DNA from: a virus
Length of the DNA stretch: 33,484 nt
IMG/VR virus record: IMGVR_UViG_3300011258_000676
Location: 1-33,484 of that record
Direction: 5' to 3' (one strand)
Shown here: positions 1-33,484 of the stretch, piece by piece
Numbering within the stretch: the stretch's first letter is position 1
Layout of the letters: the number at the start of each line of letters is the position of its first letter
Notes under the pieces: generated by a model
Told to the model about the DNA's origin: nothing
Seen by the model: only the letters and a program-made list of their open reading frames with translations
Databases searched by the model: none
Position numbers and translations under genes: made by a program

Positions 1-12
1 CGTATGAACGAC
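1..12. repeat. Left copy of 12-bp terminal direct repeat (presumed cos overhang)
   Basis: CGTATGAACGAC occurs at both ends of the window (1-12 and 33473-33484). It lies 78 bp upstream of the small terminase start, where lambda-like phages have cosN. A 5' overhang filled in during library preparation would give just such a short repeat. The 10-mer CGTATGAACG has partial dyad symmetry (CGT....ACG). A residual assembly overlap is the alternative. Confidence 0.6.
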
Positions 13-21
13 CCACATTTG

Positions 22-42
22 TTTGGGCCGGAAGGACCCAAA
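22..42. other. Hairpin between the presumed cos end and the gpZ-like gene
   Basis: TTTGGG (22-27) pairs with CCCAAA (37-42), with one inner mismatch. It lies just past the stop codon of the leftward gene ending at 60. No T-run follows on the minus strand, so it is not a standard intrinsic terminator. It could be a weak terminator or a structure belonging to the cos region. Confidence 0.3.
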
Positions 43-59
43 AGGGGTGGGGGGTCGGA

Positions 60-746
60 TCAGCGAGCGGTGCTGAGTGCTTTGCTTAGTGCTTGATTGA
101 AATGTGTTCCGAAGCGACGTTGGACGACCTTGTTGCCTATGGATTGGATGTCAAAGCGCGGTCTGTAATCAGGCTTGTCAGTGGTGGCTATGAAGTAGGG
201 CTGCAGGACACTGCGGCTGCGACGGTAGATGCCAGGCGATCTGTTGCCACCGCGAGGGGTGCCAATAAAGAAGCCACCACGAGGGCTGCTGTTGAGTCCC
301 TTGGTGATGCGCTTGAGAGTGGCTTGAGTTACGTTGCCCGCTGCGTTGGTCTTGACAAGACCTGTGGGAATAAAGAAAGCACCGTTAGGGATGGTGCCGT
401 CATTGGGCACACCACGTTCAAAGAAAACGTCTAAGCCTTTCTGTGGTCGCTGCCCACCTTGGATACCAAAGCGCAGATAACGTGCGCGGTCTTTGCCCTT
501 CCTATCTTCTGCAAAGACAAAGGCAATGAGCTGACGCTTCTTTGACTTCTGGACAAAGAAAGCAGATTGGGTGAATTTGACAGGTGAGCTGAATGCGCCG
601 CGTGTGCCTGAGTTGAATGCTTTGCGTACGTCGAAAGCTGTGCTGTTGATAGCAACAGACGTGGCAAATGGCAATTGCTTTTCGACTGTTTTAGTCCAGG
701 CCGTTGCCTTGGTCAGGTCTTGATCAATCGTAAGTTTGATCGCCAT
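60..746 (-). CDS. Putative minor tail protein Z-like (GPZ-like)
   Basis: A basic protein of 228 aa. The N-terminal part (about residues 5-60) has the pattern of lambda gpZ-like minor tail proteins: a helical start with a conserved 'ATSVAINSTAFDVRKAF' stretch. gpZ-type proteins work in tail completion or connection. The middle is rich in Gly, Arg and Phe (for example FFIGTPRGG near residue 158). It is the last gene of the leftward transcript and ends 60 bp from the window end, far from the other tail genes; if the genome circularises it lies directly upstream of the small terminase. Its start overlaps the preceding small gene by 23 nt. The family call is by sequence feel only; HK97 gp10-like is an alternative. 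Confidence 0.5.
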   Translation of the reverse strand: MAIKLTIDQDLTKATAWTKTVEKQLPFATSVAINSTAFDVRKAFNSGTRGAFSSPVKFTQSAFFVQKSKKRQLIAFVFAEDRKGKDRARYLRFGIQGGQRPQKGLDVFFERGVPNDGTIPNGAFFIPTGLVKTNAAGNVTQATLKRITKGLNSSPRGGFFIGTPRGGNRSPGIYRRSRSVLQPYFIATTDKPDYRPRFDIQSIGNKVVQRRFGTHFNQALSKALSTAR

Positions 747-915
747 TGGGACCGTGAGCCTTTAGCCAGTATGAGGTTAATCGAACCACCTTGTCAGTTA
801 CAAGGTGATGTGAGCTAACGATTGACCTGAACTCCCCGACGGAGACCATTAGGTTGCCATCTTCTAGGGAACGGATCTTGGCTACGGGCGTAAGCCTGTT
901 TAAGTCGTTGTTCAT
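724..915 (-). CDS. Small protein of unknown function (63 aa)
   Basis: A 63-aa ORF starting MNNDLNRL and ending just inside the gpZ-like gene. Its composition is protein-like, with a motif VVRLTSYWLKAHG near the C-terminus. It starts within the 54-aa gene at 815-979 in another frame, so about 100 nt would be read in two frames. A frameshift joining the two is another possibility. I do not recognise a family. Confidence 0.5.
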   Translation of the reverse strand: MNNDLNRLTPVAKIRSLEDGNLMVSVGEFRSIVSSHHLVTDKVVRLTSYWLKAHGPNGDQTYD

Positions 916-979
916 AGCGAAGAAAGGCGTTGAGTTCGTTTGTATTTTGTTGGATGCGTGCGAGTTCGTCTTGGTTCAT
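815..979 (-). CDS. Small protein of unknown function (54 aa), ATGA-coupled
   Basis: A 54-aa ORF starting MNQDELARIQQ, with a polar helical first half and a basic Arg-rich C-terminus. Its ATG overlaps the stop of the upstream 160-aa gene as ATGA (976-979), the coupling used throughout this genome, which supports a real start. The 3' 101 nt overlap the 63-aa gene in another frame. The first half is plausible as coiled-coil; the second half may be frame-shadow. Function unknown. Confidence 0.45.
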   Translation of the reverse strand: MNQDELARIQQNTNELNAFLRYEQRLKQAYARSQDPFPRRWQPNGLRRGVQVNR

Positions 980-1458
980 TTAATGCCGTCATGAGTGCGC
1001 GATTTGGGATCTTGCGCGTGAATGATGAATAAGCCCATGTCGTCGCGATCAGAAGCAGGGCACATCATTTCAATGGCTTTGGCGTACTTCTGTTTAAGAG
1101 CCACAAAAGTGTCCCCATTGTTGCCGACTTTCCAAACAAAGCCTTGAATTTCAACACTGTTGTCACCTGTCGGCACAGCAATCACTTTCCAAGTGTGCAT
1201 ATCAGAAAGTGTTGCCCAAGAGTTATTGGCGATGATTTGGAAAAACGATCCAAGGTAAGCAGCATGTTGCAAAAGCCCTGACCGAGCTTCAGGAGTGGAA
1301 TAGTCCCAGTCAGGTGATGTGCTCTCAGCTGCATAGGTTGCTGACTGCAAAAGCTCCCAGCCAAAGTCGATCGGAGAGTAAAGGCGCCATACCAGCCAAC
1401 AGCCTGCATAAGGCGAGCCGCTAAAGGTTTCGTGTGTAATGGTTTCAATGTTTGTCAT
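976..1458 (-). CDS. Hypothetical protein (160 aa)
   Basis: A 160-aa ORF rich in Trp and aromatic residues, without an obvious signal peptide or membrane segment. It begins with ATG (MTNIETITH) 8 nt after the stop of the 84-aa gene and is coupled by ATGA to the 54-aa gene downstream. It belongs to the leftward operon of small genes that starts near 1882. I do not recognise the family. Confidence 0.7.
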   Translation of the reverse strand: MTNIETITHETFSGSPYAGCWLVWRLYSPIDFGWELLQSATYAAESTSPDWDYSTPEARSGLLQHAAYLGSFFQIIANNSWATLSDMHTWKVIAVPTGDNSVEIQGFVWKVGNNGDTFVALKQKYAKAIEMMCPASDRDDMGLFIIHAQDPKSRTHDGIK

Positions 1459-1466
1459 GAAAAGAA

Positions 1467-1721
1467 TTAATCCTCGTCAACTAATTGAACGGTGTATGTG
1501 AAGCCAGCCTTGATGGCATCGTCTTTGAAGTCCTGGAGTTCTTCTGAGCCATAGACAGTTTCATACCAAGTCAGCTCATCGTCGAGGAATGCCTCACAGT
1601 AATAAGCCTGAACTTTGTCTAAGAAGCGTTCAAGTAAGCCTGACGCCTCGATAGCATCCTGAGCCCGCTCCCACTTTTCGTAGAGGTTCAGGCTCAGGTT
1701 GTGAAAATCAATCAATTTCAA
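1467..1721 (-). CDS. Hypothetical acidic protein (84 aa), TTG start
   Basis: An 84-aa ORF rich in Asp/Glu and aromatic residues. No ATG is available near the N-terminus; the likely start is TTG at 1721, which overlaps the stop of the upstream gene (TTGA). A small acidic protein in an early phage operon could be a host-takeover or DNA-mimic protein, but nothing in the sequence shows this. Function unknown. Confidence 0.6.
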   Translation of the reverse strand: MKLIDFHNLSLNLYEKWERAQDAIEASGLLERFLDKVQAYYCEAFLDDELTWYETVYGSEELQDFKDDAIKAGFTYTVQLVDED

Positions 1722-1882
1722 GCCTCAAGGTTTAAATCCTTCAGCTCTTGAATGCAGCGTTCAGAATGTTCAGCATATTCATCAAGCTTTTGATTGAAGC
1801 GCAAGTTTGCTTCATAGACCTTTTGAGAGCCATCGAGGATTAAGTCGCGGCTGTATTGAGTTAGCTCTTCAAGTGATTTCAT
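1718..1882 (-). CDS. Small helical protein of unknown function (54 aa)
   Basis: A 54-aa ORF starting MKSLEELTQYSRD, highly charged and predicted helical or coiled-coil throughout, ending ELKDLNLEA. It is the first gene after the promoter at 1921-1949, with a leader of about 30 nt. It is coupled to the next gene through TTGA. Function unknown. Confidence 0.65.
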   Translation of the reverse strand: MKSLEELTQYSRDLILDGSQKVYEANLRFNQKLDEYAEHSERCIQELKDLNLEA

Positions 1883-1920
1883 GGTGTTGTAAATGAAATG
1901 AAAGCGTTGCCGCCAAATGC

Positions 1921-1949
1921 ATCATACAGGCATGGCATACCCGCGTCAA
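1921..1949 (-). promoter_or_regulatory. Sigma70-like promoter for the far-left early operon
   Basis: On the minus strand TTGACG (1944-1949) is followed by 17 bp and TATGAT (1921-1926), a near-consensus promoter. The predicted transcription start is about 30 nt before the ATG at 1882. The spacer contains GGTATGCCATGC (1930-1941), which also occurs at 5285-5296. The -35 overlaps the stop codon of the upstream gene. Confidence 0.65.
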
Positions 1950-2251
1950 CCTTTTTCATTCAACGCGCAAATGACAGTGCAAATCAATGGCTCCAATTGC
2001 TTGCTGGGAATGGAATAGCGGCGATTGACAGCAGCGATGGCACGGTCAATACTTGCCCTGCCTTTCGAATAGTGCACAGGCTTAATCGGAGGGACAGGGG
2101 CAGGCTGGTTCGCTTCGCTCAACACACGGGCTCTGAGCAGCTCTTGACGCGGAATGCCGCGTTGTATCGCTTGGGTGTTCAAGGCGTCGCGCTCTTGCTC
2201 AGTGACTCTCACGTCGATTCTCACTGGGTACGAGCGGTTGCAATCTGGCAT
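1946..2251 (-). CDS. Putative ribbon-helix-helix or mobilisation-type DNA-binding protein (101 aa)
   Basis: The N-terminus has the pattern of a ribbon-helix-helix fold: a beta strand (PVRIDVRVT, about residues 9-17), helix (EQERDALNTQAIQRG) and second helix (PRQELLRARVL). The central part is Pro-rich and the C-terminus basic. Coupled by TAATG to the helicase gene upstream, it may help replication initiation or regulate the operon. The adjacent promoter lies at its 3' end. Assignment to a fold is by pattern only. Confidence 0.6.
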   Translation of the reverse strand: MPDCNRSYPVRIDVRVTEQERDALNTQAIQRGIPRQELLRARVLSEANQPAPVPPIKPVHYSKGRASIDRAIAAVNRRYSIPSKQLEPLICTVICALNEKG

Positions 2252-3867
2252 TAGAAATCAAAGGAGACAGTGGATTGAACCGTTTCTGGCTCAGGTTGAC
2301 AAGGCCGGACATCTAAACCCAGGCGCAAATTGCTGATCGTCACCATGGGGTTGCCAAGGCGTTCGACAGAGATGCTGTTGGGGTCAGATCCGTTGCGAAC
2401 GATAAAGCCGCTGGCCCATTCGTCACCCCTGCGAATTTCGACTTTGGTCTTTGGATCTATTGAATCTGACGTTGGATCTTTTGATGTCGAAAGTAGTACG
2501 GCTGTTCCATCCTGAGTGTTAGATTTATTGGATATTAAGGATCTTTTGGGCAATTTATCCAAATATCCATTAAATCCAGCTTCTGAGCCTCCCAGGGACC
2601 ATTCCATCGCAGCAGGGCTTGCCATCCAATAATTTCGTGGTCTTGACCCTGTTTCTTCTGCCCGTACAGGCTCAGCCAAGCCCTTCGCTTTGAGCGCCCG
2701 CAGCTCACGCGAAACATGGCCTTTTTGCTTGTCAAGCTCGGTGGCAAGCTCGTCGGCTGAGACGTCAGCATTCAATCCTGTGCGCAGCGTCAGATAGTCA
2801 AAGACCGATGCGCGTACGCCGCCTAGCTCCATGATGCGCTGTCCTGCACGCTCAACCTTTTGCGCTTCCTCAAGCCCGTCAAGATAAGTCCAACCACCTT
2901 CTGGCATGTACTGGCCCATGACGCCGCCTGACTCATTAGCGCCGCGACCCTTGCCAGCAAATCCCACACGCTTGTCAATACGTGCGAGGCCGTCTTCCTC
3001 TTGTGCGACCCAGCGCATCAAAACGCCCCAGCTAAACACCGAACTGATCGAGCTGCTGCCTCGGCATTCTGTGATCCAGTCCCACGTTGTTGGACGTTTT
3101 ACGGAGTGATGGATGACAACCAATGTCGCCCCTGTTTTGCGTAACTGGCTAATGGCATTACGGATTGGTTGTGCATATCTAGACGTGTTTTCTTCGATGC
3201 CCGTTGGCTCCATCATTGAACTCAACGAGTCAATAATTACAAGCGGGAATTGATGCTTCTCAATCTCCTCACGCATCCGACGAATGCCATCTTTGGTGAA
3301 GTTATATTGCTCCCCTGTTTCCATGCTGCAGAAGAAATCAACCGAGTCACTTTTGAGTGTTTGATCTTCTGAAACTAAGCTTTCGCGATGTAACAAATGC
3401 AGCCAGTCACCTTCGCTTTGGTCTGTGCCAAATACAAGAACAGGCATGCGCTCACTTGGCGTCGCTAAATCACGCCCCAAGAACTGGGGGATGCGATCGC
3501 GTAATGCTGCAATTAGACCTGTTGAGAACGATGACTTGCCAACCTTTGGCTGACCAATGATCACGTTGGATTCGCCAAGCTTGACCATGCCGTCGAGCAA
3601 GAACACAGATTCAGTGGCCTGTAGCTGTTGGCCTGCTCTGTAAACCGTGCCTTTGTGAAGCCGGCGCTCTGCTGCGTCAAGGTATGCCTTGAGTTCAGGA
3701 TCTCGTGCGTCGTCGTGAACGCCTAGGTCGAAAGCCTTGTTTCGCATCAGGGGCATCCAATCCCGTTCGCGCTGCTCCTTGATCACCTTTTCGGCGTGGA
3801 GGGCTAGGGCCGTTAGTGCTTCCTGTAGCGGCGGTGTGCTCGGTGAGGGTTTTTCTGTAGAAGGCAT
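2251..3867 (-). CDS. RepA/DnaB-like AAA ATPase (replicative helicase-type)
   Basis: From the chosen ATG (MPSTEKPS) this is a 538-aa RecA-fold ATPase of the AAA_25/RepA type. Walker A is GQPKVGKSS near residues 105-113; Walker B is LVIIDSLSS near 209-217; a VVIHH sensor-like strand lies near 250. The C-terminal third holds a probable winged-helix (about 345-415: ELATELDKQ ... RELRALKAKGL). Such proteins drive phage or plasmid replication. An in-frame upstream start exists at 3915; I prefer 3867 because the extra N-terminus looks non-coding. The 5' end overlaps the preceding gene by 173 nt. Confidence 0.85.
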   Translation of the reverse strand: MPSTEKPSPSTPPLQEALTALALHAEKVIKEQRERDWMPLMRNKAFDLGVHDDARDPELKAYLDAAERRLHKGTVYRAGQQLQATESVFLLDGMVKLGESNVIIGQPKVGKSSFSTGLIAALRDRIPQFLGRDLATPSERMPVLVFGTDQSEGDWLHLLHRESLVSEDQTLKSDSVDFFCSMETGEQYNFTKDGIRRMREEIEKHQFPLVIIDSLSSMMEPTGIEENTSRYAQPIRNAISQLRKTGATLVVIHHSVKRPTTWDWITECRGSSSISSVFSWGVLMRWVAQEEDGLARIDKRVGFAGKGRGANESGGVMGQYMPEGGWTYLDGLEEAQKVERAGQRIMELGGVRASVFDYLTLRTGLNADVSADELATELDKQKGHVSRELRALKAKGLAEPVRAEETGSRPRNYWMASPAAMEWSLGGSEAGFNGYLDKLPKRSLISNKSNTQDGTAVLLSTSKDPTSDSIDPKTKVEIRRGDEWASGFIVRNGSDPNSISVERLGNPMVTISNLRLGLDVRPCQPEPETVQSTVSFDF

Positions 3868-4126
3868 CTTTAGCCAATAATGGTGAGAAATAGTTTTCGT
3901 CGTTGTAAACGCCAAGACGCTGCAGCTCGCGGAAAGCCGTCAGTTCGTCGCTGGATTCAAAAGGGTGCTTTAAGTCCCACGCGTCTAACGCTGCATCTGA
4001 GCGTTCTTTTTGCAAGGCACTGTATTTGCCGCACATCGCCTCGTCTTCGTCGTATTGCGAAGGCAGCGAATACGGCAGCCACTGCAGAAGGTCAAATGCT
4101 CGTTCTTCTGCGTTGAGATCAGTCAC
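3695..4126 (-). CDS. Hypothetical early protein (about 143 aa) overlapping the helicase gene
   Basis: The start is probably GTG at 4126 (MTDLNAEERAF), overlapping the end of the RHH gene by 8 nt. The first 85 residues are well-formed and acidic (EDEAMCGKYSALQKE, HPFESSDELTAF). After about residue 90 the composition becomes low-complexity Arg/Gly/Pro (PPRRKGDQG, RPRRSRRRTRS), which is the shadow of the helicase frame. Either the genes overlap by 173 nt or there is a frameshift near 3870-3900 that joins this protein to the helicase. Function unknown; its place suggests replication. Confidence 0.55.
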   Translation of the reverse strand: MTDLNAEERAFDLLQWLPYSLPSQYDEDEAMCGKYSALQKERSDAALDAWDLKHPFESSDELTAFRELQRLGVYNDENYFSPLLAKDAFYRKTLTEHTAATGSTNGPSPPRRKGDQGAARTGLDAPDAKQGFRPRRSRRRTRS

Positions 4127-4283
4127 GGGCCAAAGGCTCAGGCTCTGATGCAATTGCCTTTTGAAGCAGCAGGTTGACCCAGCCTGTGCGGCTCACCCCA
4201 ATAGGTCGTTTGGCGTCAACTGCAGCAAGAACTCGCGGATCGAGCCTGACGTGGCTCCCTGCGAGTGGTTCTATATCGGGCAT
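4119..4283 (-). CDS. Small ribbon-helix-helix regulator (54 aa)
   Basis: Starting at MPDIEPLAGS, residues 11-47 fit a CopG/Arc-type ribbon-helix-helix: strand HVRLDPRV, helix LAAVDAKRP, turn, helix GWVNLLLQKAI. It is the first leftward gene after the divergent control region 4284-4342, the usual position for an autoregulator of a divergent early switch. An upstream ATG-free extension to 4418 would run through the promoter and into the exonuclease gene, so I chose 4283. It probably acts as a dimer that binds short operators. Confidence 0.65.
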   Translation of the reverse strand: MPDIEPLAGSHVRLDPRVLAAVDAKRPIGVSRTGWVNLLLQKAIASEPEPLARD

Positions 4284-4342
4284 GTTTTGGGGTTGATTTG
4301 CTGGCAAAGTATGCCCATAGTGGTCACAGATCGCAACCCCCA
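4284..4342. promoter_or_regulatory. Divergent early promoter/operator region
   Basis: Both strands carry promoter-like pairs with 17-bp spacers. Rightward: TTGATT (4293-4298) and CATAGT (4316-4321). Leftward: TTGCGA (4331-4336 on the + strand as TCGCAA) and CATACT (4308-4313 as AGTATG). The two overlap. A short inverted repeat TGGCA-AAGTA-TGCCCA (4302-4317) lies across both, and longer arms GGGGTTG / CAACCCC flank the region (4289-4295 and 4334-4340). This suits a switch bound by the adjacent RHH protein. Confidence 0.5.
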
Positions 4343-4960
4343 ATGCTTGAGCCGATACCTGGCCTTGAATTTTTTGAAGAGTCCCACAGATACCGTTACA
4401 ACGGCGAATGGCTGGCACACAACGTTTCAGACATCGTTGACATGGACATGACGCCGTTCAAGCGAAGCATGATTGCCAAATACAAAGACGGCGAGGATGG
4501 CTGGGCTATTAGAGGGAAAACCATCCATGACTGGTGTGAGGGTTGGCTAAATGGCAAAGACCCAGAAGCGCCGGAAAAGTGGAAAGATTGGATTGAGGCT
4601 CTACGTGGCGAAAAGTTTTTTGAAGGCACTGAAACACTGGCGACGGAATATCGCGTAGTTGATGAGGCCAAAAGCTGCGCAGGTTCGCTGGACTTTCTGC
4701 TGCGTAAAAACGGACTTATTTACGTTGGCGATTTTAAGACTGTCAGCAGCAAGAAAGCTGTGTCTGGGCGCAAATTTTGTGCAACGCAGCTAGGGGCGTA
4801 TGCGTCTTTTTTGGCTTGTTCAGGGGTTTACGCCGACATGGCGGTAATGGTTGTGGTGTCGCCTGGCAGAGTTAAGGTCGTAGAGCAAAGCGTGGGTAGC
4901 TGCCTTGAGGCGTGGACAGACGCTTGGGGCAAGTTCCAAGCCAAACAATTTCAGTTCTGA
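4343..4960 (+). CDS. RecB/lambda-exonuclease-like PD-(D/E)XK nuclease
   Basis: A 205-aa protein from ATG 4343 (MLEPIPGLEF). It carries the order of motifs of the RecB/Cas4/lambda Exo superfamily: RGKTIHDW (H62), E102 in TEYR, AGSLDFLL (D117), VGDFKT (D130, K132) and QLGAYASF (Q149). It should chew 5' ends of phage DNA to give single strands for the annealing protein encoded at 5912. An upstream in-frame ATG at 4265 would place the start inside the control region. It is coupled to the next gene by TGATG. Confidence 0.85.
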   Translation: MLEPIPGLEFFEESHRYRYNGEWLAHNVSDIVDMDMTPFKRSMIAKYKDGEDGWAIRGKTIHDWCEGWLNGKDPEAPEKWKDWIEALRGEKFFEGTETLATEYRVVDEAKSCAGSLDFLLRKNGLIYVGDFKTVSSKKAVSGRKFCATQLGAYASFLACSGVYADMAVMVVVSPGRVKVVEQSVGSCLEAWTDAWGKFQAKQFQF

Positions 4961-5268
4961 TGGATTGCGAAAAATGCGGGACCAAAACACGCGTGGTAAA
5001 GACGTGCAGGGATTTTTCAGACCACGTTCGGCGCTATCGCAGGTGCCCTGGCTGTGGTCACAACTTTGTCACTAAGCAGCCATTGGAGCAAATTTACAAA
5101 GGCCAGCTCGAGCGAAATTACCAGGTTTACGAGGCAGCAGACATTTTGAAGATGCGCCACCTTTGGGCTGAAGAAGGCAGATCGTCTCGGGAGGTTGCCG
5201 AGATCTTTGGTTGCACCACGTCATGGGTGAACAAGGTTGTCAAGCGCAAGGTCTGGGTAAACGTTTGA
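4960..5268 (+). CDS. Zinc-ribbon plus helix-turn-helix protein
   Basis: A 102-aa protein beginning MDCEKCGT. Residues 3-33 form a zinc ribbon with CxxC pairs (CEKC and CPGC) of the NrdR-like type. Residues 60-97 look like a helix-turn-helix (SSREVAEIFGCTTSWVNKVVKRK). The two domains together suggest a DNA-binding regulator, perhaps of middle or late phage transcription, but the role is inferred. ATG 4960 overlaps the exonuclease stop (TGATG), which decides the start over an upstream ATG at 4912. Confidence 0.7.
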   Translation: MDCEKCGTKTRVVKTCRDFSDHVRRYRRCPGCGHNFVTKQPLEQIYKGQLERNYQVYEAADILKMRHLWAEEGRSSREVAEIFGCTTSWVNKVVKRKVWVNV

Positions 5269-5300
5269 TTGACAGGTATGCCTTGGTATGCCATGCTATC
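5269..5300 (+). promoter_or_regulatory. Promoter/operator-like site with GGTATGCC repeats
   Basis: A perfect -35 TTGACA (5269-5274) is followed by two direct copies of GGTATGCC (5275-5282 and 5285-5292, 10 bp apart). The second copy extends to GGTATGCCATGC, the same 12-mer found in the promoter at 1921-1949. No good -10 sits at 17 bp (CATGCT); TGCTAT is at 19 bp. It lies 18 bp before the next gene and may drive and regulate the RusA-Erf genes. Confidence 0.4.
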
Positions 5301-5317
5301 TCCAACGGCAACCTCTC

Positions 5318-5512
5318 ATGACTAACTACAAGTCGCGTTCTCGTTTCTATGACCCCAGCCGCAAGTCTGCCAAAGTCAATTTCATTGTTTGCGTTGTAGC
5401 CGTTGGCTTGTTCTCTGGTGCTGCTTGGCACAGCCTGACCAGCACTTTGGATCAACAGCAGCGCACCCACTGCGAGCAAGGATGGCAGCCTGCCTGCGAA
5501 TCTCTTAAGTAA
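5318..5512 (+). CDS. Small single-pass membrane protein (64 aa)
   Basis: From ATG 5318 (MTNYKSRSRFYD) the basic N-terminus (about 20 residues) is followed by one hydrophobic segment (VNFIVCVVAVGLFSGAAW) and a short tail with two Cys residues. The topology is probably N-in. It is coupled to the RusA gene by TAATG. A membrane protein inside a recombination operon is unusual; superinfection exclusion or a host-directed role is possible, but nothing proves it. Confidence 0.6.
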   Translation: MTNYKSRSRFYDPSRKSAKVNFIVCVVAVGLFSGAAWHSLTSTLDQQQRTHCEQGWQPACESLK

Positions 5513-5955
5513 TGGCAAGCATCACCTTTTCAGTTCTTGGTACGCCAGTTCCGCAAGGGTCTGTGCGTGCTTACCAAAGCCGAGTTATTGCCAACAACGC
5601 TGAAGCATTAGCCTCATGGCGCAATGACGTTGCAGTTACTGCTCAACGCCATAAGCCTGCAGACTGGGACACTAAAGCCCCAGTTGAGTTGAAATGTGTC
5701 TTTGTTTTCCCTCGCCCTTTACATCACTTTGGGTCAGGTAAAAACAGCACAAAACTCAAGCCATTGGCACCTAAGTATCACGTCACAACCCCCGATCTCG
5801 ATAAATGCGTTCGGGGCATTTCTGACTCGATTTCTGATGCTGTAGCTCGTGTTTTGCTACACAATGACTCGCAAATCTGTTCAGTTTATGCAACCAAACG
5901 CTATGCAACCGATGACTTCCTTGGAGTCCACATCACCGTTACAGCCCTTAGTTGA
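5512..5955 (+). CDS. rusA: RusA-like Holliday junction resolvase
   Basis: A 147-aa protein that begins as RusA proteins do (SITFSVLGTPVPQGSVRA). The catalytic motif TTPDLDK gives D95 and D97, with K98; a third acidic residue is D119 in LLHNDSQI, as in the RusA active site. RusA dimers resolve Holliday junctions and branched phage DNA before packaging. It is placed between the exonuclease and Erf genes and overlaps the latter. Confidence 0.88.
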   Translation: MASITFSVLGTPVPQGSVRAYQSRVIANNAEALASWRNDVAVTAQRHKPADWDTKAPVELKCVFVFPRPLHHFGSGKNSTKLKPLAPKYHVTTPDLDKCVRGISDSISDAVARVLLHNDSQICSVYATKRYATDDFLGVHITVTALS

Positions 5956-6568
5956 GGCTCTGGTCAACTTTCACAAAACTGTTCCAGCAATTAACAAAAC
6001 AGCAAGCGCCCAATATGGCAAGTTTGCTGATCTTGCTACGGTCCTTTCAACTGTTACTCCACATCTAATCAAAAACGGGTTGGCTGTCTCTCAGGGATTT
6101 GAGCCAAGCAGCCATGACAATAACCCTGTGCTTGTCACACAGTTGCTCCATGTCAGCGGTGGTCAACTCATCAGCCGTTTGCCCATGGTCGTCGGTGGTC
6201 GAGGGAAGAATCCATTGCACGACTTTGGGGGCAGCGTTTCTTATTCCCGGAGATATAGCCTATTGGCAATCCTCGGCTTAACGGCCGACATGGATGTTGA
6301 TGGAGATTTTGCTGATCTTGCAGAACCTGCACCTGCCAAGCCTGCAACAAAGGTTGAAGGCGTTGCCGACAAGGATCAGCCACTATCAAAAGAAGACCGT
6401 GAACAATGCCTTGGCTTGATTCAAGAGTTATCAGCGGAGGGCCTACAAAGTTTCTTGGCTGCATTTCGGAGCCACTTTGGTCTCCCCAGTGATGCCAAAA
6501 TCGCACCGCTTTTGACCGGGGTCAAACACCAGCAGTGGCTTAACGAAAACCTCCAACACCATGTCTGA
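5912..6568 (+). CDS. erf: Erf-family single-strand annealing protein
   Basis: About 218 aa from ATG 5912 (MTSLEST); in-frame ATGs also lie at 5888 and 5849 and none has a clear ribosome site. The N-terminal half has the Erf/ssDNA annealing pattern: PLVEALVNFHKTV, YGKFADLATVLSTVTPHLIKNGLAVSQ, then SRRYSLLAILGL near residue 115. The acidic linker (DMDVDGDFADL) and C-terminal region are more variable. With the exonuclease and RusA it forms a phage recombination set like lambda Red, used for repair and genome concatenation. It overlaps the RusA gene by 44 nt. Confidence 0.85.
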   Translation: MTSLESTSPLQPLVEALVNFHKTVPAINKTASAQYGKFADLATVLSTVTPHLIKNGLAVSQGFEPSSHDNNPVLVTQLLHVSGGQLISRLPMVVGGRGKNPLHDFGGSVSYSRRYSLLAILGLTADMDVDGDFADLAEPAPAKPATKVEGVADKDQPLSKEDREQCLGLIQELSAEGLQSFLAAFRSHFGLPSDAKIAPLLTGVKHQQWLNENLQHHV

Positions 6569-6755
6569 CAGTGAAAAAACAGCACAAGCCAAGCGTGATG
6601 ACGATCGGCGTCATCTGCATTTCCAAGTCCGGCTGGACCCCGTTCTAGCCAAACACGTGCAGCACTACGCCGACCTCAATCACAACGGTGTTAGGAACGC
6701 TGCAGTCAAAACCATCCTTTCCCAATTCTTCAAAGGTATTGATCACAATGTCTGA
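6561..6755 (+). CDS. Small possible ribbon-helix-helix protein (64 aa)
   Basis: Highly charged N-terminus (SEKTAQAKRDDDRR) followed by an RHH-like core: strand HLHFQVRLDP, helix VLAKHVQHYADL, turn NHNGVR, helix NAAVKTILSQFF. It overlaps the Erf stop by 8 nt and the next gene by 8 nt. It may be a second regulator, and with the 4119-4283 and 1946-2251 proteins it would be the third DNA-binding RHH candidate of the early region. Confidence 0.6.
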   Translation: MSDSEKTAQAKRDDDRRHLHFQVRLDPVLAKHVQHYADLNHNGVRNAAVKTILSQFFKGIDHNV

Positions 6756-7053
6756 TTTCAACATTGGCTTCGTTCAGTTCACCACGCTAGAGGAAAACAA
6801 AAAATCAGAAAAAAGCCCAGATGTAACCGGGAACCTTGAAGTTCTTGAATCAAACATTCCTGAGCTTATTAACTATCTGCAAACTGCAGAACGTGAGCTT
6901 GACTATCAAGAAGAAAACAAGGTCGTCAAGATCCGCTTGGCTGGCTGGAATGGCACGACACGTAAAGGAGCACCCATGCTGAAAGGCAAGCTAAACGCGC
7001 CTTATCGCCCTGAGTCAAAGCCTGCTCCAGCAACTAAGACAGTCGACTTCTGA
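6748..7053 (+). CDS. Hypothetical protein (101 aa), recombination operon
   Basis: From ATG 6748 (MSDFNIGFVQF) a 101-aa mainly hydrophilic protein with a C-terminal segment RLAGWNGTTRKGAPMLKGKL that may be a small beta domain. The position after Erf suggests a single-strand DNA related accessory role, but I do not recognise it. It is the last gene before the terminator at 7064. The first 8 nt overlap the preceding gene. Confidence 0.65.
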   Translation: MSDFNIGFVQFTTLEENKKSEKSPDVTGNLEVLESNIPELINYLQTAERELDYQEENKVVKIRLAGWNGTTRKGAPMLKGKLNAPYRPESKPAPATKTVDF

Positions 7054-7063
7054 TTAACTCAAG

Positions 7064-7093
7064 GGCACGGCTAAACACCGTGCCTATTCTTTT
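7064..7093 (+). terminator. Intrinsic terminator at end of the recombination operon
   Basis: GGCACGG (7064-7070) pairs with CCGTGCC (7078-7084), a perfect 7-bp stem with a 7-nt loop, followed by TATTCTTTT. It ends only 3 nt before the ATG at 7097. Confidence 0.75.
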
Positions 7094-7096
7094 GAC

Positions 7097-7255
7097 ATGA
7101 AACCAACCATTGAACAGGTCGAAAAAAATGGCAAGTTGGTTTGGCGCGTAGAAGCTGCTGGGGTTGTTCGATACCACGAGCAAGACTGGCAAGCCCAATG
7201 GCTTTACAGCTATCTAACACGTCTCTATAACTGCGATGAGACCAACCCTAAGTAA
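7097..7255 (+). CDS. Small protein of unknown function (52 aa)
   Basis: A 52-aa ORF starting MKPTIEQVEKNGK with the pattern 'LVWRVEAAGVVRYHEQDW', a compact beta/helix-like composition. It starts immediately after the terminator T-tract, so it would be made only by read-through. There is no ribosome site. Small cyanophage proteins of this kind exist, but I cannot name a family. Confidence 0.55.
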   Translation: MKPTIEQVEKNGKLVWRVEAAGVVRYHEQDWQAQWLYSYLTRLYNCDETNPK

Positions 7256-7262
7256 CTGAGCC

Positions 7263-7451
7263 ATGGCCCCTGTGAACATGAATTGGACCACGCGGCCTCA
7301 AGACGTCATAAGTGCAGCTCAAAACCGTGTTCGAGAAACTATGCACGAATCCAACCCAAAGCTGACCACGCTAGAAAAAGCTTTTAGGGCTTCGGCTCTC
7401 CGCCAGAAAGCACGGCATCAAGCAAGGCAATATGGCCAACCGCCTGTTTGA
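7263..7451 (+). CDS. Small basic protein of unknown function (62 aa)
   Basis: A 62-aa basic ORF (MAPVNMNWTTRPQDV ... RQYGQPPV), 7 nt after the preceding gene; a second ATG lies at 7278. The helical Arg/Lys/Gln-rich C-terminus could bind nucleic acid. Its last 68 nt overlap, on the opposite strand, the end of the gene at 7384-7629. Confidence 0.45.
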   Translation: MAPVNMNWTTRPQDVISAAQNRVRETMHESNPKLTTLEKAFRASALRQKARHQARQYGQPPV

Positions 7452-7629
7452 GCAATTTCCCTTGATGCCATTGCTGACGGGCCATCGCGACACATAGCTG
7501 AGACAACACATCAACGTTGTCACAGTCTTCGATGGATCTTACCGATCGCTCAAGGGTTAGTTCTTCTTCCAGGCTCGGTTTGACCACCATCCAGTCGAAA
7601 CTGTTTAAGGGCGCGTTTTTCGGAAGCAT
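7384..7629 (-). CDS. Small cyanophage/cyanobacterial-type protein (81 aa)
   Basis: The start ATG 7629 has a strong ribosome site (GGAGGA, 6 nt upstream), better than the alternative at 7656. The protein is mostly helical: LEEELTLERSVRSIEDCD, then LSQLCVAMARQQWHQGKLLKQAVGHI. I recall similar small proteins of unknown function in marine cyanobacteria and cyanophages. The short-helix, turn, long-helix layout loosely recalls NblA-type phycobilisome proteolysis adaptors, but I do not see clear NblA residues and do not claim it. Confidence 0.65.
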   Translation of the reverse strand: MLPKNAPLNSFDWMVVKPSLEEELTLERSVRSIEDCDNVDVLSQLCVAMARQQWHQGKLLKQAVGHIALLDAVLSGGEPKP

Positions 7630-7768
7630 AAGGTTCCTCCAGCCGTATGTAATCACCTATAGCGGGGAATAACCAGTCTTGCACTGGTAAACAAGCCTGC
7701 CAATTCACGGGTTGGACACAGTTCATCACGACTGTTGTCCAAAACGCACTGATATATCCCCAGTTCAT
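7550..7768 (-). CDS. Possible small protein (72 aa), ATGA-coupled to the peptidase gene
   Basis: ATG 7766-7768 overlaps the stop of the C39-like gene as ATGA, as for real genes in this genome. The N-terminal half (MNWGYISAFWTTVVMNC) is hydrophobic and may be membrane-bound. The last third reads in another frame across the 81-aa gene and has shadow-like composition (GGQTEPGRRTNP). It fills an otherwise empty gap of 135 bp, so a short real gene is possible. Confidence 0.35.
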   Translation of the reverse strand: MNWGYISAFWTTVVMNCVQPVNWQACLPVQDWLFPAIGDYIRLEEPYASEKRALKQFRLDGGQTEPGRRTNP

Positions 7769-8484
7769 CGATCAACAAATACAGCCCAGCCGCTTGCTTC
7801 TCCTTCGATAGACCAGCGTTGATAGAAAGCAGGCCGGGACATTCTGATCAACTCACCAGACTTTGTGGTGTCGTGGCCGCCATGCTCCATGTCTGGCTTG
7901 CCCATCGGATCCATGGCAATGAAATCATCTTTGTCGTAACCGACAATCACACTCCAATGACCACAGCCTTCGCTGTCGCACACCGCTGGGTTGCCTTTGG
8001 TCAGATCACCCTTATGGAGCCAGCCAACCATGATTGGCCTGCCAGCATCGATCTCAATCTCAATGTCCTCAACCCTGGCGTCCCTGCGAAAATCAGCGTC
8101 AAGGCCAAGTGATCTCAACGCAGACACCTGAGCGTGAACTTCTGTCGTGTCGCCAAACTTACGGCGTACATGACGATAAGCGTCTTGGCTTTTTACGCCA
8201 TGGTGGAAGGCAACGACCATACTTGCAGCGGCGTCGAAGCACTCACGCGCTCCGTACCCCGTGGGGCTCAATAGCTGATTGTGATACGGGACGCCGTAAA
8301 CCTCTTGGTGAATGCCGCTTGTCTTCCACATCTCAAACCATTCAGCCTCGTCGTCTAGTAGATCTTGATCGATCGACTTCTCTAGCTCCGCAATCGCAGC
8401 CAGCTGATGGGGATCACCTTTCTTGAAAAACTGGAAGAAAGGAAGCAAGGATAATAAAGCCACAACTACGACCCACAGCCACAT
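7765..8484 (-). CDS. Membrane-anchored C39-like cysteine peptidase (candidate lysin)
   Basis: A 239-aa protein with an N-terminal signal-anchor (WLWVVVVALLSLLPFFQFF, residues 2-20) and a papain-like C39 fold: oxyanion Gln near Q70 (VPYHNQ), Cys82 in ECFDAAASMV, His176 in GHWSVIVGYD and Asp192 in MDPMG. I recall close relatives in T4-like cyanophages. Its position with small membrane proteins suggests host lysis, cutting peptide bonds of the cell wall after export, but the true substrate is not known. Its ATG follows the stop of the 57-aa gene directly (TAAATG). Confidence 0.7.
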   Translation of the reverse strand: MWLWVVVVALLSLLPFFQFFKKGDPHQLAAIAELEKSIDQDLLDDEAEWFEMWKTSGIHQEVYGVPYHNQLLSPTGYGARECFDAAASMVVAFHHGVKSQDAYRHVRRKFGDTTEVHAQVSALRSLGLDADFRRDARVEDIEIEIDAGRPIMVGWLHKGDLTKGNPAVCDSEGCGHWSVIVGYDKDDFIAMDPMGKPDMEHGGHDTTKSGELIRMSRPAFYQRWSIEGEASGWAVFVDR

Positions 8485-8658
8485 TTATTTTTCGATGCGC
8501 TCCGCAGGAAATAGGTTTGATTTCACGAAATCCACCACCTTGTCGTCAACGGTGTTGTCGGTGGTTTTGCAATATGCGGTCAAAAGATCAACCACGAGCT
8601 TTTTGACGCCGTTTGATTGCAAGAAACGAAACAGGATCGGGCGGATTAATAGAAGCAT
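8485..8658 (-). CDS. Small conserved-type protein (57 aa), lysis region
   Basis: A 57-aa ORF starting MLLLIRPILFRFLQ, with an amphipathic N-terminus and the pattern 'KTTDNTVDDKVVDFVKSNLF'. I recall this layout from cyanophage genomes beside the C39-like peptidase. The stop codon abuts the peptidase start. The function may be lysis timing or enzyme partner; nothing in the sequence decides this. Confidence 0.65.
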   Translation of the reverse strand: MLLLIRPILFRFLQSNGVKKLVVDLLTAYCKTTDNTVDDKVVDFVKSNLFPAERIEK

Positions 8659-8682
8659 CGGAGACCTGTATGTGCCGGAAGT

Positions 8683-8934
8683 CTAGTGTCTGTCTTGGAT
8701 GCCTTCAAGACGAGCAATCGCCCTTTCGGCGTCGCTAAGCCTGGCAAACACTTCTGTGGAGACGGCGGCCTGCTCTCTACGGAAAAGATCGACTTGAGAG
8801 CTTAAATTGTCTACAGCACTTGTGAGGCGGACCAACGTATCACGACCTTGCAGGCTTTCGCGGCTTGCACTCTTGACAGCGAGGGCACCCGCCCCCACGC
8901 TTGCCCCAGCTATAGCCGCCCAAACCTCTACCAC
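8683..8934 (-). CDS. Small membrane-anchored coiled-coil protein (83 aa; spanin/holin-like?)
   Basis: A GTG start at 8934 (an in-frame stop lies just upstream). Residues 3-22 (VWAAIAGASVGAGALAV) are a short Gly/Ala-rich membrane segment; the rest is a heptad-like helical region (LTSAVDNLSSQVDLF ... AERAIARLEG). A membrane anchor plus coiled coil in a lysis region suggests a spanin- or holin-associated protein. I recall homologues in cyanophages. Only 26 bp separate it from the divergent gene at 8961. Confidence 0.65.
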   Translation of the reverse strand: MVEVWAAIAGASVGAGALAVKSASRESLQGRDTLVRLTSAVDNLSSQVDLFRREQAAVSTEVFARLSDAERAIARLEGIQDRH

Positions 8935-8960
8935 ACTTTTCGACCTAATTAACGCTCATC

Positions 8961-9227
8961 ATGGCAGAAGAACAGGTTAAGCAGGAGCACGAACCAGAAT
9001 CAACAGCTTTGGCGGATTTTGTAAAACTGGCCGTTTTGACATGGTCGATTGTGATGCTCAGCCTTAACTACCTGGGTTATGTCAAAGCAATGGACCCAAC
9101 ATTCCCTGCGTCGTTGCTTACTGGAACGATGACCAGCTTTGGCGTCAACATCAAACGCGCCAATGGCAAGAAAAAAGATGAGCCGCCTACACTTAAAGAA
9201 GAAACCCCTACCTCCAAGCCAAAATGA
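8961..9227 (+). CDS. Small membrane protein (88 aa; holin-like candidate)
   Basis: A charged N-terminus, one clear membrane segment (about residues 22-45: VKLAVLTWSIVMLSLNYLGY), a second weaker hydrophobic stretch (FPASLLTGTMTSFGVNI) and a Lys/Glu-rich tail. Two helices with a charged C-terminus fit a small holin-like protein. It is the first gene of the rightward cassette and is coupled to the next gene by ATGA (9224-9227). Confidence 0.6.
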   Translation: MAEEQVKQEHEPESTALADFVKLAVLTWSIVMLSLNYLGYVKAMDPTFPASLLTGTMTSFGVNIKRANGKKKDEPPTLKEETPTSKPK

Positions 9228-9721
9228 GGCGTTTTCTTTTTGTATCGTGCCTAACATTTTTTGCGATAAGTCCTGCTTCGGCAGACATTGCGCACGCTAT
9301 TAAATCCTCAATCTCACTAACTGTTGATGGAGCGGGATCAATCTCAACGCGCGTACCTTCTTCAGTGGCGGTATCTGGCTCTAACGTCACTTTGGGTACT
9401 GCTCCTGCTTTGGGGACACTTACTTCCGGTACTGCTGTTGGCTACACTCCTGGCGCTTACACTATTACTACTGCTGGTGACGCTTTTTCATATACAGAGT
9501 CGTACATAGAAGGTGATGACGTCCCAACCGTATTGTCTACAACTGTCACTGCTGGCGTAGTACCAGCTATGCCTATTTTTGGCAGTAACACCACAACTTC
9601 TGGCGGTGTAGCTGGCACTTTGGCTGGAACGATTGCAACAGATGGCGCACTAGCGATTACTGCTGGTGGAGCAGGTACAACTGCAATCGGACAAGTCATT
9701 CAAGAGCTAACGATTAGATGA
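9224..9721 (+). CDS. Exported cyanophage protein, first of three (165 aa)
   Basis: A classical Sec signal peptide (MRRFLFVSCLTFFAISPASA, cleavage after about residue 20) is followed by a Ser/Thr/Gly-rich beta protein (AIKSSISLTVDGAGSISTR; ITAGGAGTTAIGQ). I recall a family like this, always with the next two genes, in T4-like marine cyanophages. Function unknown; it should act in the periplasm or outside the infected cell, or on the virion. Coupled by ATGA on both sides. Confidence 0.75.
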   Translation: MRRFLFVSCLTFFAISPASADIAHAIKSSISLTVDGAGSISTRVPSSVAVSGSNVTLGTAPALGTLTSGTAVGYTPGAYTITTAGDAFSYTESYIEGDDVPTVLSTTVTAGVVPAMPIFGSNTTTSGGVAGTLAGTIATDGALAITAGGAGTTAIGQVIQELTIR

Positions 9722-10140
9722 GAATCCTGCTGCTGTTGCTTTTGGCTGCTCCAGCGGCAGCAATTCCTGTAGTGCCAAATTTTCAGCAAGGTGTTCTGTC
9801 TTCCACGACACGCACCAAAACAAAAGTGACTGAAGTGATCAACTCATACGAGTACAGAACAGGATATGAGTACAGCGCAAGCGGAACTAATATTGCCCCG
9901 ATTGGTGGCAGCATTGCTCCGGCTAGTCTGACCACAACAACAAACACTCTCAATGGTGTTTCTAGTCGCTGGACTGGTCTTGACCCTGCTAGCAAACCTA
10001 CTTGGAACATCGTCACCCAAGGTGCATCATTTCAGTTCGTCGAAACGCTCCAAGGGCCGGGACTTACAAATCACACCCTGATCAACAGAGAAACAGACAT
10101 TGAATCCTTAACAGAGACGACAAGCACCTTCAGCCAATGA
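9718..10140 (+). CDS. Exported cyanophage protein, second of three (140 aa)
   Basis: Signal peptide MRILLLLLLAAPAAA (cleavage after about residue 15), then a beta-rich Ser/Thr domain with the pattern 'KVTEVINSYEYRTGYEYSASGTN' split by conserved Gly, 'SRWTGLDPASKPTW' and a C-terminal 'LTNHTLINRETDIESLTET'. It resembles from memory the second member of the cyanomyovirus trio. Function unknown. ATGA overlaps at both ends. Confidence 0.75.
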   Translation: MRILLLLLLAAPAAAIPVVPNFQQGVLSSTTRTKTKVTEVINSYEYRTGYEYSASGTNIAPIGGSIAPASLTTTTNTLNGVSSRWTGLDPASKPTWNIVTQGASFQFVETLQGPGLTNHTLINRETDIESLTETTSTFSQ

Positions 10141-10871
10141 AGCGAGTTATCGCAACGCTTTTGCTACTAACCGCTCCAGCACAAGCACAGGTCTCAAGCA
10201 CTGCCGCTCCAGTAGCAAACAGCTCAGGCTCAGTCACTAACCAGGCTGTTCAGGTCGTACCAGCAAGACAATTTACCAATACTTACGGCGGCGGGATTAG
10301 CTGCCAAGGCGCAACGCTAAGCATCAACCCTTTCATCAGTACAACAACAGGTTGGGCACAACCATACGAAAGCCACTACAACGAACCTGTATATGACACG
10401 ATCGATGTTGTTGGTGCGCTTGACCCTGAAGGCAATCCTGTCCCAGATGGCAGACCAGACAATCCGGGCGATATCCTCTTTTACAAGCCAATTAGAACAG
10501 GACAAAAAACAAACCTATCGATTAACGGCGGCATCACTGCCACAATTTCGATACCGCTGGATCGTCATCACGTACGAACTTGTCGTAAAGCCGCCGAAAA
10601 ACAGGTGGCACTTCTAGACGCAACACTTGCAGACAAAAGACTGAACTACGAAATTGCAAGGCTTAAAAATTGCGCTGGCTTAATGAAAGAAGGCATCATG
10701 TTTCACCCCAAGTCGCCGTACAGCAAAATCTGTGCTGATGTTGTCCTGACTAACCCGCCAGGCGTCCTGCCGCCCCACACACATTCAATCCCTACTTTTT
10801 CAGAGACCGCTGAAACTTCCGACGCTGCCAAGCCGACTCAACAACAACCTTCTTCCCCAGCTTCTCCTTAA
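10137..10871 (+). CDS. Exported cyanophage protein, third of three (244 aa)
   Basis: Signal peptide MKRVIATLLLLTAPAQA (about 17 residues). The central region has 'YGGGISCQGATLSINPF', a 'RPDNPGDILFYKP' stretch and a C-terminal segment with paired Cys (RTCRKAAEKQ, LKNCAGLM, SKICADVV) and helix 'DKRLNYEIARLKNC'. I recall the same order of motifs in T4-like cyanophage proteins. The Pro/Ser/Thr-rich tail reads convergently over 80 nt of the gene on the other strand. Envelope or secreted role inferred from the signal peptide. Confidence 0.75.
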   Translation: MKRVIATLLLLTAPAQAQVSSTAAPVANSSGSVTNQAVQVVPARQFTNTYGGGISCQGATLSINPFISTTTGWAQPYESHYNEPVYDTIDVVGALDPEGNPVPDGRPDNPGDILFYKPIRTGQKTNLSINGGITATISIPLDRHHVRTCRKAAEKQVALLDATLADKRLNYEIARLKNCAGLMKEGIMFHPKSPYSKICADVVLTNPPGVLPPHTHSIPTFSETAETSDAAKPTQQQPSSPASP

Positions 10872-11562
10872 TTTTCTTGATCGTCTTTTTGACGATAGGC
10901 TTGATCGCTTTTAACAGAATGTCGCCTAATGGTTTGGCCAGGATGGCGCTTGTAACGCCTATCGCGGCAACTCCCGCAGTCGTAAAAGCAGCAGGCGCAG
11001 AAGGAGCCCAAAGGCCGACAATCGTTGGTATGTCCAACGGGTCGAGCTGTGCTTTGCATTCTCCATTGATCCGTTCATAGCCAATAATCACTGCAGTCTG
11101 CTGTTTATTTTTACTTCCAATGGGCCTGGCATCGACTGGCGGGCATGGCAGTTCTGTGTCTACATTTGGAATGCCGGTTGGGTTGGACGCCGCCGGTGAA
11201 GGGGACTGAGCCGGTTGCTGGGAGGCAGCCGGTTTTTCTTTTGGTGCCTCAATTGCTGGCGGTTTAGCTGGCCCATAAGTCAACGTGCCAGGTGTAATGT
11301 CCATCGCGTTAAACGACGGCATCGTTCCATCGCAAACAGTGAAGTTGCCCCGCTTATCTGTGTAAGCGTCTGGATTTCCAGGCTGTGCATTTCTGGTCTC
11401 AACGCAGCCAGGTATATCCGCAACCGGAAAACCCAGCATTAAGGTAATTGGTGGCTCCTGCGGAATACTTTGCGGTGGGATGCCCCTCCAAGCTGGTATT
11501 TCTGGAACGTAAACACGCCCCACACCAATGGACCCCACACCTACTTCAGGGATTTCAGGCAT
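10792..11562 (-). CDS. Conserved cyanophage protein MPEIPEVG type (256 aa)
   Basis: The ATG at 11562 (MPEIPEVGVG) is chosen over a GTG two codons upstream because the family, as I recall it in T4-like cyanophages, starts there. Residues 1-90 are a Pro/Gly-rich region with Cys (PGCVETRN, FTVCDGTMPSFN); 90-130 is a low-complexity Pro/Ser/Ala linker; a hydrophobic segment (FTTAGVAAIGVTSAILAKPL) near 195 and a very basic C-terminus (KKTIKKIKEKLGKK) suggest membrane binding with DNA- or lipid-contacting tail. Virion or envelope association is likely but unproven. Confidence 0.7.
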   Translation of the reverse strand: MPEIPEVGVGSIGVGRVYVPEIPAWRGIPPQSIPQEPPITLMLGFPVADIPGCVETRNAQPGNPDAYTDKRGNFTVCDGTMPSFNAMDITPGTLTYGPAKPPAIEAPKEKPAASQQPAQSPSPAASNPTGIPNVDTELPCPPVDARPIGSKNKQQTAVIIGYERINGECKAQLDPLDIPTIVGLWAPSAPAAFTTAGVAAIGVTSAILAKPLGDILLKAIKPIVKKTIKKIKEKLGKKVVVESAWQRRKFQRSLKK

Positions 11563-11701
11563 GACCACAAATCAAAAGGCCAAGCAACGTTTTAAGCCTG
11601 AAGACCATCATGATGCAGAGCTTTTAGATGCACTTCACGCAAGTGGTCAAGGCGCATCCATTCCAGACACTTCTAAAAAGGTGCCTTCAAACCGTTCTTA
11701 A
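11561..11701 (+). CDS. Possible small rightward gene (46 aa)
   Basis: ATG 11561 shares its CATG with the start codon of the leftward gene. The 46-aa product (MTTNQKAKQRFKPEDHHDAE...) is hydrophilic and has protein-like composition; it fills the 110-bp gap between two leftward genes. There is no promoter or ribosome site that I can point to. Confidence 0.3.
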   Translation: MTTNQKAKQRFKPEDHHDAELLDALHASGQGASIPDTSKKVPSNRS

Positions 11702-11915
11702 TTACTGGGCCTGTTGCTGATGGCAACTCAGGCATCACATCATCGATCTTGGCTGGCACCATTTGAGTTATTACTTTTGTCAGCTCTAGCTTTAGCTCAC
11801 TCATGTAATACTTCGTCAGCGATGGGATCCTTGTGTAAAGCACCAACGACCCAACAACCATCGTTCCAGACATTACAAAACCTAGAACGCCGAGCAGGTT
11901 AAAAACCTTTTGCAT
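11673..11915 (-). CDS. Small cyanophage membrane protein (80 aa)
   Basis: An N-terminal membrane helix (VFNLLGVLGFVMSGTMVVGSLVLY) is followed by an amphipathic region and a conserved-looking C-terminus (MPELPSATGPV...APF). I recall closely similar proteins in T4-like cyanophages. Function unknown. It lies just after the terminator of the porin-like gene, so it needs its own promoter or read-through. Confidence 0.65.
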   Translation of the reverse strand: MQKVFNLLGVLGFVMSGTMVVGSLVLYTRIPSLTKYYMSELKLELTKVITQMVPAKIDDVMPELPSATGPVIKNGLKAPF

Positions 11916-11926
11916 GATCAGGCTCC

Positions 11927-11964
11927 AAAGAAAAACCTCCCTTGCTGTGTGAGACCAAGGGAGG
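11927..11964 (-). terminator. Strong intrinsic terminator after the porin-like gene
   Basis: On the minus strand CCTCCCTTG pairs with CAAGGGAGG (11956-11964 and 11936-11944), a 9-bp GC-rich stem with an 11-nt loop, followed by TTTTTCTTT (11927-11935). It lies 30 bp after the stop of the gene at 11994. Confidence 0.9.
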
Positions 11965-11993
11965 TGCAGTTGCTCTTCCGGCTAAATGCTAGC

Positions 11994-12356
11994 TCAGAAT
12001 CCGTACTTGAGTCCCAGCTTGGAACCCCAGCTAAATTCGTCGCCAGTTACGCCGCTGAGTTCTCCGTAAACAGAAACGTTTTCAGCAACGGCAACCGAGC
12101 CACCGAATTTACCGGCAAACTCAACTTCGTTTTCGGATCCTTGCGGCATGATGATGGCAGGGCCGCCTTGGACGAACCAGGAATAAGCGCCTTCACCGCC
12201 TTCATAACCAACGTCAAGATTCAGCGCACCACCTAAGTAATCGTCGCCAACAGTTGCACCGTTGAACTCAGGATTTAGATAAGGACCAGCGAGGGCAGAC
12301 GTTGGTGCCAATGCAACTGCCGTAGCGGCTGCAGAAAGAACAAAAGACTTGATCAT
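11994..12356 (-). CDS. Exported small outer-membrane-barrel-like protein (120 aa)
   Basis: A signal peptide (MIKSFVLSAAATAVALAPTSALA, cleavage after about residue 23) is followed by alternating beta strands typical of a short OmpA/opacity-like barrel (LGGALNLDVGYEGG, SWFVQGGPAI, GGSVAVAENVSVYGELSG, ending LGLKYGF with a terminal Phe). Similar proteins are common in marine cyanophages, as I recall. The terminal Phe is the usual signal for outer-membrane assembly. It has its own terminator and probably its own promoter, so it may be expressed at a different time from the tail genes. Confidence 0.75.
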   Translation of the reverse strand: MIKSFVLSAAATAVALAPTSALAGPYLNPEFNGATVGDDYLGGALNLDVGYEGGEGAYSWFVQGGPAIIMPQGSENEVEFAGKFGGSVAVAENVSVYGELSGVTGDEFSWGSKLGLKYGF

Positions 12357-12388
12357 TTTTAGAAAGGGTTGAGTTTCCTTGAACCAGA

Positions 12389-12405
12389 TTAACTGGCCCA
12401 GTCAA
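12389..12405. promoter_or_regulatory. 17-bp palindrome upstream of the porin-like gene
   Basis: TTAACTGG-C-CCAGTCAA is a nearly perfect dyad (one mismatch between the arms) 33 bp before the ATG at 12356. On the minus strand it contains TTGACT, but no convincing -10 follows. It may be an operator. Confidence 0.35.
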
Positions 12406-12427
12406 TGGACGGTTTTGAATGTGTTCC

Positions 12428-12622
12428 TCAGTTCTCATCCGTTCCAGGGAACGTTGAAAAATGACGCTTATGTAATCCGGTGTAAAGACCACGCTTTGGA
12501 TGATCTGCTCTGTCGCGGCCTTCAAGCTTGTAAAGCATGTCGAGCCAGACAATGCGATTATTCATGGCAACTAAATCCTCTGCCCCTGGCTTGCAGGGGA
12601 TCATCGGGTCAGGTCTTTGCAT
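12428..12622 (-). CDS. Small cyanophage-type protein (64 aa)
   Basis: The start ATG 12622 overlaps the stop of the upstream gene (TGATG). An internal ATG at 12565 (MNNRIVWLDMLYKLEGRD) is an alternative and fits better the N-terminus of related small cyanophage proteins as I recall; then a GC-rich 6-bp hairpin (12583-12599) would lie upstream of it. The conserved-looking part is 'IVWLDMLYKLEGRD...HPKRGLYTGLHK'. Function unknown. Confidence 0.6.
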   Translation of the reverse strand: MQRPDPMIPCKPGAEDLVAMNNRIVWLDMLYKLEGRDRADHPKRGLYTGLHKRHFSTFPGTDEN

Positions 12623-13086
12623 CAAGAAGGCTTGGTGGGCCAAGTCATCGTATGTGGGAATCCATCCGCTGACGGCAAATCGCGTAATGCCTGACGGTAT
12701 GTCTTCATTGCAGTCGCCACAGTGGTTGAGGTCTCCTTGGCTTTGACAATAATCCAGTCAGTTTCAGCGATAAGCCTGTCACGCTCAGCACGGGCATCAT
12801 TAGCTTTCGCAGTGGTGCGCTCGGTTATTTGCTCAGCAGTTGCGTCAGTTTCAATCCACTGCTCTTGCCACGTTCCATCAACCAATTGAGCAGAACGTTC
12901 AATATTTTTGGTGTGATCTTCTGCAGGTTGAGCAATCTGAGTGACAGGAACACAGTTAAATGTTTGAGCAGTTTCGTCTGTGATCCTGCGCCCAAAACTT
13001 GTTTGCGGATTGTCTCGCCGCAGATCAGTCAGGGTATACGGATAACGCTCCAAATTGCCGTCGGCGTCAAGTTTGGCATAGAACAT
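12622..13086 (-). CDS. Tail fibre assembly / tail-APC-like protein (154 aa)
   Basis: The N-terminal part (FYAKLDADGNLERYPYTLTDLRRDNP) is the type seen in cyanophage tail proteins. The C-terminal part (RAERDRLIAETDWIIVKAKET ... YRQALRDLPSADGFP ... WPTKP) matches the Phage_tail_APC pattern found in fibre assembly chaperones. It has a good ribosome site (GGAGGA, 6 nt upstream) and is coupled to the upstream gene by TGATG. It lies after the fibre genes, as such chaperones usually do. Confidence 0.75.
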   Translation of the reverse strand: MFYAKLDADGNLERYPYTLTDLRRDNPQTSFGRRITDETAQTFNCVPVTQIAQPAEDHTKNIERSAQLVDGTWQEQWIETDATAEQITERTTAKANDARAERDRLIAETDWIIVKAKETSTTVATAMKTYRQALRDLPSADGFPHTMTWPTKPS

Positions 13087-13337
13087 CAGGATTCCTCCAA
13101 TTCGGTGATTTGATCCGCGATTACATCGCGAATGATAATGGCCTTGAGCTGTTCTGTTTTGTTGGATTCAACCATGCCAGCCAAACCATCACGAAACTCA
13201 ATCATGGCAGGGTTGTCTGCGTGCTCATTATTGATTTTATCGATGGCACGGGTGTAGTTATCAATATTAATCTGGTAATTCAGAATCTCATCGTTGCGAG
13301 GCTCAAGAGCTGATTGAAGGGTTTGAAGTTTGTTCAT
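13086..13337 (-). CDS. Small helical protein of unknown function (83 aa)
   Basis: The start ATG 13337 (MNKLQTLQSAL) is preferred to 13361. The protein is a long amphipathic helix/coiled coil (YQINIDNYTRAIDKINNEHADN ... EQLKAIIIRDVIADQI). I recall similar small proteins beside fibre assembly proteins in cyanophages. It could be a partner of the fibre chaperone. Function unknown. Confidence 0.65.
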   Translation of the reverse strand: MNKLQTLQSALEPRNDEILNYQINIDNYTRAIDKINNEHADNPAMIEFRDGLAGMVESNKTEQLKAIIIRDVIADQITELEES

Positions 13338-13357
13338 GATAGATAATAATAGAAAGA

Positions 13358-14392
13358 TCAAGCGGCAGGACTAAAAGCAACACCTTGGCTAGTGCCTGTG
13401 GGCAAAGTAGAAGGGTTTGAATATTTAGTACCAAAACCTGAATCCCAAGGGTAAACACTTATGTTAGGAACAGCGAGATGCGCCACAGCTATATCCGACC
13501 CATCAGGAGTAAAGGCAACGCGATTGCCAGTGCCTGTAGGCAAAGTAGAAGGATTTGAATATTTAGCACCAAAACCTGAATTCCATGGATAAACACTAAT
13601 ATAAGGAGAAGCGCCGTGCACTACAGCTATATCTGCACTGTCAGGACTAAAGGCAACGCCAGTGCTATAGCCTGGGGGCAAAGTAGAAGGGTCTGAGTAT
13701 TTAGTACCAAAACCTGAACTCCAAGGATAAACACTAATATAAGGAGAAGCGGCATGCGCTACAGCTATATTCGACCCATCAGGGCTAAAGGCAACACCAT
13801 AGGCATAGGTTGAGGGTAAAGCAGAAGGGTCTGAGTATTTAGTACCAAAACCTGAACTCCAAGGATAAACACTAATATAAGGAGAATTTTGATGCGCTAC
13901 AGCTATATCTGCACCATCAGGACTAAAGGCAACGTCATTGCCACGGCCTGTGGGCAAAGTAGAAGGGTTTGAATATTTAGTGCTAAAACCTGAATTCCAT
14001 GGATAAACACTAATATAAGGAGAAGCGGCATATCCTACAGCTATATCTGCACCATCAGGACTAAAGGCAATACTAAAGGTACTGGATGGTGGCAAAGTAG
14101 AAGGGTTTGTATATTTAGTACCAAAACCTGAACTCCAAGGATAAACACTAATATAAGGAGAAGTGCCATGTACTACAGCTATATCTGCACCATCAGGGCT
14201 AAAGGCAACGTCATTGCCAGTGCCTTGGGGCAAAGTAGAAGGGTTTGAGTATTTAGTACCAAAGCCTGAATCCCAAGGGTAAACACTAAGGGAAGGAGAA
14301 GTGCCATGTGCTACAGCTATATCACCGCTGTACGGAACACCGCCACCTGCACCAGACGCACCAGCAAGAATGTTGCTGCCAATAACGCTCAT
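13358..14392 (-). CDS. Seven-repeat beta-propeller (WD40/YVTN-like) tail or fibre protein
   Basis: A 344-aa protein. After a short N-terminus (MSVIGSNILAGASGAGGG) it consists of seven tandem 46-aa repeats, each with DIAVxHxxSPYISVYPW, SGFGTKYSNPSTLP and VAFSPDG. Seven repeats of about 45 residues with 'FSPDG' turns are what a seven-bladed propeller needs. It is coupled to the preceding fibre gene by ATGA, which puts it in the receptor-binding region; it is probably a tail tip or host-adhesion protein. The chosen start at 14392 is preferred to 14506, whose extra sequence is Cys-rich shadow. Confidence 0.75.
   Translation of the reverse strand: MSVIGSNILAGASGAGGGVPYSGDIAVAHGTSPSLSVYPWDSGFGTKYSNPSTLPQGTGNDVAFSPDGADIAVVHGTSPYISVYPWSSGFGTKYTNPSTLPPSSTFSIAFSPDGADIAVGYAASPYISVYPWNSGFSTKYSNPSTLPTGRGNDVAFSPDGADIAVAHQNSPYISVYPWSSGFGTKYSDPSALPSTYAYGVAFSPDGSNIAVAHAASPYISVYPWSSGFGTKYSDPSTLPPGYSTGVAFSPDSADIAVVHGASPYISVYPWNSGFGAKYSNPSTLPTGTGNRVAFTPDGSDIAVAHLAVPNISVYPWDSGFGTKYSNPSTLPTGTSQGVAFSPAA
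13376..14330 (-). repeat. Seven tandem 138-bp repeats inside the propeller gene
   Basis: Unit markers (GGCAAAGTAGAAGG on the + strand) recur at 13401, 13539, 13677, 13815, 13953, 14091 and 14229, exactly 138 bp (46 codons) apart. Units are highly similar at DNA level, notably in ATAAACACTAATATAAGGAGAA, and vary mainly in short loop stretches. Confidence 0.85.
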
Positions 14393-14862
14393 GAGTAAGC
14401 CAGAGTTACAACAGAATGAATTGAGCTGGCAGATCGAACAATGTAATCCAAACGATCTACCGAGCCAGCAGCAGTGCTTAAAGTTGGTGCGGTGCCTCCA
14501 GCCCAATCAAAGTAACTGCCCCATGTGATAACGCGTGATCCAGTGCCGTCTTGCACTAAAAAGATTGATCCAGACTGGCCAGCCGTGCAGTTTGTTGGGT
14601 TAGCAAACGTCAAGGTCTCGCCCAACGTCAACGTGAAATTATTGCTTGCTGCAAAATCAGGCGTTACCGTCGAGCCACTTGTCAGCGTTGTAATTTCACC
14701 GCGCTGACTAGCGGTAAACGTCTGAGCAACATCAGTCTTTGCGGTGTCAGCATCAAACCCCTGAACAGTGCTACCAATAGCAGTTGAATCCAAGACGTTG
14801 TCAACTGTAACCGTCTTGGTGCTGGTCGTTATTGAATCGACCTTTACCGTTCCAAACGCCAT
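14389..14862 (-). CDS. Tail fibre-type structural protein (157 aa)
   Basis: N-terminal region MAFGTVKVDSITTSTKTVTVD, then a beta-rich domain (FTLTLGETLTFANPTNCTAGQSG, SRVITWGSYFDWAGG, LDYIVRSASSIHSVVTLAYS) that is common in fibre and appendage proteins of marine phages. It is coupled by ATGA to the propeller gene. A 91-bp gap with little coding potential precedes it. Confidence 0.7.
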   Translation of the reverse strand: MAFGTVKVDSITTSTKTVTVDNVLDSTAIGSTVQGFDADTAKTDVAQTFTASQRGEITTLTSGSTVTPDFAASNNFTLTLGETLTFANPTNCTAGQSGSIFLVQDGTGSRVITWGSYFDWAGGTAPTLSTAAGSVDRLDYIVRSASSIHSVVTLAYS

Positions 14863-14864
14863 CG

Positions 14865-14927
14865 CTAGACCAGCCGTAGGGCAATTGCACCAACCTTAAC
14901 TGACCAGCCCCAATTGAGCACGCCCAT
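14865..14927 (-). CDS. Possible 20-aa peptide in an unusual gap of the fibre operon
   Basis: The only sizeable gap (91 bp) in this overlapping operon holds a short ORF, MGVLNWGWSVKVGAIALRLV, whose stop lies 2 nt before the next ATG. There is no clear ribosome site. It may be the end of a decayed gene or a short leader. Confidence 0.25.
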   Translation of the reverse strand: MGVLNWGWSVKVGAIALRLV

Positions 14928-14953
14928 CCTCAAAGAATTGATCCTTGATGACT

Positions 14954-15325
14954 TTATTCCGGCACTTCAACCTGAACCCATGAAGTCGTTGACTCGTCCC
15001 AGCCATACACATTGCCATCATCTGGGTATGGCGTAGGCGCTTCCCAACGGCAAGTCGTTTCGTTCAATACCCAGCTTGCATAAGGCTGTGGTGCAACAAA
15101 CGCATCACGCGCTGAATCGTATGTGTAGCCAATCCCCGCAAAGTTTTTGCGTATATTGCCGTTATAAGAAGTTTGCATCCATGTGTCATCCGTACCAAAC
15201 AGTGAATGACAAAACGCAACTCCTAAAGCCTCTTGTTCATTGCCCTCGGTGTTTATCAAACTGGCATTGTCAATGACAATAACCTGTTCAACTATGTTAT
15301 TTTTAATCAATGCAAAATGTGCCAT
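14954..15325 (-). CDS. Cyanophage tail-associated protein (123 aa)
   Basis: Pattern MAHFALIKNNIVEQVIVIDN, then 'TWMQTSYNGNIRKNFAGIGYTYD' and a repeated 'W' rich C-terminus (YASWVLN, YGWDESTTSWVQVEVP). I recall this family well from T4-like cyanophages and other marine phages, where it sits among fibre genes. The exact role is unknown. Coupled by TAATG to the upstream gene. Confidence 0.75.
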   Translation of the reverse strand: MAHFALIKNNIVEQVIVIDNASLINTEGNEQEALGVAFCHSLFGTDDTWMQTSYNGNIRKNFAGIGYTYDSARDAFVAPQPYASWVLNETTCRWEAPTPYPDDGNVYGWDESTTSWVQVEVPE

Positions 15326-16161
15326 TAGAACATGATACTCCCTGAGCTAGTAAAATCGTAGTACCTATATCCGCCCGAAACTGTAACTGTAGGATTTCCA
15401 GTTACTGTTGTTGCTGCAGGGAATCCGTCTCCATAACGCAAAATAACGCGGCCAGACCCTCCGTTGCCGCCATTAACTGGAGTGTTATTTGACTGGTTGC
15501 CTGAACCGCCGCCACCTGTATTGGCAGTACCACTACCACCAAGCTTCGTCCCACCACCGCCAGTTCCTGGACTGCCACCATCAAAGAGTCCAGAACCGCC
15601 ACCGCCACCACCAGCAGTAAGGCCCGTTGGGTGCAAAGGCACAGTCACACCATCACCACCATCACCACCGTAGTAGGTATTGCTATTTGGGAAGCCATTC
15701 TCACCAGCACCTGCGCCGCCACCTGCGGCTAACGAATAGGAACTAGAACCGCCAGTAAAACTAGTATTGCTTCCACCAACGCCTCCACCAGAAGGCGCTG
15801 ACCCTGAACCGCCTCCGGCTGCATTCACAACACCCACAATTGAACTTGTTCCTCCGTCAGAACCAGATCCATTGCTTGCCCCCGCGCCTACTGTCACGGT
15901 ATAAGTCGTTCCGCCTAATGGAGCAAAAGTACCCTGAAACAAAGCAGCTCCAGCACCACCTCCTGTATAGGTTCCAGTGCCGCTACCTGCACAACCACCA
16001 CCACCACCAAGAAGGTTATAACTGACGCTGTCAGGTGCATTAAAACTAGGCCATTCAGTCCCAACAGTATTTCGCAAAAAAACTTGATTTAGTGGCCACA
16101 CCCCAGAAGCAGAAGTAGTCGTTGAAATATTCTGTTTTCCAATGATTCCACCTTCTCCCAT
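15325..16161 (-). CDS. Glycine-rich tail fibre adhesin (278 aa)
   Basis: About residues 50-235 are an extremely Gly-rich region (GGGGGCAGSG, AAGGGAGAGENG, TAGGGGGGSGLF, TGGGGTKLGG) of the type found in receptor-binding tips of phage fibres, where runs of glycine form polyglycine-II sandwiches. The N-terminal part (VWPLNQVFLRN) and the C-terminal 'GGYRYYDFTSSGSI' are non-repetitive. It should bind the host surface. The gene is coupled at both ends by TAATG. Confidence 0.75.
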   Translation of the reverse strand: MGEGGIIGKQNISTTTSASGVWPLNQVFLRNTVGTEWPSFNAPDSVSYNLLGGGGGCAGSGTGTYTGGGAGAALFQGTFAPLGGTTYTVTVGAGASNGSGSDGGTSSIVGVVNAAGGGSGSAPSGGGVGGSNTSFTGGSSSYSLAAGGGAGAGENGFPNSNTYYGGDGGDGVTVPLHPTGLTAGGGGGGSGLFDGGSPGTGGGGTKLGGSGTANTGGGGSGNQSNNTPVNGGNGGSGRVILRYGDGFPAATTVTGNPTVTVSGGYRYYDFTSSGSIMF

Positions 16162-16499
16162 TATGTAATCTCCAATGCGCTAACTGTTACTTCGATGTCG
16201 TTTGCAGCACCAGCAGTTGCCCGCAACTTTTGCGATTGCTTCATAACTACTTTGTTCGGAATAATCTCGATAGATGCGTCTGCAGGAACAGCAATAGTGC
16301 TAGCCAGAGTGCTTAAAACAGCGTCACTGCCGTCTGTCAACGTAATTGTGATTTCAGCAGCAACAGTACCATCAACGTTCGCAACCATGCAACTCAGCAC
16401 AATCGCTCGATCTGTTGCCGCACCAGTTGGCGCTTGGTACAAATCTGTCGCATTTGTCGTCGTTAATTTGACGGATGCGTTGTTAAAAGTTTCAGCCAT
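16161..16499 (-). CDS. Small beta-rich structural protein (112 aa)
   Basis: MAETFNNASVKLTTTNATDLYQAPTG followed by short strands (AEITITLTDGSDAVLSTLAS, IAVPADASIEIIPNKVVMKQSQKL). I recall this as a widespread small structural protein of marine phages, often beside fibre genes; it may decorate the virion. Coupled by TAATG to the glycine-rich adhesin. Confidence 0.7.
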   Translation of the reverse strand: MAETFNNASVKLTTTNATDLYQAPTGAATDRAIVLSCMVANVDGTVAAEITITLTDGSDAVLSTLASTIAVPADASIEIIPNKVVMKQSQKLRATAGAANDIEVTVSALEIT

Positions 16500-16503
16500 G
16501 AGA

Positions 16504-16701
16504 TTAACCTAACGCAATAGCAAGCCCAAGGCTCACCCCAGCAGATGGAGTTGTAAACGATAAACCGCCTGACCCGTCAGTTGTCAAGACTTGGCCATCC
16601 GTTCCATTTCCATTTGGCAGCGTCAGCGTGTTATCAGCTGCTGTAGCGGGTGCCGCAAGCTCTACATAGCCTGTGGTCTGTCCTTTTAGTCGCAGTGCCA
16701 T
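16504..16701 (-). CDS. Short fibre-type protein (65 aa)
   Basis: From ATG 16701 (MALRLKGQTTGYVELAAPA) the protein has the pattern of N-terminal fragments of marine phage fibres (NTLTLPNGNGTDGQVLTTDGSGGLSF). The ATG overlaps the stop of the large fibre gene (TAATG). Its shortness suggests it is a small attachment subunit or a piece split off from a longer fibre. Confidence 0.65.
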   Translation of the reverse strand: MALRLKGQTTGYVELAAPATAADNTLTLPNGNGTDGQVLTTDGSGGLSFTTPSAGVSLGLAIALG

Positions 16702-18203
16702 TAGACAACCACCCAAAAACTATTTGCAGGCACTGTAATGGTTGCCGCTGCATCAATACTAAGCGGTCCCGCTGAAACTACATTCTTGCCAGTGCTAATC
16801 GCATAAGTCGTTGTAATCGTGTTGTCATGCTCTAAAGCCCATTCGTCTGATCCACCACCAGTAGCGCCACCTCCGGCAGGCGTGGCCCAAGAGATTGCAC
16901 CTGATGGCCCACCACTTGTTAAAACCTGGCCGCTTGTGCCGTAATTCGCTCCAGCAATACCAATCTGACCAGCAGGGCCAACACGGAATCTTTCAGCGTT
17001 TTCAGTCGTGACTTTGAAGTGACCGTCAGAACCAGTGTCAACAACCTCAGCTTCCGTATCGCCTTCAACAATCTTGTCGGTGTCTGCAGCAGTTCCGTTT
17101 GATGCTGCTGTGACCCGGCCCTGAGCATCAACAGTGATGCTGCTCAATGTGTAGCTGCCAGCGGTTACAGCGGTGTCTGCAAGCTTGGCAGCCGTTACCG
17201 CATCGTCTGCGATGTAAGCCGTCGCGATTGGCGTACCGTTCCAAACACCAGTCGCAATCGTTCCAACACTGGTGAGGCTGGAAGCAACAACAGCAGCGCC
17301 CAAGCTCGTTGCATCAAGAACTTTCGTTCCAGCAATACGAAATTCTTTTGCACTCGCAATGTTTAGATGCTCGCTGAATGTCCACGCATCAGTTGAATTG
17401 ACCCAATTGATGGTTTTATCAGTAGCACCCTTAAGGGTTATGCCGCCGCCGTCAGCTGTTGTATCAGAGGGAGTCGTAACCGCTCCCATTTCAATGTTTT
17501 TGTCCTCAACAACCAAAGTGGTTGTATCAATTGTCGTTGTTGTCCCATTGACAGTCAGATCGCCTTGGATCGTGACGTTGTTGTCGAATGTGGCAGCGCT
17601 TGTGACATCAAGCGTGCCGGGCACATCAATGTTGCTTGCAAATTCAACGCCTGTTCCACCTGCGTCAGTTTGCAGCAGTTGACGCGCACTGCCGTTTGCA
17701 AGCTTGCTAACTGCAATTTCAGCAGTAGAAGAAATTGCAACATTGGCAATTACTCCATCTGTGATTTTTGCCGCTGTAATAGCATCATCTGCAAGCTTGA
17801 CAGTTGTGACCGAACCATCAGCCAGCCCAGAGGTTCCGGTTGTTCCTGAAACTGCACTCGTTACCCGACCTTGGGCGTCAACTGTGATGTCTGCTGTCGT
17901 GTAAGAACCTGCGGAAACACTTGTATTGGCGAGTTTGGCGGCAGTTACAGCATCATCTGCAATCTTTGCCGTAGCGATTGCACTGTCTGCAATGTCCGCA
18001 GTGGCTAGCGGGTATGCACTGATCGCAAATCCAGGGACAAAGGCAAGGGAATTCCATGCTGTAGAGCCATTCCCAATTTTAAATTTGTTGGTGTCTGTCT
18101 CGTATCCCAGCTCACCACTTAAAAGTATTGGGTTCGCGCTAGACCAGCCAGAAGCGGTGTCCCGCCTCTGTTGCATCTGAACTCGAACGTTTGTTGCCGT
18201 CAT
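16701..18203 (-). CDS. Tail fibre protein (500 aa)
   Basis: Residues 5-52 have the Mtd N-terminal/hyaluronidase-like pattern (RRDTASGWSSANPILLSGELGYETDTNKFKIGNG within that range), a common anchor of phage fibres. A long shaft follows with repeats of 'IADDAVTAAKLA', 'VTIQGDLTVNGTTTTID' and two copies of 'GSYTxxxITVDAQGRVT' (about residues 98-112 and 348-362). The C-terminal end is 'ATITVPANSFWVVV'. It is probably the main receptor-binding fibre. ATGA overlap with the preceding gene. Confidence 0.8.
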   Translation of the reverse strand: MTATNVRVQMQQRRDTASGWSSANPILLSGELGYETDTNKFKIGNGSTAWNSLAFVPGFAISAYPLATADIADSAIATAKIADDAVTAAKLANTSVSAGSYTTADITVDAQGRVTSAVSGTTGTSGLADGSVTTVKLADDAITAAKITDGVIANVAISSTAEIAVSKLANGSARQLLQTDAGGTGVEFASNIDVPGTLDVTSAATFDNNVTIQGDLTVNGTTTTIDTTTLVVEDKNIEMGAVTTPSDTTADGGGITLKGATDKTINWVNSTDAWTFSEHLNIASAKEFRIAGTKVLDATSLGAAVVASSLTSVGTIATGVWNGTPIATAYIADDAVTAAKLADTAVTAGSYTLSSITVDAQGRVTAASNGTAADTDKIVEGDTEAEVVDTGSDGHFKVTTENAERFRVGPAGQIGIAGANYGTSGQVLTSGGPSGAISWATPAGGGATGGGSDEWALEHDNTITTTYAISTGKNVVSAGPLSIDAAATITVPANSFWVVV

Positions 18204-18775
18204 GATGCAGCGCCCCCGGCGTTCAGTATAAGGCTGGTGGCTACTGAAGGATCAGCGTCATCCGCGTCCAAAATAAATGGCGCAGTGCCTGAAAAAGCGT
18301 AACTGGTAAAAGATGCCAAGCTGCCCAATTGAGCAGGCTCACCAACGAGAAGATAAAAATTGGCGATTCCTGATGGTGGCGCTCCTGGAGTGGACGGAGC
18401 CGGTCCAAAAGTGGACCCCAGTGTTACCAAGAACGAAACCGTGACGTTGTTATAAACGCCGAAATGTTCCTCTTCTGGTGGTGAATTGTATCTATACGTT
18501 GAATCTGTTGGTACAGCATTAATGGCACCCCAAAAAGAAGAATGATTGACGCTAAACGGCAAAGATGAGCCGCCCCGTGCAAAATAATGATTTCTTATTT
18601 CCTCAACTGCTGAACTTAAAATGTTCTGAAAGCTAACAGTGCAGGTTACGTTGTCAGTCTTAAGGCTGTGCCGAAAATAAACGCCACCAACAGTCTTTGC
18701 GGCGGCCTCGGAAACATTCATCCCGCCTAACTCAAACGAAATTGAGTCCGGGGAAATAGTAGGGAAATCGGCCAT
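18200..18775 (-). CDS. Tail tip-associated protein, paralogue B (191 aa)
   Basis: The first 120 residues align by eye with the protein encoded just upstream (RHSLKTDNVTCTVSF, EEIRNHYFARGGSSLPFSV against NHTLRLSY, SHYFLNGVFYGFDLP). A Pro-rich linker (TFGPAPSTPGAPPSG) and an extra C-terminal domain follow. It probably sits at the tail tip between hub and fibre. The 2-nt spacer and TAATTATG start context are the same as in the paralogue. Confidence 0.6.
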   Translation of the reverse strand: MADFPTISPDSISFELGGMNVSEAAAKTVGGVYFRHSLKTDNVTCTVSFQNILSSAVEEIRNHYFARGGSSLPFSVNHSSFWGAINAVPTDSTYRYNSPPEEEHFGVYNNVTVSFLVTLGSTFGPAPSTPGAPPSGIANFYLLVGEPAQLGSLASFTSYAFSGTAPFILDADDADPSVATSLILNAGGAAS

Positions 18776-18777
18776 AA

Positions 18778-19146
18778 TTAGGTCAGGCTAGGTGGCTTTA
18801 GCACAAGCTCAACAGACACAGAAGTTGATGTAGAGCTGCTTTCACATTCTGGCGCGGCGGCATAGCGCCAAAGATAACCAGATGGAATCGTTAAACTCAT
18901 GCCTTGCGTTGCCTCTGAAGGCAAGTCAAAACCGTAAAAGACACCGTTTAAAAAATAATGACTAACCAAAGAAAACGCTTCAGCAGTTGTCAGCGCGGCA
19001 TAACTTAGCCGCAACGTGTGATTTAAAGTCGCGTTGCTTTGCCTTACATTAACTTGATCGCCGTTCAACATTTGCAACTGAGAGCTAACCGCTTCCCCAG
19101 GAATTAAAACGCGCTGCGAAGGTGGAACAGTAATGAAGCTAGACAT
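18778..19146 (-). CDS. Tail tip-associated protein, paralogue A (122 aa)
   Basis: From ATG 19146 (MSSFITVPPSQRVLIPG) rather than the longer ORF start at 19179. The core resembles paralogue B in the neighbouring gene but lacks its C-terminal domain. The start follows the hub stop after 2 nt (TAATTATG). Likely a small tip component; I do not recognise a named family. Confidence 0.6.
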   Translation of the reverse strand: MSSFITVPPSQRVLIPGEAVSSQLQMLNGDQVNVRQSNATLNHTLRLSYAALTTAEAFSLVSHYFLNGVFYGFDLPSEATQGMSLTIPSGYLWRYAAAPECESSSTSTSVSVELVLKPPSLT

Positions 19147-19148
19147 AA

Positions 19149-21566
19149 TTAAGAAGCGCAGCCAACTGAATAATTCCATGCCGTCCCACTTGTGGGCGCG
19201 TAGACGGTCACAGTGATCAAACTGCTAGCACTTGTTTTTTGAACAGTGACAGGAACATTGATGCCACTGACAAAGCCTGTGTCGAGTGTTGCCGCGCCCG
19301 AGATCACAAACCGATCCTGAATCGTATAAGCAGTGTAAGTAAAGGTGAACGAGCCAGGGAATGCACTGCCAACGTTGATAACTTTTGTAGAGCCGCCCTG
19401 TCCGCCTGCATCACCACCGCCAGGGCAATCAATGATTTCATCGAAGACGTCAACGGTATCTGATTCGACGCAGACCGCATAGCCGCCAGGCGCGCCAGGA
19501 TCAGGGCAACAACCCTCCGCATAAACCCTTACGCCAGCTTGCTGAGCTGCAGTTGTAACGATGTAAGGCTGTGCCACACCGCTTGTCACTTGAGTTTTAA
19601 CGCCTGTGTTGATGTCGATGAGATACCACTTAATCAACGGGTTCGCGCAACCTGGCGTAAACGTCAAAGTATCGCCAGCAACTGGCGTGCCGGTATAACC
19701 CTGAATCGTTGGCGTCGGCTCTTGGTCGTAAGGATCTGTGGGGTTGTCTATTGCTCCAGATTGATTTGAACCACTTGGGAAAGCATTTCCCGCTGAAGAA
19801 CCGCCGTCACCAAAATCAAGACCACCTTCGGGGATCAGATCTTGATTCACATCTGAATCTGTTGGGGTGTTTGGAGTGCCCCCAGTGCCATCAAACGGCC
19901 CCCGGCCAATGTCTGGCAAGTCTGTTGCAGCGGTGTTTTCATCACAATCAAAGCTTTGTCTGCCAGCGTCTAAAACAATTCCTGGCCCAGTTGCTCCAGC
20001 AACGTCTAGCGCAACAACGCTTCGACCTTGTGAGTCAATAGGGAAATGCGTTAAGTCATAAGTAATCGGCCCTGTGCTTGTTTTTTCAATCCGATCAATT
20101 TCATACAAGAAATCATGATATTCAACTTGATCAACAGCAGTTTCACGCCGTAGCCTAACTCTGACAAGATCGCCAACAGACAAAATGCTTGAGTGACTGC
20201 CCGGCCTAACCGTGATGCGCAGGTTGTGCATTATGTTTCTCCTGCGCGACAACATGTAAGTGCCAACCTTTACCGCATGATCTTCATTGGTGCAAAAAAG
20301 GCTTAAATCGTGCTGTTCAAAAGGACCATCGGAAGACGTGCCCGAGAATTTAACGTTTGTAGTTCGTGCAAAACCAATGTCCCCGCTCGGCTGCTCTCGC
20401 CACATCATTTGCATGATGACAGCGTTTCTTTCACTCAGAGGGATGTACTGAATCTCGAAACCGTCCGGCAATAAGTCAGACTCAGTAAATCCGTACTTAT
20501 AAGAAACTGTTGTCGTTTTGATTGTGTGGTTTGCATTCACTGGCAGCGTTGGCCTAAATGCAAATTTTCCATTGACTTTTGAAAACCTTAAAAGGAAGAA
20601 ATGCGCGTGAGCTTGCATCCAATCGCTAAGGTTTGCCGACTCTTCTAGCTTGCCGTTGTAGAAAAACGAATTTGCTTCGCAGAAATTAGCCGCAGACGTG
20701 AGCAACGTGGTATCTATTAGATCGCTTGGGACAGCAGAGCTTTTGTCAATCAAGTATTTTGCAAGATCCACAAAGTTATCGCTTGGCCCCAAAGTGCTAT
20801 CAATAAGCCGTGTAACTTTCATCCCTTCCCTGACAAAAGCATGAATTTGTAAATTCCAATTATCTAGATTAAAAATTCTATGCTCAAAGCTGACAACAGT
20901 CATATTGTCATAACTGCCAGAAGTGCCGCAGTATTCAGGGAAGTTATGAACGACGTGATCAGTAGTAACAAAACCAACGTAACCTTGAACAGACGACGTG
21001 AAAATATGGTAGACCTTGCCAACATCTTTTAAATAGTATGCTTCGCCAGATGCTCTGTTAACAGGCAAGGCAGCCGCACCGCCTCCGCCTGTGATTGTAC
21101 TTGTTAAATAATCATCAATGAAATTGCCTGGCACCCAGGTTCCGGCCCGCCTGTCATAAGTTTGCGCATAAGTGCCACGCTTACATTCTCCAAAAAACAT
21201 ATCATTCAATTTTATTGGGCTCATGTCGCCTTCACTTATTACAAGGCAAAGCTTTATGTCCACATGCTCCCGCGCTCTTACACTTTGCGCTAAAACATTG
21301 CCGCCTGAATCATACGTTTCAGATACAGTGATAATTGTAACGTCATTCTCATATCTTGCCTCTGTTGCTTTTGGGCTTACAAAAACGCCCCCATTGTTAT
21401 TTCTTCTGCGACAAAAAACAATTGGGACAGACCCACCAATTTTTGCAATCTGTTGAGGCCCGGTAAGATCCGCAGAAGCGTTGGCCGCGCTCTCTTTGCC
21501 TGGAGACGTGACAGCCCCAGACTGATAGGGCAACAACTGCAGCGGATCAGAAACCTGAATTGTCAT
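19149..21566 (-). CDS. Tail tip / tail hub protein (gpJ-like), 805 aa
   Basis: A large protein after the minor tail gene in the usual position of lambda J. The N-terminal two thirds fits a tail hub: KIGGSVPIVFCRR near residue 41, FFGECKRGTYAQTYD, a helical ANFCEANSFFYNGKLEES segment near 292, and 'SVGDLVRVRLRR' near 465. After about residue 560 a low-complexity Asp/Gly/Pro linker leads to Cys-containing beta domains (about 630-805; CCPDPGAPG, YSVGCAS). The C-terminal part is likely exposed and variable. The start overlaps the preceding gene by ATGA. Confidence 0.8.
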   Translation of the reverse strand: MTIQVSDPLQLLPYQSGAVTSPGKESAANASADLTGPQQIAKIGGSVPIVFCRRRNNNGGVFVSPKATEARYENDVTIITVSETYDSGGNVLAQSVRAREHVDIKLCLVISEGDMSPIKLNDMFFGECKRGTYAQTYDRRAGTWVPGNFIDDYLTSTITGGGGAAALPVNRASGEAYYLKDVGKVYHIFTSSVQGYVGFVTTDHVVHNFPEYCGTSGSYDNMTVVSFEHRIFNLDNWNLQIHAFVREGMKVTRLIDSTLGPSDNFVDLAKYLIDKSSAVPSDLIDTTLLTSAANFCEANSFFYNGKLEESANLSDWMQAHAHFFLLRFSKVNGKFAFRPTLPVNANHTIKTTTVSYKYGFTESDLLPDGFEIQYIPLSERNAVIMQMMWREQPSGDIGFARTTNVKFSGTSSDGPFEQHDLSLFCTNEDHAVKVGTYMLSRRRNIMHNLRITVRPGSHSSILSVGDLVRVRLRRETAVDQVEYHDFLYEIDRIEKTSTGPITYDLTHFPIDSQGRSVVALDVAGATGPGIVLDAGRQSFDCDENTAATDLPDIGRGPFDGTGGTPNTPTDSDVNQDLIPEGGLDFGDGGSSAGNAFPSGSNQSGAIDNPTDPYDQEPTPTIQGYTGTPVAGDTLTFTPGCANPLIKWYLIDINTGVKTQVTSGVAQPYIVTTAAQQAGVRVYAEGCCPDPGAPGGYAVCVESDTVDVFDEIIDCPGGGDAGGQGGSTKVINVGSAFPGSFTFTYTAYTIQDRFVISGAATLDTGFVSGINVPVTVQKTSASSLITVTVYAPTSGTAWNYSVGCAS

Positions 21567-22024
21567 TGTCTTAAAGGTGAGCCAATCAGTGAAGTGCTAT
21601 AGGTGCGTGGAGGGACTTGCGAACCTACAGGTGACAAGACTGTTCCCAAGCCAATTTGAAGCTCAGCAAAAGATCCGCCTAAGTCTAAGACCTGCCCCAA
21701 GTGCGAGGCCACAACTGTGTAAGTTGTTGGGGCTACGCTTTGGGAAGCGTATGCACTGAATTCGTATAAGGTCACCTCACAAAGCCTCAAGTTTGCCTGC
21801 GCTTCTGAAAATGAGCTAACAACAGTGCTAGTGGCTGGGACAGTAATTGTTAATTCATTGCCCCCAGGCGCTGCGCTTTCGCTAATACCTCCAAATTCAA
21901 AAGGGAAAAACTCCCAAGTTTGAGACAAAAAACTAAGTGACGTGTTCACGTAATAGTTTTGCCAACGCACATAAGTTGTGCCACCGCTAAAAACACGCAG
22001 CGTTGCCATCTGGGATCTGCTCAT
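21563..22024 (-). CDS. Minor tail protein (153 aa)
   Basis: MSRSQMATLRVFSGGTTYVRW, then a beta-rich domain (WEFFPFEFGGISE, ELTITVPATSTVVSSFSEA, YEFSAYASQSV). The place between tape measure and hub is that of lambda gpM/gpL-type distal tail proteins. The exact homology is uncertain. ATGA overlaps at both ends. Confidence 0.65.
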   Translation of the reverse strand: MSRSQMATLRVFSGGTTYVRWQNYYVNTSLSFLSQTWEFFPFEFGGISESAAPGGNELTITVPATSTVVSSFSEAQANLRLCEVTLYEFSAYASQSVAPTTYTVVASHLGQVLDLGGSFAELQIGLGTVLSPVGSQVPPRTYSTSLIGSPLRQ

Positions 22025-23802
22025 CCTGCGACCCCCTGGAAGCGGCGGCCGCCATAGCTTCGTTGATTCCTATACATCTGAGAACTGAGTTGTTTAAGCG
22101 CCCCTTCAAGGTCTCTAACTGTCACGTAATTCTTGCCCTCTTGTTGCAGAACAGGGCCAGTCGTAACTTGCACTGTTGTGTTGCCTGCCCCGCCGCTGCC
22201 GCTGCCTGAATTGACGACGCCACCATCAGCAAAGCCAGGGATGGCACCAATTCCGCGACGGCCAGCCATCCAATTCTTTGCAAACCCAGACGCCTTGCTT
22301 TGGGGAACAATGTATTCAGATTCGCCACCCTCTCCGACCATTGCAAGCGTTGGGCCATTAACGACGCCACCCTTTGCAAACTGCGGGACATTCATTTGCG
22401 GGATCAATGGGATGTCTGGCGTTGGCAGTCGGTTGTAACCAGAAATTAAACGATTTATCAAACCAATTGCGTTATTGATGCCGCCAACAATCGCCCTAAG
22501 GACTCCATTGATAATGCCTTTAATAAAACCAACAATTGCAACGAATGGAGCCTTTACCGTTTCAGCAAGTTTTTGGAACATTGAAACCAAGCCATCAACC
22601 AATCCTTGGCCGAAACCTAAAATTGGCTTCACGTAAAAGTCCATATAGAACTTCGCCGCTGCTTTCAAGATGTCGCCAACAACCTGAAAACCTGCTTTGA
22701 AAAAGTCGCCAATTGCTGTAAGTGCTTGGCCTATTTGATCACGGAAAGAATAGATGGCAACACCAGCAGCAACAAGAAGCGCAGCCCAACCGAGAGGGCC
22801 AGTAAAAATACCTACAAGGATTACGCCAAGACCTTTAAGCGCTCCCACCATTCCTAAGATTGCTGGCAGCCAGCCTGCAATTGTTGCTCCTATTTTTAAA
22901 ACCGCAAGACCTTTTAAAAGCGTTACAGCGCCGCCAATCAAAGGAGACAACAAAAGAAATGCTGCGCCCAAAGCTGTGACGGATGCAATTAACGTTTGCA
23001 ATGGCTGTGGCAAAGAAGTAAATGCAGTAACAAGCGTTTCAATCACACCGACTAAAGCCTCAAGGGCAGGGACAACAGCAATTAGCAAACGCTGCCCTAA
23101 ATCCCCGAGCTTTTCCTGCATGTTTTCAATCCGATCATTAAAAGCTGCCGCTCTGTCTGCAAACTCCTGCGTCATCGCCGTGCTCATATTGCGCACAGCA
23201 TCACCGCCAGAATTTAAAAGCGGGATTAGCTCAGAACCAATGCGGGTGCCAAAAACTGTTGACGCCAAAGCAGCCTTATTAGAGCCGTCTGCCATGCCAT
23301 TGAAACGATCAGCCAGGTCAAGCATGACCTGATCAGTATCACGCAAATTACCTTGAGCATCTGTGATTGAAACGCCAAGCTCTTGAAAAGCCGCTAACGC
23401 TGGCCCCTTGCCAGTGTCGGCAGCCAGTTTCATGTTTTTAGTCAATGCAGGGAACGCACGTTCCAGGCTTTGAATGCTGGTGTCGCTTAGCTCTGCCACC
23501 TTGCGGAACTTGTCTAGCGTCGGCGCTGCGATGCCTGTTCTTTGAGACAACTTCGACATTGAATCGGCGGCGTCTAAGCCGCTCTTTGCAAATCTTGCCA
23601 AGCCAGCGACGGCAACAACACCAACAAAACCACGCAAAGCATTAATTGCCCTGCCTGATGTTTGCTGCAGCCGCGTCATGGCTGTGCTTGTTTTATTACT
23701 TGCCTTCTCTACTCCGCCAAGACCCTTGCGCAATCCCGCAAGCTCCTGTTCTCCGACGACATTCGCCTTAATGGTTAAAGACGTTGCCATGTCGAGAGCC
23801 AT
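22021..23802 (-). CDS. Tape measure protein (593 aa)
   Basis: The N-terminus is helical/coiled-coil (EQELAGLRKGLGGVEKASNK); residues about 70-240 fit the TMP family (LSQRTGIAAPTLDKF, TQEFADRAAAFNDRIENM); 245-345 hold several hydrophobic stretches (LQTLIASVTALGAAFLLLSPLIGGAV); the C-terminus has the usual FAKGGVVNGPTLAMVGEGG motif. If 1.5 A per residue applies the tail is about 90 nm long, in keeping with a small siphovirus. A second ATG lies 4 codons in. Coupled by TAATG to the GT frame. Confidence 0.88.
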   Translation of the reverse strand: MALDMATSLTIKANVVGEQELAGLRKGLGGVEKASNKTSTAMTRLQQTSGRAINALRGFVGVVAVAGLARFAKSGLDAADSMSKLSQRTGIAAPTLDKFRKVAELSDTSIQSLERAFPALTKNMKLAADTGKGPALAAFQELGVSITDAQGNLRDTDQVMLDLADRFNGMADGSNKAALASTVFGTRIGSELIPLLNSGGDAVRNMSTAMTQEFADRAAAFNDRIENMQEKLGDLGQRLLIAVVPALEALVGVIETLVTAFTSLPQPLQTLIASVTALGAAFLLLSPLIGGAVTLLKGLAVLKIGATIAGWLPAILGMVGALKGLGVILVGIFTGPLGWAALLVAAGVAIYSFRDQIGQALTAIGDFFKAGFQVVGDILKAAAKFYMDFYVKPILGFGQGLVDGLVSMFQKLAETVKAPFVAIVGFIKGIINGVLRAIVGGINNAIGLINRLISGYNRLPTPDIPLIPQMNVPQFAKGGVVNGPTLAMVGEGGESEYIVPQSKASGFAKNWMAGRRGIGAIPGFADGGVVNSGSGSGGAGNTTVQVTTGPVLQQEGKNYVTVRDLEGALKQLSSQMYRNQRSYGGRRFQGVAG

Positions 23803-24490
23803 TATTTCTCGCGCTTGTTCAGTGTCTCGATCAGTCTACCTTCAATGACCTGCAGGTCATCTAGTACCGCCAAGGGATCATCAAAACCCATCAACTCAAC
23901 GCACCAACGCACCGCCGAATAATCAAACCCAATCAATGCGCCCATTGCTGTGCGCCATTGGGTCTGGACTTTCAGGAACAAAGAAACAGCAGGCCATGCC
24001 GATGGGATCACTTCAAAGTGTTCGATCGGCTCAGCATCATCAAGGATTTCAATCCCCAAAGCTTTGGCGTGCTCTGCCGTCTCATCAACAACTGCGCCAC
24101 CGGCCCAATAGTCAGCGGCGCCAATTAGTTTTTTCTTTTCTCCTCAACCAAAGAAAGAAAATAAGCTTCGATGATTGTTGCGGCCAACATCGGCACATCG
24201 AGCAACTTTGCCTTCATGGCAGAGCTGTATGGCACCTCTTCGCCATCGCCATCTTGGATGCCTTCCCATCCAACCAACACCTCATCAGCCACTGAAATGT
24301 CGCTGATCGATTGGCTTTCATCACCATCAGAACGTTTCTGAGCTTGCTCTTGAATTTCAGCAATTCTCGTTTGTGATAAACGCGCAAACTCAGCAACAAA
24401 ATCAGACTTTACCCGTTTGCCCCCATTCCCTGGCTGCCGAAAAACGACAGGCCAGGTGTATGAATCAGAAGCTTTAAGGACAAAGGCCAT
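23802..24490 (-). CDS. Tail assembly chaperone GT fusion made by -1 frameshift
   Basis: The product is joined as complement(23802..24128, 24128..24490), 229 aa. The second frame begins LIGAADYWAGG and continues to the DUF1799-like part (EHFEVIPSAWPAVSLFL, QWRTAMGALIGFDYSAVRW). This part has no ATG (first in-frame initiation option is TTG at 24059), so it can only be made as a fusion. The slippery heptamer and hairpin are described separately. In lambda, G and GT chaperone the tape measure and tail tube during assembly; here the genes lie in the same order, directly before the tape measure gene. Confidence 0.85.
24094..24134 (-). promoter_or_regulatory. Programmed -1 ribosomal frameshift element (slippery site plus hairpin)
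   Basis: On the minus strand A-AAA-AAC (24134-24128) lies in the right phase, directly before the TAA stop of the G frame. After a 6-nt spacer (TAATTG) GCGCCGCT (24121-24114) pairs with GGTGGCGC (24101-24094), a GC-rich stem of about 8 bp including two G-U pairs with a 12-nt loop. Slippage by -1 leads into the T frame, which is open for 108 codons. Confidence 0.85.
24125..24490 (-). CDS. Tail assembly chaperone G (121 aa)
   Basis: Starts MAFVLKASDSYTWPVVF, coupled by TAATG to the tail tube gene, and ends EEKRKN at the TAA after the slippery site. The N-terminal beta segment and acidic helical middle (QKRSDGDESQSISDISVADEVLVGWEGI) and a 'VPYSSAMKAKLLDVPMLAATIIEAYF' C-terminal helix fit the gpG-like/TAC family of siphovirus tail chaperones. 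Most ribosomes should stop here; a minority make GT. Confidence 0.8.
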   Translation of the reverse strand: MAFVLKASDSYTWPVVFRQPGNGGKRVKSDFVAEFARLSQTRIAEIQEQAQKRSDGDESQSISDISVADEVLVGWEGIQDGDGEEVPYSSAMKAKLLDVPMLAATIIEAYFLSLVEEKRKN

Positions 24491-25422
24491 TAGGTGTAGG
24501 CAAGGGACACCTCATCATTGCCTGCGCTGCCTGGGACTGCAACATAGGGGAGGTTAAGCATCATTATGCCATCAGAATCGCTGTAGGAAGGGTTCCCAAT
24601 GTCACAAGTGGATGCGGTGAATGTAATGATGTTGCCCGCATCTTGCCCATGCTGGAATGAGATCGAACCGGTTGCATCAGTGTTGGCGATGTCGAAATAA
24701 TCCTTTTGGGCAAGTGTTGGGGCCTCAATCACGCACTCACCAGCCGGGGCACGGTTTGTAATGTTGACGGATTTGGTGCTGCCCACCAACTCACGAAAAA
24801 TAACCTCATTGGCAATATCAAAGCTGAATGATTCCAGCGATGCCGCATAACCCAGAACAGAAAGGCTAGTTGTGTTGCCAGCTTTAAAGATTTTAGGCGT
24901 GTCCTGATTGCTGTACGTGGTGCTAGGCGATGCCGTATCAGTCGGCGCAACATAGTTGCCGGTCATCGTGAAGCTAATCACCGGGATCTCGCCAACACTT
25001 GCATTCAGGTTGAAAGTGCCACGGCAGCCGGTCATTTTATGGCGGATGCCATCAGCGAAAACATAAATTGTGCTGCTTGCAAAAGACGTTGAAACCGGCG
25101 CATAGGTGACGCTTGTGGATGCCACAACAGTGGAAGCAAGCCCGCAAGACTTCAAAAGAGCGTCATATTTTGGAGCGGTGCCAGCCGTTCCAGAGCCAGC
25201 AAACTCAACCTCAAAGGTAAGTTCAACCCGGCTGTTGCCTAGCAGTTGATCACTGTTGCCTAAATAGTCACGGATCAAATCGCGGCTAACGGTGTCAGCC
25301 TGGATTGGCGTGAAATCAATGTTGCGAACCAAGACCGCATCAGTTCCGGCAGGTGTCGCGTCGGTGTTGTAAGTAGACTCGGCAGCCACCACAATGAGCT
25401 GCCTCCGGGTGAGCTTTGCCAT
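24490..25422 (-). CDS. Major tail tube protein (310 aa)
   Basis: Pattern of the Phage_tube_2 family: RRQLIVVAAESTYNTDATPAG at the start, VRNIDFTPIQADTVSRDLIRDYLGN, then VELTFEVEFAGSGTAGTAPKYDALLKSCG and a long beta-rich C-terminus (VGEIPVISFTMTGNYVAPTD; SISFQHGQDAGNIITF). It should polymerise into the tail tube around the tape measure. It follows a 40-bp gap after the tail terminator gene and is coupled to the G gene. Confidence 0.85.
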   Translation of the reverse strand: MAKLTRRQLIVVAAESTYNTDATPAGTDAVLVRNIDFTPIQADTVSRDLIRDYLGNSDQLLGNSRVELTFEVEFAGSGTAGTAPKYDALLKSCGLASTVVASTSVTYAPVSTSFASSTIYVFADGIRHKMTGCRGTFNLNASVGEIPVISFTMTGNYVAPTDTASPSTTYSNQDTPKIFKAGNTTSLSVLGYAASLESFSFDIANEVIFRELVGSTKSVNITNRAPAGECVIEAPTLAQKDYFDIANTDATGSISFQHGQDAGNIITFTASTCDIGNPSYSDSDGIMMLNLPYVAVPGSAGNDEVSLAYT

Positions 25423-25462
25423 TAGAAGTCAAGAAAAAGCACTTGCTTCTATTTTAGCCTCT

Positions 25463-25891
25463 CTACCCAGCCGACAAGTCTGTAACAGTTGTTCGATATT
25501 TAATCAGATAATTCATTGAGATCACGCCAGCGGGCTGATCGGCCTCAATGATTTCAAATCCAACCGTGCTTGGTTCGATGTCCAATGCGTAGCCACCCAA
25601 GGTGTTGTCGGCTGTGATTTTGCTGTGTATGTCGTCAACAATTGGATCCGCTGCCTGATCAGGGAGAGAAGATCTGACAATGACAGAAATCCTTACTGAT
25701 AAACGCCAATCAAGACGATCAAGCCTCAGGCTGTATTCAGGATCATCACTGATTGGTTCAATAACAATGGCAGGGCTTTCAGCCCTAGCAATTGCCTCAA
25801 CACGGCTCCTGTAGATGCGCGAACCAACCTGCACAGTCCCGGCAAGGCTTGTGGCAATGTCCGCCAGGATTGATTCACGCTTGGTCGTCAT
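25463..25891 (-). CDS. Tail terminator / tail completion protein (gpU-like), 142 aa
   Basis: Starts MTTKRESILADIATSLAGT; the order helix, VGSRIYRSRVEAI, PAIVIEPISDDPEYS, RLDWRLSVRISVIVRS, helix DPIVDDIHSKI and a final 'SMNYLIKYRT' strand is that of gpU/tail completion proteins. These cap the tail tube at the head-proximal end. It is encoded between the head-tail joining gene and the tube gene; coupled by ATGA upstream. Confidence 0.75.
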   Translation of the reverse strand: MTTKRESILADIATSLAGTVQVGSRIYRSRVEAIARAESPAIVIEPISDDPEYSLRLDRLDWRLSVRISVIVRSSLPDQAADPIVDDIHSKITADNTLGGYALDIEPSTVGFEIIEADQPAGVISMNYLIKYRTTVTDLSAG

Positions 25892-26181
25892 GTTTTCTGC
25901 AGTGAGATTTCTACGAGCAAGCCATCATCAATCGGCCGCACCTCGCGCACCGTGTAATTGACAGAATCAACGGTGATGGCATCGCCTCTTAAAAGAGACC
26001 CAAAATCTGAAGCTTTTGCCGTGGCTGTGTAGTCAGTGCTTAAGACCATGCCGTTTGCTAACACTTCGCCCGGCTGGTCAAGGATCACATTCGCCGTTGT
26101 AGCTCCTGCAGTTGCAGAAACAGCAAAAGGATCATCAAGGAAAACGCCGAGATCAGTTGTGAGGAAATCAGCTAGCGGCAT
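25888..26181 (-). CDS. Head-tail joining protein (gpFII/attachment-like), 97 aa
   Basis: From ATG 26181 (MPLADFLTTDLGVFLDD) this is a beta-rich protein (ATTANVILDQPGEVLANGMVLS, GDAITVDSVNYTVREVRPIDDGLLVEISL) of the kind of lambda gpFII (Phage_attach). The start is placed inside the 3' end of the preceding gene (14-nt overlap); a longer in-frame start at 26232 would overlap it much more. It joins head to tail. Confidence 0.7.
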   Translation of the reverse strand: MPLADFLTTDLGVFLDDPFAVSATAGATTANVILDQPGEVLANGMVLSTDYTATAKASDFGSLLRGDAITVDSVNYTVREVRPIDDGLLVEISLQKT

Positions 26182-26347
26182 TTGCTTTTGGCTTGCGTTT
26201 TGTTTTTGGCTTAGCAGGTGCTTCGCCTTCAACGGCTTTGCCCATGCGGATCAAAAGATCACCATCGGCGTCGCTTAGTTCATAGCTTTGGCCAACCTCA
26301 AGGGCTTGGCCGCTGGCCATGACTGCTTTAGTGCAAGTGACTTTCAT
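26168..26347 (-). CDS. Small protein between capsid and head-tail joining genes (59 aa)
   Basis: MKVTCTKAVMASGQALEVGQSYEL is followed by 'SDADGDLLIRMGKAVE' and a basic Lys/Ala tail (PKTKRKPKANAAS). Small proteins with this 'KTY...MGKA' pattern often lie between capsid and head-tail joining genes. The ATG follows the T-tract of the terminator without any space for a ribosome site. Confidence 0.7.
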   Translation of the reverse strand: MKVTCTKAVMASGQALEVGQSYELSDADGDLLIRMGKAVEGEAPAKPKTKRKPKANAAS

Positions 26348-26375
26348 AAAAAAAAAGGGGGCCGTTTCCGGCCCC
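26348..26375 (-). terminator. Intrinsic terminator after the capsid gene
   Basis: On the minus strand CGGCCCC pairs with GGGGCCG (7 bp; + strand 26358-26364 and 26369-26375) around a TTTC-type loop, followed directly by nine T (26348-26356). It begins 9 bp after the stop of the capsid gene and its T-run touches the next ATG. Transcripts probably end here often, raising capsid expression relative to tail genes. Confidence 0.88.
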
Positions 26376-26383
26376 TGTGATCA

Positions 26384-28912
26384 TCAAGCGGTTGTGATGT
26401 CTTCGATCGATGCGAAGGCTGACGCCTGGCGCACAGCAACATCAAACGAGATGATGCCGCGAACAGATGACAACGCCTTGGAGAAGTCATCTCCATCGGT
26501 GCCAACTGTGATTTCCAGGCCATTGCCGTAGAAACCGATCATGGCCTGGCTGAAGTCGCCAGCAACCAAGGAAGAACAAACGCTGGAGCTAGTTCCCTTC
26601 GTCAAGTTGGAAGGAACAGCGTTAGTTACTGCCAAGGGATAACCGTTAAGGGTCAAAGGCGTTGGGCCGCGACCGATAGCGGAAAGATCCGAGTTGTAGA
26701 GGAAAGCGCCATCGCTTGCGGAAGAACCACCAGCGCGGAGTTTCTTCAGCCCGCCAACGACCTTGCCGTTGGTGACATAAGCCATGTTGGGGCCAAAGGC
26801 GTTGTCCTCAGTGATGGCAGTTTCTAGATCAACCACTTTTTCAAGGGTCAATGAGCCACCGTTGGTGCCCATCGCAACGGATCCAATGCCGGAAGTGTTG
26901 CGGATGCCTGTTGGCTGGCCGGAAGAACCGGAACCGTTCAGGATTGCAGCGTCAACAGCAGCGTTTAGACCATCGGTCAAATCGCGGCGAACCAGCTCTT
27001 CAATGCCAGGGGTGGCCTGAAGCAAGGTTTGACGGCTGTACTTGGAGAGAGCCGCAAGGTTCTTGGGGCTCATCGTGATCTGATCGAAAGTCGATTCAGA
27101 CTGCGTGATGGCGGTTGTCTCAGAAGACAAGTAGTAGGTGCTAGAAACACCAGAGCGGCGAGGGATTGCAACATCACCAACCAAGCCGGTCAGGGTGCGA
27201 ACGCCCAGGCCAACTACAGGTGAAGCATTCCGCAGGGCTTCGATGAAGTCATCAGCCAACAGATCGGTTGCAACAATGTTGCCCCCGGTTGTTGCGCCCG
27301 AAGTCACGTAGGTCGCCCGTTGTGACAGGGCAGAGAAAGGAACAAAGAAGCTCCTCTCACCTGTGGCACTTAGGCCAGACGTGCGCATAACTTCCTGGCT
27401 CAGCTCACGGCAAAGGCCAGCGCCATGCGATGACCAATCACCAGTGATCAAGGCGCGGACGCCATCCATCAACTGATAACGCTCTTGGGCTTGCTGACCA
27501 AGATCAACAGGAGCAACAGTTTCGACAGGCTTAGAGCCAATCTTTTCGAGAACTGCGGCGCGTGCAACATCAATGCTGCTGCCGTTTTCAATTAGCTGAT
27601 CGGCAAGATCACGCATTTCGTGTTTGCCGCAAAGCTCTTGAATGTTTTTGATGCGGGTACGCTCTGATGAAGCAGCTTTTTTGGAAGCCTCATCGCGCAC
27701 CACGTTGAGATCGGGTGCTGTGGACATTTGATTCTCTGAATCGGTTTGTGTGAGTGGTGCGACGCGAGCCGCAGAATCAACCTCAGGGGCTGTTTCTTTG
27801 TCCATTGTAGTGTCTGAAAGCAAAGATCTCCCCACGCCAATGTTTGGATCAGCGGGGACACTTACAACGCTGATTTCGTAGGGCTCCCACGAAGTTGCCA
27901 CAAATTCGTTGTTGCGCTCTTCCATCTCTTTGATTCGATAACCAAAGGAGATATTGCGCATAATTCCGTCTTTAACGTCCGCTAAAACTTCTTGCGCAAA
28001 AGAGTTGCGGCTAAAGCGAACACGGCTAACGCCTTTCTTTTTGTCGTCATCAAGGTAGGCACGCTCGACCACACCAATGGGTCGGTCCATATCGTGATTA
28101 AACAGAAGCGGTGCGCCGTCGTTCAATCTGCTCAAATCTGCAGCGTCTTTGTCATGGCTCAGAACTTCTGAACCGAAAGAACGTTCAACCGGATATTCAG
28201 AACTGAAACTGAACTCCATAACCCGGTCTTCCTGCTCCTCAAACTGAGTTTCCCCAGCTCGTTTCAGCAGTGAAGGCGCAGAACGCAACGCTTCAATTTT
28301 GGTCAGCGTTGAAAAGCGATGCCCAGACTTAACGTCTGTCGCTTCATAGCCCTCATCTGTTTCGCGATAAACAGTGATTAACGCTGCAGGATCATCCTCA
28401 TCACCATTAATAGTGAACTCAGATCCAGGCACATTGATTGAACCGTCTCGCTCAATCCTGTCGACCTTGCCCCTAGCCGTACCGCCAGAGCTGTCCCATT
28501 GGACAAAATCACCAACGCTTAATTCATCAGGCTCTGCCCTGTTCGCAATGTCATCAGTCATTGGTAAATCACGAATATCTTTGATTCTATCCGCCTTCGC
28601 CGTTGACCACACCTGACCGGCATCTCCGCCCCATGCAGCCCAGGCCACGCGACCGTTTGATGGGTAGCCATCCTCCCCAGGGGAAAAACCTTCGCCTTGC
28701 TTGTCAACTCTATGGCGGGCAAACCATGCCGACATGGCAATCACAACATCACCGGATAATTCGTTGCCGCTCAGGATCTGAGTTGCACGACGTGCCGCCA
28801 CTTCTGTGCCGCCAGATTCACCCTCAGATTTCCATTCGCGATAACGCTCAGCCTCGGCTTTCATGCCCTTAGTGGGCATTAAGTCGATCTCTGTGCCGTT
28901 AATAGTTGCCAC
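26384..28912 (-). CDS. Prohead protease - major capsid protein fusion (842 aa)
   Basis: Begins with GTG (MATINGTEID). Residues 20-110 are a domain with 'FARHRVD' and 'GYPSNGRVAWAAWGGDAG'; 128-205 resemble a Tudor-like (HVA1/DUF2945-type) domain (VGDFVQWDSSGGTARGKVDRI); 225-365 are an HK97-type U35 protease with H273 (FNHD) and S322 (NISFGY); 395-510 are a helical delta/scaffold part; about 520-842 are the HK97-fold capsid (TGGNIVATDLLADDF, IPRRSGVS, PKNLAALSKYSRQTL). Protease, scaffold and capsid are usually separate genes. Self-cleavage in the prohead would free the capsid. It overlaps the portal gene by 14 nt. Confidence 0.88.
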   Translation of the reverse strand: MATINGTEIDLMPTKGMKAEAERYREWKSEGESGGTEVAARRATQILSGNELSGDVVIAMSAWFARHRVDKQGEGFSPGEDGYPSNGRVAWAAWGGDAGQVWSTAKADRIKDIRDLPMTDDIANRAEPDELSVGDFVQWDSSGGTARGKVDRIERDGSINVPGSEFTINGDEDDPAALITVYRETDEGYEATDVKSGHRFSTLTKIEALRSAPSLLKRAGETQFEEQEDRVMEFSFSSEYPVERSFGSEVLSHDKDAADLSRLNDGAPLLFNHDMDRPIGVVERAYLDDDKKKGVSRVRFSRNSFAQEVLADVKDGIMRNISFGYRIKEMEERNNEFVATSWEPYEISVVSVPADPNIGVGRSLLSDTTMDKETAPEVDSAARVAPLTQTDSENQMSTAPDLNVVRDEASKKAASSERTRIKNIQELCGKHEMRDLADQLIENGSSIDVARAAVLEKIGSKPVETVAPVDLGQQAQERYQLMDGVRALITGDWSSHGAGLCRELSQEVMRTSGLSATGERSFFVPFSALSQRATYVTSGATTGGNIVATDLLADDFIEALRNASPVVGLGVRTLTGLVGDVAIPRRSGVSSTYYLSSETTAITQSESTFDQITMSPKNLAALSKYSRQTLLQATPGIEELVRRDLTDGLNAAVDAAILNGSGSSGQPTGIRNTSGIGSVAMGTNGGSLTLEKVVDLETAITEDNAFGPNMAYVTNGKVVGGLKKLRAGGSSASDGAFLYNSDLSAIGRGPTPLTLNGYPLAVTNAVPSNLTKGTSSSVCSSLVAGDFSQAMIGFYGNGLEITVGTDGDDFSKALSSVRGIISFDVAVRQASAFASIEDITTA

Positions 28913-30482
28913 TTTCTTCTTCCCCTACGTTCTCCGCATCATCGCCTGATGGCGGTGGGGTATCCCCAAATGCGTCGATCGTATTCACAGGTTTGTACTG
29001 GCTAGCGCCGGAACCGTTGACCGCTGATGGGTCAGTGTCCGTGATGATGTTCATCTCGTCGAGCTTGGCTAGCTCTGCCTGACGGGCAACAAGCAATTCA
29101 TCAAGATCGCCGCCATTTTCAGCGACACAATCGGCAAGAGTTTTGAACCCGCTGCGAACCGCTGCCTTTTGTGCGGCGATTTCTTTTTGAGGGTCAACGT
29201 AGGAATATCCACGGAAGACCCAGCGGACGGCTTCATAACGTTCAGGCTCGGTTTCGTAAGTAGGGAGATTTAAGGCCCCACTAAGCACCGCCATCTCGAG
29301 CCAAGCCTCATAAATAGGCTGATAGAACTGCTCACGCATCAACTGTTGGATTGACCGCCAGTTGTCGCGATCCTGCAGCAAGGCCAGGCGTGAGGAGCTG
29401 TAATTGCTTTGTGAATAATCGTTACTAATCGTTTCGTAACTGCACCCGACCCCAGAAGCAAGGGCTCTCAGTTGCGCTCTGAGGAATGGCTCATACTCTC
29501 CAGATGGTGAATCCATGTCTGGAATGCTGACGCTTTCACCCGGCTGCAAATACTTGAACTGTCCAGGCTCAAACCCTGAAACACGCTCGTTGTCATAAAC
29601 CTCACCGCCTGGATCAAGCTCACCTTCTGGGGATGTAATAAATCCCATCAACGCAGAACTGGCGCGGGCACGAACAACGCTGGCCTGTTCCCACCCATCT
29701 AGATGGTGCATCCGCTGCATTCCACTCGACAACCAAGGCACCCCACGGGTTTGGCCTGGCCTCCCAGATGCACGATCAAACAAGTGAACAACATCTTTCG
29801 CCGGGACAATGATGTGCCGACGTTCTTTCGCTTGCGTTGGAAATGCAGTGTCCCCAGGGTGACGGCTTAAAAACGCATAGTTCAGTGCTCGACCAAAACG
29901 GTCGATTTCAATCCCCATGCGCCACACAGACCCGGCCGTGCGGGCAGGGCTTTGATAATCCTCATCTAGCTGATCAGCCTCAAGGATCTCAAGCGCAAAA
30001 TTGACCTTGCTTCGCCCAAACTTTTGGCGAACAATACGAACGAAAACTTCGCCGCTTTCGCACATTGACGAAACAGCAAGCTTTTCAATATCGGCAAAGC
30101 ACAGTTGACCTGCTGTGTTGCAACTATCTTTGCGGCCCCAGTTTGACCAAGCCTTTTCAATTTGCTCGTTCAATCTGGTGTCGAGCTTGCCGCCGCGCTG
30201 CCTTCTAATTTGCGCTTGCAATCTGACGCCGGTTCCAACAACAGAATTGCGAACAACGCGAACTGTTGATTTTGCGTAGTCGTTATCACGCACAAGTTGA
30301 CGCGAGCGAGAACGCAAACGCTTAAGGCTGCCTTTGATCTCTTGATCGGCAGAAGTCACAGAAGTGACCCAATCGCTAGTCAGTCGGCTTGACTGCGCAC
30401 CGCCAAACATTCGTGCCCTTGGCTTAGGCATTGGCTCAGGATTTGAGCGCCACAATTCACGCCATGCAGATCGAACGCCCAT
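28899..30482 (-). CDS. Portal protein (lambda GpB-like, 527 aa)
   Basis: The Phage_portal_2 pattern is clear: RSRSRQLVRDNDYAKSTVRVVRN at about 55-77, VGTGVRLQAQIR, FEADQLDEDY-type segment near 185, VVHLFDRASGRPGQTRGVPWL near 245, YETISNDYSQSNYSS near 370, and an acidic, disordered C-terminus. Twelve copies form the vertex ring through which the terminase packs DNA. The start is one base after the stop of the gpW-like gene. Confidence 0.88.
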   Translation of the reverse strand: MGVRSAWRELWRSNPEPMPKPRARMFGGAQSSRLTSDWVTSVTSADQEIKGSLKRLRSRSRQLVRDNDYAKSTVRVVRNSVVGTGVRLQAQIRRQRGGKLDTRLNEQIEKAWSNWGRKDSCNTAGQLCFADIEKLAVSSMCESGEVFVRIVRQKFGRSKVNFALEILEADQLDEDYQSPARTAGSVWRMGIEIDRFGRALNYAFLSRHPGDTAFPTQAKERRHIIVPAKDVVHLFDRASGRPGQTRGVPWLSSGMQRMHHLDGWEQASVVRARASSALMGFITSPEGELDPGGEVYDNERVSGFEPGQFKYLQPGESVSIPDMDSPSGEYEPFLRAQLRALASGVGCSYETISNDYSQSNYSSSRLALLQDRDNWRSIQQLMREQFYQPIYEAWLEMAVLSGALNLPTYETEPERYEAVRWVFRGYSYVDPQKEIAAQKAAVRSGFKTLADCVAENGGDLDELLVARQAELAKLDEMNIITDTDPSAVNGSGASQYKPVNTIDAFGDTPPPSGDDAENVGEEESGNY

Positions 30483-30483
30483 G

Positions 30484-31050
30484 TCAGAACCTCACGTAGA
30501 GAGAATGGGGATCGCCCAAACCGTTTGCGATCATTGCGGCCTTTCGCTCTCTTGCAACAATAGCTTTCAATTGACTTTCACGTAATACAAGATCCGGCAT
30601 GTCGATCTTGGTGAAAGATCGGCCTGCAATTGTGTATGACTTGACCTTGTCAGAAACGATCTGACGAATCGCCGTCGTTACCGCGTCAAGGTCTTGTTCA
30701 GCCTGAGTGCGGCCATCAAAAGCGTCAGGCTGTCCCGTATAAGCAAGGCTTGAAAAGACCTCTAGTCGCCCACTGCCAAGCGTAAACTTTTCTGCGCCCT
30801 TAGATGCCTCAGCGTAAAAATACCAATCCCCGGAATTAAAAGCAGCACTGTCAGTCGCGCTAATACTAAATTCCCAGCCCGTGCCATAAGACGTGCCAAC
30901 GACTGTATGGCCTTCGTGGGTGTGGTTAAAACGTAAGTAATAGGTAAGCGTCCAATCAGCCGAAGTAATGCTTTCATCTAACGGTCCTGTGGCTCCATCG
31001 TCTCGCCACTTGACCGTGGTCCCTGCATAAATCTGTTTCGGGATGTTCAC
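30484..31050 (-). CDS. gpW-like head-tail connector with N-terminal beta domain (188 aa)
   Basis: GTG start one base after the large terminase stop. Residues 115-175 (AEQDLDAVTTAIRQIVSDKVKSYTIAG... ESQLKAIVARERKA) match lambda gpW in layout: helix, beta hairpin, helix. The first 110 residues are a beta domain (TTVKWRDDGA, ADWTLTYYLRF, FNSGDWYFYAEA) that gpW (about 68 aa) does not have and which recalls BppU-type N-terminal domains. gpW stabilises filled heads. Position between terminase and portal equals that of lambda W. Confidence 0.65.
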   Translation of the reverse strand: MNIPKQIYAGTTVKWRDDGATGPLDESITSADWTLTYYLRFNHTHEGHTVVGTSYGTGWEFSISATDSAAFNSGDWYFYAEASKGAEKFTLGSGRLEVFSSLAYTGQPDAFDGRTQAEQDLDAVTTAIRQIVSDKVKSYTIAGRSFTKIDMPDLVLRESQLKAIVARERKAAMIANGLGDPHSLYVRF

Positions 31051-31051
31051 G

Positions 31052-32902
31052 TCACCAAGTGTTCACGAACGACTTCACCGGCTTCGCCGGTTTATTGCTT
31101 GATTTTAGCGGCTTATTGCCCCCAGATTCCAATTTCTCACGCAAGTTTTCCCACATCGTCAACTTTGGCAGCCGCCTGGAATACAACAACATGGCTGCAT
31201 AGGCATAAACAAAACAGTCGAGCGCCTCGTTTCTTGCTGATGCTTTCTTGACATATTCCCTGATTGGAAAGCCTCTGTGAAAACGTAAGCGCATTTTCTC
31301 GCTCGTTAGCTGCTGAAAATACTCATGATCGGCAGCTAAGCCAAAGTTAATGCTGCCTAAGCCTTCCTTGTGCCGCATACGGCCAAACAACGTGGTTTTG
31401 ATCGTGTCAGTGCCCAGCATGTAAAGGGTTACGCCCTTTTTGACAGTCCGGCCGCGCCAATTCACATCAACCTTGCTGCCCTTGCCAAGCGCCCCGCTGT
31501 TTCGCTTGCTGCTGCCCTTGATTGGGACAACACCCTGCCGGATTCTGTCGCGACAGTAGTTATAGGTTTCATGCGTTGCGTGACCACCGGAGTCAATCGC
31601 CATCTGAGCAATCGTCAAATGTTTCCCACCTTCTGTGTCCCATTCAGTTTTAAGAACTTGATCTAGCTGGCCCCAAACCTCAACAGACGTGGGGTCGCCC
31701 ATCAGTTTTTGATGCCAGATCAGCCAAGCTGTTTCGCCTGCGCCCCATCCCCATACAGAAACCTCAAGGCGATCATCCTGAACGTCACAGCCAGCCGTCA
31801 ACAAAACAACGCCTTCAGGGCAGGTGCCCGGCTTGTATTCCAAACGTTTCGCCATCAAACCATCTGCATTCACCTGAGCCGCGTAATCCTCAGAGAACGT
31901 TTCAGCCAAGCGCGTATTGACAAAGGTTCGCAACGCTGCCGGGTCAGTCTTAGCCCGTAAGAAATCCTCAGTGAGCTGACTCCAGCTCGCCCAGCCCAAA
32001 GGGCTATACAAGCCATTCAACTGAAAGCCTGCTGTCTTCCCGTCAAACGGTGCATGGTTCCGCCACTCTCCTTGCGGCAAGAATCGCGTCTTGTGGTGCT
32101 CCTCAAAACGCTCCTTGCAATGCTCACACTCATATTTCGCCGTCTCAGGTTTGCCCTTCTCCCATTTCAATCTTGGCCACTGCAGATGTTGAAACTCTCC
32201 ACAGGCTGGACAAGGAACGTAGTAATAACGCCGATCAGAATTAAGAAACTCAGTCTCAATACGGCTGAAGTCTTTGACTGTCGGCGTTGATGTAAGCAAG
32301 ATCTTTCGCCGCGCAAATGTCGTTGTCCTTCTCTCCGCAAGGCTCACAGGATCACCCTCCCCCTGGATCTCCTGCATCGCGTCGATCTCATCCATAAACA
32401 AGAATCGACAAGGCGCAGACCTAAGACCCGTCGCAGAGTTTGCACCCGTCAACAACATGATGCCGCCAGGAAACTCTTTGGCAAACATCGTGTTGCCGCT
32501 ATCCCTTGACCTAGCCGGTGCAATCTTCCTGGCCAGCCTTGGCGTGTCCTGAATCATGCTTTCCAGCCTCTGCTTTGACAGACGCTTGGCCATCTCAATC
32601 GTTGGCTGTACGCACAACATCGGCCCTGGGGCATGGTCGATTACATAACCCAGGAAGTTGCTGCCCGCTTCAGTCTTCCCAGACTGTGCGCTGAACATCA
32701 TCACCACACGCTGCACAGGGTGATCACTCGACAGACAATCCATCGGCTCGCGTAAGTACGGCGTTCGATCGGTACGCCAAAGCCCAGGCTCAGCACTCGC
32801 CTTGCTGCTCAGCCTTCGATACTTATCAGACCATTCAGAAACAGTCAGTGGCTGCTCAGGTCGCAGCCCTTCCAAAAAACCTGTGCGGTATGGATTAAGC
32901 AT
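31052..32902 (-). CDS. terL: Large terminase subunit, lambda GpA-like (616 aa)
   Basis: Start ATG 32902 (MLNPYRTGFLEG), overlapping the small terminase end by 8 nt. Motifs: FSAQSGKTE (Walker A, about 70-78), FLFMDEIDAM (Walker B, about 167-176), two Cys pairs (CPAC and CEHC, about 231-262) typical of GpA, and an RNase-H-like nuclease start 'LLTAGCDVQDDRLE' (Asp near 373), later 'DSGGHATHETYNY'. It cuts cos and drives DNA into proheads. Confidence 0.92.
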   Translation of the reverse strand: MLNPYRTGFLEGLRPEQPLTVSEWSDKYRRLSSKASAEPGLWRTDRTPYLREPMDCLSSDHPVQRVVMMFSAQSGKTEAGSNFLGYVIDHAPGPMLCVQPTIEMAKRLSKQRLESMIQDTPRLARKIAPARSRDSGNTMFAKEFPGGIMLLTGANSATGLRSAPCRFLFMDEIDAMQEIQGEGDPVSLAERRTTTFARRKILLTSTPTVKDFSRIETEFLNSDRRYYYVPCPACGEFQHLQWPRLKWEKGKPETAKYECEHCKERFEEHHKTRFLPQGEWRNHAPFDGKTAGFQLNGLYSPLGWASWSQLTEDFLRAKTDPAALRTFVNTRLAETFSEDYAAQVNADGLMAKRLEYKPGTCPEGVVLLTAGCDVQDDRLEVSVWGWGAGETAWLIWHQKLMGDPTSVEVWGQLDQVLKTEWDTEGGKHLTIAQMAIDSGGHATHETYNYCRDRIRQGVVPIKGSSKRNSGALGKGSKVDVNWRGRTVKKGVTLYMLGTDTIKTTLFGRMRHKEGLGSINFGLAADHEYFQQLTSEKMRLRFHRGFPIREYVKKASARNEALDCFVYAYAAMLLYSRRLPKLTMWENLREKLESGGNKPLKSSNKPAKPVKSFVNTW

Positions 32903-33395
32903 CACACAACTCAATCAAACATTGCCTGTGCTCCTGCACCAACATCTGGTGAATCCGTGATGGATCACTCTCACCAGCCAGCTCATTACTCAAACGATCA
33001 GCAAGGTTCGCCAATGATTCGCGCACCGCTCGCGCCATCGCAAAGCTTTCCTTCTGCACTTGCGCGGCTGGCACCAAGTCTTGCAATTGCTGCTCTGTAC
33101 TGATCCTCGCCAACTCCGCGTTGTAGTGCTCTTTCCTTGCGCGGCTTGTGTAAAAATCCGGGACCTCTTCCTCTGGCGTTCTAATAACCTCAGCAACTCT
33201 CACCGGGTCTAACTGGCGTGGAGCCATCGTTGCAGTCCATATTTTGCTGGCTTTATCCAGATCCATCGCCTTTTTCTTGCCTCCGTTGTCAACCAAAGCA
33301 TCGTCCAATCTTCCGTCCTTAATTGCCTTGTAAACCGCTTGGCGACTGACTCCTGTCACCTTCGCAAAGGTGGCCGGGCTGACCATTTCACTCAC
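32895..33395 (-). CDS. terS: Small terminase subunit, Nu1-like (166 aa)
   Basis: N-terminal winged HTH (about residues 6-30: SPATFAKVTGVSRQAVYKAIKDG) as in Nu1, then a helical middle (EEVPDFYTSRARKEHYNAELARI) and a C-terminal helical region (MARAVRESLANLADRL). It should recognise the cos region: four 11-bp iterons lie directly upstream. Start is GTG 33395 or ATG 33386 (MVSPATF); neither has a clear ribosome site. The start codon touches the first iteron, so autoregulation is possible. Confidence 0.85.
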   Translation of the reverse strand: MSEMVSPATFAKVTGVSRQAVYKAIKDGRLDDALVDNGGKKKAMDLDKASKIWTATMAPRQLDPVRVAEVIRTPEEEVPDFYTSRARKEHYNAELARISTEQQLQDLVPAAQVQKESFAMARAVRESLANLADRLSNELAGESDPSRIHQMLVQEHRQCLIELCDA

Positions 33396-33447
33396 TTGGT
33401 TGTCACTTCGTTGTCAAAATCCTAGCTTGGTTGACAATTGGTTGACA
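33395..33447. repeat. Four 11-bp iterons upstream of terS (candidate terminase binding, cosB-like)
   Basis: The + strand has CTTGGTTGTCA (33395), CTTCGTTGTCA (33406), CTTGGTTGACA (33426) and ATTGGTTGACA (33437), consensus (C/A)TT(G/C)GTTG(T/A)CA. Spacing of starts is 11, 20, 11 bp, near one and two helical turns. The array lies 26 bp from the terminal repeat. Confidence 0.75.
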
Positions 33448-33472
33448 AACTCCACGCTAAATAAAAAACGAG

Positions 33473-33484
33473 CGTATGAACGAC
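33473..33484. repeat. Right copy of 12-bp terminal direct repeat (presumed cos overhang)
   Basis: Identical to positions 1-12. It is the end of the window and lies upstream of terS on the leftward strand, next to the iterons. If the ends are cohesive this is one side of the same 12-base overhang. Confidence 0.6.

Follow-up and report, generated by a model that had tools for sequence, protein, structure and literature searches.

An envelope gene module shared by unrelated types of cyanophage, with a possible role in virus release

Which task at the cyanobacterial envelope could unrelated phages share, and which genes would serve it? The question is raised by a 33,484-base IMG/VR virus record (hereafter the window, the whole stretch of DNA analyzed), in which four rightward genes are embedded among leftward ones (flanks 7765-8934 and 10792-12356, minus strand). 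M (8961-9227, +) encodes a small, holin-like membrane protein, and A (9224-9721, +), B (9718-10140, +) and C (10137-10871, +) encode Sec-exported proteins, that of A being beta-rich. Every M/A/B/C junction is a 4-nt ATGA overlap, read directly from the sequence, and each of the three translations after that of M opens with a typical Sec signal: MRRFLFVSCLTFFAISPASA/DIA in A (codons 9224-9283), MRILLLLLLAAPAAA/IPV in B and MKRVIATLLLLTAPAQA/QVS in C. The earlier note had described such a coupled cassette of one membrane and three exported proteins running against its surroundings, and had placed it in a lambda-type phage with a GpA terminase; Pfam indeed matches a GpA terminase and a lambda-family portal. 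An envelope job is the best reading for the shared module, and among release, exclusion and surface change, release fits best.

The coordinates first proposed for the cassette, 8961-10871, hold, but the unit extends beyond position 10871. There C runs tail to tail into D (10792-11568, -), a proline-rich protein with a C-terminal membrane segment and a cationic tail. The coding overlap (10792-10871) measures 80 nt, and a C/D overlap is present in 209 of 230 loci (median 80 nt). Two further envelope genes follow the convergent D, namely PS (11673-11915, -), a one-TM protein of the 'plasmid stability' family, and OMP (11994-12356, -), a cyanophage outer-membrane beta-barrel protein that is a loosely attached member and adjoins PS in most lambda-type loci. 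As D, PS and OMP on the other strand also belong to it, the system is larger than the four proteins initially taken for the whole. Family matches were obtained for M (Pfam PF20048, DUF6450, 1.5e-12), A (phrog_564, 2e-39), B (DUF6322/phrog_650; PF19847, 3e-35), C (phrog_848, 1e-88), D (phrog_570, 1e-54), PS (phrog_568, 9e-14) and OMP (PF24653, 4e-35). Together with these matches, the low dN/dS among relatives (medians of 0.10 for M, 0.17 for A, 0.11 for B and 0.11 for C) indicates that M, A, B and C are real genes. Elsewhere on the minus strand, at 13358-14506, a 382-aa repeat protein with weak beta-propeller matches lies among tail genes.

The earlier note had placed the trio, in the same order, in T4-like cyanophages and had taken it to be shared by unrelated phages, and homology searches with synteny bear this out. 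Against annotated phages, tblastn gave 462 records with a match to C, 412 with one to B and 318 with one to A; by organism name these are cyanophages or uncultured marine viruses. Homologues occur in cyanomyoviruses, where the three genes stand together, and in phages of other virion types: A-B-C with a convergent D is present in Syn33, syn9, S-SM1, S-TIM5 and the Autographiviridae Oinezvirus AP013546. The Syn33 equivalents of A, B, C and D are T4-GC 237, 236, 235 and 234; M corresponds to GC 218 (BLAST matches to Syn33 GC218 and syn9 gp161) and PS to GC 414 (BLAST, 1e-13). Across 252 related loci, mostly IMG/VR contigs, the order A>B>C> followed by D< is nearly invariant, far above chance. 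A was recognized in 236 of these loci, B in 249, D in 233 and M in 204, the presence of C and B being biased upward because the contigs were fetched by C or B.

The system is not, as had been thought, undescribed, because Sullivan et al. (2010; PMC3037559) had already reported a mobile cluster of five hypothetical proteins (T4-GC 218, 219, 234, 235 and 237) with a plasmid stability protein in 15 of 16 cyanomyoviruses, without giving a function. A, C, D and M (GCs 237, 235, 234 and 218) are four of those five, while B (GC 236) is adjacent to the cluster and not among them; for GC 219, no match was recognized in lambda-type arrangements. In the window, the homologues of GC 234, 235 and 237 are grouped, with GC 218 and the plasmid stability protein associated, and A, C, D, M and PS are direct homologues that keep the A>B>C> order with its convergent D. 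Two layouts are the most frequent among the 252 loci. The T4-like one is A>B>C> D< (GC219<) PS< M<, whereas that of the window phage's type is LYS< w8485< M>A>B>C> D< PS< OMP<. M thus stands first in the trio operon, where the T4-like order puts it after D, an endolysin and an outer-membrane protein are attached, and the phage is of the lambda-portal/GpA kind. What is added to the 2010 description is that the module is also present in T7-like cyanophages, in S-TIM5 and in a GpA/lambda-portal phage.

Such a distribution invites the proposal of Sullivan et al. (2010; PMC3037559) that the cassette is kept by a mobility function of its 'plasmid stability' protein. The module's position does differ among phages and families, and S-TIM5 nests inside the T4-like clade of a C tree (support 0.79), which also has a clade of lambda-type loci (support 0.99) and a third clade that unites T7-like and cellular copies. 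Low dN/dS, conserved order and dedicated late promoters nevertheless imply a function for the module, the 'plasmid stability' protein of the window is a small one-TM protein, and no PS was recognized beside the P-SSP7 cassette. Mobility is exceedingly improbable as the explanation.

At the B/C junction of T4-like loci (e.g. L002, L003 and L087), C lacks an ATG near its signal sequence. An ATG in the other frame of B lies 41-95 codons 5' of the ANSSGSV motif of C in 43 of 45 non-redundant loci, and at 25-40 codons 5' in 0 of 45. This conserved ATG does not speak for a long, overlapping start of C, because an Asn-Gly pair in B (AATGGT) would by itself yield it.

When the module is expressed can be predicted from its T4-like copies, whose convergent operons are located among replication genes. 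The motif [CA]TAAATA resembles TATAAAT, the T4 late promoter sequence that Sullivan et al. (2010; PMC3037559) used. It stands before A in 63 of 78 and before M in 60 of 73 non-redundant T4-like loci, mostly 20-40 nt from the start, with gene starts assigned by expected length and single positions possibly off. Upstream of D it was found in 0 of 54 T4-like loci. Among other annotated genes of Syn33, syn9 and S-SM1 the background was 1 of 50 (Fisher 2e-20 and 7e-21 for A and M, respectively), the window searched being 120 nt for A, M and D and 50 nt for the background genes. The promoter of A is not universal, because in Syn33, syn9 and S-SM1 the motif lies within 50 nt of M and not of A. TAAATA is also over-represented upstream of A on the other strand, which probably reflects a divergent promoter that serves hsp20 or some other gene. 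The motif counts predict late expression of both convergent operons in T4-like phages, and a late motif ahead of A and M is one reason to favor release.

Because T4-like copies carry late promoters, a change of the host surface or superinfection exclusion becomes less likely. In that account the exported proteins and OMP would alter the outer membrane or periplasm, so as to block attachment or injection by other phages or to keep released virions off debris. Every part of the module is an envelope protein, OMP is often attached, and the module is common to phages that compete for the same hosts, as exclusion would have it. The P-SSP7-like cassette, for its part, sits in a late interval beside the terminase, and the module proteins matched no PADLOC defence family (PADLOC and NCBIfam searches gave no useful match). 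We consider exclusion or surface change unlikely.

In coliphage T7, the interval between fibre and terminase genes holds the holin 17.5 and the spanins 18.5/18.7. The corresponding interval of P-SSP7, between tail fibre genes and the small and large terminase genes, holds orf42, 43, 44 and 45, which profile matches identify as D, M, B and C (for orf42 against D, E is 4e-5 in a small set and 0.018 in a larger one). Since the P-SSP7-like cassette thereby occupies the place of the T7 holin and spanins, release is favored. The same interval contains recognizable w8485, D, M, B and C in S-TIP37, and in P-SCSP1u M (gp33), C (gp31) and w8485 by profile, with gp32, ending SLSVFSQ, B-like and gp30, proline-rich and convergent with a C-terminal TM, D-like by appearance only. 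That M, C and B- and D-like genes are kept in the 37.9-kb genome of P-SCSP1u also speaks for release. The family of w8485 (8485-8658, -; a small protein, phrog_2738) recurs in the fibre-terminase interval of P-SSP7, Syn5, S-TIP37 and P-SCSP1u, and S-CBP1 has a LYS-family lysozyme there. The P-SSP7 member is an unannotated small ORF between orf45 and orf46 (39183-39341; L276 14184-14342; E 6e-16). Three contigs of Prochlorococcus-type and freshwater genomes (L269, L270, L271) show a fibre-D-M-C-w8485-terminase neighborhood; A and B were not recognized in them, and short ORFs were possibly missed by the ORF selection.

Late promoters and the closeness to fibre genes in P-SSP7 would also suit proteins of the virion or of its assembly. 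The Sec signals of A, B and C are, however, unexpected for virions assembled in the cytoplasm, and a virion role is highly unlikely. GenBank product names of S-SM1 were discarded as a guide to virion membership, the virion-positive GC969 being labelled hypothetical.

Next to M in most lambda-type loci, which again favors release, lies LYS (7765-8484, -), a C39-like peptidase endolysin (PF13529, 5e-9; phrog_10051 'endolysin', 2e-50) whose relatives, e.g. in S-CBS1 and S-CBP2, are annotated as lysozyme or endolysin. Its N-terminal membrane segment (residues 2-20) ahead of the catalytic domain recalls SAR endolysins of the P21 R21 type, from which it differs as a C39-like peptidase without the lysozyme fold; its release from the membrane is putative. 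M itself has a strong hydrophobic segment at residues 17-35 and a weaker second one, one being clear at a stricter threshold, whereas hydropathy gives two segments in 156 of 203 relatives. The tail is charged. Most relatives thereby share the layout of class II holins (two TMs, N-in/C-in, charged tail), and the P-SSP7 copy of M falls in the interval that in T7 contains holin 17.5; in contrast to those holins, candidate holin M matched no described holin family in Pfam, PHROG and NCBIfam searches. Between w8485 and M, a small protein with an N-terminal TM (1-19) and a coiled coil (8683-8934, -; phrog_26178, 2e-14) resembles Syn5 gp47, S-CBS1 gp21 and S-CBP1 gp41 in layout. All four are i-spanin-like in layout and encoded near endolysins or terminase, and proteins of this type occur also in phages without the module.

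The membrane segment of D comprises residues 193-211 (about 10936-10992). D carries four cysteines, as do 204 of 216 members of its family, whose median tail charge is +14, and release is favored because of this pairing of four cysteines with a cationic tail. The C family has four invariant cysteines in alignment. The module would act at the same step as two-component spanins (lambda Rz/Rz1; T7 18.5/18.7), occupies their T7 interval in P-SSP7-like phages, and likewise combines a predicted inner-membrane partner with exported partners and overlapping genes. It is nonetheless not a canonical spanin, because B, C, D and M have no lipobox close to their signals and the module shows no extended coiled coil. 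The lipobox scan applied a simple pattern to residues 1-45 of a single copy of each protein (A-D and M), taken from the window or from a reference phage, and the single match, in A, falls within its signal peptide, so that no lipoprotein of the o-spanin kind was found among them. A-D also lack an i-spanin with N-terminal TM and coiled coil, the module has more components, and D is anchored at its C-terminus, unlike the N-terminally anchored protein at 8683-8934. D shares a C-terminal membrane segment with the unimolecular spanin T1 gp11 and differs from it in having neither lipobox nor signal, a recognizable signal peptide being absent from most D copies.

Twenty phages of Prochlorococcus and Synechococcus were counted as spanin-less by Kongari et al. 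(2018), among them P-HM1, P-HM2, P-SSM2, P-SSM4, Syn1, Syn9, Syn19, Syn33, S-SM1, S-SM2, S-SSM5, S-SSM7 and P-SSP7, and also S-PM2, P-SS2 and Syn5. The host membrane may be fragile, or an inner-membrane protein with a C-terminal TMD may act with an outer-membrane protein instead of a spanin (Kongari et al., 2018). Most of the names from P-HM1 to P-SSP7 recur among the phage matches of M, A, B or C, and the presence of many module-bearing phages in that table favors release.

The structures of the exported proteins bear on a different possibility. The AF2 model of B (pLDDT 88) has long terminal strands at residues 9-32 and 100-124, and that of C, which shows long strands and a helix of 42 residues, is poor (pLDDT 65). 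Judging from hhalign (85%, pairwise E 6e-6) and a non-iterated profile (best E 4e-5), A and B are probably distant paralogues; the kinship is taken from these two only, because an iterated A profile absorbed B. It could be imagined that A and B assemble at the outer membrane into a ring, a tube or a filament that serves virion egress or late nutrient uptake, in keeping with their relatedness, with the well-modelled terminal strands of 24-25 residues in B, and with weak best Foldseek matches that include beta-barrel pores. The strands are largely polar on both faces, though, and Foldseek gave no PDB fold match at E below 1e-3 for the B and C models; profiles of A, B and C against sequences of solved structures gave chance-level matches only. 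A pore or polymer is distinctly unlikely.

Copies also exist outside phages. Scanning genomes with C gave four loci, one of which (L245, in a Crocinitomicaceae MAG) is 86% identical to the window C, has phage genes around it and is most likely a phage contig. The other three are freshwater cyanobacterial MAGs with A-B-C, on contigs of 85 kb (L246), 12.8 kb (L247) and 120 kb (L248) that also hold gltA, ndhA, ndhI, ndhG and ndhE several kb off (named from translations). In all three, A-B-C lies downstream of gltA-ndhAIGE, and genes for a membrane protein of 272-280 aa and for a small exported protein come before it. L246 and L247 continue with a D-like gene in convergent orientation (profile E 2e-4 in the former and 6e-4 in the latter); the L246 contig ends just past this gene and the L247 contig within it. 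No D-like gene was seen in L248, whose contig ends soon after C, and neither M nor an endolysin stands beside A-B-C in the three MAGs. DUF6322 occurs in 3 of 42 genomes of the MAGs' genus group and in 1 of 386 sampled from the phylum. Host C is under strong purifying selection (dN/dS 0.02-0.07, some pairs near saturation). Such chromosomal copies could be domesticated protection, which would suit exclusion, whereas a lysis role does not explain cellular A-B-C with a selected host C, and this is a weakness of the release reading.

The release reading rests on gene order, signal peptides, family links, late-promoter motifs in T4-like copies, position and purifying selection. Position and timing suggest that the module helps the virus leave the cell. 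What the copies have in common is that they form a late envelope module, placed and flanked like a lysis cassette; that it serves release is close to an even call. M would act as a holin-like protein in the inner membrane, and LYS, next to M and with its own membrane anchor, would cut peptidoglycan in the window phage. D would be anchored in the inner membrane by its C-terminal segment, and its arm would be rich in proline and cysteine-bonded. After export through Sec, B and C, and A in most phages, would come together with D, either within the periplasm or at the outer membrane. We infer that the exported proteins form a complex with D there, which would breach the outer membrane and so do the work of Rz/Rz1-type spanins.

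The release reading has further weak points. The module is not required by every cyanophage, because M and A-D were not found in S-PM2 (searched by profile in full), P-SS2 (to 100 kb of 107.5 kb), S-CBS1, S-CBP1 (the stretch read) or Syn5 (last 18 kb). Export of a long N-terminal arm would be unusual for D, which has no signal, Foldseek brought up no solved relative of B or C, and M matches no known holin family. S-PM2 (L280 15534-18229, p156-p161), which alone among the 16 cyanomyoviruses lacks the cluster, encodes a LYS homologue (p156, a C39-like endolysin) with a lysozyme-like fragment nearby. Close to p156 it also encodes an exported protein that is RlpA-like (p160) and a protein with a lipobox (p161). 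The p156/p160/p161 group may be that phage's own solution.

D with the exported non-lipoproteins B, C and usually A, and with holin-like M, may represent a further kind of outer-membrane breaching, common to T4-like, T7-like, S-TIM5-like and GpA/lambda-portal phages and kept in part, under purifying selection, in freshwater cyanobacterial chromosomes; we advance this tentatively, as possible and on balance doubtful. For the question of how phages of Prochlorococcus and Synechococcus breach the outer membrane, the module offers a concrete gene set common to several unrelated phage types. If the release reading is true, genes listed as 'hypothetical' ever since 2010 would gain a function, and the cellular A-B-C raises the question of why some cyanobacteria carry the trio.
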